Part shown: positions 1 to 64,000 of the stretch, one piece after another
Position numbering within the stretch: position 1 is the stretch's first letter
Layout: the number at the start of each line of letters is the position of its first letter
Assembly: GCF_012911895.1 (NCBI RefSeq)
Contig: NZ_JAAXCV010000032.1
Coordinates: 1-64,000, forward strand
Direction: 5' to 3'
DNA length: 64,000 nucleotides
DNA from: Bacillus sp. RO3
Lineage (GTDB): Bacteria; Bacillota; Bacilli; Bacillales; Bacillaceae_B
The notes under the pieces: model-generated
What the model was told of the DNA's origin: nothing
The model's database searches: none
Seen by the model: only the letters and a program-made list of their open reading frames with translations
Program-made: the position numbers and the translations under genes

Positions 1-704
1 GGAGTTTCCACTACTGTTTCTTCAACTGGTTGACCGCTGTTGTCTTTACTTTCCTGATCTTCATCATTTGTTGGTTCTTCTTGTTCATTTTTTTCTTCTG
101 TATTTATTTCATCAGGAGTAGGTTCAGTGTTTTCAGTATTGTTCACTTCGGGGACTTCAATAGAAGGATCTGACCATAATTCTCCTTTTCCAGGGTGTCC
201 CGCGGATTGATACGCAAGGAACATGTAATTTCCAGGTGAAAGTGCTTCTATATACTCAATGGTAATGGTTACCCCGGCAGGGATCGGATTGAATTTGATT
301 TCAGGCCCGATCTTTTCTCCTTTTTTGGGATTTCCTTTTTCATTGAAATATACAAACGATTTTCCTTCATTCTTCATATCATTTTCTGAGTTGTTTTTTA
401 ACTCTGCATAAATTCTGATGAGTCCGTTTTCCAAAACTTCATAGCCAGAGTTCACAAATTCCAACGATGAACAATCCCATCCGTCATGTTTCTCACTACA
501 GCCTTTTTCTTCATCAGGAGGATCTTCTATTTCCCAATTTCCAACTGATAGAACCATATTGACTTCTTCTACATCGTTAAAAGATGCATTCGTTGATGAA
601 CTTAAGTACGCCATCATGCTAAAGCATAAGTAAAAAGTAGATAATAGCTTCAAAAATAGAATGCTTTTCTTGTTTAAATTTCGAGATTGCTTTAAACGTT
701 TCAT
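1..704 (-). CDS. tapA: TapA-like biofilm amyloid anchoring/assembly protein, C-terminus cut by window edge
   Basis: About 234 codons are readable from an ATG at 704 to the window edge with no stop. The protein has a basic start, a hydrophobic segment (about residues 16-35) ending near SSSTNASF, and a cysteine pair (GCSEKHDGWDC). A block reading SAGHPGKGELWSDP resembles the GYPANGSTFEWSEP stretch I recall from B. subtilis TapA. The tail is rich in Glu, Asp, Asn and Thr, as in TapA. In the family, TapA is exported with SipW help and supports TasA fibre formation. A SinR homologue is divergent to it, which fits. The sipW and tasA partners would lie left of position 1 (inference). Homology rests on short motifs, so the call is good but not certain. 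Confidence 0.72.
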   Translation of the reverse strand, partial: MKRLKQSRNLNKKSILFLKLLSTFYLCFSMMAYLSSSTNASFNDVEEVNMVLSVGNWEIEDPPDEEKGCSEKHDGWDCSSLEFVNSGYEVLENGLIRIYAELKNNSENDMKNEGKSFVYFNEKGNPKKGEKIGPEIKFNPIPAGVTITIEYIEALSPGNYMFLAYQSAGHPGKGELWSDPSIEVPEVNNTENTEPTPDEINTEEKNEQEEPTNDEDQESKDNSGQPVEETVVET

Positions 705-738
705 TCTTATAAGGACCACCTCTTTTTAGTGAAGCAAT

Positions 739-911
739 GTTCGTTCGTTCTCCATATCGAACAACTGAGTTCAGTATAAAATACCGACCAACATTTGAAA
801 AACCTTAAAATCAGCCAAATATACTTAATAAAGAACGTTTTTTGTTCGTTACCTTCTAATAACTCTATAATTCAAACAATTCCGTATTTTATAAAATACA
901 ATTTGTTCTAT
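739..911. promoter_or_regulatory. Cluster of SinR-type operator words
   Basis: The B. subtilis SinR consensus is GTTCTYT. The intergenic region holds an exact match on the minus strand (AAAGAAC at 830-836), and near matches GTTCGTT at 739-745, 743-749 and 844-850, GTTCTCC at 747-753 and GTTCTAT at 905-911. The last one touches the -10 of the sinR-like gene; the first group sits in the leader of the tapA-like gene. This suggests repression of tapA and autoregulation of the SinR homologue (inference). Confidence 0.55.
773..801 (-). promoter_or_regulatory. Putative SigA promoter of the tapA-like gene
   Basis: On the minus strand TTTTCA (801-796) and TATACT (778-773) are separated by 17 bp. The -10 is good and the -35 is weak, as expected for a regulated promoter. 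GTTCG-type words lie just downstream, between the promoter and the coding start. Confidence 0.5.
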
Positions 912-916
912 ATAAT
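888..916 (+). promoter_or_regulatory. Putative promoter of the sinR-like gene
   Basis: A perfect TATAAT lies at 911-916 with a weak -35 (TTTATA, 888-893) 17 bp upstream. The SinR-like word GTTCTAT (905-911) overlaps the -10. An AGGGAG ribosome site ends 9 nt before the ATG at 948. Confidence 0.45.
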
Positions 917-947
917 GAATAAAATAAGAATAAGGGAGTAATGTGTA

Positions 948-1277
948 ATGGTAGGTGATAGGATAAAATATTTACGTGAGCAAATGGGGTTGACTATTAA
1001 TGAACTGGCCAATCTCTCAAATGTCTCAAAGTCATATATTAGTTCCATAGAAAGGGGGATTCAAAAAAATCCCTCTATACGTGTATTGAAAAAGATTTCT
1101 TCAACATTGAATACATCATTAGAAGAACTCCTGGCTCCAGATAAGAAAAGAATCATTCTCGATGAAGAGTGGATTGAGCCTCTGGAGCAAGCCATTCAGC
1201 ATGGTTTAACGAAGGAAGAATTCCATGATTTTTTATCATTTGTAGATTATAAAAGGAGGAAGCTCAAAGATGAATAG
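948..1277 (+). CDS. sinR: SinR-like biofilm master repressor
   Basis: The 109-residue protein matches SinR in length and layout. Residues 1-65 form an Xre-type helix-turn-helix (GDRIKYLREQMGLT, then SKSYISSIERG and NPSIRVLKKIS). Residues 72-107 match the SinI-interaction/tetramerisation helices (DEEWIEPLEQAI, LTKEEFHDFLSF). In B. subtilis SinR represses the tapA-sipW-tasA and eps operons and is antagonised by SinI. No sinI-like gene lies beside it here. The gene overlaps the sortase start by 8 nt, so the two are co-transcribed. Candidate SinR boxes flank its promoter. Confidence 0.85.
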   Translation: MVGDRIKYLREQMGLTINELANLSNVSKSYISSIERGIQKNPSIRVLKKISSTLNTSLEELLAPDKKRIILDEEWIEPLEQAIQHGLTKEEFHDFLSFVDYKRRKLKDE

Positions 1278-1872
1278 ACTGGTCTTCATGATTGGATCAA
1301 TCTTTTTTATCGCTGGGATAAGTTGTGTTATCTACTCCTTTTCACTTATCAACATACAGGAAAAAGAGCAGAGAGAAGCTCTAGCTGAAGCAAAGGCAGC
1401 AATGATTCAATCCTCAGTTACCCAAAAGGAGAATGAACTACCATTGACTACATCTGCTTTAGAATACAGCTTTAGTAAAGGAGAAGTCATGGGAATCCTA
1501 AGTATACCTACTTTAGAACGGGAACTTCCCATTGTTTCCGGCACTGACGAAGCCGAACTCGAAAAAGGTGTAGGACACTACTCACCAACCAACCTCCCGG
1601 GACAGCAAAATCGAATCTTTCTAGCTGGACACCGAGATACAGTATTCAAACAAATGGGGGAGCTTAAAATTGGAGATAAGTTAGAGATTCAAATGAAATC
1701 AGGCATGTACGAATATGAGATATTCGAAACGTTGATTGTGGATGAAACGGATTTGTCCGTTATTCAGCCTACAGCTCCAGAAGAGATTCTCACCTTATCC
1801 ACATGCTATCCATTTGAATATCTATCCAGCACAGAAGAACGTTACATCATCAATGCCCGTAAAATAGAATAA
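1270..1872 (+). CDS. Class D sortase
   Basis: This is a cysteine transpeptidase that links LPXTG-like surface proteins to the cell wall or lipid II. The 200-residue protein has an N-terminal membrane anchor (residues 5-28) and a sortase domain (about 70-197). The catalytic triad is visible: His121 in AGHRDT, Cys179 in LSTCYPF and Arg191 in EERYI. Its ribosome site AAAGGAGG lies inside the end of the sinR-like gene and the ATG overlaps that gene by 8 nt. Coupling to SinR and proximity to a TapA-like gene suggest a role in cell-surface or matrix attachment (inference). A hairpin terminator follows at once. Confidence 0.9.
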   Translation: MNRLVFMIGSIFFIAGISCVIYSFSLINIQEKEQREALAEAKAAMIQSSVTQKENELPLTTSALEYSFSKGEVMGILSIPTLERELPIVSGTDEAELEKGVGHYSPTNLPGQQNRIFLAGHRDTVFKQMGELKIGDKLEIQMKSGMYEYEIFETLIVDETDLSVIQPTAPEEILTLSTCYPFEYLSSTEERYIINARKIE

Positions 1873-1900
1873 AGCGCAGAAGCTACCAGCCCCTGCGCTT
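1872..1900 (+). terminator. Terminator-like hairpin after the sortase
   Basis: AAGCGCAG (1872-1879) pairs with CTGCGCTT (1893-1900). There is no long T-run. The hairpin sits between convergent genes and may serve both strands. Confidence 0.5.
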
Positions 1901-1905
1901 ACCTA

Positions 1906-2181
1906 TTATTCGTCCTTATTATCTTCATCCTGCATATCGATATCATCTTCTATAGCTTCTTCTTCAGGTGTGTTTTCATCCTTTGCTGCATCTTTATCAC
2001 CTGGCTCGTTCTGATCCTGGGACTCATCCATTTCGTTGTCTCCCATATCATCTTCAGGCATTTCTTCTTCCATTGGTGCTTCGTCTTCCGGTGGCGGCTC
2101 CTGATCGACGTTACATCCTACAAGAAGCATTGCAGCAAGTGCTGATCCACCAAGAATGGATAATAATTTTTTGTTCATCAT
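1906..2181 (-). CDS. Small, very acidic lipoprotein of unknown function
   Basis: The 91-residue protein starts with a lipoprotein signal (MNKKLLSILGGSALAAMLLVGC) whose lipobox LVGC places the lipidated Cys at residue 23. The mature part is almost entirely Glu, Asp, Pro, Met, Asn and Gln and lacks any recognisable fold. AAAGGAG precedes the tandem ATG codons. It is probably an extracytoplasmic, membrane-anchored disordered protein. No function can be assigned. It stands alone, convergent to the sortase gene. Confidence 0.7.
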   Translation of the reverse strand: MMNKKLLSILGGSALAAMLLVGCNVDQEPPPEDEAPMEEEMPEDDMGDNEMDESQDQNEPGDKDAAKDENTPEEEAIEDDIDMQDEDNKDE

Positions 2182-2300
2182 GTATAACTCCTTTCCGTCA
2201 TGTAAGATAGTGAATGTAAGACCGTTACGTTGGTCTTTCGTTAGCTTTCCCCGAAAATAAATTAACTTGCATGTTCACACGTTTTTTTTGAAAAATAAAA

Positions 2301-2339
2301 AACTGGGATTGGGGTGCTTCAATCACCTCAATCCCAGTT
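2301..2339 (-). terminator. Rho-independent terminator of fabZ
   Basis: A 16-bp near-perfect stem (2301-2316 with 2324-2339; AACTGGGATT arm) is followed on the minus strand by a T-rich tract. It lies 19 nt after the fabZ stop. Confidence 0.85.
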
Positions 2340-2357
2340 GATTTACCTAATTCATGT

Positions 2358-2786
2358 TTATTTATCCCCAAGAGCGAACATCATTTCTAATTCGCAGGCA
2401 ACCTCACCGTCAACAGTGGCGACGCCTTTACCTTTACCGATCGGACCTTTGAATCGGATCATTTCCACCTCGAGTCTCAGCTGATCTCCCGGCTTTACCT
2501 GGCGCTTAAAGCGGCATTTATCAATTCCTGTAAAAAATGCTAAGCGGCCGCGATTATCTTCCACCTTGAGCATAGCCACCGCTCCAACCTGAGCGAGAGC
2601 TTCTACAATCAACACTCCTGGCATAACAGGATATCCAGGAAAGTGCCCATTGAAAAACTCCTCATTGACCGTCACATTTTTAATCCCTACCGCTTTCTTT
2701 CCTTCTTCCACCTCTAAAATCCTATCCACCAGCAAAAACGGATAACGATGCGGAATAATTTCCTTAATCTCATTAATATCAAGCAT
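2358..2786 (-). CDS. fabZ: 3-hydroxyacyl-[acyl-carrier-protein] dehydratase FabZ
   Basis: It dehydrates 3-hydroxyacyl-ACP to trans-2-enoyl-ACP in type II fatty acid synthesis. The 142-residue protein is a full-length hot-dog-fold FabZ. Catalytic His48 lies in [13 protein letters not shown] and catalytic Glu62 in [19 protein letters not shown] near the N-terminus is a family signature. AGGAGG lies 8 nt before the ATG. It is the last gene of the mbl-flhO-flhP-epuA-like-fabZ row, but a terminator (3081-3118) lies between it and the upstream gene, so it may have its own promoter. Confidence 0.96.
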
Positions 2787-2858
2787 CCATAACTCCTCCT
2801 ACCAATAAATATGTACACCTTATTGTACAGAACCTGCCCATACAATAGCAACAAACAG

Positions 2859-2870
2859 AGGGACGGACCT
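2859..2870 (+). repeat. Dispersed 12-mer AGGGACGGACCT, copy 1
   Basis: Exact copy of a word found 11 times in this window (see findings). It lies in the 341-bp gap between fabZ and the EpuA-like gene. Confidence 0.8.
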
Positions 2871-2965
2871 CAAAAATCAGATCATAGGGCTGCCCAAATC
2901 CTGTCTCATCAAGGGTCCTTGACCAATCCTCCAGCTTTTTTTGCAGTCATCACGTTCATTATCGT

Positions 2966-3065
2966 GAGAGGGACGGACCTCCAGCGTCGCCTTCATGTCC
3001 CGCATAATCCCTGTTTAACAAGGTTTACTGACCAACCGGCTCTCTTTTGGAGGTCCGTCCCTCTC
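2966..3065. repeat. 100-bp element bounded by 18-bp inverted repeats carrying the dispersed 12-mer
   Basis: The 18-bp arm at 2966-2983 (GAGAGGGACGGACCTCCA) is the exact reverse complement of 3048-3065. Each arm holds one AGGGACGGACCT. The 64-bp interior has no open frame of note. The layout resembles a MITE or a long hairpin. It fills most of the space between fabZ and the EpuA-like gene. Confidence 0.7.
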
Positions 3066-3080
3066 TCCTCTCCCAACAAC

Positions 3081-3118
3081 AAAAAAAGATCGCCCTTCAT
3101 CAATGCGGGGGCAATCTT
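3081..3118 (-). terminator. Terminator after the EpuA-like gene
   Basis: AAGATTGCCC (3118-3109) pairs with GGGCGATCTT (3095-3086), followed by seven T on the minus strand. It closes the mbl-flhO-flhP unit just after the small membrane-protein gene. Confidence 0.8.
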
Positions 3119-3127
3119 TGGTATGTG

Positions 3128-3409
3128 CTATTTGTTTTTAGTGACAATGTCGATGATGTGCTGCCAGGTTTCTGCTTTGAAGACGTCTGCTACTTTGCCG
3201 TCTCCGATACCTGCAAAACCGACGATTGCTCCCAGTGCGAGACTTCCTGCAAGAAGAAGGATAAACAGAAGGATTCTGAGCCAGATGGGCAGCATGCGGA
3301 CACGCACCCAGCGCGGAGTCTTGGATTCGTCCTTTTGCTTCGCTTTCTTTTCTGCCTTGATGGATTCTCTTGTCGTTTTTTCTTCTTGTAGTAGCTCTTT
3401 TTCACTCAT
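3128..3409 (-). CDS. EpuA-like small membrane protein (family often labelled RNA polymerase subunit beta)
   Basis: The 93-residue protein has a charged, Lys/Glu-rich N-terminal half and one membrane helix (WLRILLFILLLAGSLALGAIVGFAG), then a short outer tail. This fits the EpuA family (PF11772), whose usual database name is misleading. An ATG two codons upstream (3415) is only 3 nt from the GGAG box, so the ATG at 3409 (9 nt spacing) is the better start. The gene begins 15 nt after the flhP stop, so it is probably co-transcribed with it. Function unknown. Confidence 0.75.
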   Translation of the reverse strand: MSEKELLQEEKTTRESIKAEKKAKQKDESKTPRWVRVRMLPIWLRILLFILLLAGSLALGAIVGFAGIGDGKVADVFKAETWQHIIDIVTKNK

Positions 3410-3424
3410 AGCCATTTACTCCTT

Positions 3425-4267
3425 TTAGCGTATCCCATTTACAAGGCCCATCATTTGATCTGCAATGGAGATTGAGCGGGCCTGAAATTGATAAGATCGT
3501 TGGACATTCAGCATGTCCGTCATTTCTTTACTGATATCCACGTTTGATCCTTCCAGGGAACCCTGGACCATTGAAATATCGACACGTGCCCCGAAAGCGA
3601 CGTTGGTTACGACTTCATCCTCCGTAACACCCAAATCCTCCAGGTTCTCAGGAAAACCTAACAGATTGCCGCCGAACTGGTGAAGGAACTGAGGCTTTTC
3701 AACCGTGACGATCCCTAGGTTGAACTGCTCCTCACCGCCGGTTGAATCCGTAACCGTCAAGACTCCATTATCACCCATTTGAAAGGTCGTGGCGTTTTCT
3801 GAAAACGTAATATAGTTATCATTCTCATCCAATATAGGCAAGCCGCTTCCGTTCACGAGCATCGCTTCCCCATTCCCCGTTGGACTGACAAAGAATGCTC
3901 CGTCTCTTGTATAGCGCACTGCACTTGAATCATTATCCTGAGACAGGACTTTAAAAAACTGCCTTTCATTCGTCAAAGCGAAATCAAGTGACCGGCCCGT
4001 TGACCGCAAAGATCCTTGGTTCAGGATCAGATGAGATTGTGAAAGCCTTGCACCACTTCCCTCACGTACTCCAAGAGGGGTAAGTCTGCCTGTTTCAAAC
4101 TGATCGACACGCTGATTTTTCACCTGCTGGACAAGCAGTTCAGAGAATGCCGCTTCCCGCCGCTTGTATCCATTTGTATCTGCGTTCGACAGATTATGAC
4201 CAATCATGTCCATTTGTTTCTGCAATTGACCTAATGTGTTGGTTGCTGTAATCATCGTTCGATTCAT
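3425..4267 (-). CDS. flhP: Flagellar hook-basal body protein FlhP
   Basis: This is a distal-rod/hook-type axial protein of the flagellum. The 280-residue protein has the FlgG-like N-terminal motif (LGQLQKQMDMIGHNLSNADTN) and the C-terminal heptad motif (VDISKEMTDMLNVQRSYQFQARSI) that form the coiled-coil D0 domain. Gene order mbl-flhO-flhP matches B. subtilis. It lies 60 bp after flhO with its own GGGGGAA ribosome site. Confidence 0.93.
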   Translation of the reverse strand: MNRTMITATNTLGQLQKQMDMIGHNLSNADTNGYKRREAAFSELLVQQVKNQRVDQFETGRLTPLGVREGSGARLSQSHLILNQGSLRSTGRSLDFALTNERQFFKVLSQDNDSSAVRYTRDGAFFVSPTGNGEAMLVNGSGLPILDENDNYITFSENATTFQMGDNGVLTVTDSTGGEEQFNLGIVTVEKPQFLHQFGGNLLGFPENLEDLGVTEDEVVTNVAFGARVDISMVQGSLEGSNVDISKEMTDMLNVQRSYQFQARSISIADQMMGLVNGIR

Positions 4268-4327
4268 GACGCGTTCCCCCCTATTATAAGGTATTCAGTG
4301 ATGAAATTCATTTACAATCTTTAACTA

Positions 4328-5161
4328 TCAGTTGACACGACCGATTTCGTTAGCTGCTTTTTCCATGCTTCGATCATACGCTTGAAGGACCTTTTGATTC
4401 GCTTCAAACGCTCTGTAAGCCGATAACATATCCGTCATGGTCCTGGACGTATCCACATTGGACCTTTCCAAAAATCCCTGTTTGGTGGAAAACGAAACAT
4501 CGTTTACTTCAAAGGCACTTTGAAGGGGAACATTGTCTTCAGCAGCAAATAGCCCATCTCCCTGTTTAACCAGTCTGTTGGGATCTTCTGAATAGCCTAC
4601 ACCTAAAGTAGCTATAATATTATCCCCCACCATGATTTGCCCTTTATCACCGACATTGAACTGATCACTGTCCACTTGAATTCGTTCACCATTTTCATCC
4701 AACAAATAAAACCCGCTGTTCGTCGTTAAAAAGCCGTTCCCATTGACAGTCAGGTTCCCGTTTCTGGTATAGCGGGGCTCACCATCCGCGCCTTCCACCG
4801 TCAGAAAAACAGATCCGACTGTCCCTTCATTCACCGGCATGGAGACATCCAACAGGGCAATATCCAGGTTTCTTCCCGTTTCCTGCAGGTCTCCCTGAAG
4901 AAAAGATGGAATCGCCTCCTGCATATACACACCTGTATGGAGGGCACCCACTTTTTGATTAAACGGAAGGGAGAGTGATTTCTCGGTGGGGATCGATGTC
5001 GCATCCATCCGGTCAAGGAGCATCTTTGGAAATGCACGCATCGACGACTGGTCAGCCTTATATCCCGGTGTATTCGCATTGGCCATATTATTCGTTAACA
5101 TTTCGGTTTTGCGCTGCTGGGAGAGCATTCCTGATGCCACTGTATAAAATCCACGAAACAT
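4328..5161 (-). CDS. flhO: Flagellar hook-basal body protein FlhO
   Basis: A rod/hook axial protein of 277 residues, paralogous to FlhP next door. The N-terminal signature is FRGFYTVASGMLSQQRKTEML followed by NNMANANTPGYKADQ. The C-terminal part reads VDTSRTMTDMLSAYRAFEANQKVLQAYD. The middle holds the variable D1 region. It follows mbl by 69 bp. An AAGGGGTGAG ribosome site precedes the ATG. Confidence 0.93.
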   Translation of the reverse strand: MFRGFYTVASGMLSQQRKTEMLTNNMANANTPGYKADQSSMRAFPKMLLDRMDATSIPTEKSLSLPFNQKVGALHTGVYMQEAIPSFLQGDLQETGRNLDIALLDVSMPVNEGTVGSVFLTVEGADGEPRYTRNGNLTVNGNGFLTTNSGFYLLDENGERIQVDSDQFNVGDKGQIMVGDNIIATLGVGYSEDPNRLVKQGDGLFAAEDNVPLQSAFEVNDVSFSTKQGFLERSNVDTSRTMTDMLSAYRAFEANQKVLQAYDRSMEKAANEIGRVN

Positions 5162-5230
5162 GTTCTCACCCCTTAACTGTGCTTGCTTCTTTTATATCGG
5201 ATGTATGATCTGATCCTTTAAACGAGAAAT

Positions 5231-6241
5231 TTATCCAATTCTTCTTCTTGAAATTCTATCGATATTTTCAAGCATCATCCCTGTTCCAACCGCTACGCAA
5301 TCCATAGGGTTCTCAGCGATGAGTACAGGAACTTTCAGTTCTTCAGCAAGCAGGGTATCCATTCCGTGAAGAAGGGCTCCCCCTCCGGTCAAAATAACGC
5401 CACGGTCAATAATATCCGCTGATAATTCCGGCGGAGTCTTCTCAAGGACATTTTTGGCAGCCTGCACGATCACTGCCACCGATTCACGCAGAGCACCTTC
5501 AATTTCCTTCGAAGTCACGGTAATCGTGCGTGGAAGGCCCGATACCATATCACGTCCGCGGATGCTCATTTCTTTTCGTTCTTCATCAAGGGTTTCAGAG
5601 AAAACCGTCCCGATGTTCACCTTGATATCTTCCGCGGTACGTTCCCCGATCAGAAGCTTGTACTCTTTTTTAATATAATTGAGGATTTCATAGTCAAACT
5701 TGTCCCCAGCCATTTTAATCGACTGACTCGTCACAATATCCCCCATGGACAGTACCGCGACATCCGTTGTTCCTCCACCGATATCCACGACCATATTCCC
5801 TGTTGGATTGAAGATATCCATTCCGGCACCGATTGCTGCCACTTTCGGTTCTTCTTCCAGATACACCTTCTTGCCGCCGCTCTTTTCAGCCGCTTCCCTG
5901 ATGGCCTTCTGCTCTACACTTGTGATGTTCGTCGGACAGCAGATCAAGATTCTTGGTTTAGAAAGAAAACCTTTTACATTCAATTTGTTAATAAAATGCT
6001 TCAACATCGCTTCTGTTACATCGAAGTCAGCGATTACGCCGTCTTTTAACGGGCGAGTGGCCACGATGTTTCCAGGAGTACGCCCTACCATGCGGCGCGC
6101 TTCCTCCCCGACTGCCAACACCTTCCCCGTATTCTTATCCAAAGCCACGACCGATGGCTCATTAAGGACAATTCCTTTTCCTTTAACATGAATCAAAACA
6201 TTAGCCGTACCAAGATCAATCCCAATATCTTTCGCGAACAT
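5231..6241 (-). CDS. mbl: MreB-like actin homologue Mbl
   Basis: A cytoskeletal ATPase that directs sidewall peptidoglycan synthesis. The 336-residue protein starts MFAKDIGIDLGTANVLI. The family phosphate motifs are DLGTAN and DIGGGTTDVAVLS, and the adenosine motif is RGVILTGGGALLHG. The frame is open 12 codons further upstream, but the ATG at 6241 has an AAGGGAG box and matches the family start. Located between spoIIID and flhO as in B. subtilis. Confidence 0.95.
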   Translation of the reverse strand: MFAKDIGIDLGTANVLIHVKGKGIVLNEPSVVALDKNTGKVLAVGEEARRMVGRTPGNIVATRPLKDGVIADFDVTEAMLKHFINKLNVKGFLSKPRILICCPTNITSVEQKAIREAAEKSGGKKVYLEEEPKVAAIGAGMDIFNPTGNMVVDIGGGTTDVAVLSMGDIVTSQSIKMAGDKFDYEILNYIKKEYKLLIGERTAEDIKVNIGTVFSETLDEERKEMSIRGRDMVSGLPRTITVTSKEIEGALRESVAVIVQAAKNVLEKTPPELSADIIDRGVILTGGGALLHGMDTLLAEELKVPVLIAENPMDCVAVGTGMMLENIDRISRRRIG

Positions 6242-6489
6242 CTTGTGTTTCTCCCTTCTACTCCTACAATTCATCATCGTATTTCATCTATGATTTCATC
6301 TAAATGTCATTACGCAAAAACGTTAAGTCAAAACTTTCACCTAATTAATTATTTTACCATAAATATGTCGAATGTAGGTATTACTTGTCAAAAAAATGTA
6401 GTGATTTTGTTAATTTATTGGAAAGTTTTAGGGTGATTGGAGGGGGATGTTACATGGGTGTTAAGGTTTGGGGTGGGTGGGGTGGTTTT

Positions 6490-6531
6490 TGTACCTGGTA
6501 CATCCAAGCCTTTCTTTCTGTACCAGGTACA
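6490..6531. repeat. Inverted pair of 13-bp near-palindromes TGTACCTGGTACA
   Basis: TGTACCTGGTACA lies at 6490-6502 and its reverse complement TGTACCAGGTACA at 6519-6531. Each is almost self-complementary and the two also pair with each other. The same word occurs twice at 62669-62706. The rest of this 412-bp mbl-spoIIID gap is G-rich upstream of mbl with no other recognisable element apart from the spoIIID terminator. Confidence 0.75.
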
Positions 6532-6605
6532 CCCAATATAAATCCACAAACTGTAAAAAGCCAACGTCCAAAAATCCAATCGCCTTCCTCCTCTCCAATA
6601 AAACA

Positions 6606-6650
6606 AAAACACACCAAGCGTGACCCATCATTCTGGGGCTTGGCGTATTT
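6606..6650 (-). terminator. Terminator of spoIIID
   Basis: ACGCCAAGC (6646-6638) pairs with GCTTGGTGT (6619-6611), followed by a T-rich run on the minus strand. It lies directly after the spoIIID stop and separates spoIIID from mbl. Confidence 0.75.
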
Positions 6651-6653
6651 TGG

Positions 6654-6914
6654 TTAGCTGTGGAGCTCTTCTTTTTTATACTTTTGCTTCGTCGCTTCTC
6701 CACCTCGTAGGTGCCGGATAGATTTATGATAATCAAGTATTGTTTTGACTTCATTTGCGAGCTCTGGATTAATCTCTGGCAGTCGTTCCGTAAGATCTTT
6801 ATGGACAGTACTTTTGGACACGCCAAACTCCTTCGCAATTACACGAACAGTTTTTTTCGTCTCCACGATATACTTACCAATCTTGATTGTTCTCTCTTTG
6901 ATGTAATCGTGCAC
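6654..6914 (-). CDS. spoIIID: Mother-cell transcription factor SpoIIID
   Basis: This DNA-binding protein activates and represses SigE- and SigK-dependent genes in the mother cell during sporulation. The 86 residues are almost identical to the B. subtilis protein over MHDYIKERTIKIGKYIVETK and the helix-turn-helix IAKEFGVSKSTVHKDL. The basic C-terminal helix (HKSIRHLRGGEATK) is also present. The start is GTG at 6914, nine bases after a GGGAGG box. It is slightly shorter at the C-terminus than the 93-residue B. subtilis form. Confidence 0.96.
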   Translation of the reverse strand: MHDYIKERTIKIGKYIVETKKTVRVIAKEFGVSKSTVHKDLTERLPEINPELANEVKTILDYHKSIRHLRGGEATKQKYKKEELHS

Positions 6915-7311
6915 ACCACTCGACCTCCCTAAATTGGATGTGAGAAGTGTGAAATGAGACTCGCTTTCGCATCAATGAAATAGTACAGACCCCCTGCACA
7001 GACCCTTACCCTTGTGCAAGCGGCAGAAAGCCTTATTTAATTCGGCAGCAGCTTCCTGATGTTACAACATATAAACAAAAATCTCAGCTAATGATCAATA
7101 GTATAATGACGATTCCTCACCTCAAACACTCTCTGTTTTGATAGGTTTGTTTCATTTTATTAGCTTGTGTCCTCATATATGCACAAAAAACACAATAAGG
7201 ACAAGGTTTGAGGTAAATTTTCTGAAAAATCATTCAGAGGGACGGACCTTTATTTGACTTTTCGTCTGGAGACAGATGGGAAAGGGAGGTTCAAGCCCAT
7301 AACTCCCTCCT
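6915..7311. other. 397-bp gap upstream of spoIIID
   Basis: It holds one dispersed 12-mer (AGGGACGGACCT, 7238-7249) and the presumed SigE promoter region of spoIIID, whose boxes I could not place with confidence. No coding frame is credible. Confidence 0.6.
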
Positions 7312-7965
7312 TCACCCCCTGCTACGACTGATCTGTATCAGGTCTCCCCACGTCTTTACCTCTCGATCCCTTAACAGCTCCAACAGCTCCACAAACAAAT
7401 AGGCGGTCATCAGGGCATCGTTTAACGCTCGATGTCTCGGATATAATCGCGTCCCGAATAATTGGGCGTATCGTTCGAGATCCCTCATGTCGTATGATGG
7501 GGAAAGAAATCCGATTAGGTCCAACGTGTCCAGGCTAGGCGCCATCTGAAGCTGAAACCCTTCCCGTTTCAGTTCATTCTTTAACACTAATTCATCAAAG
7601 CTTACATAATGTCCAACGGTGCAGTTCACGGTATTTCCCTCTATATAAGTGAAGAAATCCTGGATGGCATCCATTGCTTCCGGCGCTAGTTCGACATCTT
7701 TTGACTGAATTCCCGTCAACTGGATTATTTCCTGAGAAATGAGTCGATGTGGATTGGAAAATGTCTGAAAGGTGATGTTTTCTTTTACCTCATAACCGCT
7801 TACCTTCACTGCTCCGATCTCGAGCATCCTGTCCTCAGCCCCGACCCTGAAGCCTGTCGTTTCGGTATCAAAGACAACAAATGTAAGCTCCTCAACTTTA
7901 CGGTTCAGTGGGACAGAATCGTAATGGAGTGGACATTTGATCCTCTTCTTTGAAAAAATGAACAC
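7312..7965 (-). CDS. DnaQ-like 3'-5' exonuclease (PolIII epsilon family)
   Basis: A DEDDh exonuclease fold. Numbered from the upstream GTG at 7971, Asp35 and Glu37 lie in FDTETTG, Asp126 in SFDELV, and His180/Asp185 in PRHRALNDA. The upstream GTG sits on the AAGGGA box; the GTG at 7965 (7 nt spacing) is the better start. It follows the DUF294 gene by about 10 bp, and the same exonuclease-DUF294-symporter set is conserved in other bacteria. That setting points to a role tied to the symporter/signalling operon rather than replication (inference). The substrate is unknown. Confidence 0.85.
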   Translation of the reverse strand: MFIFSKKRIKCPLHYDSVPLNRKVEELTFVVFDTETTGFRVGAEDRMLEIGAVKVSGYEVKENITFQTFSNPHRLISQEIIQLTGIQSKDVELAPEAMDAIQDFFTYIEGNTVNCTVGHYVSFDELVLKNELKREGFQLQMAPSLDTLDLIGFLSPSYDMRDLERYAQLFGTRLYPRHRALNDALMTAYLFVELLELLRDREVKTWGDLIQISRSRG

Positions 7966-7980
7966 CTTCACTTCCCTTCT

Positions 7981-9873
7981 CTATGCCAAGGAGTAATGCG
8001 ACAGCATCAGAACTTGAAATTGACGTATGATTTTTACACTTTGATAAAGGATTTCTTTTTGGCGGGTGGGCAGGGTGGAAAGATAGACTGTATCTCCCTG
8101 TCCATTCCTCTTCGATTCTATATAGAGCTTCATGACTTCCTGGAAGGCGTCCCGTAATTCTTCTGCAAATTCCCCGGATATCGACCTCTTTTTCTTTAGA
8201 AACTCTATTTTTTCACTGGTAGAGCCTGAGGTATTGCCATGACCTGCGTTCAATAGTTGCAGTGCGTGATGAAAAGGGAACAGAATTTCCTTCTTGATCG
8301 AAACCGCCTTTCGATCCATGCCCAGTATGGATCGAATCGACGAATGAAGGACAGGTACCTGTTTGGTGTTTTCAATCTGGGCGAGGCGCACCAACAATAT
8401 TTTCGAACTGTGGAGCTGCTTCAGGATCATCCCTTCAAATGTCGAATGAAGGGAGTCATCCCCATAAACAAACCGATAGGAAAAGAAATTCTGCATCTTA
8501 AGTAATGTATCCTCTGTGGAATGGATCGACCATTCCCTCACTCTTTCCTGCCAGGCACCTACACTCCCTCTCCACGATTCCTGACTCGCCATCATTCCTC
8601 CATCACAAAGCCGCAGCCCGGCCTCTTCCAATTCCAAGACTGCCCTTTCAGAGAATTGGCGGAAATAGTCCCTCGCTTCTTTCGTGTGTGATTCATATAC
8701 GAGGAAATGATCCTGGTCCGTGAACATAAATTGCTCTTTCCTTCCTGCCGATCCCATAACATAAAACGCATACTGGCATGGCCGTTCCAGCCCTTCTTCT
8801 TTTAACGATTCCTCAACATCCCTTAAGATCCGTTGATAGATTCGATCGAACAGCCCTGACATGAAATCAAGCAAGTGAAAAACTGGTGCATGTGCCCTCC
8901 AAAGACTGTTAAACATGGAATCCACCATTGGTTTAACTTTTTTCAGTGGGTATTCCTTGTGTTCAAGCTTCCTCCCACTCGTCAGGGCTTCAATATGATT
9001 CGCTTTCATGACATCTTGAAGGGTGAGGATTCCCACAGGTCCGTCCCTCTCCATACCATCCACTACAGGCAGGTGTTTGATGGAGTGGTCGAGCATGGTG
9101 GCCAGGGCTTCGTACAGATAGGCGTCACGGGTGATGACTGTGGGATTGGGGGTCATGAACCCCTTTACCGGATCGGTGAGAGGGACGGACCTTGCAAGGC
9201 ATCTGGAGACGAGGTCCCTTTCTGTGAGGGTTCCTGTGATCCTTTGGTTATCTGTCACAATGACAGAACTCACTCGCCTTTCTCCCATTTCCCTGGCTGC
9301 ATGCTGTAAGGAATCGTCACTCCTGACAGTTACAACCCCTTTTGTCATCACGTCCCCGACCCTCTTCAGAATGGTTGTCCTCTCTTCAAGTCCGTGGGAT
9401 ACTTCGACCTGCCGGGACAGGGAATGGTACACATCCTGCAGTCTTTTCGAGGTTTCTTGTAATAAAAAGTTCTTTAAATAGGGTTCATCCCAATAAGCTT
9501 GCAAACGGGTATAAGGAACGAGGCAGAGGTCGCTTTCCTCCTTTGCTTTGACTTCGACGGTGGAGTAGACGTTATCTTCAGCTTGAGAATGCATGACAGA
9601 ATACAAGCTCGATAATCCTACCATTCCGTTACGGGAAATCACTTCCAGAACCTCTTGCTTTCCCTTGTCCACCAAGACCTCTACTTCTCCCCTTATCACC
9701 AGATAGATTCCCTGGCGTTGTTCGGAGCTTTTTAGAATGATCTGGTTCTCTCCAGCCGCTGTCCGCTTACACTCATTGAAAAGGGAAAGAGCCGTACTAC
9801 GCTCCATCCCCTTGAAGAAGGGATGGAGGAGCACAGCTTCTTTGAATGATCCGTCAGGCTTTGAAGTCGACAT
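7981..9873 (-). CDS. Cyclic-nucleotide-binding/CBS-pair/DUF294 nucleotidyltransferase-like signalling protein
   Basis: The 630-residue multidomain regulator has a cNMP-binding domain (about 15-150), two CBS motifs (about 172-295; VGDVMTKGVVTV and VKGFMTPNPTVI), a DUF294 nucleotidyltransferase-like domain (about 330-450; GSAGRKE at 374-380, TDQD at 385-388) and a C-terminal DUF294_C region. The Gly-Ser and D-x-D motifs of a nucleotidyltransferase are intact, so catalysis is possible. It overlaps the symporter gene by 20 nt. It probably senses nucleotides and modulates the transporter (inference). Two copies of the dispersed 12-mer lie in frame in the CBS region, encoding RSVP (228-231) and RDGP (276-279). 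Confidence 0.88.
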   Translation of the reverse strand: MSTSKPDGSFKEAVLLHPFFKGMERSTALSLFNECKRTAAGENQIILKSSEQRQGIYLVIRGEVEVLVDKGKQEVLEVISRNGMVGLSSLYSVMHSQAEDNVYSTVEVKAKEESDLCLVPYTRLQAYWDEPYLKNFLLQETSKRLQDVYHSLSRQVEVSHGLEERTTILKRVGDVMTKGVVTVRSDDSLQHAAREMGERRVSSVIVTDNQRITGTLTERDLVSRCLARSVPLTDPVKGFMTPNPTVITRDAYLYEALATMLDHSIKHLPVVDGMERDGPVGILTLQDVMKANHIEALTSGRKLEHKEYPLKKVKPMVDSMFNSLWRAHAPVFHLLDFMSGLFDRIYQRILRDVEESLKEEGLERPCQYAFYVMGSAGRKEQFMFTDQDHFLVYESHTKEARDYFRQFSERAVLELEEAGLRLCDGGMMASQESWRGSVGAWQERVREWSIHSTEDTLLKMQNFFSYRFVYGDDSLHSTFEGMILKQLHSSKILLVRLAQIENTKQVPVLHSSIRSILGMDRKAVSIKKEILFPFHHALQLLNAGHGNTSGSTSEKIEFLKKKRSISGEFAEELRDAFQEVMKLYIESKRNGQGDTVYLSTLPTRQKEILYQSVKIIRQFQVLMLSHYSLA

Positions 9874-11521
9874 CGTCGTTCACCCAAACCTCTCCGTCTT
9901 TGAAGGTCATCTGTTCAGGGTAACGAAGATCCATTACTTCTTCTTGAATCTTTTGAGAAGGAGCTTTCGTTATTAATGAAACTACGATATTGGCGATGGC
10001 GGCCGCCGTTGCCCCGAACACTCCCGCTCCTGTATCAATGATTCCGAACACGGTGACACCTGATCTTGCCAGGAAGATATACGTGAGAGTGACTGCAAGT
10101 CCTACCAGCATCCCGGCAATGACCCCGTAGGAATTCGAGCGCTTCCACCAAACTCCGAGTAACAAGGCCGGGAAGAACGTTCCAGACGCCAACGCAAACG
10201 CCCAGGCGACGATCTGAGTGATCACCCCCGGAGGGTTGAGTGCCACGATCCCCGCAAGGACTGTCGCAATGACAATGGACCAACGGGCAACCGCCAGTCT
10301 ATTTTTCTCCGTGGCATTCGGCTTAAATACCCTGTAGTAAATATCATGGGCAAATGATGACGAAATCGCGATCATCAATCCACCTGCCGTCGATAAAGCG
10401 GCAGCCATGGCACCGGCCGCTACGAGTCCGATGACGAATACACCTAAATTGGCTATTTCCGGTGTGGCCATGACCACGATATCATTGGAAATGATGATTT
10501 CCTTCCACTGAAGTACTCCATCTCCATTAGCATCTGCTACCTGTAGTTTACCTGTATCCACCCAGGATTTTGTCCAGGACGGCAAGTCACTGATCTGACT
10601 GCCCGCTACCTTTGTCATCAGGATAAAACGGGAGAACGCTGCATAAGCGGGGGCAGATAAATACAGAAGTCCAATAAAAAGCAGTGCCCAGGCCCCTGAC
10701 CAGCGCGCGGCTTTCATCGTCGACACTGTATAGAACCGGACGATCACGTGGGGAAGTCCCGCGGTCCCTGCCATCAACGTAAACATAAGGGCCATAAACT
10801 GCCATTTCGTCCCGTTGGTGAAGGGAGCAAAATATTCCGACACACCAAGCTCCCGGTCCAGTTCACCGATCTTCCCTACCAATTCACCATAAGAAATCCA
10901 CGGAGCGGGGTTTCCTGTAATTTGCAGCGACATGAAAATGACAGGGATCAAATAGGCAATGATCAGGACAATGTACTGAGCCACCTGTGTCCATGTGATT
11001 CCCTTCATCCCTCCGAAGGCAGCATAAAAGGCGATGAGGACGACCCCGATCATCGTACCGACTTTGGCATCGATCTCGAATAAACGGCCGATGACAACCC
11101 CTGATCCTGACAACTGCCCAATGGAATAGGTAAAACTGATAATGATGGTACAGATGGCGGCAATGACACGTGCCGTATGGCTGTTATACCGGTCCCCGAT
11201 GAATTCTGGAACTGTATACCGCCCATATTTCCTGAGCTGGGGAGCAAGCAAGAACGTTAACAGCAAATACCCGCCTGTCCATCCCATGATATAGGCAAGT
11301 CCATCATAACCGAGTATCATGACGGTACCCGCAAGACCGATGAATGAAGCTGCACTCATCCAGTCCGCCCCAATGGCCATACCGTTAAAGATCGGCGGAA
11401 CGCCACGTCCTGCCACGTAGAAATCCGAAGTCGCTTTCGCCTTATTATAAATAGCAATTCCGATATATAACGCAAACGTCAACAGTATAATCGACGTCGA
11501 TACTAAAAATTGAGTATCCAT
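9854..11521 (-). CDS. Sodium:solute symporter large subunit (VC_2705-like, acetate/short-chain carboxylate type)
   Basis: An SSS-family Na+-coupled transporter of 555 residues with about 13 membrane helices. FYVAGRGVPPIFNGMAIGADWMS is the family signature; AAALSTAGGLMIAISSSFAHD is the second core motif. A soluble insert at residues 330-341 (DANGDGVLQWKE) fits the canonical EF-hand loop. The partner small subunit is 43 bp upstream. The substrate is probably acetate or a related carboxylate by family (inference). It is translationally coupled to the downstream DUF294 gene. Confidence 0.9.
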   Translation of the reverse strand: MDTQFLVSTSIILLTFALYIGIAIYNKAKATSDFYVAGRGVPPIFNGMAIGADWMSAASFIGLAGTVMILGYDGLAYIMGWTGGYLLLTFLLAPQLRKYGRYTVPEFIGDRYNSHTARVIAAICTIIISFTYSIGQLSGSGVVIGRLFEIDAKVGTMIGVVLIAFYAAFGGMKGITWTQVAQYIVLIIAYLIPVIFMSLQITGNPAPWISYGELVGKIGELDRELGVSEYFAPFTNGTKWQFMALMFTLMAGTAGLPHVIVRFYTVSTMKAARWSGAWALLFIGLLYLSAPAYAAFSRFILMTKVAGSQISDLPSWTKSWVDTGKLQVADANGDGVLQWKEIIISNDIVVMATPEIANLGVFVIGLVAAGAMAAALSTAGGLMIAISSSFAHDIYYRVFKPNATEKNRLAVARWSIVIATVLAGIVALNPPGVITQIVAWAFALASGTFFPALLLGVWWKRSNSYGVIAGMLVGLAVTLTYIFLARSGVTVFGIIDTGAGVFGATAAAIANIVVSLITKAPSQKIQEEVMDLRYPEQMTFKDGEVWVNDDVDFKA

Positions 11522-11564
11522 CTACCGTTTCCCCCTGTTATGCTCTATATTTGGTTATAACCGT

Positions 11565-11867
11565 TCAATGATCCAATGTCTTTCCATAACTGATCTGCTC
11601 ATTTTTGCTTTCATCGATTCCATACTTCTTATCGATTCCATCGCTCACTTTCGCATTCACATAAAGTAAGATGATGAAGATGACAATCGCCCCTTGTGCC
11701 CCCATGAAATAGTGAAACGGGAAGCCATTGAAGGTGATGGTCGACAGGCTTTCTGCAAACATCACGACCCCAAAGGAAGAAGCGAGCCAAATCACCAGGT
11801 AAAGTGCCATATAACGATTTTTTTCTTTAAAATACTGATCCGCTTTTGCTCTATCAATCTTCTTCAT
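11565..11867 (-). CDS. Sodium/substrate symporter small subunit (DUF4212 family)
   Basis: The 100-residue membrane protein has two helices (about 21-41 and 56-76) and the family hallmarks FGVVMFAE, FPFHYFMGAQGAIVIF and DKKYGIDE. In this family the small subunit is always encoded beside the large symporter, as here. AAGGGG lies before the ATG. It is less likely to be a DUF485 protein, a similar family paired with ActP. Confidence 0.87.
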   Translation of the reverse strand: MKKIDRAKADQYFKEKNRYMALYLVIWLASSFGVVMFAESLSTITFNGFPFHYFMGAQGAIVIFIILLYVNAKVSDGIDKKYGIDESKNEQISYGKTLDH

Positions 11868-11891
11868 TTATGTAACCCCTTTTCAAGCTCA

Positions 11892-12074
11892 TTATTTTAA
11901 ACTGAAAATAAATTTCACGGTCTCAAAGAACGGTACCGGGACCATGACAATCTGAATGATAAAGTAAATGAATAAAGACAAGAATGGAATGGTTAAAAAG
12001 AATGCCCGTTTCTTTCGCAGTGCAAGGACGATGCATCCTCCTGTTATCAGTAAAAACATCATGAAGTAGAGCAA
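11892..12074 (-). CDS. 60-residue hydrophobic membrane protein, first gene of the symporter operon
   Basis: Two membrane helices (MLYFMMFLLITGGCIVLAL and FFLTIPFLSLFIYFIIQIVMV) are joined by the basic loop RKKRA. The start is a TTG at 12074, supported by a perfect AAGGAGGTG box 8 nt upstream. Without that box the frame would be easy to dismiss. It ends 24 bp before the small-subunit start, so it is probably co-transcribed. No family is recognised. It could be a third accessory subunit (inference). Confidence 0.6.
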   Translation of the reverse strand: MLYFMMFLLITGGCIVLALRKKRAFFLTIPFLSLFIYFIIQIVMVPVPFFETVKFIFSLK

Positions 12075-12092
12075 TACTTCACCTCCTTGATT

Positions 12093-12106
12093 TAAAAGCG
12101 TTACCT
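12093..12106. promoter_or_regulatory. Candidate CcpA (cre) site upstream of the symporter operon
   Basis: TAAAAGCGTTACCT matches the cre consensus TGWAARCGYTWNCW at 13 of 14 positions. It lies just upstream of the AAGGAGGTG box of the first gene, where bound CcpA could block transcription. Glucose repression of carboxylate uptake would be expected. The 394-bp gap 12075-12468 holds nothing else clear except the spoIIQ terminator. Confidence 0.5.
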
Positions 12107-12420
12107 GAAATTCTCACCTCCCGTTAATAAAGAATGAATTTTCTGATTTTTTATTCATGCCATCATTATCTTTTATTGGAAAAAGCCTGGTCAATAAAGA
12201 AAAAACGACAACTGGGCAGGTACATTTTTTTATACATACATATTGCTTTTCTAAAATAAGGAAATGACTGATGATGATACGAAAACTACACGATTTGGAA
12301 TTGGCAATGTTTTACCAGTAAAACGTTACCCTTGTCGAATTTCCGAGGAAATTTCTATTCATAATGAAACGCCATATTCTCAGTGACCACTTTGAAAAGT
12401 CCTCACTCCTCTACACCACA

Positions 12421-12448
12421 AAAAAACTGACCGGCTATTCCCGGTCAG
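12421..12448 (-). terminator. Terminator of spoIIQ
   Basis: CTGACCGG (12427-12434) pairs with CCGGTCAG (12441-12448). On the minus strand a run of six T follows. Confidence 0.85.
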
Positions 12449-12468
12449 TCCTTTTCATCTATATAAGA

Positions 12469-13320
12469 TTATTCTTCTTCTTTTACGTCAGCGCTGCCTT
12501 CGCTTTCTTGTTTCGGCTTTTGCTCAGTCTCTTCTTGCTTGTCTTCAGATGCTTTGTCTTCTGTGGCTTGATCTTCTGATGCATTCTCTTCTGCTGCTTC
12601 AGCATCAGGCTGTTCACCTGAAACCTTCGTGTCTTCAAGTTGTGCTTCTTGAAGAGTGGCAAGTGACTTATTGAAGTATTCCAGTGGATTCACGGCTACA
12701 TTTGCCTTACGGATTTCAAAGTGTACGTGAACGCCGGCATCTTCATTGAACAAGCTCTTTCCTGCTTTGGCAATGGCTTGTCCTTGATCAACGACATCTC
12801 CAACCGCGACTTCAAAGTCTTTTACCGATTGATAGCGAGTAACGATTCCTTTGCTGTGCTCGATTTCAATCGTGTTCCCAAGCAGGGAATCTTCCTGAAC
12901 CTTTGTCACTGTACCGCTCATGGCTGCCAGAACATCGAATTCTTGTCCATCTTTAGAGATGTCGATTCCTTGGTTCGGGTAATACATGTTACCATAAACA
13001 ACAAGGGCTGCTTCCTGTTCTTCGGCTGAAGCTTCAGTGTCGTAGAATTGTTTTTCAATCACTGTATCTTCAGGACTGTCAACAGGCATTACAAAGTTTT
13101 CCAATGAACGATTGACTTCTTCTGCAGGCTGGTTGAACTCATTATCAGTAGGAATTCCATCATAGCTGTAATCCTTGGCTTTCTCGTTAACGTCATTTCC
13201 TGCCTGGTACCACAGAATCCCCGTGATAATGATTGCTGCACTTGCTAAATAGATTGCTGGGTATGCCCAACGTCTTTTCAAAAAGTTTTGAGAAGGTTGT
13301 TTCTTTTCTTCCTCTCTCAT
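12469..13320 (-). CDS. spoIIQ: Forespore engulfment/channel protein SpoIIQ
   Basis: A forespore membrane protein that binds SpoIIIAH across the intermembrane space during engulfment. The 283-residue product starts MREEEKK like the family, preceded by GAGGTG at 6 nt; a longer upstream reading exists but is poorly supported. One membrane helix (about 21-42), then a degenerate LytM/M23 domain. The second zinc motif HVHFE is intact, but the first motif reads NQGIDI with Asn where the peptidase has His, so it is probably not catalytic. The C-terminus is a long acidic Glu/Asp/Lys/Gln tail. Confidence 0.95.
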   Translation of the reverse strand: MREEEKKQPSQNFLKRRWAYPAIYLASAAIIITGILWYQAGNDVNEKAKDYSYDGIPTDNEFNQPAEEVNRSLENFVMPVDSPEDTVIEKQFYDTEASAEEQEAALVVYGNMYYPNQGIDISKDGQEFDVLAAMSGTVTKVQEDSLLGNTIEIEHSKGIVTRYQSVKDFEVAVGDVVDQGQAIAKAGKSLFNEDAGVHVHFEIRKANVAVNPLEYFNKSLATLQEAQLEDTKVSGEQPDAEAAEENASEDQATEDKASEDKQEETEQKPKQESEGSADVKEEE

Positions 13321-13338
13321 TTTCATCACCTCAGCAAT

Positions 13339-13368
13339 CATTCTGAACAGAATTCTGAAAATATATAC
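13339..13368 (-). promoter_or_regulatory. Weak SigF promoter candidate for spoIIQ
   Basis: GTATA (13368-13364) and GTTCAGAATG (13348-13339) are spaced 15 bp apart, as in SigF promoters (GYWTA, 15 bp, GGNRANANTW). The -35 matches but the -10 fits only partly. spoIIQ is SigF-dependent in B. subtilis. Confidence 0.35.
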
Positions 13369-13547
13369 ACATTGAAAAAAATTTTTTAATTCTTATCTTT
13401 CGACAAAGAGATGGAAAATATGTATGATTTTTAAAATAAGCTGAAAATAAAATCGAGATAGAGGCTGACTTGGCCATTCTTGCATTTTATTAATCACACT
13501 AAATCGCCTCATGATACAATATAAAAAACAGAAAGGACGGGCTGCGT

Positions 13548-13985
13548 ATGAAGAAATTACTTAGATATGTGCTGACAGCTGCGCCTTTTCTTTATATGGT
13601 CCTGATCTGGATCCTGTCGAGTAATCCGGATGATGCGGTCATACGTTTTCCTGATAATCAGTGGGACCGCTTTATTAAGGAGTCTCTTCATTTAATCGAG
13701 TTCGGTATCTTATATGGATTATTCGTTGTCGCTCTGTTAGCACATGGAAAGCTTCACTTCACCTTGAACTTTGCCGTTGCCCTGATCAGCATCTTTTATG
13801 GGTTTGTAGATGAAATTCATCAATCCTTTGTTCCCTATCGTTCGGCTACGCTGATTGATGCTGCTAAGGATTTGATAGGCGTAACGGTGTTGTTTTGGAT
13901 TGTGAACCGGACTTATTTTAAAAACCCTGGGCATGCCATAACGATTAAGATGAAGAAGTTCGAAGCCTATTTTAAAAAGGATTGA
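13548..13985 (+). CDS. VanZ-family membrane protein
   Basis: The 145-residue protein has four predicted membrane helices (about 7-23, 48-65, 71-90, 107-122). The VanZ-like core is HLIEFGILYGLF and DEIHQSFVPYRSATLIDAAKD. VanZ itself gives low-level teicoplanin resistance, but most homologues have no known function. One of the few plus-strand genes; it is flanked by spoIIQ and spoIID and ends in a terminator shared with spoIID. An AGAAAGGA box precedes the ATG. Confidence 0.85.
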   Translation: MKKLLRYVLTAAPFLYMVLIWILSSNPDDAVIRFPDNQWDRFIKESLHLIEFGILYGLFVVALLAHGKLHFTLNFAVALISIFYGFVDEIHQSFVPYRSATLIDAAKDLIGVTVLFWIVNRTYFKNPGHAITIKMKKFEAYFKKD

Positions 13986-14021
13986 GTCTGGTCACATTGA
14001 CCTTTTAGACTCAATCCTTTT
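13975..14021. terminator. Bidirectional terminator between vanZ-like gene and spoIID
   Basis: AAAAGGATTGAGTCT (13975-13989) pairs with AGACTCAATCCTTTT (14007-14021), giving A/T runs on both sides. It overlaps the last codons of the plus-strand gene and lies just after the spoIID stop on the minus strand. Confidence 0.85.
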
Positions 14022-14023
14022 GA

Positions 14024-15037
14024 TTATCTTTGAGCTGTTACTTTCTGCAGCAGCTTTTCGGATTCCGTTATTTTTACATCTTTGTAGTAATGCGTGACGA
14101 TATCTTGATAATTCTTTCCTTCCTTTGCCATTCCGTTTGCTCCATATTGACTCATCCCGACACCATGGCCAAATCCTTTTGTGGCGATGACGATATGATC
14201 ATCCTTTAAGTACCAAGTAAAGTCAGAAGATCTTAGTTCTAATTTCTCTCTGATTTCCCTACCCGAAAATCCTTTGCCATTGATTTCGACACTTGCCACT
14301 CTTTTGCCTTCTGTTCTTGATGTGATGGTTCCCACCGATCCGTCTTTTGGCAGGTTGACCCCGAGTTTCTGTTCAAATTCCCTGATCGGGATGATTTTTT
14401 GATCCTCAAATCTTGGTGATGCTGAGTCCCAGGGGCTTTCCACACTTCTTAAATAGGGATACTCATTGGGCCAATACGCCTCAGAGTTTTCAGTATAACC
14501 ATTGCTTGTCGAGAAAAAGGCTGCAGTGATTGGCTTACCATCATAAGTCAGAACCTGGCCCATGGTTTCAAGGACTGCATCGCTTATTTTTTTGATCTTC
14601 CAATCATACTCTGCTCCCCAAAGTCCTGCCAGCTCTTTTTGATTTTTGTATACCTGATGAGAGACTGTATCCGTTACATCGGCTCCCTTTGGAACAGAAG
14701 AATCCTCCAGCATAAGCTGATTCACAATATACGTCCTTGCGGCAAGAGCCTGCGCTTTCAACGCTTCTTGCTCGAAATCTGCAGGCATTTCACCTGCTAC
14801 CACTCCCACTACATACTGCTCCAAAGGGAGTTTCTCAATTAAATCCTGATTGGATCGGTATACCGCCACTTCGACAGAATCAGCCAGCTCCTCGATCCCT
14901 GGGGAATCTTTTAATTTTTCGTTCAAGTTTGCCTTTTCCTTTTCTGATGAAAATGGGAGTACGAGAAGAGTAGGTACAATAAAGATGATGCTGATAAAGA
15001 TTGAGAAGACGGTGATTACGGGTTTCCATTGCTTCAT
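14024..15037 (-). CDS. spoIID: Stage II sporulation protein D (lytic transglycosylase)
   Basis: A SigE-made, membrane-anchored lytic transglycosylase that, with SpoIIM and SpoIIP, drives engulfment. The 337-residue product has one N-terminal helix (about 8-28) and a SpoIID domain. Hallmarks are [15 protein letters not shown] (the catalytic Glu region), [24 protein letters not shown] and [15 protein letters not shown] near the C-terminus. The ATG at 15037 follows GGAGG at 8 nt. Gene order spoIIQ-spoIID-murAA-ywmB matches B. subtilis apart from the inserted VanZ gene. Confidence 0.95.
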
Positions 15038-15243
15038 GTTCGCGGCCTCCAATGAAAGATTAAATAGGAGAATGTCCTTTCACACTTCTCCACTCTCTTT
15101 CATATGTATGGTAGTGGACAAGCAATTATGTATTTGATTTGGGAGAGGGATGGATGAGTTTTGATATCCTGCGGGTTTGCAGGTGGATTGTCGAAATTTC
15201 TTTGGGGTTGGGTTAAGGGCGATGGAAGTGTGGTTCTTGTGTA

Positions 15244-15381
15244 GCGGTTTTGATCATAAGATTTGGGTTTTGATAATAAGCGTACCGGTTTTGAAAATAT
15301 AATCGGTTTTTTGAAAATAAGTGTACCAGTTTTGAAAATAAAAGCGATTTTTTGAAAATAAGTACATCATTTACGAAAATA
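15244..15381. repeat. Tandem array of about 20-bp TTTTGAAAATAA units
   Basis: Seven degenerate units of 18-23 bp share the core TTTTGAAAATAA; several end GTGTACC or CGTACC. It lies about 200 bp upstream of spoIID in the 492-bp spoIID-murAA gap. A sister array lies at 35653-35752 upstream of spoIIR. The unit length is near two DNA helical turns. Confidence 0.75.
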
Positions 15382-15474
15382 GATGGCTTCCCTACGTCAG
15401 TAGCAGCCCTTTCAGCGATCTATTTACGTTCATCCAGCTGAAAAGACCGGCAACCCGCCAATATTTTCAGCACA

Positions 15475-15511
15475 ACAAAAAAAAGCAAGCCCTTCCCCTA
15501 AGAGAAAAGCT
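15475..15511 (-). terminator. Terminator of murAA
   Basis: On the minus strand AGCTTTTC (15511-15504) pairs with GGAAGGGCT (15496-15488), using two G-U pairs, followed by TTGC and a T-run. Confidence 0.6.
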
Positions 15512-15529
15512 CACCTTTTCATTTCATCC

Positions 15530-16834
15530 TTACGCATCCTTCATCATGGTTTGTTCAGAAACAGGGGTTTCTTCAACTTCTCTCACACGCTCGATATCGG
15601 CTCCTAAACCTGCGAGTTTCTGATGGAAGTTAACATATCCACGATCTAAGTGCTTCAGTTCTGTTACGCGAGTATAACCGTCTGCTACGAGACCAGCAAT
15701 CGAGAGAGCTGCCGCTGCACGTAAGTCTGTTGCAGCCACTTCTGCTCCTTGAAGAGGTGTTGGTCCGTTCATAATGACAGAGCGTCCTTCAATCTTGATG
15801 TCTGCTCCCATGCGACGGAATTCTTCGGCATGCATGAAACGGTTTTCGAATACGGTTTCAGTGATGACGCTTGTGCCGTCTGCCGCTAATAGCAGTGCCA
15901 TCATTTGGGATTGCATATCTGTCGGGAAACCAGGATGAGGCATCGTTTTGATATCGACAGATTTTAGTTTCTCCGGTCCAATGACACGAAGTCCTTCCTC
16001 TTCATCGATGATTGTAACGCCCATTTCTTCCATCTTGGCAACTAAAGAAGATAAGTGTTCCGGGATCGCTCCCTTTACAAGGACATCTCCTTGCGTAATG
16101 GCAGCAGCCACCATGAATGTCCCTGCTTCGATACGGTCTGGAATGATGCTGTGTTCAACACCATATAGGCGATCTACGCCTTCGATGCGAATCGTTCCAG
16201 TACCTGCACCAACAACGTTTCCTCCCATTTTATTCAGGAAGTTAGCTAAGTCGACGATTTCCGGCTCTTTCGCTACGTTTTCAAGGATGGTTGTTCCTTC
16301 TGCAAGAACAGCCGCCATCATAATGTTTTCTGTTGCCCCTACACTAGGGAAATCCAGATAAACTTTGGCACCTTTCAGTCTTCCGTCTACTTCAGCTTCG
16401 ATAAAACCATTTCCTACCTTCACTTTTGCTCCCATTGCTTCGAAGCCTTTTAAGTGTTGGTCAATCGGTCTTGATCCAATGGCACATCCACCAGGAAGCG
16501 CAACACGTGCTTTACCTGTACGGCCGAGTAATGATCCCATTACAAGGACGGATGCACGCATTTTTCGAACATATTCGAACGGTGCTTCTACAAACAACTC
16601 TCTTGATGCATTCACGACGACTTCACCATTGTTAAACTCTACATCTGTATTTAAATGACGTAATACTTCATTAATCGTATATACATCGGAGAGTGGTGGT
16701 ACATTTTTAATTACACTTTTTCCTTCACTTGCTAATAATGTAGCAGCGATGACTGGTAAAACGGCATTCTTTGCTCCTTCAACTTGCACTGTACCGCTTA
16801 AACGCTGACCGCCGCGGACGATAATTTTTTCCAA
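15530..16834 (-). CDS. murAA: UDP-N-acetylglucosamine 1-carboxyvinyltransferase MurAA
   Basis: It transfers enolpyruvate from PEP to UDP-GlcNAc, the first committed peptidoglycan step. The 434-residue protein has Lys22 in [11 protein letters not shown] and catalytic Cys117 in [15 protein letters not shown]; Cys at this site means fosfomycin-sensitive chemistry. It directly follows ywmB, as in B. subtilis where this is the essential paralogue. A second copy, murAB, lies at 42.9 kb. Confidence 0.96.
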
Positions 16835-16866
16835 GAGTATTCCCCTCCGCGTCCAATTTCTCTATA

Positions 16867-17616
16867 TTAATATTCAATAATTAGGATGGGTGTGCCAATC
16901 ACAAAGGTTGTCTTAGCGCCCATTCCGCTTTTCCGTAGACCTAGTTGTATATTCATATCATGATTTTTTGTTGGAATAGTCCGTGACAATTGTTCCGAGT
17001 GTGCAGAAATGGAATAAAAATTTTCCTCTTTTAATGATTCCAGTTCTTTAGCTTCTAGTTTAGACATTAATTCGACAGCCTGATTCGACAAAACTTTCTC
17101 AAGCTTATCATTGAATTCGCCTTTTATACAAGAGAAAATCATGGGTTTAGTAGTAAAAATGATTTCCATATTTGGGATGAATTCACTCTTGATGTAGTGC
17201 TTCGTCTGGTCTCCCAACGCTTTCTGACTGCCCCGCATTTCGTACATAACCGCCGAAACCGAATGCTTGTTTGTGAGGGTATGCTGGAGCTTAATGGTTT
17301 CTTCCCCGTGAGACGTCTGACGTTGTCCCACAACCATTACTTCTTCAGCAGACTTTTTCATCTCCCATTCAAATTCAGAAAAAGTTTCTTGCATAGTAGT
17401 ACTATATTTGGCAAATCCTTTATTCGTGAAGCTTTTTTTGTTTTCTCTTGCATATAGAGACCATTCAGTTACCTGACCTTGAGAATGAACAATAGCTTGA
17501 TCAAGCTTTTCAATGTCTAATAAATGATTGGCTTCGATAGTGTTGTTCCCATTTATAACAGGAAGAAAACCTAATCCAACAAAAAAGATTAAAATAATGT
17601 AAAGATACCGACTCAT
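16867..17616 (-). CDS. ywmB: YwmB-family secreted/membrane protein
   Basis: The 249-residue protein has an N-terminal signal or anchor (SRYLYIILIFFVGLGFLPVI) and a YwmB domain (once called TATA-box-binding-like, DUF1779). The genes ywzB-ywmB-murAA-spoIID are adjacent in B. subtilis too. Function unknown; location next to murAA and spoIID hints at the envelope. About 220 bp upstream hold no clear element. Confidence 0.87.
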   Translation of the reverse strand: MSRYLYIILIFFVGLGFLPVINGNNTIEANHLLDIEKLDQAIVHSQGQVTEWSLYARENKKSFTNKGFAKYSTTMQETFSEFEWEMKKSAEEVMVVGQRQTSHGEETIKLQHTLTNKHSVSAVMYEMRGSQKALGDQTKHYIKSEFIPNMEIIFTTKPMIFSCIKGEFNDKLEKVLSNQAVELMSKLEAKELESLKEENFYSISAHSEQLSRTIPTKNHDMNIQLGLRKSGMGAKTTFVIGTPILIIEY

Positions 17617-17836
17617 TTATATTCCTCCCCTTAAGGATAAGTCTGTCCGAATGGGAGAAGAACATACTTGAAAATTGTCGTCATCTTTTTACAATTATTG
17701 AGGCTTTCAAGCTGATTATCATGAAAAGGGTTTCACATTGAAACTTTTTCACAAAGGGACGAACACAGAATCTATCTTACTGAAAACAGTCCCCGTTGAA
17801 AACATGCAGTAAGACCTATTTTTTGTAAAAGCTCCA

Positions 17837-18082
17837 TTATTCAAAGAAAACAGGCAACGCCTGAGACCAAAGGTAATAATCCAGTAAGAACCGGCTGACG
17901 CTTGAGCCGATGGCAACCGTTAGTAGGATATACAAAAGTCTCCCTTGAGCGACTCGATTTTTCTTCAGGAGCTTGTCTAACTGGATGGATTGCAAGGACC
18001 AAAAGGTGACTCCGAATACAAATAGATGCACGAGCATGCTGATCAGGGCCTGCTGGCCAAAGCTTTCTATCACTCTTCTCAC
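17837..18082 (-). CDS. ywzB: YwzB-family (DUF1146) membrane protein
   Basis: The 81-residue protein has two membrane segments (LISMLVHLFVFGVTFWSLQSI and GRLLYILLTVAIGSSVSRFLLDYY), typical of DUF1146. The first possible start is GTG at 18082; a second GTG three codons in is also possible, and neither has a strong ribosome site. Located between the atp operon and ywmB, as in B. subtilis. Function unknown. Confidence 0.8.
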   Translation of the reverse strand: MRRVIESFGQQALISMLVHLFVFGVTFWSLQSIQLDKLLKKNRVAQGRLLYILLTVAIGSSVSRFLLDYYLWSQALPVFFE

Positions 18083-18221
18083 TCCCGATAATCAATTTCG
18101 ACGCACATAGTACATTTTATCACATTAGTCTGTCGGAACATATGCAATTTGCAAAATATTTGCACCTGAATTAAAGATATTTCCAGGACAAAGAACATCT
18201 CAAATAAGAGGTTTGCCCCTA

Positions 18222-18259
18222 CTAATAAAAACCACCCATTCAAAAAGAATGGGTGGTTT
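18222..18259 (-). terminator. Terminator of the atp operon
   Basis: AACCACCCATTC (18230-18241) pairs perfectly with GAATGGGTGGTT (18247-18258) over a 5-nt loop, followed by T-rich sequence on the minus strand right after atpC. Confidence 0.92.
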
Positions 18260-18269
18260 CTGTTTATGA

Positions 18270-20115
<1,846 letters not shown>

Positions 20116-20171
20116 CTAGCTTTTGACGACATAACTATGTTGTAATCCGGGACTAAGCCGGAATTTCGTTT

Positions 20172-21038
<867 letters not shown>

Positions 21039-21135
21039 TCACCACCCTTTTAAAATGTTAGTCATATTCAATAGAACCAACTGACTGATTGAATGAACCG
21101 CCGGTGACAAAAATCGACACCGGCACGTCAGACAA

Positions 21136-22656
<1,521 letters not shown>

Positions 22657-22671
22657 TCATTTATACGAAAG

Positions 22672-23729
<1,058 letters not shown>

Positions 23730-23832
23730 TCACTCCCTTCAAGAGTCAATGCCTTCTATAAGAAAGCTGTACAATAACGGCAAATGCCGTACCATTCATA
23801 ATCAAATGTTCTTAAGTACTAAACATAAAGGA

Positions 23833-23866
23833 ATGGCGAAGGTTCTTATCGAATGATCTTCGCCAT
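23833..23866 (-). promoter_or_regulatory. Intercistronic hairpin between atpE and atpF
   Basis: ATGGCGAAG (23833-23841) pairs with CTTCGCCAT (23858-23866), and the loop is itself partly complementary. There is no T-run, so it looks like an mRNA-processing or stability element. atpE must be made in excess of atpF, which may explain it (inference). Confidence 0.55.
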
Positions 23867-23885
23867 CTTGAACTTTCAGTTACTA

Positions 23886-24113
<228 letters not shown>

Positions 24114-24168
24114 TTAAATGTATGAAAAAAGTTTGTGTAGTTTTGTTCAATTTTGAACAGGGTATATA

Positions 24169-24888
<720 letters not shown>

Positions 24889-24904
24889 TCACCTCTCTTC
24901 CCCG

Positions 24905-25276
24905 CTATTTATGAGCTAAGCTCTGAATAAAATAATCTATCATAATGACAACGTAAATTGTCATTAATCCCATAATGACGCTCAGGAGATGAAACTGTTC
25001 AGGGTATTCCGTTGCAATGATCACTGCAAAGGCTGCACCTGCCATTCTTGAGAAGGTCCCTAAAGATCGAACCTTTTGACCAGCTTCTACTGCATCACCG
25101 AATCGCACGGTTCTCCTCATGATCAGCCAGTGACTAAACAGACTGATGCTTGTCCCCAAAATAAGCCCAAGGAAAATAGACTGATAGGAAGTGAAACCCC
25201 AACCGAGGACGTAAAAGGAAAGGAGGAAAAATATGTACTTACGATGCCTGTTAAACACTTGCTGAAGTTCTGGCAT
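24905..25276 (-). CDS. atpI: ATP synthase protein I
   Basis: The 123-residue membrane protein has four helices, in the position and length of Bacillus AtpI, which aids c-ring assembly and Mg2+ transport. Motifs include GWGFTSYQSIFLGLILGTSISL. Five bp separate it from atpZ. Confidence 0.9.
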   Translation of the reverse strand: MPELQQVFNRHRKYIFFLLSFYVLGWGFTSYQSIFLGLILGTSISLFSHWLIMRRTVRFGDAVEAGQKVRSLGTFSRMAGAAFAVIIATEYPEQFHLLSVIMGLMTIYVVIMIDYFIQSLAHK

Positions 25277-25281
25277 TTACA

Positions 25282-25503
25282 TTAATCTCCCGAATTGAAA
25301 TGTTGGACTGTACGGAGCATGGTGTAGATTCCTGTTGCTAGTCCAAGGAGTAGTCCAATAATTAAGAAAAGTGGTGTGGTGCTTAATATCCCATCCAACC
25401 ATCGCCCACCGAAGATTCCTATTAGAATGGAACCAACCAGCTGGGAAAGAATAGCAGAATATAAGACCATCGACTGATACGGGCGTCGATCATTTTGACG
25501 CAT
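25282..25503 (-). CDS. atpZ: AtpZ-like small membrane protein
   Basis: First gene of the operon. The 73-residue product starting MRQNDRRPYQSM has two helices (VLYSAILSQLVGSILIGIFGG and PLFLIIGLLLGLATGIYTML), matching the AtpZ/AtpI family. The frame is open 5 codons earlier from a GTG, but the ATG at 25503 has GGAG at 8 nt. Alkaliphile AtpZ works with AtpI in Mg2+/Ca2+ handling. Confidence 0.85.
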   Translation of the reverse strand: MRQNDRRPYQSMVLYSAILSQLVGSILIGIFGGRWLDGILSTTPLFLIIGLLLGLATGIYTMLRTVQHFNSGD

Positions 25504-25621
25504 TTTTTTCATCTCCACACATGTGATTTAGTGGGAAATCGTTCACACTGTACAAATGATGAAAAACCGTTTTCATAAGGCTTGACACTTGTGAAAACCT
25601 TATCATTTTATACCCTTTGTA

Positions 25622-25650
25622 AGCATACAATAGGGCATTATCTATGTCAA
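25622..25650 (-). promoter_or_regulatory. SigA promoter of the atp operon
   Basis: Perfect -35 TTGACA (25650-25645), 17-bp spacer, and -10 TATGCT (25627-25622). Transcription would start near 25615, giving a leader of about 110 nt before atpZ. Confidence 0.85.
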
Positions 25651-25720
25651 TGCGTTCAAGTTAAAAAGTTCACAACCTATCCACGCGTTTCCAAATTGTT
25701 CACATTTTTAACACATTTAT

Positions 25721-26075
25721 CGAAAAGCGGAGCCGACTGTTCAGGCCCGACAAGCATAAGATGAATATGGCAGAAAGGCGTTTTTTGCCTTTTTGCCATA
25801 TTTAGCTTATGACCTCGAGGGCCTAGGAGGTGCAGCTGGACCATTCGAAAAGCGGAGGGGGCTTGCCCTGGGGCGACTTGCATAAGGCGAGTCGACCGGA
25901 AAGGCGTCTTTTGCCTTTTTGGACGGCTTGACTTATGACCTCGAGCCCCTAGCCACCGGAGCTGGACAATCGAAAAGCGGAGCCGACTGTTCAGGCCCGA
26001 CATGCATAAGGTGAAAGGTCCTGAAAGGTGCTTTTTGCCTTATGGGATTATTCAGCTGACCTCAAGTGACTCACC
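25721..26075. repeat. Three tandem copies of a 125-bp palindromic repeat
   Basis: Copies lie at 25721-25845 and 25846-25970 (both 125 bp), and a degenerate third at 25971 to about 26075. Each begins CGAAAAGCGGAG, has an inner hairpin (AAAGGCG...TTTTGCCTTT) flanked by CATAAG/CTTATG arms, then GACCTCGAG and AGCTGGAC. Another copy lies at 31809-31933. Open frames across it are repeat-derived. The elements fill most of the 713-bp atp-upp gap. Confidence 0.85.
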
Positions 26076-26182
26076 CTAAACGGACATATTCATAGATCTG
26101 ATCTTCACATGCCTCTTCATTATATAGAATATTCTTTTTATGAGTAACCCTTGAATTAAATGTAAATACTTCCAACTCCTAT

Positions 26183-26218
26183 AAAAAAATCCGGATGATC
26201 ATGATGACCATCCGGATT
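26183..26218 (-). terminator. Terminator of upp
   Basis: AATCCGGATG (26188-26197) pairs with CATCCGGATT (26209-26218), followed by a T-run on the minus strand. Confidence 0.9.
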
Positions 26219-26231
26219 TTCCATCTTATTA

Positions 26232-26861
26232 TTATTTCGTACCGTACAAACGATCTCCTGCGTCCCCTAGACCAGGAACGATGTAGCCTTTTTCGTTCAG
26301 TTTCTCATCAAGAGCAGCGATGAAGATATCAACGTCAGGATGCGCTTCCTTAATGGCATCCACTCCTTCAGGGCAAGCCACCAGACACATGAACTTGATG
26401 CTCACGGCACCACGCTTCTTTAATGAGTTGATGGCTTCAACGGCAGAACCACCCGTTGCGAGCATCGGATCAACCAGGATGAAGTCACGCTCTTCCACAT
26501 CACTTGGAAGCTTAACGTAGTATTCAACCGGTTTAAGAGTCTCAGGGTCACGGTATAAACCAACATGTCCTACTTTTGCAGCGGGGATCAGTTTAAGAAT
26601 ACCGTCTACCATCCCTAATCCTGCCCTTAGAATCGGAACGATCCCCAGTTTTTTACCTGCAAGTGTTTTGGCTTTTGCATTGCTCACTGGTGTTTCTACA
26701 TCGATGTCCTCCAGGGGTAAATCACGGGTGATTTCAAAAGCCATCAATGTCGCTACTTCATCAACGAGCTCACGGAATTCCTTCGTACCTGTTTCTTTAT
26801 CACGGATAAACGTTAACTTGTGTTGGATTAACGGATGATCAAATACATACACTTTGCCCAT
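26232..26861 (-). CDS. upp: Uracil phosphoribosyltransferase
   Basis: It salvages uracil with PRPP to give UMP. The 209-residue protein has the PRPP loop [10 protein letters not shown] and the uracil-binding C-terminal [17 protein letters not shown]. Length and sequence are typical of Bacillus Upp. AAGGAGAG precedes the ATG. Placed between glyA and the atp operon, as in B. subtilis. Confidence 0.97.
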
Positions 26862-26927
26862 TCGACTCTCTCCTTCAATTCAATTTTTATGTAAAAATAG
26901 TTTGTCTATTCCTTTACACCTCAGACT

Positions 26928-26956
26928 ATTGTACATAAAAGACAATTTAAGAGCAA
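26928..26956 (-). promoter_or_regulatory. Putative SigA promoter of upp
   Basis: TTGCTC (26956-26951), 17 bp, TACAAT (26933-26928). The leader of about 60 nt has no obvious riboswitch. The gap 26862-27172 otherwise holds only the glyA terminator. Confidence 0.5.
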
Positions 26957-27117
26957 CATAAGATGGGAAGTGTAATGGAATCGTTAAAAATGAGAGGTTT
27001 GGGGACTTTTACATTATAGGAATGAGTCTTTTCCCCATTTTCCTATGAGTCTGTGAAGAATTCATGCGAGCGTGGAAGCAGGTTTTTTCATTTTTAACAA
27101 AAATTGGAGGACAGTTA

Positions 27118-27162
27118 ACAAAAAACCTCTCCATCAGGAAGGTCCGTCCCTGAAGAAGAGGT
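27118..27162 (-). terminator. Terminator of glyA, with the dispersed 12-mer in its upper part
   Basis: ACCTCT (27162-27157) pairs with AGAGGT (27130-27125), with inner pairing AGG/CCT, followed by a T-run on the minus strand. The apical part is AGGGACGGACCT (27151-27140), an exact copy of the dispersed word. Confidence 0.7.
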
Positions 27163-27172
27163 ACTAAATCTA

Positions 27173-28414
27173 TTATCTTTCCGGATATAGTTCAAATTTA
27201 CTTGTCAGGTCGATGACGCGTTTGCGCGCTTCTTCCAGTTTCCCTTCGTCTTCATGGTTTTTAAGTGTGAGAGCCATGATGGAGGCGATCTCATCCATGT
27301 CTTCCAATCCGAAGCCTCTGGACGTAACGGCTGCCGTTCCGATACGGACACCGCTTGTTACGAATGGGCTTTCCGGATCGAACGGGATTGTATTTTTGTT
27401 CACAGTGATTCCGATTTCATCAAGGACTTTCTCAGCGATTTTACCCGTCATGCCAAGTGAACGAAGGTCGATCAATAATAGATGGTTATCAGATCCACCC
27501 GATACAAGATTGATGCCTTCTTTTACAAGACCTTCACCTAAACGGCTCGCATTGTCGATGATATTCTGTGCGTATTCTTTGAAAGAGTCCTGAAGCGCTT
27601 CACCAAAAGCAACCGCCTTGGCAGAAATGACATGCATGAGCGGGCCGCCTTGAATACCAGGGAAAATAGACTTGTCTATCTTCTTGGCAAACTCTTCTCT
27701 ACATAGAATCATTCCACCGCGTGGACCGCGTAATGTTTTGTGAGTCGTTGTCGTAACGAAATCTGCATAAGGAACCGGATTCTGATGAAGGCCTGCCGCT
27801 ACAAGTCCTGCAATGTGAGCCATATCCACCATGAGGTATGCACCCACTTCGTCTGCAATTTCACGGAATTTCGCGAAATCGATCGCTCTTGGATATGCAC
27901 TGGCTCCTGCTACGATCAGCTTCGGCTTGTGCTCTAACGCTTTTTGTCTAACATCTTCGTAGTTGATCAGATGCTTCTCATCATCCACACCGTATTCCAC
28001 GAAGTTATATTGGATACCGCTGAAGTTGACGGCACTTCCGTGAGTCAGATGTCCCCCGTGAGATAAGTTCATTCCAAGAACCGTATCGCCTTGTTCAAGG
28101 ATGGTGAAGTAGACTGCCATATTGGCTTGTGCCCCTGAGTGAGGCTGAACGTTGACGTGCTCAGCACCAAAAAGTTCTTTCGCGCGATCACGAGCGAGAT
28201 TCTCCGCTACATCCACATGCTCACAGCCACCATAATAGCGACGTCCAGGGTACCCTTCTGCATACTTATTCGTCAAAACCGAGCCCTGTGCTTCCATAAC
28301 GGCTTCACTGACAAAGTTTTCAGATGCAATTAACTCGATTTTCGTTCGTTGACGCTCTAACTCATCTTGAATCGCTGCATAAATTTCCGGATCTTGCTTG
28401 GCAATCTTACTCAT
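27173..28414 (-). CDS. glyA: Serine hydroxymethyltransferase
   Basis: A PLP enzyme interconverting serine plus tetrahydrofolate with glycine plus methylene-THF. The 413-residue protein has the PLP lysine in [15 protein letters not shown] and the motifs [18 protein letters not shown] and [17 protein letters not shown] precedes the ATG. Located between ywlG and upp as in B. subtilis. Confidence 0.98.
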
Positions 28415-28818
28415 ACATATCCCCCTTTAATTCATAGGCCCAACTGCTCCAGGTGCCTCAATGATTCATTCACTCCCATTCTAACACGATTAACCAAAAG
28501 GCGAAATAAAAACCTATAGTCAAAACGTAACGTTCGTGTTTAAGCTATATTCATAGGGACGGACCTCGTGTGAAACTGTTCACAATTCTTGTCAACCCAG
28601 ATCTTCCACCCTTCTGCCGACAGCTTCAGCATAATCGTTGCCGAATCCGGAAGAAAAATAATCAAGCTTTACTGAAATCAGCTTAAGACCTTCATCAATC
28701 ACGCTTCACATCTTTTATCATAATCTTATTCGCCCTATCCTTCCTTATCGTTCGGGATTTAACCTGAAACTAAATGAAAGGTCCGTCCCTCCAATGCGAG
28801 GAACGGACCGGCCGTACT
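28415..28818. other. 404-bp glyA-ywlG gap with two 12-mer copies
   Basis: Contains AGGGACGGACCT at 28555-28566 and its complement at 28779-28790. A 36-codon minus-strand frame (28702-28592, GTG start, reading IDEGLKLISVKLDYFSSGF and onward) has reasonable codon use but no ribosome site. It may be a gene remnant or chance. Confidence 0.45.
28780..28809 (-). terminator. Hairpin after ywlG built from the dispersed 12-mer
   Basis: GGTCCGTCCCTC (28780-28791) pairs with GAGGAACGGACC (28798-28809) with one mismatch. Minus-strand sequence after it is TTTCATTTAG. It lies 10 bp beyond the ywlG stop, so it probably terminates or stabilises that transcript. Confidence 0.6.
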
Positions 28819-29361
28819 TCATTCGTATACGGCTCTGATTCCGCCGATGAGCTTTGGTCTGGTTTTAGCCAGTGTGACGTGAGCTTCGCCAAGGCTTTTC
28901 TGTGGTGTTCGGACGGGTACGGCGACGTGTTTCAGATGCATACCAATAAAGGTGTCACCAATGTCTATGCCGGCGTCGGCTTTGATATGCTCCACCATGA
29001 CGGGATCGTCAAAAGAATGATAAGCTTGTGTTGCCATCGCTCCTCCTGCCTTTCGCACAGGAATGACCGTGACTTCATCCAATCCTTTTCTTTCTGCTGC
29101 TTCTCTTTCAAGAACGAGCGCCCTGTTTAAGTGTTCACAGCACTGAAAGGCAAGGGAGACTCCCATGGAATCTGCCCATCCCTTCAACTCATCAAAAATC
29201 ATTTCCGCTACTTCAATGGTTCCTGAAGTCCCGATCCGCTCCCCCATCACTTCTGAGGTGGAACAGCCCACGACAAAAACTTGTCCAGCTTTCATCGGTA
29301 CCTGTTCAGCGAAATCGTGGAGGATCGTTTGAAGATCTTTTTTTAACTGAGCGATTTCCAC
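28819..29361 (-). CDS. ywlG: YwlG/TIGR01440-family protein
   Basis: The 180-residue protein (DUF436) has the family motifs [20 protein letters not shown] and [16 protein letters not shown]. The frame can start at 29370, but that GTG abuts the AGGAG; the GTG at 29361 is 8 nt away and gives the length of the B. subtilis protein. Between glyA and rpiB as in B. subtilis. Its function is not established. Confidence 0.9.
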
Positions 29362-29373
29362 GAAATCCACTCC

Positions 29374-29817
29374 TTACTGTTCGTCTTCGTATGATGTGAT
29401 TTTCCCAATTCGGTTGCTATGGCGGCCGCCTTCAAATTCCGTTCCCAGCCACGTTTTGGCGATTTCACGGGCAAGGCCCGGACCAATCACCCGTTCACCC
29501 ATGGCTAACATATTGCTGTCATTATGTTCACGGGTTGCTTTTGCACTGAATACATCATGCACCAGTGCACAGCGGATCCCCTTTACCTTGTTGGCAGAAA
29601 TGCTCATGCCGATTCCTGTGCCGCAGATAAGAATACCACGGTCAAATTCACCGCTTGCCACTTTTTCCGCCACAGGCACAGCATAGTCGGGATAGTCCAC
29701 AGACGTTCCACACTCACAACCGAAATCTTCATATTCAAGACCGAGTTCTTCTAATAGTGCTTTGATTTCTTCACGGATGTTTACCCCGCCGTGATCAGAT
29801 GCAATTGCAATTTTCAT
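29374..29817 (-). CDS. rpiB: Ribose-5-phosphate isomerase B
   Basis: It interconverts ribose-5-P and ribulose-5-P (RpiB/LacA/LacB fold). The 147-residue protein has IASDHGG, the catalytic Cys in GILICGTGIGMSISANK, and DNSNMLAMGERVIG. The ATG at 29817 has GGGGAG upstream; an earlier ATG six codons before is less likely. Next to ywlG with a 12-bp gap. Confidence 0.94.
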   Translation of the reverse strand: MKIAIASDHGGVNIREEIKALLEELGLEYEDFGCECGTSVDYPDYAVPVAEKVASGEFDRGILICGTGIGMSISANKVKGIRCALVHDVFSAKATREHNDSNMLAMGERVIGPGLAREIAKTWLGTEFEGGRHSNRIGKITSYEDEQ

Positions 29818-29949
29818 ATTCAACCCACTCCCCATAGCCTTTATTACGTTTATTTTGCCACAGACTCTTCATTATATAAAGTTTTTCGGATTCTTTTTTA
29901 AAGAATCCCCTTCATACCCTGCCGGGGGCGAAATGAAATTGGCAGCATA

Positions 29950-29985
29950 AAAATACGGGCATGAGATCTTCCTCCCATGCCCGCC
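29950..29985 (-). terminator. Terminator of the chemoreceptor gene
   Basis: CGGGCATG (29983-29976) pairs with CATGCCCG (29963-29956), followed by TATTTTTATG on the minus strand. Confidence 0.8.
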
Positions 29986-29989
29986 TTAT

Positions 29990-31279
29990 TTACAAATGAA
30001 ACCTTGTAATTGTACTCTTGAGCGACTCAGCCTGCTCTTTCAGGCTCATCGCTAATTTCTCTACATCATCCATCACAACCGCTTGTTCTCTCGTTGACTC
30101 CGATACCTCTTCGGCCCCTGCGGAGGTTTCTTCTGCAATGGCAGCGACTTCCTGGGATTGACGGGAAGTCTGTTGAATGCTATCCATTTGCTGATCCACC
30201 AGAACAGAAATCGTATGAACCGCTTCCGCCACTTCATGGATCGTCTTCGTCATCGCTTCGATCATCTCATTGGTCTGTGTCCCTTTTTGCGCTTCGGAAT
30301 TAGCTGAATCGACTTGACTGGTGATTTGTCCTACGACATGTCCGACTTCCGTCTGGATATTCTTGATAAGGTCAGAAATACCTTGAACCGCTTTCCCGCT
30401 TTCATCCGCCAGCTTCCGTACTTCCTCGGCTACGACGGCAAATCCCTTTCCGTGCTCACCGGCCCGTGCCGCTTCTATGGACGCATTCAGGGCAAGCAGA
30501 TTCGTCTGATTCGCTATATCCCCAACCAGCTGGATGATCTGCTCCACCTTTTTCGCATTGTCTTCCAGTCTCCTTACAGCATCTAAGGAAGCTTCATTCC
30601 CTTTCGCCAGACGGCCAATGCCCTCTACAAGAGAATGAATAACCTCTTTACTCCCTTTAAGCTCAGACACCATATTATTGGACAGATGCTCAGAAGATTT
30701 GGAGTGATTTTGTACTTCCTGTGCGATCCGGATCACGTCCTCCACAGATTCAGCCGTTGTTTGAATTGCCACGGCCGAGCTCTCCGCACCTGCAGAAATT
30801 TCGCTGATCGTCCTAGAAATAGAATCTGCCTGAGTAGAAGCCACTTCAGATGCTTTGGACAACTCAATGACATTCGAATTGGTTTTCGTGAAGTTCTCAT
30901 CGATACTCGACACCATGTCCCGGAGATTATAAAGCATCCGGTTGAAGGCCAGTGCCAGTGAACGGATTTCATCGTCTGATTTCGGCACCTCTACCTCCAC
31001 GGCAATGTCCCCTTCAGCCGCTTTCAAGGCAGCCTGCTCCAGACGCTGTAGCGGTTTGATGATGAATCCCGCTGCAAAAAATGCCAGCACACCCGACCAG
31101 AATACTCCCATCCCAAGGGTCAAGGTGGTAAATAACAGCTCGTTCATCTCAGGTGCAAAAGCAGGCTGGATCACATAAATAAAAAGTGCACTTGTTGAAT
31201 ACGTCACCACAGCAAGAAGCGTGATAAAAAAGACTAATTTCTTTCTAAGACCCGACTTGTATCCCTTCTCATTCCCCAT
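29990..31279 (-). CDS. Methyl-accepting chemotaxis protein without an extracellular sensor domain
   Basis: The 429-residue chemoreceptor has two membrane helices (about 15-36 and 50-72) joined by only a dozen residues, a HAMP domain ([21 protein letters not shown] onward) and a signalling domain with the hairpin tip [43 protein letters not shown] (split reading here for length: tip core [19 protein letters not shown]). With no ligand domain it may sense membrane state or partner proteins (inference). Start chosen at ATG 31279 with GGGAGAG. Inserted between rpiB and ywlE; I do not recall it in B. subtilis at this site. Confidence 0.88.
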
Positions 31280-31296
31280 TTTTCTCTCTCCCTGTC

Positions 31297-31734
31297 TCAA
31301 TCCAACTTTTTGATTAACTCGCCAATCAATGAATCCAACTCTCTGTATGTATGCCTATAGATGTCCACGCTTCCCCCATACGGATCCGATACATCAAGAT
31401 CAGCAGGATCTTCCAGGACGAACTCCTTTAATGTGAATAGTTTGTCCGCCACATGTGGATACTGATCCACGATCGCCCGCTTATGGTTCGATGTCATGGT
31501 AAAAATATACGAAGCCCAATCCAGGTTCTCTCTCGTAAGCGAACTGGATTGGTGTCTATGTATTATATCGTTCTCTTCCAACACTTCTTTAGCCTGAAAT
31601 GAAGCTTCATTTCCATCCATGGCAAAAACACCGGCAGATTTCACATCAAATCTCTCTGCCCCCTTATGCTTCAGCAACGCCTCCGCCATGGGACTCCGGC
31701 ACGTATTCCCCGTACAAACAAACAAAATATTCAT
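31297..31734 (-). CDS. ywlE: Protein-arginine phosphatase YwlE
   Basis: It removes phosphate from arginines phosphorylated by McsB, opposing protein marking for ClpCP. The 145-residue low-molecular-weight phosphatase fold has the P-loop CTGNTCRS at residues 7-14. Thr11 is the residue known to give arginine-phosphate specificity. The general acid Asp lies in DVSDPYGG. The ATG at 31734 has AAGGAGG at 8 nt. Placed between rpiB and mntP as expected. Confidence 0.94.
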
Positions 31735-31808
31735 CACGTCAACCTCCTTACAGCCTATTATAAAATATTTTCCAAACCTCACCTAGCCCATTCACAAAGA
31801 ATACAAAA

Positions 31809-31960
31809 AGAAAAGCGCAGGCGGCTTGGTCAGAGGCGACATGCTTAAGGCAAGTCGACCGGAAAGGCGCTTTTTGCCTTTTTGGTCGGCTTGACTTAAG
31901 ACCTCGAGCCTCTAGCCGACGGAGCTGGACAATCGAAAAGCGCAGGCGTCTCCGTCAGGG
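31809..31960. repeat. 125-bp palindromic repeat plus a truncated second copy
   Basis: A full unit (31809-31933) matches the atp-upp repeats: AAAAGCGCAGGCG start, inner AAAGGCGC...TTTTTGCCTTT hairpin, GACCTCGAG and GGAGCTGGACAAT end. A cut second unit runs to about 31960, just before a dispersed 12-mer (31991-32002). It sits between ywlE and mntP. Confidence 0.85.
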
Positions 31961-31990
31961 TTGATTAACATAATTAAAAAGCCCACCCCA

Positions 31991-32002
31991 AGGGACGGAC
32001 CT
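31991..32002 (+). repeat. Dispersed 12-mer AGGGACGGACCT beside the mntP 3' end
   Basis: Exact copy 33 bp beyond the mntP stop codon and about 30 bp from the truncated 125-bp repeat. No hairpin partner seen. Confidence 0.75.
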
Positions 32003-32034
32003 TCCATCCATTTCAAAAATTCACTCCTCCTTCA

Positions 32035-32589
32035 TTACAATGGCAGCAGCAGCTTAATCCCAAACGCGAACAAGATGCTTCCGCCCAGAGCTTCGCTATA
32101 CGCCCCCAGCACCCCCTGGAATTTCCGGCCAATCAGTAAACCCGTCCAGGTCAGCACCGTCGCAGCGATCCCAAAACAAATGAGCGCAACCGCCGTTCTC
32201 GCCCCGAAGATCCCCAGGGTCAAGCCAACTGAGAAACTGTCCAGGCTGACACTCAATGCAAAGAGTACCAAGCCGAATCCTACAGGGGAAATAAGGGTTG
32301 CTTCCTCTTCCTTGAAGCTCGACATAAACATCTGCGCACCCAAAATGATCATGAGGATCCCCCCGGCATAAGCCGCAAATGAGCCGAACGTTTCCGATAA
32401 AAACTTCCCTGTCATCATCCCGAAGAGGGGCATCCAAACATGAAAGATGCCGACGACCAATCCTATATATAAGATTTGCTTTAATCTCAGCTGAAACATA
32501 CCCATCCCGATCCCGATGGAAAAGGCATCCATCCCAAGAGCAAATGCCATTAACATTAAGGTAATCAATTCTCCTATAATCGTTGTCAT
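32035..32589 (-). CDS. mntP: Manganese exporter MntP (YwlD)
   Basis: An inner-membrane Mn2+ efflux pump with six helices. The 184-residue product has the family's two repeated motifs, [17 protein letters not shown] and [19 protein letters not shown], with their membrane Asp residues. The start is uncertain: the ATG at 32589 has a distant GGGGG box, and a longer reading opens at 32628. I saw no yybP-type Mn2+ riboswitch in the short upstream gap. Confidence 0.9.
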
Positions 32590-32707
32590 TTTTGTTCTTA
32601 TCCCCCTCCGGACATGCCTACAGGACAAATGTATGCACGTCCAACGGGAATTAGAATGATAAATAACTTCGTAGACGAGACATCACTCCTATATTGCTCC
32701 TGCACAA

Positions 32708-32741
32708 AAAACCCCCTGCAGTTTCTTTAAACCACAGGGGG
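32708..32741 (-). terminator. Terminator of ywlC
   Basis: CCCCCTG (32712-32718) pairs with CAGGGGG (32735-32741), with inner AGTTT/AAACC pairing, followed by a T-run on the minus strand. Confidence 0.85.
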
Positions 32742-32752
32742 AGAACATTTCG

Positions 32753-33793
32753 TTATTCTTCCACTACACGGTATCCGGCCGCTTTCTGAAGGCGGTTCAT
32801 GATGGCCAGGCCAACACCTTCTTCAGGAAACATCTCACTGAAAATAATATCCACATCACTTCTATTGAAAGCGCGCAGGGTATCATAGAGATTCTGAGCG
32901 ACAGTACTGAGGTCATCCCTCCTGCCGACAGACAGGATAACATCTGCCTGAAAGTCATTCACATATTCTTCTGTCGTTAACACACCGACTTTGAGTCCTT
33001 CGGCTTTTTTGTTATCGACTAATAATTGAAGGTCGCTTCTCGACCCATCAACCAAATAAACCGGAGCATCCGGAGCATAGTGGGTGTATTTCATACCTGG
33101 AGATTTCGGAGCACCCTTTCCTTCTTTAAGAGATGGGTCCACTTCCACTGTTCCCACCACTTCTTCGAGCTGTTCTTTTGTGACTCCGCCGGGACGTAAA
33201 ATAATCGGGCTTGGCCCTGTGCAATCCACTACCGTCGACTCAACGCCAACACCCGTTTCCCCACCATCGACCACTCCGGCGATCCGATTTTCCAAGTCGT
33301 CGATGACATGCTGTGCCGTTGTCGGACTTGGTTTTCCCGAGCGGTTTGCGCTTGGTGCCGCAATCGGAAGGCCAGATGCTTCAATGATGGCCAGGGCAAC
33401 AGGATGATCCGGCATACGGATTCCGACGGACGGCAACCCAGCTGTTACTTTTTCGGAAAATACATTTTTCTTATTTTTAAAAATAATGGTTAACGGACCA
33501 GGCCAAAAGGCATCGATAAGGTTCGCTGCAACATCTGGAACTTCCGCCACCAGTTCTTCCAGCTGATCACGATTTGATATGTGGACAATCAGTGGATTAT
33601 CCGACGGTCTCCCCTTCGCTTCGAAAATTTTCTCTACAGCACGATCCGATTTCGCATTCGCACCAAGACCATAAACGGTCTCTGTCGGAAAGGCCACCAC
33701 TTCATTCTGTTGAAGAACCTTCGCTGCATCCACAATTTGTGGATAACTTCCACCTTTATCCACATCACTTTCCACAATCCAATGTTTCATCAT
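32753..33793 (-). CDS. ywlC: L-threonylcarbamoyladenylate synthase (Sua5/YwlC)
   Basis: It makes threonylcarbamoyl-AMP for the t6A37 tRNA modification. The 346-residue protein has a YrdC domain (VVAFPTETVYGLGANA, KGRPSDNPLIVHI, SANRSGKPSPT) and the Sua5 C-terminal domain (SPGMKYTHYAP, VGLAIMNRLQKAAG). Of three ATG codons near the start, the one at 33793 has an AAGGTGG box at 9 nt. Two perfect DnaA boxes lie inside its 5' end. Confidence 0.95.
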   Translation of the reverse strand: MMKHWIVESDVDKGGSYPQIVDAAKVLQQNEVVAFPTETVYGLGANAKSDRAVEKIFEAKGRPSDNPLIVHISNRDQLEELVAEVPDVAANLIDAFWPGPLTIIFKNKKNVFSEKVTAGLPSVGIRMPDHPVALAIIEASGLPIAAPSANRSGKPSPTTAQHVIDDLENRIAGVVDGGETGVGVESTVVDCTGPSPIILRPGGVTKEQLEEVVGTVEVDPSLKEGKGAPKSPGMKYTHYAPDAPVYLVDGSRSDLQLLVDNKKAEGLKVGVLTTEEYVNDFQADVILSVGRRDDLSTVAQNLYDTLRAFNRSDVDIIFSEMFPEEGVGLAIMNRLQKAAGYRVVEE

Positions 33794-33802
33794 TTCCGTC
33801 AT

Positions 33803-34143
33803 CCACCTTTTTCTATCAACACTTAATCGATTCTATATATGTTAAGAAATCCTGAATTCATAAGCATTCTTCCTTCTTTCTCTTTTGAAAGTATAAAAGA
33901 AACCAACCAATTTCTCAAGTATTGTCCACAAAACGTGAATAATTCTCTACAGTTTGTGGATAAATCTGTGGATGATGTGAATAATTCTGAAAAAAGAGAT
34001 TTTTACTATGAAAACGCTGCATCTCGTATTTTGTCGAATAGTACGCACAAAAAAACTGAACCCTTTCACATGTGAAAGGGTCCAACCTTAGAGGAGACTG
34101 CCATTGCCAATGCATGTAAGGATGAAGGAATTTGTCGAAAACC
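33803..34143. other. 341-bp ywlC-ywlB gap
   Basis: Holds three of the seven DnaA boxes (33922-33975) and the ywlB terminator. It is AT-rich with no coding frame of merit; frames reading through it on the plus strand have no ribosome site. Confidence 0.7.
34049..34082 (-). terminator. Terminator of ywlB
   Basis: A perfect 10-bp palindrome CCCTTTCACATGTGAAAGGG (34061-34080) is followed on the minus strand by TTCAG and a T-run. Confidence 0.75.
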
Positions 34144-34587
34144 TTAAAGATCCAGTCTCATCGTAATGCAGTTATCCACTGTGGATAACTTTTGGGCATG
34201 AACAAAATTCTTAAGATCCTCTACAAAAGGGTCCTTTTCCTGTTGAAAACCAAGGAGATCAAAGAATTGCAGGGATGCTCTCCGGTTGGAGATTAAATAA
34301 AGCCGGGAAAGCTCTTTTTCTTTCGCCAGTTTTAATATCTCTTGGAAGAGAGCAAACAATTCTTCGCTGTCAAAGGAGGAAGTCACAACGAGGGAGCGGA
34401 GCAGGCCCACTTCCTCCTGGACTTCAATCCCAAGAGTTCCGATTAACTGCTTCTCTGAGTCTTCCACTACTAAAAAGCAATCAACACTATTATGAATGCC
34501 TTCTGTACTTAATCCCGCTTTTTTTAAGAAGGCTGTTACTTCCCAAATATCTTCCTGCGTTGCCTGGCGAATCACTTTTAACATCAT
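34144..34587 (-). CDS. ywlB: GNAT-family N-acetyltransferase (YwlB-like)
   Basis: The 147-residue protein has the GNAT pattern: beta-strand GTLGIEVQEEVGLLRSLVV, helix region ELFALFQEIL and SLQFFDLLGFQ. The usual RxxGxG/A acetyl-CoA loop is degraded (VVTSSFDSEE), so activity is uncertain. AAGGAGG precedes tandem ATG codons. Position between ywlC and spoIIR matches B. subtilis ywlB. A palindromic DnaA-box pair lies in its 3' end. Confidence 0.8.
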   Translation of the reverse strand: MMLKVIRQATQEDIWEVTAFLKKAGLSTEGIHNSVDCFLVVEDSEKQLIGTLGIEVQEEVGLLRSLVVTSSFDSEELFALFQEILKLAKEKELSRLYLISNRRASLQFFDLLGFQQEKDPFVEDLKNFVHAQKLSTVDNCITMRLDL

Positions 34588-34692
34588 TTCCTCCTCCTTT
34601 TACTGGTGTTGCCTAGTATTAATGTATGAGGGGAATGAGAGAATAGAACCCGCCATGTGAAAAATACTAGAAAACTAGATTTCGATTGAACG

Positions 34693-34724
34693 AAAAAAAA
34701 GCTTCATCTCATTGGATGAAGCTC
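34693..34724 (-). terminator. Terminator of spoIIR
   Basis: AGCTTCATC (34700-34708) pairs with GATGAAGCT (34715-34723), followed by eight T on the minus strand. Confidence 0.9.
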
Positions 34725-34726
34725 TG

Positions 34727-35563
34727 TTACTTTTTGAAGATTCCTTTGATCAGGTCGACTACGAAAAAGCGGACCTCTACTTCTTCCTCTTCTCCTTCTG
34801 CAACGAAGACAGGCTCTTCCTGTTCCGCATTCGACTGACTTTCTTCGTCATCACTTTCTATGACAGGCAGCTCTTCCGACACTTCCGCTTCCACCGTTTC
34901 AGTTTCTACTACTTTATAAGCAGCCTCATCCGTTACAGGAATCTCTTCCACTTTTTCTTCTGAAGCAAGTTGAGGGATTTCTTTCTCATCTTCAGGATCC
35001 ACTTCTGTCACCTCATGACCACTGGCTTCTACTTTTGTTTCAAAACCTGGGCTTCTTACGGCATTTCCAGTGGAGAAATCCAGGAAGCATAGAGGCGGGT
35101 AGAGTACACACCACCAGTTCGCGCCTTTTCCTTCCCCAAGTGTAATCAATACCGCTTCATATTCTCCTGCAGGATACAGGTACTGACCGTATAATTTAGT
35201 CGGGAACGCCACTTTTCCGAAGTCGATTTTCACTGATTGATCGAGTCCTTCTACTGCCATAACCTCTTCTGCGATGGTCTGAAGCTGCGGTAGCCCTGAC
35301 TGAATGACTGACTTCGCTTCTTCCTGGGAAGTAAGAGTCGCCACCCATTTTGTAATCTCTTTGTTGACTTCATCACGGACAATCCTTTTTACCTGCTGAT
35401 CCGCCTCCAAGTCACTGTTTGCCAGAATCCTGAGCCGAATTGCCTCTTCGGGAATTACCATCGTCTCCTGAGCCGCCATCTCATGCTTCGGTATATATAA
35501 ACTTAAAATCGTTCCTAACGATAGAATCACGATATATAATAAAACCGTTTGTTTTGTTTTCAT
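34727..35563 (-). CDS. spoIIR: Stage II sporulation protein R
   Basis: A forespore signalling protein, exported to the intermembrane space to trigger SpoIIGA cleavage of pro-SigE. Residues 1-25 are a signal/anchor. The core has IPEEAIRLRILANSDLEADQ and GANWWCVLYPPLCFLDF. The 278 residues exceed the 224 of B. subtilis as I recall it, because of an acidic Glu/Val/Thr linker of about 70 residues before the C-terminal VRFFVVDLIKGIFKK. A SigF-type promoter lies just upstream. Confidence 0.94.
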   Translation of the reverse strand: MKTKQTVLLYIVILSLGTILSLYIPKHEMAAQETMVIPEEAIRLRILANSDLEADQQVKRIVRDEVNKEITKWVATLTSQEEAKSVIQSGLPQLQTIAEEVMAVEGLDQSVKIDFGKVAFPTKLYGQYLYPAGEYEAVLITLGEGKGANWWCVLYPPLCFLDFSTGNAVRSPGFETKVEASGHEVTEVDPEDEKEIPQLASEEKVEEIPVTDEAAYKVVETETVEAEVSEELPVIESDDEESQSNAEQEEPVFVAEGEEEEVEVRFFVVDLIKGIFKK

Positions 35564-35584
35564 TTTATCTCCCCCTCAGTAACA

Positions 35585-35614
35585 CAGTCTCGTCAAGATG
35601 GGGAAATCTTAAAC
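35585..35614 (-). promoter_or_regulatory. SigF promoter of spoIIR
   Basis: GTTTA (35614-35610), 15 bp, GACGAGACTG (35594-35585) against the SigF consensus GYWTA-15-GGNRANANTW: full -35 match and most -10 positions. The predicted leader is only about 15 nt and includes AGGGGGAG. Confidence 0.65.
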
Positions 35615-35652
35615 TAGTAAAATAACATTTATGATATGAAATTTTGCAATAT

Positions 35653-35752
35653 CCTGTTTTGAAAATAAAATCCCATTTTTGAAACTAAAATCTCAGGAAT
35701 TGAAAATAAAAATCTATTTTTGAAAACAAATCGTCGAAAGTTGAAAATAATA
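35653..35752. repeat. Tandem array of about 20-bp TTTTGAAAATAA units (second site)
   Basis: Five degenerate units share the TTTTGAAAATAA core (variants TTTTTGAAACTAA, ATTGAAAATAA, GTTGAAAATAA). It lies 40 bp upstream of the SigF promoter of spoIIR in the 315-bp spoIIR-prmC gap. Related to the array at 15244-15381. Confidence 0.75.
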
Positions 35753-35878
35753 GTGACGGGAGTCATAAGAAATCAGGAATGCTCGGGAACATTTACTCCA
35801 TTTGAACTTCAGGGTTCCAAAAATCTCACCTTTTCAGTATAAAAAACCCCCGATCAGACAAATCGAGGGCCGACATTT

Positions 35879-36745
35879 TTATTTTCTCACACAAAACACC
35901 ATGCGGTCTTTTCCATTGATATCATGGACGACTTCTACTTCCGCATCACGGAAGGTTTCCCGTAATAAGTCCGCAACCGTCTCTCCCTGACCGACTCCGA
36001 CTTCAAAACCGATCAGAAACCTTTCATTCATGACTAAAGGAAGTTCATCCATCAGTCTTTTGTATAAATCATACCCATCTTCGCCGCCAAAAAGGGCGAG
36101 TTCCGGTTCATGCTCAATGACGACATCGGACAGCGTTTCACGATCCATAAGGGGAATATAGGGAGGATTGGATAAAAGGATATCGAGCTTCACTCCTTCT
36201 CCAATCAACGGCTGCAGTAAGTCCCCTTCAAAAAAGCGAATGTCCGCACCGAGTCTCTCACTATTTTTACGGGCAACCGCGAGAGCTTCACTGGAAATAT
36301 CGACTGCCATCATATCCAGCGGCCACCGGTCCGCTTCCAGCTTCAGGGAAACCCCAATCGCTCCGCTGCCCGTTCCAACATCGGCAGCCTGCAACGTGGT
36401 ATCCTTTTCACTGAACAGATCCTTCATCTTCCCTAATCCATAATAGATCAATTCTTCCGTTTCTGGTCTCGGAATCAGCACATGCTCATTCACCACAAAC
36501 TGTCGGCCATAAAACTCTTCATGTCCAATAATATGCTGGATCGGCACCCCGCCGGCATGTTCCCGGATCCCAGCCTGGAATTCTTCCCACTTCTCCTGAG
36601 GGACGGACCTCCGCTGTTCAGCAAAAAGCTGTGAACGGGACATCCCCATGATATGCCGCAAATAGATTTCTCCCACATTTTCATCGCGGCCATTTTCAAC
36701 TAAAAAAGAAGAAGCCCATTTCAGGGCTTCAAATACCGTCACCAT
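35879..36745 (-). CDS. prmC: Release-factor glutamine methyltransferase PrmC
   Basis: It methylates the Gln of the GGQ motif in RF1 and RF2. The 288-residue protein has an N-terminal helical domain and a SAM-dependent methyltransferase with DVGTGSGAIGVSL and the catalytic NPPYIP. It begins 2 bp after the prfA stop, so enzyme and substrate are co-expressed. The N-terminal domain holds an in-frame copy of the dispersed 12-mer (36599-36610), encoding RSVP. Confidence 0.95.
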   Translation of the reverse strand: MVTVFEALKWASSFLVENGRDENVGEIYLRHIMGMSRSQLFAEQRRSVPQEKWEEFQAGIREHAGGVPIQHIIGHEEFYGRQFVVNEHVLIPRPETEELIYYGLGKMKDLFSEKDTTLQAADVGTGSGAIGVSLKLEADRWPLDMMAVDISSEALAVARKNSERLGADIRFFEGDLLQPLIGEGVKLDILLSNPPYIPLMDRETLSDVVIEHEPELALFGGEDGYDLYKRLMDELPLVMNERFLIGFEVGVGQGETVADLLRETFRDAEVEVVHDINGKDRMVFCVRK

Positions 36746-36747
36746 GC

Positions 36748-37818
36748 CTACTCTTCCAGTCTCTCTAGAAGCTTGGATTGGTCTTCGATGATTAACGCAT
36801 CGATGACTTCATCCATCTTGCCTTCAAGAATTTGGTCAAGCTTTTGAATCGTCAGTCCGATTCGGTGATCCGTTACGCGGTTTTGTGGGAAATTGTACGT
36901 ACGGATACGTTCGGAACGGTCCCCCGTACCAACGGCAGATTTACGGTTTGCATCGTATTCAGCCTGTACTTCACGCTGGAATTTATCGTAAACGCGGGCA
37001 CGGAGTACTTTCATTGCTTTTTCCTTATTCTTGATTTGCGATTTTTCATCCTGACATGACACGACCACACCTGTCGGAAGGTGCGTCAAACGAACGGCTG
37101 ACATGGTCGTGTTAACACTTTGTCCTCCCGGTCCGCTTGATGCAAACGTGTCTACACGGATGTCTTTATCGTGGATGTCCACTTCGACTTCTTCTGCTTC
37201 AGGCAGACAGGCAACCGTTGCCGTGGACGTATGGATACGTCCCCCGGATTCAGTTTCAGGTACGCGCTGCACACGGTGCGCCCCGTTTTCGTACTTCATC
37301 TTGGAGAATGCGCCATTACCATTAATCATGAAAATAATCTCTTTATATCCACCGACACCAGTAGAGTTCGCTTCCATGATCTCGATCTTCCAGCCTTGAG
37401 ATTCTGCATAACGGCTGTACATACGGTATAAATCACCTGCAAACAGGGCTGCTTCATCTCCTCCGGCAGCTCCGCGCACCTCCATGATGACGTTCTTATC
37501 ATCATTCGGGTCTTTAGGGATCAATAATATCTTCAAACGGGCTTCCAACGCTTCAATTTGTTCTTCAAGCTCGGAAACTTCTTCTTTCACCATTTCACGC
37601 ATATCAGCATCAAGCTTGTCATCGAGCATCGCCTTTGCGTCTTTATGCTGCTGAGTAAGCTCTTTATATTCGCGGTAGGCTTCTACTGTTGCTTGGATAT
37701 CTGATTGCTCTTTTGAATAATCTCTTAGCTTTTTTGGGTCATTCACAATTTCTGGATCGCTCAGAAGTTCATTTAACTTATCATAGCGATCTTCCACTGC
37801 TTGTAAACGATCGAACAC
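36748..37818 (-). CDS. prfA: Peptide chain release factor 1
   Basis: It reads UAA and UAG. The 356-residue protein has the GGQ motif in [12 protein letters not shown]. The start is GTG at 37818, 7 nt after GAGGTG. Upstream of prmC in one unit. Confidence 0.97.
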
Positions 37819-37935
37819 AGCTATTCACCTCAAATTTTAGTCCATAACAGTCTAATTATATTATATGGTGTATGTAAAAACAAGGTGGATGGAAATAGGC
37901 AGAGGGGATGGAAAGGACGGAAATGGTCTGAAGGG

Positions 37936-37967
37936 TGCAAGCAGATCCGCAATGAGACCTGCTTGCA
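37936..37967 (-). terminator. Hairpin after the YhcN-type lipoprotein gene
   Basis: TGCAAGCAG (37967-37959) pairs with CTGCTTGCA (37944-37936). No T-run follows, so termination is uncertain. Confidence 0.4.
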
Positions 37968-37972
37968 GCTTG

Positions 37973-38425
37973 TTATCTTTCGGTGATTTTCACATTGATG
38001 TCGTACCTTGGAATTGCTTTTTCTAATCTTTCTTTTAACATGGCCTCTTCTTTATCCGTCTCAGCCATATTCATTTCTTCCCGGGTATGGGCCGTCACCC
38101 ACATTTGTTGTCCATTGATCCAGACTTCATCGGGTTCGAAGCTTGTATACTCCCTGACAACCTCACGGGCCTTATCTTCATAAACCCCTGTCGTTGTCGA
38201 CGTCGTGCCTGGATTGTTGGTCAGGTTGGGGAAATTCGGGTTATCATTGGTAATATTCCGGACGCTCCGATCCTGTCGTTCGTCCATCACCTGCTTTCGG
38301 TTATCAATGAACCGGGTACCATTTTTATCCTCATGGATTCCGTATTCCGACTCCTGATTAACCCCGCAAGCCGTGATTAAAATAAAGAATACCGTAAAGG
38401 ATAAAGCGATGATTATTTTTTTCAA
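37973..38425 (-). CDS. YhcN/YlaJ-family sporulation lipoprotein
   Basis: The 150-residue product has a lipoprotein signal (KKIIIALSFTVFFILITAC) and a YhcN/YlaJ domain (YEDKAREVVREYTSFEPDEVWINGQQMWVTAHT to RYDINVKITER, given here in parts). Start: TTG at 38425, nine bases after a perfect AGGAGG. A longer upstream frame is open but has no such box. Family members sit in the spore inner membrane or cortex region. The central part is Asn/Thr-rich. Confidence 0.82.
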   Translation of the reverse strand: MKKIIIALSFTVFFILITACGVNQESEYGIHEDKNGTRFIDNRKQVMDERQDRSVRNITNDNPNFPNLTNNPGTTSTTTGVYEDKAREVVREYTSFEPDEVWINGQQMWVTAHTREEMNMAETDKEEAMLKERLEKAIPRYDINVKITER

Positions 38426-38666
38426 TTTATCGCACCTCCTGGGTTTAGGATTTCCCACAGGAAAGTGCTTATGCACAGAAAGATCGAGGGGTTTTTGCAT
38501 CTCAGGGTAAATGAAGATTTTATACTTGGGCAAGAGAATCATTGGATTAGGTTTTTTTGATAGGCTCTTTTCGTTAACATTAAGCTCATTAGTTCCGTTG
38601 CTACAAACTCATCATCCGGCATATATTAGTTCACAAAGCCTTGCATCTGTTGAAACCTGTTCAAAT

Positions 38667-38692
38667 AAAAAAAGCCCCTAAAAGGGACTTCA
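38667..38692 (-). terminator. Terminator of tdk
   Basis: AGTCCC pairs with GGGGCT (one G-U pair) over a short loop, followed by a seven-T run on the minus strand. Confidence 0.75.
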
Positions 38693-38696
38693 TTCA

Positions 38697-39308
38697 CTAT
38701 ATCTTCTTCACCATATCTGGTGTCACGCTGATTCCAGTCGGCACTTCATGGTGGTGACGGCATCTTGGTTCATAGGCTTCCGATGCACCTACGAGGATGA
38801 CGGGATCATCGTAGCAAGCCGGTTCACCATTGATGAGACGCTGGGTCCGACTGGCAGGAGAGCCGCAGACGGCACAAACAGCTTGAAGCTTTGTCACTTG
38901 TTCAGCAATGGACATCAAGTCCGGCATGGGACCGAATGGCTCTCCGCGGAAATCCTGGTCAAGGCCTGCGAGGATGACACGGTATCCGCTGTTTGCTAAT
39001 TTCTGGACGACTTCCACAATGCCTTCGTCGAAAAATTGAACCTCATCAATAGCTACAACATCCACCTCAGGATTCAGGTCATCGAGGATTACATCGGAAC
39101 TCTCTACTGCTTTGGCGATGACAGAAGTACCATTGTGAGATACTACTGACTCATCGCTATAGCGATTATCTAGTTTTGGCTTATACACAGCAATTTCTTG
39201 TTTAGCAAATTGAGTGCGTCGTACCCGGCGGATCAGTTCCTCGGATTTCCCTGAGAACATGCTGCCGCAAATGACTTCTACCCAACCCGTTTGTTTCATG
39301 ACATACAC
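38697..39308 (-). CDS. tdk: Thymidine kinase
   Basis: It phosphorylates thymidine with ATP. The 203-residue type II enzyme has the P-loop GSMFSGKSE, the DEVQFFDEG Walker B region and Cys pairs (CAVCG plus later Cys/His) for structural zinc. The start is a GTG at 39308 behind AAGGAG; the family start MYVMKQ matches this reading. Between rpmE and the YhcN-type gene. Confidence 0.96.
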
Positions 39309-39440
39309 GAAAGCGCCTCTCCTTCCTTACACATTGATCTATAATAAACAGTCTGACTGCTAGTAAATACGGACTACTCTTTTAGTATAAAGCATTCCTT
39401 TATGTACGGGAATCATGCTCTAAATCCTGTAATTTGGCAG

Positions 39441-39475
39441 AAAAAAAGAGGCACAGTTCAATTGGAACTGCCTCT
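39441..39475 (-). terminator. Terminator-like hairpin in the tdk-rpmE gap
   Basis: GAGGCACAGTTC (39448-39459) pairs with GAACTGCCTC (39465-39474), followed by a T-run on the minus strand. It stands about 35 bp beyond another terminator, so it may back it up. The 310-bp gap holds no credible gene. Confidence 0.65.
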
Positions 39476-39508
39476 ATTTCTTCAACCATTTGCTTTAAAG
39501 GTAATAAA

Positions 39509-39541
39509 AAACAGGCAAGCATGAAGATCCTTGCCTGTTTT
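39509..39541. terminator. Bidirectional terminator after rpmE
   Basis: AAACAGGCAAG (39509-39519) pairs perfectly with CTTGCCTGTTT (39530-39540), with A- and T-runs on both sides. Confidence 0.85.
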
Positions 39542-39618
39542 TCTGCTAGAAGAGAAGGACCGATCGAATCTTTTGCGCCTATGCACAAAGGGGTTCGATG
39601 CGACCTTCTGGCTCTTCA

Positions 39619-39831
39619 TTATTGTTGTTTTTGTTTGATACCGTATTTTTTGTTGAAACGGTCAACACGTCCACCAGCGTCCGCGAATTTCTGACGGCCT
39701 GTGTAGAATGGATGGCATTCAGAACATACCTCAACGCGCATTTCTTCCGCTACAGAACCAGTTTCAAATTCGTTACCGCAAGCACAGCTAACTTTGATCG
39801 TGTTGTACTTAGGATGAATTCCTGATTTCAT
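39619..39831 (-). CDS. rpmE: 50S ribosomal protein L31 (zinc-binding type)
   Basis: The 70-residue protein keeps the two Cys pairs (CACG and CSEC) that bind zinc, so it is the C+ form replaced by a C- paralogue under zinc limitation in B. subtilis. The ATG at 39831 has GGAG at 9 nt; an ATG three codons earlier abuts the box. Between tdk and rho as in B. subtilis. Confidence 0.96.
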
Positions 39832-40051
39832 TACTTTCATCTCCTTCCGCCCTGAATCATCTGAAACAGAGTAATTTATTACGAAGATATATGTGATATG
39901 AGCATAAGCATGAGAGTTATAGCCAGCCCCTTACCACATCCATATTTAAAAACACATTGATGTTATTATAACAAGGACAAGGGATATTTGCAACCTGAAA
40001 AATTGGAAGTTCCAGACATGACCGTCCTCGAAAAATCATTCGATCCTTAGG

Positions 40052-41317
40052 TTAACGCTTCTTTGCCTCTTCTGTCAACACATTGAAAAACTCTTCATTT
40101 GTCTTTGATTGCTTCAGCTTGCGCATGAGTTTCTCCGCAAAATCCGGCTGGTCGGACATGGCTTTTCGAATCGCCCACAGCTTTTCAAGGTGATCCGGTT
40201 TAATCAGAAGCTCTTCTCGACGTGTGCCGGAGCGACGTATATCGATGGCCGGGAAGATCCGTCTCTCTGCAAGAGAACGGTCAAGATGAAGTTCAAGGTT
40301 ACCTGTTCCTTTGAACTCTTCATAAATGACATCATCCATGCGTGATCCTGTATCGACCAGGGCCGTTGCAAGAACCGTCAAGCTTCCGCCCTCTTCAATG
40401 TTACGGGCAGCTCCGAAGAATCGCTTCGGACGGTGGAATGCTGCCGGGTCGATACCTCCGGAAAGTGTTCGTCCACTCGGAGGGATGACCAGGTTATAGG
40501 CACGGGCTAAACGAGTGATACTATCCATCAGGATGATGACATCACGCTTATGCTCGACCAGACGCATGGCACGCTCCAGTACCAATTCTGCCACCTTGAT
40601 GTGGTTTTCCGGTACTTCATCAAACGTAGAGCTGACGACTTCCGCTTCTACAGAACGTTCGATATCGGTTACTTCCTCCGGGCGCTCATCAATAAGAAGG
40701 ATGATCAATTCCGCTTCCGGATGATTCGTCGTAATCGAGTTTGCGATCTCCTTGATGAGCATCGTTTTACCGGCTTTAGGAGGTGCCACGACTAAACCAC
40801 GTTGTCCGAAGCCGACTGGCGCGATGAGGTCCATGATGCGCGTAGAGATCTTATTCGGTGTTGTTTCAAGTGTCATTTGACGGTCAGGATAGAGAGGCGT
40901 AAGCCCTGGGAAGTGAACACGTTCTTTCGCCGATTCCGGCTCTTCTCCATTGACCATTTCCACATGCAGGAGTCCGAAGTAACGCTCGTTTTCCTTCGGA
41001 GGTCTCACTTTCCCCGATACTTTATCCCCGTTACGAAGGTCGAATCGACGGATCTGGGAGGCAGAGATGTAGATATCCTCAGAACTTGGGGAATAGTTGA
41101 TCGGTCTTAAGAAACCGAAGCCCTCAGACTGGATGATTTCAAGAACCCCTTCCATGAAGAAGAAGCCTTCCTGTTCCGCACGTACTTTCAGGATAGCGAA
41201 AATCAATTCTTTTTTTGTTAATTTACTATAATAAGAAACTTTGTATTGTTTGGCCAGCTCATAAAGCTCTTTAAGCTTCATATTTTCTAAGCTGGAGATT
41301 GTTAATTCTTCCATCAT
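40052..41317 (-). CDS. rho: Transcription termination factor Rho
   Basis: A hexameric RNA helicase that ends transcription. The 421-residue protein has an N-terminal helix bundle ([20 protein letters not shown]), an RNA-binding cold-shock fold, Walker [16 protein letters not shown], Walker [10 protein letters not shown] and the R-loop region. It starts at the first of two tandem ATG codons. The 323 bp upstream (41318-41640) hold only AT-rich sequence and a weak hairpin near the glpX end. Confidence 0.97.
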
Positions 41318-41640
41318 GACACCACGCTTTATTAATTTGTCCTACCTAAAAAGATAAAAAGAAGGATAGATTTTAGTAAAATGAAGAAATAAGTTGAAGC
41401 ATAAATCAATAGTAAAAATGCTGAAGATAAAAACCTTATCTATTGTAACCATACTTTTAATCAAGAATCAATGATTGGGTAAAAAAAGGAAGGTAATTTT
41501 GTCGATAGGCAGCATTTTTCACCTATGAAGAAAAAAGTGAGTGAAAAGAGTGGTCGGGCAGAAGCGGTCAGACACCCTGCCCATCCCGAATCTCTTAAAA
41601 AGAAGAGTTTGTTTCTCTCTCAGTGTTTTATATCTATTTA
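41318..41640. other. 323-bp rho-glpX gap
   Basis: AT-rich. A hairpin GGGCAG/CTGCCC near 41555-41585 lacks a T-run but may be the glpX terminator. Nothing else recognised. Confidence 0.4.
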
Positions 41641-42603
41641 TTATTTCATTACCAGGTTGGGCTTTTTCTGAAGACTGTGGCGTCCGTCAATGAAGCGGAC
41701 GGTTCCGGACTTCGCGCGCATAACGACAGAATGGGTCAAACCATGGGTCCCTTTAAGTTGAACCCCTCTTAATAGTTCACCGTCCGTCACACCTGTTGCA
41801 GCAAAGATCGCGTCATCACCGCATACAAGGTCTTCCATCCGGAGGACTTTGTCTACATTGAGGCCCATGCTGATACAGCGCTGGAGCTCGGCATCATTCT
41901 GTGGTAGCAGCTTCCCTTGAATCTCTCCACCGAGGCATTTCAGTGCAACAGCAGCAAGCACTCCCTCCGGAGCACCACCGGATCCGAATAAAATATCGAC
42001 ACCCGTATGATCGAATGCTGTGTTCATAGCCCCTGCCACGTCACCATCATTGATCAGTTTGATGCGGGCACCGGCTTCCCTCAGCTGCTGGATGATATGC
42101 TCATGACGGGGACGATTCAAGACTGTCGCCACTACGTCTTCGATATCCTTGTTCTTTGCTTTAGCAACAGCTTTTAAATTATCGATAACCGAAGCGTTAA
42201 TATCAATCTTCCCTACCGCTTCTGGTCCTACTGCGATTTTATCCATATACATATCCGGTGCATTCAACAGGTTGCCATGATCAGCCACTGCGAGTACTGC
42301 CAGTGCATTCCAGCCTCCGGAAGCAACAATGTTCGTTCCCTCCAACGGATCGACGGCCACATCTACGCGCGGACCATAGCCTGTCCCTAATTTCTCACCG
42401 ATATAAAGCATGGGAGCTTCATCCATTTCTCCTTCTCCGATGACAACGGTCCCCTTCATCGGGACAGTATCGAATACATCGCGCATGGCAGAGGTTGCTG
42501 CATCATCTGCTTCATCCTTCTTTCCGCGCCCCATCCAGCGAGCAGATGCAAGAGCAGCCCCCTCTGTTACTCGAACAAGCTCCATTGATAAACTTCTTTC
42601 CAT
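41641..42603 (-). CDS. glpX: Class II fructose-1,6-bisphosphatase GlpX
   Basis: A gluconeogenic phosphatase. The 320-residue protein has the lithium-sensitive-fold metal motifs [14 protein letters not shown] and [11 protein letters not shown], plus [13 protein letters not shown]. Between murAB and rho. The 303-bp gap to murAB (42604-42906) has no recognised element. Confidence 0.95.
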
Positions 42604-42906
42604 GTATATAGCCTCCCGTAATCCCTTTTGTTTTACAATATTCTTTAATTGTATAACATATTAACAGATTTATTGTAACACATTAAAGAGGGTGGAGAGA
42701 CTATTTTTCGAAAAAAGCAGGACACAATGGTTCATTTAAGCTAAAAATGACTGGTAACACTGTTAATATTTACAGAATGAAGTGGTTGATTCCCAATCAC
42801 AGGCAGGTGTTGATTCCACTCCATAGTGCTCACCATCCACAGGAGTCGGGCACCCTTCTGTTTCATCCTGACTTCAATTGAAAACAACCACCTGATTAGA
42901 ACGGAA
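42604..42906. other. 303-bp glpX-murAB gap, nothing clear
   Basis: No promoter, terminator or repeat stood out. A loose GTGGTTGATTCC / GTTGATTCCAC near-duplicate lies at about 42782-42819. Confidence 0.4.
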
Positions 42907-44190
42907 CTAAGACTTCAACTGCTCCAATTCTTCCGCTGACATCTTTTCACGCCAGATCGTAGCGCCGAGGCCTTCGAGCTTGGCTACGAGGTCGCTGTAT
43001 CCACGGTCGATATGCTCGAGTCCGGTTACTTCTGTGACACCTTCTGCCATTAAGCCTGCAATGACAAGGGCGGCTCCGGCACGGAGGTCGCTTGCCTTCA
43101 CTTTGGCACCCTGTAATTGAACAGGACCATTGACGATGGCGGAGCGGCCTTCCACTTTGATCGTGGCATTCATTCTTCTCAGTTCATCGATATGCTTGAA
43201 GCGGGCCGAATATATGGTGTCGGTTACGACTGCAGAGCCTTCCGCCCTGTTTAATAATGTGGTAAAAGGCTGCTGCAGATCAGTAGGAAAACCTGGGTAC
43301 ACCAATGTTTTCACATCAACGGATTTGAGCTTGTCCGCTCTCCCGATGAAGATCTGGTCGTCGTTCGTTTCTACAGGAACGCCCATTTCACGGAGCTTGG
43401 CAATGACTGATTCCATATGTAATGGGATAACGTTGTCAACAAGCACACCTTTACCGACTGCCGCTGCAAGGATCATGAACGTTCCAGCCTCGATACGGTC
43501 AGGGATGATGGTATGGCGGCAGCCGTGAAGCTCGTCCACCCCGTCGATACGGATGACATCGGTACCCGCTCCCTTGATTTTCGCACCCATATTGCTCAGC
43601 AAAGTGGCAACGTCAATGATCTCAGGCTCTTTTGCCGCATTTTCAATGATCGTTCTTCCCTTTGCCCGAACAGCTGCAAGCATGATGTTGATGGTTGCCC
43701 CGACACTGACGACATCAAGGTAGATGCGGGCACCCCTTAATTCTTCGGCACGTAAATAAATTGCACCCTGTTCATTCGTGACTTCTGCCCCGAGGGCCTC
43801 AAAGCCTTTAATATGCTGATCGATGGGACGTGGCCCCAAATGGCACCCGCCAGGTAATCCGATGACCGCTTTTTTGAAACGTCCGAGCATGGCCCCCATT
43901 AGATAATAGGAAGCACGAAGCTTTTTTACCTTTCCGCTCGGTAGTGGCATGGAGACCATCTGACTTGGATCAACTTTCATATCCCCATCTTCAAGGGTGA
44001 CGGTACCGCCGATTTCTTCCAGAAGGTCCTTCAGTGTACGGACATCAGAGATATCAGGCAGCCCTTCGATTGTAACCGGTGAATCGGCAAGGATCGTTGC
44101 CGGGATCAAGGCTACCGCACTGTTTTTGGCCCCACTGACTTTAATGGTTCCTTCAAGGGGATATCCCCCTGCAATTTTTAGCTTTTCCAT
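42907..44190 (-). CDS. murAB: UDP-N-acetylglucosamine 1-carboxyvinyltransferase MurAB (second MurA)
   Basis: A paralogue of MurAA catalysing the same step. The 427-residue protein has Lys22 in [13 protein letters not shown] and catalytic Cys116 in [15 protein letters not shown]. The neighbourhood (tal, fbaA, spo0F / glpX, rho) matches B. subtilis murAB (murZ). The two MurA genes are 26 kb apart. Confidence 0.95.
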
Positions 44191-44382
44191 ATTAATCTCC
44201 CTTCCACTGTTTATTGATCAGGAAGCCCCAATGGCTGTCAGGCTCCCCTCATCAACAAACAAAAAGGATTATTTTTCCAAATGCAGACGTTCTAAGAGGT
44301 ATTGTCTACTAGTGTATACATATTTCGGCAAAACATGTATAGGATAAACGAATTTTTTTCGTTTGGACCGATGGACCTAAAC

Positions 44383-45024
44383 TCAGCGATTGTTCCAATC
44401 GTTCAGGAATGCTTCAATCCCTTTATCCGTAAGAGGATGGTGGAACAATTGCTTTAATACTTTAAGAGGTACTGTCGCAATATGCGCCCCTCTTAAGGCA
44501 GCTTCGGTAATGTGCTGCGGGTGACGTGTCGACGCGGCAATGATCTCAGTTTCCAGACCATGGATCGCAAATATTTCGGCAATCTTGGAGACAAGCTCGA
44601 GACCGTCATGACCGATATCATCCAATCTTCCAAGGAATGGCGAAACATACGTCGCTCCCGCACGAGCCGCCAGCAGCGCCTGATTCGCACTGAAAATAAG
44701 CGTCACATTTGTCTTAATTCCTTCCTTAGCAAATGTAGATGTTGCCTTCAGTCCATCAGGGGTCATTGGGAGTTTAACCGTAATGTTCGGTGCGATTTTC
44801 GCCAGCTCACGGCCCTCTTTGATCATCCCTTCGGCGTCCGTCGCGATGACTTCAGCGCTTACAGAACCCGGGACTAAATCTGTGATTTCTTTTAATCGAT
44901 CTTCGAATGTAACATTCTTCTCTTTGGCTACAAGGGAAGGATTCGTTGTCACCCCTGAAACAATTCCCCATTCAAATGCTTCCTGAATTTCACTCATGTT
45001 TGCTGTATCTATGAAAAATTTCAT
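44383..45024 (-). CDS. tal: Transaldolase (TalC/YwjH type)
   Basis: It exchanges dihydroxyacetone units in the pentose phosphate pathway. The 213-residue short form has the Schiff-base Lys in NITVKLPMT and the motifs [10 protein letters not shown] and [10 protein letters not shown]. The start is ATG at 45024; the frame extends upstream without support. Next to fbaA, a fellow aldol enzyme. Confidence 0.95.
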
Positions 45025-45075
45025 TTCTTCATCCCCATTTTCGACAAAATTTTCAATCATCTTTTAATGAACGGA

Positions 45076-45123
45076 AGGGACTGACCCAAAAAGGTATCAA
45101 CCCTCTCCTGGTGCCAGTCCCAT
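45076..45123 (-). terminator. Terminator-like hairpin after fbaA
   Basis: GGGACTG (45121-45115 on the minus strand) pairs with CAGTCCC (45084-45078), with more pairing inside. Weak T content. Confidence 0.5.
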
Positions 45124-45202
45124 CCTACTGCTTCATTCTATTACTACCACGTCCGGAAAGTCCATAATCTTTCAGAGGGTACTTTCCAAACATTACCTAA
45201 AA

Positions 45203-46060
45203 TTACGCTTGGTTAGAAGAACCGAATTCGCGCATTTTGCCAGCAACGGTCGCTTTGATCGCTTCACGGGCTGGACCCATGTATTTACGTGGATCATATA
45301 CTTCTGTGTCTGCTGCCAGTACTTCACGTACCGCTTTAGCAGAAGCAATTTGGTTTTCAGTGTTTACGTTGATTTTAGCTGTTCCGTAAGAAATCGCTTT
45401 TTGGATATCTTTTGTAGGGATTCCAGTTCCGCCGTGAAGCACTAATGGTACACCAGTAGCCGCTCCGATTTCTTCCATTTCCTTGAATCCAAGGTTTGGT
45501 TCACCTTTGTAAGGACCGTGAACAGAACCAAGTGCAGGTGCAAGTGTGTCGATACCAGTACGTTCCACTAGTTCTTGACACTCTTTAGGGTCTGCATAGA
45601 TTACGCCGTCAGCGATGACGTCATCTTCCTGTCCACCGACAGTTCCAAGTTCAGCTTCAACAGAAACACCTTTAGAGTGAGCATATTCTACCACTTTAGA
45701 AGTGATTTCAATGTTCTCTTCGAAAGGACCGTGAGAAGCATCGATCATGACAGATGTAAAACCTGCATCGATTGCTTCTTTACATTTGTCATAGCTTGAA
45801 CCGTGATCTAAGTGGATCGCAACAGGTACTGTGATGTTTAAGTCTTCCATAAGACCTTCAACCATTTTCACAACTGTTTTGAATCCGCTCATGTAACGGG
45901 CTGCACCTTCAGATACACCAAGGATGACAGGTGATTTTTCTTCTTCAGCCGCTTGCAGGATCGCTTGAGTAAACTCAAGGTTATTCAGGTTGAATTGACC
46001 TACTGCATAGCTGTTTTCTTTTGCTTTAATTAGCATGTCTTTCATTGAAACTAAAGGCAT
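45203..46060 (-). CDS. fbaA: Class II fructose-bisphosphate aldolase
   Basis: A zinc-dependent glycolytic and gluconeogenic aldolase. The 285-residue protein has the zinc motif [11 protein letters not shown], the second His in LVLHGGTGI and the Gly-rich [13 protein letters not shown]. Between tal and spo0F as in B. subtilis. The 180 bp upstream hold a small TA-rich palindrome (GGTGTTATATATAGCACC). Confidence 0.97.
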
Positions 46061-46240
46061 AGTTATTTCCTCCTTTTATTCAGTCAGTGAACCATTCTAG
46101 TAGAAATGGCGGTGTTATATATAGCACCACGTGACATTGTTTACAATTTCACTTGTATCATACCAAAACATAATTGATTTTACCAACTGAAGAGGCGAAT
46201 TGTTAAAAATACTACTATTTTCACTATTCAATCAATATGG

Positions 46241-46603
46241 TCAAGAAGGAATATACTGCTTCACTGCCTGCCTGATGTCATCAATATCAAACGGTTTTGC
46301 AAAATGAGTAAGGGCACCGAGATCCTTTGCTTCCTGAATCATGTCCAGCTCACCGTACGCTGTCATGATGATGACCCGGATATGTGCATCCTTCTGTTTC
46401 ATTCTCTTTAAAATTTCGATACCATCCATTCCAGGTATCTTCATATCAAGCAACACCAAATCCGGTGAATGCTGATCTACGATTTCAAGGGCCTGGATTC
46501 CGTTCGCCGCCTGAAATGTCTGGTAGCCTTCTTTTTGTAACACTTCATTTAATAGAATTCTAATACCAAATTGATCGTCTACAATCAGAATCTTCTCTTT
46601 CAT
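46241..46603 (-). CDS. spo0F: Phosphorelay response regulator Spo0F
   Basis: It passes phosphate from Kin kinases to Spo0B in the sporulation phosphorelay. The 120-residue single-domain receiver has Asp8/Asp9 in ILIVDDQ, the phosphoacceptor Asp53 in [13 protein letters not shown], Thr in MTAYGE and Lys in HFAKPFD. Very close to the B. subtilis protein. The ATG at 46603 follows AAGGGA; the upstream reading of 19 codons is spurious. A SigH promoter lies upstream. Confidence 0.97.
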
Positions 46604-46682
46604 CCATCCCAATCCCTTCGTATATAAGTAAATTATGTATTTCTGTGAAACCAAACCCAACTATAATTGTATATTTATTACT

Positions 46683-46711
46683 AATTCTCTTTTTCCTGTA
46701 AAAAATCCTGC
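46683..46711 (-). promoter_or_regulatory. SigH promoter of spo0F
   Basis: GCAGGATTT (46711-46703), 12 bp, AGAGAATT (46690-46683) fits the SigH consensus RNAGGAWWW and RNNGAAT. spo0F is SigH-dependent in B. subtilis. Confidence 0.8.
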
Positions 46712-46724
46712 CTTCAAAGAGATT

Positions 46725-46753
46725 TTACTTACGGCCTTTTCCCCCTTTATAAT
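46725..46753 (+). promoter_or_regulatory. Possible SigA promoter of ywjG
   Basis: TATAAT at 46748-46753 with a weak TTACTT 17 bp upstream (46725-46730). Confidence 0.4.
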
Positions 46754-46771
46754 AAGCGTTATGATGACAAA

Positions 46772-46778
46772 TGTCGAA
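46772..46778 (+). promoter_or_regulatory. Spo0A box (TGTCGAA) between spo0F and ywjG
   Basis: An exact 0A-box core lies about 60 bp upstream of the spo0F SigH -35 and just downstream of the presumed ywjG start point. spo0F is a known Spo0A-P target in B. subtilis. One seven-base match alone is weak evidence, but the place is right. Confidence 0.5.
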
Positions 46779-46805
46779 GCTTATTATAATAAGGAGAGTC
46801 ATTCT

Positions 46806-47330
46806 ATGATAAAAATGTTTACAACTCAGCTAACGGGCCTGTTCAAGCGTATATATGACAAGCAGGAATTTCAAATCGAAGACGGTGCCCGCCTGCTGGC
46901 GCAGGCCGCCATCGGTGAAGGGAATATCTACATCAAAGGATTTGGTGAAATGGAGGCGGTCACTGCAGAAGCCCTGTCCGGTGCCGAACCTCTCCCTTCT
47001 GCCAAGCGTTATGATCCTTCCGTTGAATTGACTGAGGCTGATCGTGTGTTGCTCGTCACTCGATTTTCAACGGATGAAGAGGCTGTTTTACTTGGCAGGA
47101 AATTGTCGGATGAAGGAGTTCCCTTCGTAGCCGTGTCAGGCTTAGTCGAGGGAGAAGCCAACCTGGCTGACACAGCCGACATTCACCTGGATACGAAACT
47201 GATCAAAGGCATGCTTCCCGGCGAAGAGATCGGTGAGCGGGTAAGCTTCCCTTCCAGCATGGCCGCCCTTTATCTTTATTTTGTCCTGGGGTTTGGCATC
47301 CGTGAGATGCTTGAGGAGTATGAAGAGTAG
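46806..47330 (+). CDS. ywjG: YwjG-like protein (DUF2529, SIS-like fold)
   Basis: The 174-residue protein matches DUF2529: an N-terminal helix (MFTTQLTGLFKRIYDKQEF), GNIYIKGFGEMEAV, and VLLVTRFSTDEEAVLLGRKL resembling a sugar-isomerase (SIS) half. AAGGAG lies 9 nt before ATG 46806; upstream codons are spurious. Divergent from spo0F as in B. subtilis. Function unknown. Confidence 0.88.
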   Translation: MIKMFTTQLTGLFKRIYDKQEFQIEDGARLLAQAAIGEGNIYIKGFGEMEAVTAEALSGAEPLPSAKRYDPSVELTEADRVLLVTRFSTDEEAVLLGRKLSDEGVPFVAVSGLVEGEANLADTADIHLDTKLIKGMLPGEEIGERVSFPSSMAALYLYFVLGFGIREMLEEYEE

Positions 47331-47339
47331 GTTGAAATG

Positions 47340-47371
47340 GACCTGTCCCGGATCGGGATGGGTTTTTTTTG
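47340..47371 (+). terminator. Terminator of ywjG
   Basis: CCTGTCCCG pairs with CGGGATGGG (two G-U pairs) around a 3-nt loop, followed by eight T. Confidence 0.8.
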
Positions 47372-47418
47372 ATGAAGGAGCGGCTTCCCAAAAGGAGGCA
47401 CCCCGAAAGGCGCCTCAC

Positions 47419-48414
47419 TCAAGAGCCGCGCACCTTCCTGGCATGTATATAGGTCACTGCCAGTGCCAGCACCAGTACGCTTCCTTTAATGATTTCAAAT
47501 GCATAGTATGGTAGATTCATCATCGTCAACCCGTTCAACAGGACTCCGATCAGTGCCGCCCCGAAGAAGGTCCCGAGAATATTGGGCTTCCCTGCGCCCA
47601 AAACGGAGAAGCCGACAAACACCGCAGCCACAGCTTCCATCAGGAGAGGGGCTCCGGCATCCATCTGCCCTGATCCCACACGGGCCGTGAACAGGATCCC
47701 TCCGATCGATGCGAATACCCCCGATAGAACGTAGGCGATTAATTTCACCCGCTTTACCCTTACCCCCGATAAGCGGGATGCCTCCTCGTTCCCACCAGTC
47801 ATATAGAGAATCCGTCCCCATGTTGTGAAATGCATGATGACATAAACAAGGGAAACCAATACGAGCATGATCCAGACGGGAACCGGCAGTCCCAGCCATT
47901 TGCCCTGACCGATCCAGAGGAAAGCCTCGGAGAATTCTCCCGGAGCCGTCCCGCCTGTTGTCATGGGCATATGATTGTAGATCGAGTATCCTTCTGTATA
48001 CGTTCGATGTACGCCAGAAATGATATACATGGCTCCTAGAGTAGCCAGTAAATCCGGGATGCCGAACTTAACGATCAATAACGAATTGAACAGCCCCACT
48101 CCCGCTCCCACCAGTATGGGAATGAGAAGGACGATCCACATGGGAGCTTCATACCAGACCATCAGTGAAGCCGTCACCACCGTAGAAAGAGAAACTGTCG
48201 ATCCCACTGACAAGTCGAAGCCGTCGACAACGAGAGTGAAGGTGACCCCGAGGGCCACCACCGTCACGATGGAAATCGAGCGCAGAATGTCTGATAAATT
48301 TCCATATGTAAAGAAGTATGGATTATATAAACTGAAGAAGATAAGAATCACGGCCATCAAACATATGGCCCCGTATTTAAACAGTAAGTCGAGCGTCTTG
48401 CCTTTCATATTCAT
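47419..48414 (-). CDS. ABC transporter permease, ribose (RbsC) family
   Basis: The 331-residue membrane protein has about eight to ten helices and the RbsC-family motifs TLVVDGFDLSVGS, FGIPDLLATLGAMYIISG and the EAA-like TGGNEEASRLSGVRVKRVK. It overlaps the ATPase gene by about 38 nt from an ATG at 48414 (or 48408) behind GGGGGG. With the two genes upstream it forms a complete importer. The substrate is not shown by sequence; the SAM riboswitch upstream suggests a methionine-cycle sugar such as methylthioribose (inference). Confidence 0.9.
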   Translation of the reverse strand: MNMKGKTLDLLFKYGAICLMAVILIFFSLYNPYFFTYGNLSDILRSISIVTVVALGVTFTLVVDGFDLSVGSTVSLSTVVTASLMVWYEAPMWIVLLIPILVGAGVGLFNSLLIVKFGIPDLLATLGAMYIISGVHRTYTEGYSIYNHMPMTTGGTAPGEFSEAFLWIGQGKWLGLPVPVWIMLVLVSLVYVIMHFTTWGRILYMTGGNEEASRLSGVRVKRVKLIAYVLSGVFASIGGILFTARVGSGQMDAGAPLLMEAVAAVFVGFSVLGAGKPNILGTFFGAALIGVLLNGLTMMNLPYYAFEIIKGSVLVLALAVTYIHARKVRGS

Positions 48415-49912
48415 AAGTCCCCCCTGAAGCATAAAACAGTATGAGTTCTTGAGTCGCTTCTTCATTTTTCAGTTCTTTGACGATCCGCCCATCATACATG
48501 ACGAGGATCCGGTCCGATATGGCCAGGATTTCCTGTATCTCACAGGAAAAATAAAGGACACCTTTCTCCTTTTCGGCAAGGGATTGAATCAGGGAGAAGA
48601 TTTCCTTCTTTGCCCCCACGTCCACACCCTTCGTCGGTTCATCGAATAAGTACACCATCGATTCCTCTGACAGCCATTTTCCTATTGCCACCTTTTGCTG
48701 ATTCCCTCCGCTTAAAAAGTCGGCCCGGATTCCTTCATGGGCGGCTTTAATCGAGAGGGAAACGATTTTCTCACGAGCCATCTCACGCTCTTTGCGCCGG
48801 TTGATCCACAGTCTGTCAGATACGTTTCTTAAAGAAGGAAAACTCAGGTTTTGCTGGACAGACTCATGGATGAACAGGCCTTCTTTCCGTCTTTCTTCGG
48901 GAACGAGGGCCAACCCGTTCCGAACTGCGTCACGGGGAGAATGAATCTCAAGCTTCCTCCCATTGAGGAAATGATCACCCTTTTCTACAGGAGAAGCTCC
49001 GAATAAGGCTTTGGCCAGCTCCGTCTTCCCCGCTCCTACAAGACCAACCACCCCGACGACTTCCCCTTTTTTTACGGACAGATGAATATCCTTTACTTTT
49101 TTTCCGTCGCCAAGATCCTTCACCTCGTAAAGCGTTTCCCCGACCTGTCGTGACCTTCTCTCGAATTCTTCTTTATATGTACTTCCAAGCATGGATTCAA
49201 TAATGTCATGAGGGGTCGTTTGAGCGGTGTCAAACGTCCCTACCCTCTCTCCGTCCTTCATAACCGTGATCCGGTCGGAAAGCCGAAACACTTCCGGCAG
49301 CCTGTGAGAGATGAAAATGATCCCCACTCCCTCTTTCTTCAACTCATCAATGACCCGAAAGAGCTTTTCCGTCTCTAAAGAGCTTAAAGGCGCCGTCGGT
49401 TCATCTAAAATCAGTACTTTCCCATGTTGGATGAGACTTCTTGCAATGAGCACCAGCTGCTTTTCCGCGAGTGTTAAGGAAGACGCGGGAACATGCAGGG
49501 GGATCGTTTCTGCCTCTATCCGTTTAAGGGCCTCCATTGCTTCATGGTGCACCGATTTTTTCGTAATGAAAAAGGATCGTTTTTGAGAAAATCGATCAAG
49601 GATGATATTTTCCGCAACGGAAAGTTCAGGGACAATGGCCGTATCCACTTCCTGGTACACGCAGTGAATGCCATGTTCCTTCGCTTCTTTGGGAGATTGA
49701 TAGTCTCTCTTTTCAGACTGAAGGACGATGTCTCCCGTGTCCTGCACAAAAGCTCCTGACAAAATCTTCATCAAGGTGCTTTTCCCTGCACCGTTCGCAC
49801 CGAGAAGGGCGTGTACCTCCCCCTCTTTCACATCGAAGCTCGCATTCTTCAAGGCTTTCACTCCAGAAAAACGTTTATTGATGCCCCTCATTTCTAACAG
49901 CTGAGATTCCAT
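48377..49912 (-). CDS. ABC transporter ATPase, ribose/xylose (RbsA) family, two ABC domains
   Basis: The 511-residue protein carries two nucleotide-binding domains, as in RbsA. The N-terminal one has Walker A GANGAGKST and Walker B VLILDEPTAPL. The C-terminal one has the Walker A variant GLVGAGKTELAKAL, LSGGNQQKVAIGKWL and VYLFDEPTKGVDVGAK. The ATG at 49912 lies 9 nt after AGGAG. It begins 16 bp after the binding-protein stop. Confidence 0.92.
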   Translation of the reverse strand: MESQLLEMRGINKRFSGVKALKNASFDVKEGEVHALLGANGAGKSTLMKILSGAFVQDTGDIVLQSEKRDYQSPKEAKEHGIHCVYQEVDTAIVPELSVAENIILDRFSQKRSFFITKKSVHHEAMEALKRIEAETIPLHVPASSLTLAEKQLVLIARSLIQHGKVLILDEPTAPLSSLETEKLFRVIDELKKEGVGIIFISHRLPEVFRLSDRITVMKDGERVGTFDTAQTTPHDIIESMLGSTYKEEFERRSRQVGETLYEVKDLGDGKKVKDIHLSVKKGEVVGVVGLVGAGKTELAKALFGASPVEKGDHFLNGRKLEIHSPRDAVRNGLALVPEERRKEGLFIHESVQQNLSFPSLRNVSDRLWINRRKEREMAREKIVSLSIKAAHEGIRADFLSGGNQQKVAIGKWLSEESMVYLFDEPTKGVDVGAKKEIFSLIQSLAEKEKGVLYFSCEIQEILAISDRILVMYDGRIVKELKNEEATQELILFYASGGTYEYERQDARLTV

Positions 49913-49928
49913 CTCTCCCAACTCCTTT

Positions 49929-51014
49929 CTACTCTTTCAATGATGCCTCAAGCTTTTTCAATTCATCTGTATATCCCTGTTCACTTGCCCCCCAGCCATC
50001 TACATGCTCGTGTAACTGATCTGTCGTGATCGTTTCAGCCGGCAATGCATCCTTCTCTATAAACACTGGATTGAGTTTCACTTTCTCCGGTGTTGCTTCG
50101 CCGTTCAGATTTTGATATAAGAAACGCACCTGCACCCGGCCGATATCCTTCGGGTCCACTGCTGCCGACGCTACCCACGGGCTCCCCTCTTTTTGGATGA
50201 TCTGCAGGTCCTCATCACTCATATCGATTCCATATACTTTGATTTCATCCCTTCCTGCCGCTTCAATGGCACGGACGGCACCTTTTGCAAATTCATCCCA
50301 GGCCGCCCATACCGCATCGATGTCCCCTTTATTCGGGTACTGCTTCAAGATCGCTTCCATCTGTGCCTGTGTATCCAAGGCGGTATTCTGGGTAGCCGCT
50401 CCAAAGGCCGCCACCTCTTTAATACCGGGATTCCCTTCTAAAAATTCCTTATATGCCACCTGACGTCTTTCCATGGGCGCGAAGCCTGCAACCCAAATCT
50501 TCACGATCTCCCCTTCACCGCCGAGCTCTTCCGAAAGCCTGGTCAAGGTTTGCTCCGCCATTTCCCGGTCTCCTTGTTCAAGGACGGTCACTCCTTCTGA
50601 TGCAACATCCGCATCAAAAACGACTACGGGAATATTTTGTTCCTTTGCTTTTTCCACCCCTGATTGCAGGGCTTCTTTCGTTCCATGATCAATGAGGATC
50701 CCATCAAATTTCTGATTGATGGCTGCATCCAGATTCGAAGACATCTTCGCGAGATCCCCCTCTGACGTAAAAACCTGCACCTTGCCTCCGAATTTCTCTA
50801 CCTGTTCCTTTACCCCTCTTATGTACTGAGCCGAAAATGTTCCTAAATTGATCTGCATGATGAGTGCTATTCTCTTATTCGAAAGGGGATGGTCGGAGAC
50901 TGTTTCCTTCTGCTTTCCTGTTTCTGCCCCTGCCTCCTGGGATACCTTTGGCTGACAGGCCGCCAAACTGAAAATGAGTGTTAATAAAACGAGTAATATT
51001 CCTGCTTTTTTCAT
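49929..51014 (-). CDS. Sugar-family ABC transporter substrate-binding lipoprotein
   Basis: The 361-residue lipoprotein has its lipobox (FSLAAC) Cys at residue 20, then a type 1 periplasmic-binding fold (RIALIMQINLGTFSAQYIRGVKEQ, GILIDHGTKEALQSGVEKAKEQ given in part, IDAVWAAWDEFAKGAVRAIEAAG). AAGGAGAAGG precedes the ATG. First gene of the three-gene importer. About 340 bp upstream ends a SAM-I riboswitch terminator, so this operon is the obvious target. No kinase or regulator gene accompanies it. Confidence 0.9.
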   Translation of the reverse strand: MKKAGILLVLLTLIFSLAACQPKVSQEAGAETGKQKETVSDHPLSNKRIALIMQINLGTFSAQYIRGVKEQVEKFGGKVQVFTSEGDLAKMSSNLDAAINQKFDGILIDHGTKEALQSGVEKAKEQNIPVVVFDADVASEGVTVLEQGDREMAEQTLTRLSEELGGEGEIVKIWVAGFAPMERRQVAYKEFLEGNPGIKEVAAFGAATQNTALDTQAQMEAILKQYPNKGDIDAVWAAWDEFAKGAVRAIEAAGRDEIKVYGIDMSDEDLQIIQKEGSPWVASAAVDPKDIGRVQVRFLYQNLNGEATPEKVKLNPVFIEKDALPAETITTDQLHEHVDGWGASEQGYTDELKKLEASLKE

Positions 51015-51180
51015 TTTTCCTTCTCCTTCCGAGGTACCATGCCTCTATGTGATAAAAAGCTCTTTCAGTGTTTTCATTCAGCAAGTCATAGGTGTCAGAA
51101 AACATTGAACTCCTTTATAAACAAAGAAATTCTTCCATTCGTTTGGGTTACGTGGAGTGTGTAAGGATGTAAAACCCAGA

Positions 51181-51316
51181 AAGTTGATTGGAGCGGAAGG
51201 TGCTCGACTCCTGCGGGAGATGCGGGAAGGTTGAGACCCCACAGGGCAACGCCCGAGGAGGCTCAACTCCCGCCCCGCGGAAAGCGAGCAACCTGCAGCG
51301 GAAAGCAACTTCTACA
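51181..51316. repeat. GC-rich Bacillaceae-type intergenic repeat
   Basis: About 135 bp of high G+C (core words CTCCTGCGGGAGATGCGGG, TGAGACCCCACAGGGC, AACTCCCGCCCCGCGGAAAG) contrast with AT-rich flanks. It contains inverted complementary segments. I recall near-identical elements as common intergenic repeats in Bacillaceae. It lies in the transcribed space between the riboswitch terminator and the binding-protein gene; short open frames here are repeat-derived. Confidence 0.7.
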
Positions 51317-51354
51317 ATCTTCTTTAGAACAACAACCAACTTACGTAAAGAGCC

Positions 51355-51390
51355 AAATAAAAAACCTCTTTTCCCAAGAGAAAAGAGGTT
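51355..51390 (-). terminator. Riboswitch-controlled terminator
   Basis: AACCTCTTTTC (51390-51380 on the minus strand) pairs with GAAAAGAGGTT (51373-51363), then a TTTTTTATTT run. It starts 19 nt after the SAM-I aptamer, the expected expression platform. Confidence 0.9.
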
Positions 51391-51408
51391 TATGTATAAA
51401 TAAACGTA

Positions 51409-51517
51409 CTCTTATCACTCAGGAAATTCTTCCTGCAGGTCTTAGCACCTTTCCGTTTGTGAACGGTAGGTTGCCGGGCATCATCGGGCCAGTCCCTCTG
51501 CCAACTCTTTATAAGAG
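51409..51517 (-). ncRNA. SAM-I riboswitch (S-box leader)
   Basis: The minus strand carries the S-box core in order: P1 arm CTCTTAT (51517-51511), GCAGAGGGACTGGCCCGATG, then CCCGGCAACC, a P3 hairpin (ACCGTT/AACGGA), AGGTGCTAAGACCTGCAG, and the closing P1 arm ATAAGAG (51415-51409). These are the conserved nucleotides of SAM-I. Binding of SAM favours the downstream terminator and shuts off the gene. The next gene on this strand is the ABC binding protein. Confidence 0.95.
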
Positions 51518-51556
51518 ATTATGAAATTGGTTTGGTTCGCATTTGCTATAATCGCT

Positions 51557-51585
51557 ATGTTACCGATGTGTGGGAATATTGTCAA
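51557..51585 (-). promoter_or_regulatory. SigA promoter of the S-box unit
   Basis: Perfect TTGACA (51585-51580), 17 bp, TAACAT (51562-51557). Start near 51550, about 30 nt before the aptamer. Confidence 0.8.
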
Positions 51586-51712
51586 TATTCTTTTTTCAGA
51601 ATTTTTCGCAATGGGAATGACGAGTATTCGCGAAAAATGTCTTTATTTGTAGAATGGTCCATATTGCGAAAAGAGGTTGATAATGCCGATTTTCTGTTGA
51701 CCATTCCAACCA

Positions 51713-51747
51713 ATAAAAAACCGCTCTCCCCAATCAGGGAGAGCAGT
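51713..51747 (-). terminator. Terminator of pyrG
   Basis: CTGCTCTCCC (51746-51737) pairs with GGGGAGAGCGG (51731-51721), followed by a T-run on the minus strand. Confidence 0.9.
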
Positions 51748-51761
51748 TCCAGAATCGTTTC

Positions 51762-53396
<1,635 letters not shown>

Positions 53397-53500
53397 TCAA
53401 AAAAAGTAGAGGGTGTCCATTGTAGTCATGTCATGAATTTATCTTGTTCAAAGAAGGGGAAGTCCATTCTCCATAAATAAATTCATATGCATAGACCAGC

Positions 53501-53552
53501 TAAAAGACAGCCTCTTATTATCAATATACATCAACATGTAAGGGGTCTTTTA
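53501..53552 (-). promoter_or_regulatory. Second hairpin in the pyrG leader
   Basis: TAAAAGAC (53552-53545) pairs with GTCTTTTA (53508-53501), with inner CCCTTA/TAAGAG pairing. Its 5' arm repeats CCCCTTACATG found in the attenuator. No T-run follows, so its role is unclear. Confidence 0.4.
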
Positions 53553-53616
53553 AAGAGCGATCCTCTACACATAAAGGTGAGTTGAAACCCTTTTATGTCA
53601 AAGCTTTCTTCTTACA

Positions 53617-53660
53617 AAAAATAAAAAACGCCCCTCTTACAAGCATGTAAGGGGAGCGTT
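53617..53660 (-). terminator. pyrG attenuator terminator
   Basis: AACGCTCCCCTTAC (53660-53647) pairs with GTAAGAGGGGCGTT (53640-53627), then a T-rich run. It lies about 30 nt after the GGGC start. In B. subtilis pyrG, low CTP makes polymerase add extra G at the GGGC start; the poly-G tail pairs with the C/U-rich 5' arm and prevents termination. The same parts are here. Confidence 0.85.
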
Positions 53661-53688
53661 ATATACAATATCCGTCCTTTTTTAAGGA

Positions 53689-53728
53689 GCCCAAATAAAA
53701 TACTACCTTCCTGTACGAGAGAAGTCAA
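53689..53728 (-). promoter_or_regulatory. pyrG promoter with GGGC start
   Basis: TTGACT (53728-53723), 17 bp, TAGTAT (53705-53700), then seven bases to GGGC (53692-53689). GGGC is the initiation sequence needed for reiterative G addition in pyrG. Confidence 0.85.
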
Positions 53729-53772
53729 GCATAGAATAATGAAGGAATTTTCAATCAATGACCTCCATGGCA

Positions 53773-53804
53773 AATCCCTGCCTAAAAGTCGATGAGCAGG
53801 GATT
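53773..53804 (-). terminator. Terminator-like hairpin after rpoE
   Basis: AATCCCTGC pairs with GCAGGGATT (53773-53781 with 53796-53804). Weak T tract. Confidence 0.55.
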
Positions 53805-53861
53805 CCTATAAGGTTTATGGACTGTTTGTAGATCTAATACCTTCATCAAAGGACAGGATGA

Positions 53862-54416
53862 TTATTTATCGTCCTCTTCCTCATCATGCTCTTCATCTTC
53901 GTCATCGATTTCGTCAAATTCATCGAGCTCTAGATCTTCTTCGTCTTCATCGATATCCAGATCGTCGTCTTCATCGTCAACGGCATCATCGTCGTCATCG
54001 GTGAGATCATCGTCATCGTCTGTATCGTCAAGATCATCATAATCGAGATCTTCATCGTCAAGGTCATCGAAATCATCAAGATCTAAATCGTCATCTTCTT
54101 TTTTCTTCGCTTTTTTCTTTTTGCTGGATTTCATCGTTGGAACCGTTTCTTCTTCAATTTGATCGACAGGATACCATTCTCTTAATCCCCAACGGTTGTC
54201 ACCCATGGCAATGAAGCGACCATCAATATTCAAGTCCGTGTAGAACTGAAGTAAACGGTTGCGAACCTCTTTATCAGAGATTTCAAGCAAGCCTTTGATT
54301 TCGCTGACTACTTCTTCGAATGCCATTGGCTGCTTTTTCTCTACTAAAATTTCATGTGCCAACTCAATGAATGATGTTTGACGCAATTCTTCTTTGGATA
54401 ACTGCTTAAGACTCAA
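53862..54416 (-). CDS. rpoE: RNA polymerase delta subunit
   Basis: A Gram-positive polymerase subunit that speeds recycling and lowers non-specific RNA binding. The 184-residue product has an N-terminal HARE-HTH domain (about 1-90; LSKEELRQTSFIELAHEIL, FYTDLNIDGRFIAMGDNRWG, REWYPVDQ), a Lys-rich stretch KKKKAKKK and a disordered tail of about 75 residues, almost all Asp and Glu. Two starts are possible: GTG at 54425 abuts the AAGGA box; TTG at 54416 has 9-nt spacing and matches homologues, so it is preferred. Confidence 0.94.
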   Translation of the reverse strand: MSLKQLSKEELRQTSFIELAHEILVEKKQPMAFEEVVSEIKGLLEISDKEVRNRLLQFYTDLNIDGRFIAMGDNRWGLREWYPVDQIEEETVPTMKSSKKKKAKKKEDDDLDLDDFDDLDDEDLDYDDLDDTDDDDDLTDDDDDAVDDEDDDLDIDEDEEDLELDEFDEIDDEDEEHDEEEDDK

Positions 54417-54576
54417 TGTACGCACTTCCTTTCTCTATTTCACACTCTACTAAGTAGAGTAAAAAAGGGCAAAAATTCTCCATTATCAATTTTAACCATA
54501 TTCATCATTATAAACAATAAGAAAGACTTTATGCCATACCTATCTTGTTTTTGTCGCTTTTTTTTCAGAACTGGCG

Positions 54577-54801
54577 TCAGGAGGGCCTGCCACTCCCCCA
54601 TTTTTCTTCTTTTTCACCGTTCCGAATCACGCGGAATGCTTCATAGAAAAAATAGAAAGACAGAAGAAAAAAAGGAACCGCCCCTAATTGAAATTGATAT
54701 AAAAGTACGGCGATGCATAGGATCATGACCAATAGTCCATAACGTAAAATCGTCTTCACAGTCTCACATCCAAACGTATGTATCGTTCTTTCCCTCATCA
54801 C
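54577..54801 (-). CDS. Small hydrophobic protein, hypothetical
   Basis: A frame of up to 74 residues with one or two membrane segments (TILRYGLLVMILCIAVLLYQF, PFFLLSFYFFYEAF) and a charged C-terminus. Candidate starts are a GTG/ATG pair at 54801 and a GTG 14 codons in; none has a strong ribosome site. The codon pattern and membrane helices favour a real gene, but no family is recognised. Confidence 0.45.
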   Translation of the reverse strand: MMRERTIHTFGCETVKTILRYGLLVMILCIAVLLYQFQLGAVPFFLLSFYFFYEAFRVIRNGEKEEKWGSGRPS

Positions 54802-55071
54802 TTATCTGACAATTCTCATTATATAGGAAATAATACCAGACTACTATTAAGATCGTGTTAAAAATTGGTTGTTTTCGTTTAAAGGATAGACGATTTGGTC
54901 CATTTTTAAACTTGTTGGGAAAGGTTTATTCGAATGTTGGCTGTTTGCTTTTACATACGGGTGAATCGCCCTATCCCTCATCACTATGATTATGCCCTTT
55001 TTTCAACATCGATTACCCGCCAGAAAAAGAGACCACTGCCTATACAGTAGTCTCATCTTCATCATGATCTG

Positions 55072-58000
55072 TTACATATTACGACGATACTGCCCGCCAA
55101 CTTCATACAGGGCACGTGTAATTTGACCGAGACTGGCCACCTTGACCGTTTCCATCAATTCTTCAAAGATATTCCCTCCGTTAACCGCTGCCTGCTTTAA
55201 GCGGGTCAAGGCCTCTTCGGCTTGATCTTTGTGCTGTGATTGAAAGTCTCTGAGATTATGAATTTGTGTTTCTTTTTCTTCCTTCGTTGCGCGGGCCAGC
55301 TCCATGCTGTCCATCTGTTCTTCAGACGGCGGATTTGGATTCAGGTACGTGTTCACTCCAACGATAGGAAGCTCACCTGAATGTTTTTTCATCTCATAGA
55401 ACATGGACTCTTCCTGGATCTTCCCTCGTTGATACTGGGTCTCCATGGATCCCAATACGCCTCCGCGGTCATTTAATCGATCGAATTCTGTCAGGACCAT
55501 TTCTTCCACAAGATCTGTCAACTCTTCTACAATGAACGATCCCTGAAGTGGATTTTCATTTTTTGATAATCCATGTTCCTTCGTGATGATCATTTGGATC
55601 GCCATGGCACGGCGGACAGATTCTTCTGTAGGCGTCGTGATCGCTTCATCATAGGCATTCGTGTGCAGGGAGTTACAGTTATCCTGCAGGGCCATAAGGG
55701 CTTGAAGTGTTGTACGTATATCATTGAAGTCGATTTCCTGGGCATGCAGGGATCGTCCCGACGTCTGGATATGGTACTTCAGCTTCTGGCTTCTCTCATT
55801 GGCACCGTATTTATCCCTCATAACCGTTGACCAGATTCGACGGGCAACGCGTCCGATCACCGTATACTCGGGATCGAGACCGTTGGAGAAGAAGAACGAT
55901 AAGTTTGGAGCAAAAGCATCGATGTCCATTCCCCTGCTCAAGTAGTATTCCACGTATGTGAATCCGTTCGCCAATGTGAAGGCAAGCTGGGATATCGGAT
56001 TCGCTCCCGCTTCAGCGATATGATAACCGGAAATCGAAACAGAGTAATAGTTTCTCACTTTGTGATCAATGAAATACTGCTGAATGTCTCCCATCATTCG
56101 CAGGGCAAATTCTGTAGAGAAGATACACGTGTTCTGACCCTGATCTTCTTTTAAAATATCTGCCTGAACCGTTCCACGGACAACCTGCAGCGTCTGCTCC
56201 TTCACTTCCACGTATTCTTCCACCGTCAGCACACGGCCAAGCTCTTCTTCCTTCATGCGGATCTGCTGATCGATTGCCGTGTTCATATACATGGCAAGGA
56301 TGATCGGTGCTGGACCATTGATGGTCATGGATACAGATGTAGAAGGGGCACACAGGTCAAAGCCTGCATACAGCTTTTTCATGTCTTCAAGAGTACAGAT
56401 GCTTACACCGCTTTCCCCGACTTTTCCGTAAATGTCAGGACGGTGATCCGGATCTTCACCATATAAGGTCACAGAATCAAAGGCTGTACTCAGACGTTTC
56501 GCATCATCATCTTTCGACAAGTAGTGGAAGCGGCGGTTCGTCCGTTCAGGCGTCCCTTCACCGGCAAACTGACGCTTCGGGTCTTCCCCTTTTCGCTTGA
56601 ATGGAAATACCCCTGCTGTATAGGGGAACGAACCCGGTACATTCTCTTTGTAGACCCAATCCAAAATTTGACCGTAGTCTTTGTATTTTGGAAGAGCCAC
56701 TTTCGGAATATCGAGTCCCGATAAGCTCTTTGTCTTTAACTCCGTGACGATTTCTTTATCACGGATTTTCGTGATGAATTGATCTTTGCTGTAGGTTTCT
56801 TTCAACCCATCCCATTTTTGTAAAATCTGTTTCGATTCTGCTGTTAATTTATTTTCGATTTCATCTTTCAACGTCTGAAGAGATGTTATGACACCTTCAT
56901 TTGTTTCTTTTTCGTTTACAGCTTGGATTGCCCCTTCCAATTGGAACAACCTGCGGGCAAGGTTCACCTGCTCTTCGGCTTTTTTATGATAGTTCCGGAC
57001 CGTTTCCGCAATCTCCCGGAGATAGTAACGGCGATTGTTTGGAATGATGACGTTTTGCTTTTCCACATCTACATCTTTGGAGAAGCCCGTTTTCCAATCC
57101 AGTTCCATCTTCTTATTCACGGTTTCGACTATCGCTGCAAACAACGCATTTGTACCCGGGTCGTTGAACTGGCTGGCAATCGTTCCGTAAACCGGCATGT
57201 CATCTAAATCTTTATCAAAAAGCAAGTGGCTCCGCTGATACTGCTTCTGGACCTGGCGTCTTGCATCCTCTGAGCCTTTTCGCTCAAATTTATTGATGAC
57301 GATCAGATCGGCAAAATCGATCATATCGATTTTCTCAAGCTGGGAAGGAGCACCGAACTCACTTGTCATCACATACATGGACATATCACAGATTTCAGCG
57401 ATTTCCGCGTCCCCCTGACCGATCCCGCTCGTTTCAACGACGATCAGATCATAGCCTGCCGCTTTGACCACATTGATGGCATCCTTGATGGCCAGTGAAA
57501 GCTCTGTTTTCGACCCACGGGTAGCAAGACTTCGCATATAGACGCGAGGGTTGAAGATGGCATTCATACGAATGCGGTCCCCAAGAAGAGCTCCACCTGT
57601 TTTCTGCTTCGTGGGATCGATTGATAGTATCGCAATCTTCTTTTCAGGAAGCTCGTTGATGAAGCGGCGGATCAATTCATCCGTCAAGGAACTCTTCCCT
57701 GCTCCCCCTGTCCCTGTGATCCCAAGTACAGGCACCTTTTTAGCCAGATTCTTAATTTCAGAGAAAACGGTTTGTGCTGCAGCCGCAACTTCTTCATTCG
57801 CTCCCACTTGGTACTCTGCAAGTGAAATCAGTTTCGAAACCGTGTTCACATCTCCCGTTGAAAGCTTTTCAACCTCTTGATTCAGACTCCCTTTAATGGT
57901 CGGGAAATCGCACTCTTCGATCATGTTATTGATCATTCCTTGAAGACCTTGAGTCCGTCCGTCTTCAGGCGAGAAAATGCGGGCAATCCCGTATTCATGA

Positions 58001-58338
58001 AGTTCCTTGATTTCACGCGGGATGATGACGCCGCCGCCTCCGCCATAAATTCGGATATGAGAGGCTCCTCTTTCTTTCAAAAGGTCATACATGTATTTGA
58101 AGTACTCCACATGTCCTCCCTGGTAGGATGAAATCGCAATCCCCTGTACATCCTCCTGGATTGCGGCATTGACCACTTCCTCCACAGAGCGGTTATGCCC
58201 TAAATGAATAACCTCTGCCCCGCTTGCCTGGATAATCCGACGCATGATGTTGATCGACGCATCATGTCCGTCAAACAGACTTGAAGCCGTGACAAAACGT
58301 ACGTGGTGCTTAGGTTTGTATATTTCAACCGTGCTCAT
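55072..58338 (-). CDS. icmF: Fused isobutyryl-CoA mutase IcmF
   Basis: A B12-dependent radical enzyme interconverting isobutyryl-CoA and n-butyryl-CoA. The 1088 residues hold a cobalamin-binding domain ([18 protein letters not shown]), a MeaB-type G-protein chaperone ([34 protein letters not shown]) and the mutase TIM barrel ([40 protein letters not shown]). The fusion order B12-GTPase-mutase is that of IcmF and not of methylmalonyl-CoA mutase. Its ATG overlaps the TetR stop by 4 nt. It does not occur in B. subtilis as far as I recall. Confidence 0.95.
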
Positions 58339-58988
58339 ATTACTCCCCCTGTTCTCCCTTGTTTTTCAAATCCGATGATTCCTGTGAAAAGAAGTTCAAT
58401 TTGAAGATTGATGTAGTCATCCAGTGTGTAACGTTTTTGCAGAGCCCAGCGGCGAAATCCCCACATCTGTCCCTGGACGAATACATTTTGGGCCAGCATA
58501 TGGATCTGATCGTCATCAAGCTCAAGCTTCCCGCTTTCCACACAGCCGACGATGAGGTCTTCCACCATTCCCACCATTTCAAGCTCCTTCTGCAGTACAT
58601 ACGGAAGGGCATCCTTCGATAGGGACTTCGCTTCCTGATACATGACGAGTACCTCATCCTGCATGCGGTCCATCACTTGGAAATAATGAGCAATGCCAAG
58701 CCTCAGGCTCTCCACTGTCCCTTTGCCTACATCCAGTTCCTCAAGCTCCAAACGAACCTGCTCATAAATGCTGTCACACACTAAATACAGGACATCTTCC
58801 TTTGTTCGTATATATTCATACAGCGTTCCGATACTGAATCCGGCGGCCTTTGCGATCTCTCTAGTCGTGGTGCGGTGAAACCCCTTTTGTTTAAATAAAG
58901 AGACGGCCCCGCGAATCATCTGATCCCGCCGTTTTTCCACTAAACGTTCATCCTTGACTGAAGCATGAACTTCCCTCTTCTTATTCAA
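58335..58988 (-). CDS. TetR-family regulator (FadR-like)
   Basis: The 217-residue repressor has a helix-turn-helix [26 protein letters not shown] in two parts ([18 protein letters not shown] core) and a C-terminal ligand domain. The start is probably TTG at 58988 behind an AAGGCGG box. Coupled to icmF (ATGA overlap) and downstream of two acyl-CoA dehydrogenase genes, it most likely senses an acyl-CoA and controls this cluster (inference). No operator was identified. Confidence 0.88.
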
Positions 58989-59227
58989 AACAACCGACCG
59001 CCTTTTCTATCCATTTCTCCCATCGCCTTCTCATTCCCGGGCTAACCGCTTCATCCCCCAACAAAGCAATTAGAACCCTTTATCCCTATAATGATACCGG
59101 GTCTGCCCCTGAAGCAGCAGGTCATGACACTAACCCCTTTACGCCATGAAGCCCCCAGGGTGGCTGACACGAGATCGAAAGGACCACAAGATCTCCTTTC
59201 AAGAAAAACTCCCGTACAATCCTAGCC

Positions 59228-60367
59228 TTACTTCGTCACCATCCGGGAAATAACCAACCGCTGAATCTCCTGTGTCCCTTCATATATCTGGGTAATCTTC
59301 GCATCACGCATATAACGCTCAACGGGATAATCCTTTGTATAACCGTAACCACCAAAAATTTGAACGGCTTCCGTTGTCACTTTCATGGCTGTATCGCCGG
59401 CCATGAGCTTCGACATTGCCGACTCTTTTCCATATGGAAGGCCTTCTGATTCCAACCAGGCAGCTTGATAGGTTAATAGACGGGAAGCTTCGATGGATGT
59501 CGCCATATCGGCGATTTTGAATGAAATCCCCTGATTCGCTGCAATCGGCTTACCAAACTGCTCACGCTCTTTCGCATATTCGACAGACGCATCAAGAGCC
59601 CCCTGGGCAATCCCGACAGCCTGGGCGGCGATCCCGTTACGGCCCCCATCCAGCGTCATCATGGCGATTTTGAATCCATCGCCTTCCTTCCCCAGCATGT
59701 TCTCTTTTGGTACCTTACAGTCTTCAAACACGATTTCCGTCGTTGGAGATGACCGGATCCCGAGTTTTTTCTCTTTCTTCCCTACAGAAAAGCCTTCAAA
59801 TTCTTTCTCTACGATAAAGGCACTTGTTCCACGCTGACGCTGAGAAGGATCTGTTAACGCAAATACGATATACGTATCCGCGATTCCGCCGTTTGTAATG
59901 AAAATTTTAGAACCGTTCAATACGTAGTGATCCCCTTCTAAGCGGGCCGTTGTTTTCATGCCGCCTGCATCTGATCCGGAACCCGGCTCCGTCAGGCCAT
60001 ACGCACCGATTTTCTCACCTTGGGCCATCGGGCGCAGATACTTCTGCTTCTGCTCTTCTGTACCAAATTTATATACGGGCCAGCCTGCAAGGGAAGTATG
60101 GGCCGAGAGGGTCACACCGATGGATGCACATACCCTTGACAGCTCTTCGACGGCGATACAGTAGGCTAAATAGTCACTGCCGATTCCACCGTATTCTTCC
60201 GGCCAAGGGATCCCTGTCAATCCAAGCTCCGCCATTTTCTTGAATAAATCCATATCGAAACGCTCTTCCTCATCACGCTCAGCAGCTGTGGGAGCCACCT
60301 CATTCCGGGCAAAATCACGCACCATCTTTCGTATCATTTCATGCTCTTCCGACAACTTAAAATTCAT
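59228..60367 (-). CDS. Acyl-CoA dehydrogenase (short-chain type) 2
   Basis: A flavoenzyme of 379 residues ([20 protein letters not shown]). Flavin and substrate motifs: [21 protein letters not shown] (part), [20 protein letters not shown] with the catalytic Glu in YEGTQE. The frame runs about 60 codons further upstream, but the ATG at 60367 has GGGGGAA and the family start. Paralogous to the gene at 60.5-61.7 kb. The TetR gene is about 240 bp downstream. Confidence 0.93.
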
Positions 60368-60527
60368 CTCTATTCCCCCATTAACTAAATTTATTTCGGG
60401 CTCTTGAATCCTTAAAAGACAAGCAAATCTTTCCCCTCGAAACACAATCCAGCGGATGATGCCTGACACGCCAAAGAATGTGTCCTCCCATCCATTCATA
60501 CAGGACCTTAAAATCCGATAATCACAA

Positions 60528-61664
60528 CTAAACCAATAAATTCTTCCCAATCACCATCCGCTGAATCTCACTCGTACCCTCATAAATCTCCGTTACCTTC
60601 GCATCCCGAAATAAGCGTTCAACAGGATATTCCTTCGTATAGCCATATCCCCCATATACCTGAATCGCTTCCGTCGACACCTCTACGGCTGTTTTCGAAG
60701 CAAACAGCTTTGCCATGCTGGCTTCTTTTCCGCAGGAGATATCGTTGGAACGAAGATTGGCTGCCCGGTATACAAGAAGCTTGGAGCCTTCAACGGCTGT
60801 TGCCATATCCGCAAGCTTGAAGCCGATCCCCTGCTGTTGAGAAATCGGTTTACCGAATTGCACACGCTCTTTTGCATAAGCCGTTGAATAATCGAAAGCC
60901 GCTTCCGCGATCCCTAACGCTTGTGCAGCAATCCCGATGCGACCGACATCCAGATTGGCCATGGCAATCTTGAATCCTTCCCCTTCCTGCCCAAGCAGGT
61001 TCTCAACAGGCACCTTCATATCTTCAAAGGTAAGTTGAACCGTTCTCGAGCCGTGAAGACCCATCTTATGTTCGTCTTTTCCGATTACAAGGCCCGGTGT
61101 ATCTTTCTCCACGATGAATGCCGATACCCCCCGGCTTCCCTTTGTCGGATCCGTTGCAGCAAAGACGATATACGTATCCGCTTCACCACCATTGGTAATA
61201 AAGACTTTGGAGCCATTCAGCACATAGTGATCATCGCGTTTCTCAGCCCGTGTCTTTAAGCTTTTCGCATCTGATCCCGCACTTGGTTCCGTCAGGCAAA
61301 AAGCCCCTAAGTACTCACCTGTTGCAAGTTTTGGCAGGTATTTTTGCTTTTGATCCTCACTTCCGAAATAGAGGATCGGATTGGTTCCCACCGACGTGTG
61401 AACGGACAAAATGACCCCGATGGTTGCACTTACTTTGGACAATTCATGAATGGCAATGATGTAAGATGTAAAATCCATCTCTGAGCCGCCATATTTCTCG
61501 GGAACCGTGATGCCCATCAGACCGAGTTCCGCCATTTTATTTAGGATCTCCCTTGGAAAATGTCCCTCTTCCATCTTTTCAACAAATGGCTGGATTTCCG
61601 TTTCTGCAAAATCCCGTACCATCTTTCTCATCATCTGCTGTTCTTCCGTGAATCGTAACTCCAT
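60528..61664 (-). CDS. Acyl-CoA dehydrogenase (short-chain type) 1
   Basis: The 378-residue flavoenzyme starts [20 protein letters not shown] and has [16 protein letters not shown], the C-terminal [20 protein letters not shown] and the catalytic Glu in IYEGTSEIQ. By context (between 3-hydroxybutyryl-CoA dehydrogenase and icmF) it probably oxidises butyryl-CoA or isobutyryl-CoA. mmgC-like by position. Two paralogues in tandem suggest one straight-chain and one branched-chain enzyme (inference). Confidence 0.93.
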
Positions 61665-61694
61665 GAATGATTCCCCCCTGATGTTTACTCGTTT

Positions 61695-62546
61695 TTACTC
61701 GTATGAATAAAAGCCCCTGCCTGTCTTTCGTCCCAACCAGCCGGCTTTCACATATTTTCTAAGCAGCGGGCATGGGCGGTATTTGTCATCACCGAACCCT
61801 TCGTGGAGGGTTTCCATGATGTATAGGCATGTATCAAGTCCGATAAAGTCTGCCAGCGTAAGAGGCCCCATCGGGTGATTCATACCGAGCTTCATCACTT
61901 CATCGATTGCTTCTTTACTCGCGACTCCTTCATAAAGGGTGTAGATCGCTTCATTAATCATCGGCATCAAAATCCGGTTTGAAACAAACCCTGGAAAATC
62001 TTCTACCTCCACGGGCACTTTATTCAGAGTCTTTGTCATATCTTCTATCGCTTGATATACTTCATCGGTCGTCGCCAGGCCGCGAATGATCTCCACCAAT
62101 TTCATGACAGGTACCGGGTTCATGAAGTGCATTCCGATCACTTGCTCCGGACGCCTGGTCGCTGCAGCGATTTCCGTAATTGGAAGGGATGATGTATTGG
62201 TGGCAAGAATGGCATGCGTTGGCGTAATCTCATCCAATTGAGCAAAGATCTTCGTCTTAATGTCCATGTTCTCAACGGCTGCTTCGATGACAAGATCGAC
62301 TTCCTTTGCGTCATGGATATCCGTTGAAGCCGTCAAACGGTTGACTGTCGCCGCTTTTTCTTCTTCTGACAATCTTCCTTTTTCCACAGAGCGCGTCAGA
62401 TTTTTCGTAATCACGCCCATTCCTTTTTGTACAAACTCTTCTTTCAGATCATTCAGGTAGACGTCAAACCCCGCTTGTGCGCACACTTGAGCAATTCCTG
62501 ATCCCATCTGTCCTGCCCCGATGACCATTACTTTTTTGATGTTCAT
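61695..62546 (-). CDS. mmgB: 3-hydroxybutyryl-CoA dehydrogenase (MmgB-like)
   Basis: It converts 3-hydroxybutyryl-CoA and NAD(P)+ to acetoacetyl-CoA. The 283-residue protein has the Rossmann motif [16 protein letters not shown], catalytic His in [17 protein letters not shown], and the C-terminal [15 protein letters not shown]. Position after the thiolase matches B. subtilis mmgA-mmgB. The 190-bp gap upstream holds a pair of TGTACCTGGTACA words. Confidence 0.92.
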
Positions 62547-62668
62547 TTTGTTCTCCCCTTTGTTAAGACTGAAACTGATAATCTATTGGTTTAACTTTAA
62601 ATTGAAGTGGTAATCTCGCTTGCCGCTCTGCTGCTGACCCCTTTTCGGGACTTTAGAAGATTTGGATT

Positions 62669-62706
62669 TGTACCTGGTACAGGTCGCCCACTTTGTACCT
62701 GGTACA
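62669..62706. repeat. Direct pair of TGTACCTGGTACA words
   Basis: Copies at 62669-62681 and 62694-62706, 25 bp apart, in the leader between the thiolase and mmgB genes. The same word forms an inverted pair at 6490-6531. Confidence 0.75.
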
Positions 62707-62736
62707 AAAAATCATACAAAGAACAACACCAACTCC

Positions 62737-63924
62737 CTACTCCTTCGCCACCTCGATCAGGATAGCATCCCCTTGACCGCCGCCGCTGCAGATGGATGCA
62801 ATGCCGATTCCGCCGCCGCGGCGCTTCAATTCGTATGCCAGTGTTAAGATGATGCGCGCCCCACTTGCTCCGATCGGGTGACCAAGTGCCACGGCGCCGC
62901 CGTTCACGTTGACTTTCTCAGGATCCAACCCTGCGATTTTACCGCTTGTTAACGCCACGGCTGCGAAGGCTTCGTTGATTTCAAACAGATCGATTTCTTC
63001 AAGGGATCTTCCCGTTTTCTTCAGGAGCTCATTGATGACAAGACCCGGAGTTTGCGGGAAGTCCTTAGCTTCAACAGCGATGGCTGTAGACCCTAGGATC
63101 GTGGCTAATGGCTTTTTCCCTTCCTTCACTGCTCTCTCTTCACTCATGAGAACCATGGCAGCTGCCCCATCGTTGACGCCTGGTGCGTTCCCCGCTGTGA
63201 TGGTCCCTTCTGATCCGAAGACCGGACCTAACTTCGACAGGGCTTGAAGGGACGTTTCTTTTCGTGGGGCTTCGTCTTTATGGACGATAACAGGTTCCCC
63301 TTTGCGCTGAGGCACCTCCACCGCGACGATTTCTTCCCCGAGGATGCCTTCGTCTGTCGCTTTCACTGCCCGTTCATGGCTGCGTAATGCCCACTGATCC
63401 TGCTCTTCCCTTGATAGTTCGAATTCCTTCGCGGTTTCATTTCCGTACGTCCCCATGTGAACATTGTTGAAGCTGCACGTCAGTCCGTCATGGACCATGG
63501 AATCTTTCACCTGTGAATCACCCATTTTAAAGCCCCAGCGAGCTTTCGGAAGAATGTAGGGTGCATTGGACATGGATTCCATTCCACCTGCCACGATGAC
63601 TTCGCCGTCTCCTGCCCGGATGATCTGATCAGCCATTGTCACACTGCGCATGCCGGAAGCACATACTTTGTTGATGGTTTCTGTTTTGACATTCCAAGGA
63701 AGTCCTGCATGGCGTGATGCCTGCCGTGAAGGAATCTGTCCCTGTCCTCCCTGCAGGACCGATCCAAGAATCAATTCCTCTACTTCGTCGCCGCTCACCC
63801 CTGCACGTATCAGGGCTTCCTTCACTGCAAAGCCGCCTAATTCAGAAGCTGTAAAACCGCTTAAGCTCCCTCCAAATTTACCGAAAGGTGTTCTCGCTCC
63901 ATCTAAGATAACCGTTTTTCCCAT
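62737..63924 (-). CDS. mmgA: Acetyl-CoA C-acetyltransferase (thiolase, MmgA-like)
   Basis: It cleaves acetoacetyl-CoA to two acetyl-CoA or runs the reverse. The 395-residue protein has the acyl-carrying Cys88 in [10 protein letters not shown], His in [13 protein letters not shown] and the C-terminal Cys in [18 protein letters not shown] precedes the ATG by 10 nt. First gene of the cluster in this window; a cre-like site lies upstream. Confidence 0.95.
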
Positions 63925-63974
63925 CTCAATCGCTCTCCTTCATATTTGAATGATTTGATTCGACAAAAACACAT

Positions 63975-63988
63975 TGTATACGCTTACA
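63975..63988. promoter_or_regulatory. Candidate CcpA (cre) site upstream of mmgA
   Basis: TGTATACGCTTACA matches TGWAARCGYTWNCW at 13 of 14 positions, about 50 bp before the thiolase ATG. The B. subtilis mmg operon is glucose-repressed, so this fits. The promoter itself may lie beyond the window edge. Confidence 0.55.
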
Positions 63989-64000
63989 AAAAGGTTCAAA

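Follow-up and report, generated by a model that had tools for sequence, protein, structure and literature searches.

An S-box-linked ABC transporter for 5-methylthioribose (MTR), MtrABC, was predicted in Bacillus cereus in 2004 (Rodionov et al. 2004, cited in PMC3228920), and in gammaproteobacteria the same source assigns MtrABC to metboxes instead of the S-box (PMC3228920). Methylthioribose uptake and salvage genes are listed within MetJ regulons in PMC4239095, while the portions consulted of PMC2211319 and PMC3766115 do not mention the importer. For B. subtilis, MTR influx has been reported to occur via MtrA/YfnA, a different gene (PMC5743806). The idea of an S-box-linked MTR importer is already published for related bacteria, and the locus described here is a new example. 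A search of full-text literature, with most subscription papers outside it, turned up no work in which uptake through this ABC system was studied.

The locus lies in a stretch of 64,000 nucleotides from Bacillus sp. RO3 (the window, contig NZ_JAAXCV010000032.1). Judged from its sequence, it very probably specifies an ABC importer of the MtrABC kind predicted earlier, which takes up MTR and is controlled by an S-box.

Importer genes and the S-box regulon of the host

Three minus-strand genes, alone between ywjG and pyrG and with their own S-box, encode a substrate-binding lipoprotein of 361 aa (49929..51014; Peripla_BP_4, 153 bits), which is of mtrB type and proposed to bind methylthioribose, an mtrA-type ABC ATPase with two nucleotide-binding domains (48377..49912; ABC_tran, matched over two stretches) and an mtrC-type ABC permease (47419..48414; BPD_transp_2, 142 bits). 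As in MtrABC, all three components, which belong to the sugar ABC class, are encoded in a single gene run, and strand and domain families bear out the complete same-strand set that the original prediction had read from the sequence. The permease gene overlaps the end of the ATPase gene; judged by eye, the likely start codons are the ATG at 49912 for the ATPase, where a TTG at 49921 had been listed, and the ATG at 48414 for the permease.

The genome contains at least 11 S-boxes, this one included (150 of 268 candidates were scored; R1, the model used for the search, rests on 9 of these S-boxes, as L009 and L011 have longer aptamers and were left out). The ten others precede, in part, genes for two PLP-dependent Cys/Met enzymes, an amino-acid kinase and a PAPS reductase; further targets are two ABC ATPases (one with a NIL domain) and an Na+/H+ antiporter-family gene, and the remaining ones are SAM synthetase, mtnW and mtnK. 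Two of these ten S-boxes cover mtnK, A, B, X, W and D, and the salvage enzymes are encoded at 499-507 kb of contig C28. The only MtnK match of the genome (542 bits) is found there, grouped with mtnA, W, X, B and D; MtnA, MtnB, MtnX and MtnW score above their NCBIfam cut-offs, and MtnD belongs to the ARD family by Pfam. The original prediction had proposed a look for mtnK, mtnA and mtnD elsewhere in the genome, and all three are present and lie behind S-boxes.

Orthologous loci and linkage to methionine salvage

At 26 of 80 orthologous loci the binding-protein gene is immediately preceded by an S-box, and another 29 show the order S-box, mtnK, mtnA, binding protein, which continues into ATPase and permease genes in 28 cases (in L082 the contig ends first). 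Like MtrABC, the importer is joined to the methionine regulon through the S-box expected for Bacillales, and to mtnK and mtnA by linkage or co-occurrence, although the two genes are not adjacent in the window and lie elsewhere in the genome. Neither arrangement was seen at 25 loci (24 from Paenibacillus and one MAG contig), three of which have less than 6 kb of upstream DNA (L058 236 nt, L066 1594 nt, L069 2088 nt). The flanking DNA examined at the 24 Paenibacillus orthologs (236 nt upstream in L058) contains neither an S-box nor an mtn gene, and a search of ten of them and of L066 against Rfam gave no match of any family. The 12 Paenibacillus genomes tested all carry MtnK, and each was found to contain S-boxes, from at least one to at least three.

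Within the order, a close ortholog (at least 327 bits) is present in 58 of 299 genomes. MtnK is found above its cut-off in all 58, vs 161 of the 299 overall (Fisher p 8e-19, a value that takes no account of shared ancestry). In 33 of the 58, mtnK is located less than 2 kb upstream on the same strand, and in 15, the window's own genome included, there is no MtnK within 10 kb. The importer is dispensable for salvage, because 5 of 12 sampled genomes of the same genus (own included; the five are G027, G157, G233, G277 and G298) have MtnK and no importer match at E 1e-40.

Close orthologs near salvage genes lie beside mtnK-mtnA or mtnWXBD, behind S-boxes, and in L154, L155 and L163, three stretches from genomes of one family, the importer follows mtnWXBD in a single run. 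Internal stops occur in eight ortholog matches; the two that could be placed (in G083 and G192, corresponding to L154 and L155) are simply the point where the reading frame ends, which the alignment program had run past.

These neighbourhoods bear on the strongest competing explanation, an importer for 5-deoxypentoses generally, which would carry 5-deoxyribose, derived from the 5'-deoxyadenosine of radical SAM enzymes, with or instead of MTR. MtnK of the E. coli DHAP shunt is described as a kinase for both sugars (PMC12632272), and some bacterial 5-deoxyribose clusters contain sugar transporters (PMC6079011). In addition, mtnK and mtnA occur at some loci of a clade that is sister to that of the binding protein, and L152 has a class II aldolase gene close by. 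We nevertheless consider this explanation rather unlikely, as the salvage-linked close orthologs have the neighbours named above, the one MtnK of this genome is grouped with mtnA, W, X, B and D, and recovery of methionine would seem to suit SAM-I control better than carbon use. 5-Deoxyribose may be a second substrate besides MTR. A broader version, somewhat less probable still, would have the importer scavenge 5-deoxy-5-substituted pentoses in general, both MTR and the 5-deoxyribose that neighbouring cells release; SAM-I control would then serve the uptake of excreted SAM by-products upon SAM shortage, and the sister clade, with an aldolase gene near one of its loci, would have turned to carbon use. 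For the MTR importer that we favour, we infer both the substrate and an inward direction of transport.

Riboswitch, expression platform and leader

The S-box upstream of the importer (51409..51517, minus strand) matches the Rfam SAM-I model RF00162 with 82.7 bits (E 5.3e-18) against a gathering score of 44.4. The match spans model positions 1-108 and is not truncated, so that the SAM-I class is assigned by covariance-model score across the entire aptamer. The original prediction had placed the S-box at exactly these bounds and had named this model as the check, which gave a clear match. With 11 S-boxes in 4.22 Mb, the chance of one ending within 1 kb upstream of a given gene is about 0.0013.

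A promoter, TTGACA/TAACAT, had also been claimed, and such a site exists at 51557..51585 on the minus strand (spacing of 17 nt, 10 of 12 consensus positions), the sole minus-strand promoter-like site that a consensus scan finds in 47300-51800. By itself it proves nothing, because the scan yields fewer sites in this region (2 in total) than do shuffled sequences (mean 4.8), and to that extent the claim does not go beyond chance. An exact TTGACA box is present in 11 of 18 related loci inspected, where the second hexamer ends 32-41 nt 5' of the S-box.

The intrinsic terminator, originally placed at 51390-51355, is recovered as a hairpin of 13 pairs at 51362..51391 (minus strand) with a T-rich tail to about 51355. 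As terminator-like sites are barely commoner here than in shuffled sequences (7 vs 5.4), the terminator is argued from its place; a hairpin with a T-rich tail within 160 nt 3' of the S-box occurs at all 26 directly linked loci, as counted by a permissive search with no shuffled control. When the transcript is cut before the 3' arm of the terminator, its minimum-energy fold has a predicted antiterminator core (51383..51413, minus strand), in which the P1 3' strand (AAGAG) pairs with CUCUU of the terminator 5' arm, followed by GUUUAU with AUAAAC. A terminator and a competing antiterminator, the two elements of an expression platform, are thus both present by prediction. We envisage that, when SAM is plentiful, it would bind the aptamer and keep P1 closed, so that the terminator at 51391-51362 forms and transcription ends; when SAM is short, the P1 3' strand would pair with the terminator 5' arm and RNA polymerase would continue, and the importer would be produced alongside the remaining S-box regulon. 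Imported MTR would be phosphorylated by MtnK and converted to methionine via the salvage enzymes on contig C28.

The leader from the terminator to the binding-protein gene has a length of about 350 nt and contains, between terminator and start codon, a dispersed repeat of 138 nt (51175..51312, minus strand). Counting itself, the repeat matches at 27 places in the genome, and at 12 of them identity is at least 80% over almost the full length; it is absent from the leaders of L021-L023. It is a local oddity on which the original prediction did not comment.

It is conceivable, though highly improbable, that control by the riboswitch is limited to a short terminated RNA and that the ABC genes use another promoter, e.g. 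one supplied by the inserted repeat, which in this strain is part of about 300 extra nt that set the start codon apart from the terminator. No minus-strand promoter-like site was detected in 51391-51014 by the consensus scan, which covers one promoter type, and of the 13 loci that share this pyrG site, 8 have their binding-protein gene beginning 92-97 nt past the end of the S-box.

Substrate pocket and relationships of the binding protein

No NCBIfam model matches the binding protein above its cut-off. LsrB reaches 24 bits against a cut-off of 384; AI-2 (LsrB) and xylose (XylF) were rejected as substrates, since both models stay far under their cut-offs and both proteins, on very long branches, fall outside the group described below.

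The nearest solved structures by sequence are 5ulb (219 bits), which we take to be a Yersinia enterocolitica protein, and 4ry8 (192 bits), presumably Thermotoga lettingae Tlet_1677 in complex with 5-methylthioribose; the next best reaches 105 bits. In a tree of 49 rows (14 of the 80 ortholog loci and 19 of 20 further stretches, L157 being left out; the window's own copy, L165, was omitted as a duplicate), 36 binding proteins including the window protein, 4ry8 and 5ulb form a group with support 100/97, with RbsB outside. 4ry8 is a long branch, and 5ulb is closer to the weaker sister clade. The group also holds proteins from runs of mtnWXBD and importer genes. The tree covers RbsB, XylF and LsrB, the comparison with which had been suggested at the outset.

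Of the 14 residues taken to contact ribose in RbsB of E. coli, four (F15, D89, R141 and D215) are retained in the window protein and ten are replaced. It shares eight of these pocket positions with 4ry8, six with 5ulb, five with 4wt7 and four with RbsB, and F16 is kept in 4ry8 as in RbsB. An ordinary RbsBAC ribose importer that by chance came to lie behind an S-box has in its favour the family-level likeness (Peripla_BP_4, with RbsB as the top NCBIfam model) and can be dismissed as exceedingly improbable, considering the score of 65.7 bits vs a cut-off of 337, the ten replaced contacts (2ioy, presumably a ribose-binding protein, keeps 14 of 14), the position in the tree, a separate RbsB-like protein with the motif TLNNPFF in the same genome (55907-56668 of contig C2) and the direct S-box in 26 of 80 orthologs.

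The methylthioribose-type uptake that the original prediction had put forward is therefore supported by the pocket and the grouping with 4ry8 and 5ulb, as well as by the mtnK/mtnA neighbourhoods at 29 of 80 loci and the salvage genes of the host.

Significance and comparison with known systems

The locus offers a clean, testable case for working out what a widespread importer carries. Among the matches listed of 218 records of related plasmid-borne copies (36-49% identical), 14 of 15 still bear the name "sugar transporter". Confirmation of the assignment would let annotators give a name to this family, of which 58 of 299 sampled genomes of the order contain a close ortholog.

With MtrABC the system has in common the three-component importer of sugar type, the S-box in a Gram-positive host and the linkage to mtn genes; it differs in its isolated place between ywjG and pyrG with its own S-box, and in the dispersed repeat of its leader. 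The proteins 4ry8 and 5ulb are the closest in structure databases and belong to the same 36-row tree group, although identity is 36% and 38%, and 8 and 6 of 14 pocket positions, respectively, are in common. RbsBAC shares domain families and gene kinds and is unlike the present system in ten of 14 presumed ribose contacts, in the model score, which here stays below the RbsB cut-off, and in regulation. B. subtilis MtrA (YfnA), which we understand to be a single amino-acid-permease-type protein and not an ABC system, resembles it in proposed function and is a different gene.

The riboswitch and the importer genes

A SAM-I riboswitch (S-box) is present at 51517-51409 on the minus strand (RF00162, 82.7 bits, E 5.3e-18), and it is followed on that strand by an intrinsic terminator (51391-51362, from a terminator scan), some 350 nt of leader sequence, and the genes for a substrate-binding lipoprotein (49929-51014), a two-domain ABC ATPase (48377-49912) and a permease (47419-48414), the whole unit lying within 47419-51585. 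The S-box-importer arrangement of the original prediction is real, as is its placement between pyrG (upstream) and ywjG (downstream; the product is DUF2529 in Pfam), gene names being assigned partly by eye. As a candidate promoter for the S-box, a promoter-like site exists at 51585-51557 (minus strand, consensus scan), and an exact TTGACA box recurs at a similar distance 5' of the S-box in 11 of 18 relatives inspected, but the match by itself is within chance, the scan giving 2 sites where 4.8 were expected from shuffles.

In the predicted fold of the leader with P1 closed, the terminator is free to form; in a transcript cut 5' of the terminator's 3' arm, AAGAG of the P1 3' strand is predicted to pair with CUCUU of the terminator 5' arm. 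This predicted pairing is the usual SAM-I layout, where bound SAM means stop and its absence means read on, and SAM-dependent switching of the leader is predicted from these folds. A hairpin with a T-rich tail lies 3' of the S-box in all 26 directly linked orthologous loci, as found by a permissive search without shuffled control.

The leader also carries, 3' of the terminator, a dispersed GC-rich repeat of 138 nt (51175-51312) with 27 matches in the genome, which is missing from three related loci (L021-L023). We regard it as the only local oddity, and nothing suggests that it uncouples the riboswitch from the importer. Another locus, L024, is longer by about 650 nt at this position and shows a similar-looking repeat (by eye), and in L020, from the closest named relative, the ATPase match (7094-8637) is split by a 65-nt gap, possibly a frameshift or local divergence. 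Elsewhere in the window, an L31-Firmicutes ribosomal protein leader was detected at 39841-39871 (RF03156, 40.1 bits).

Linkage to S-boxes and methionine salvage genes

An ortholog scan of genome contigs yielded 200 relatives; the 80 best-matching loci were retained and searched with an S-box model derived from nine of the 11 S-boxes of the genome under study. An S-box ends 92–748 nt 5' of the binding-protein match in 26 loci, and a further 29 show the order S-box-mtnK-mtnA-binding protein; all but L082, whose contig ends first, continue with ATPase and permease (28 loci). Neither arrangement was detected in 25 loci. One, L066, is a short MAG contig with mtnB and mtnD 5' of the importer; the other 24 come from Paenibacillus, and L045, L055, L099 and other loci of that genus hold orthologous importers without detected S-box or mtn neighbours. 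MtnK nevertheless exceeded the cut-off in all 18 genomes tested from ortholog loci, including 12 from Paenibacillus, which have at least one to three S-boxes each compared with at least 11 in the genome under study. The pyrG-importer-ywjG site is common to 13 loci (L020-L029, L062, L084, L095). Two Aneurinibacillus loci have multiple S-boxes: a tandem pair 5' of the binding-protein gene in A. aneurinilyticus (L098, 5581-5873), and separate ones for mtnK (minus strand), mtnD and the importer (both plus) within 1.2 kb in A. tyrosinisolvens (L096, 4734-5899).

Across the order, 105 of 299 genomes have a binding-protein match at E 1e-40 or better, 58 with a close ortholog (≥327 bits) and 48 with a weaker relative (≤266 bits), one genome (G137) having both. 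MtnK is over the cut-off in 161 of the 299 genomes overall versus 58/58 with a close ortholog (Fisher p 8e-19, uncorrected for shared ancestry). In 33 of these 58, mtnK is co-directional and <2 kb upstream; in 10 more it lies about 6 kb off on the opposite strand; 15, including the present genome, have no mtnK inside 10 kb. In 20 stretches chosen (non-randomly) for detailed reading, an S-box precedes the importer, or the mtn run that contains it, in 10/10 with close and 8/10 with weaker relatives; in the other two (L146, L153) the importer is followed directly by mtnK and mtnA. The sample holds 12 genomes of the same genus, counting the present one; five of them (G027, G157, G233, G277, G298) have MtnK but no binding-protein match at E 1e-40, so the importer is optional.

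In one weaker-clade stretch (L152, 1071-9460), an S-box precedes the importer, mtnK and mtnA come after it, and a class II aldolase gene (PF00596) lies nearby. L146, L152 and L153 each have an ORF of 252–253 aa adjoining mtnA that resembles a DeoR-type regulator (by eye), and are possibly 5-deoxypentose (DHAP-shunt) clusters.

Methionine metabolism of the host

The 4.22 Mb genome, whose binding protein has its nearest named record in Rossellomorea sp. AcN35-11 (99% identity, best 80 of 200 relatives), contains at least 11 S-boxes (150 of 268 candidates scored). The ten besides the importer's precede genes for two PLP-dependent Cys/Met enzymes, PAPS reductase, SAM synthetase, two ABC ATPases (one with a NIL domain), an amino-acid kinase that looks like aspartokinase (by eye), a Na+/H+ antiporter-family protein, presumably MetT-like, and mtnW and mtnK. 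The latter two belong to a single region (C28:499-507 kb) in which aminotransferase and nitrilase-like genes (mtnE and mtnU by position) separate mtnK and mtnA from mtnW, mtnX, mtnB and an ARD-family mtnD; mtnK, mtnA and mtnD, whose presence elsewhere in the genome was to be checked, are thus all there.

The binding protein

No NCBIfam cut-off was reached by the binding protein (RbsB 65.7 of 337 bits, LsrB 24 of 384). Among solved structures it is closest to 5ulb (219 bits, 38% identity), which we take to be a Yersinia protein, and to 4ry8 (192 bits, 36%), which we take to be a complex of a Thermotoga lettingae protein with 5-methylthioribose (MTR); the next scores 105 bits. A full-text literature search found no paper naming either structure.

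At 14 alignment positions that we assume to be the ribose contacts of E. coli RbsB, the protein retains F15, D89, R141 and D215, the other 10 being changed. Where RbsB has N13, N64, R90, F164, N190, F214 and Q235, this protein has G, D, A, T, W, I and V, and 4ry8 has G, D, L, T, W, V and T. Agreement is highest with 4ry8 (8 positions), followed by 5ulb (6), 4wt7 (5) and RbsB (4), while 2ioy equals RbsB at 14/14. The W at position 190 is not specific, as it also occurs in 4wt7 and 3l49, both outside the tree group described below. Among 14 aligned orthologs the pocket is identical in 11, differs at one position in two, and agrees at 11/14 in L083.

In a 49-row tree, with long branches for 4ry8, LsrB, XylF and AlsB, a 36-row group (support 100/97) unites the proteins linked to salvage genes or S-boxes with three Paenibacillus orthologs, 4ry8 and 5ulb, the last placed with the weaker sister clade; RbsB, LsrB, XylF, AlsB, 4wt7 and 3l49 fall outside. 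The genome has six other Peripla_BP_4 matches (E 1e-10), one RbsB-like with a TLNNPFF motif and five with a LacI-type helix-turn-helix start (by eye). As far as computation can tell, the proposal of methylthioribose-type uptake appears to be right.

Relation to known systems

The importer probably adds a further member to a family already predicted and partly named. An MTR ABC transporter of B. cereus was predicted by Rodionov et al. 2004, as cited in PMC3228920, where its control is ascribed to an S-box in B. cereus and to metboxes in gammaproteobacteria, and its function was described as still uncharacterised at that date; "methylthioribose ABC transporter" serves as an annotation in PMC9502454 and PMC7843439. 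MTR is stated to be excreted by E. coli (PMC6302742), so an importer of this kind would have something to collect. B. subtilis is described as having MtrA, formerly YfnA, as its MTR influx transporter (PMC5743806), which entails both a clash over the name MtrA and a different solution to MTR uptake in that species.
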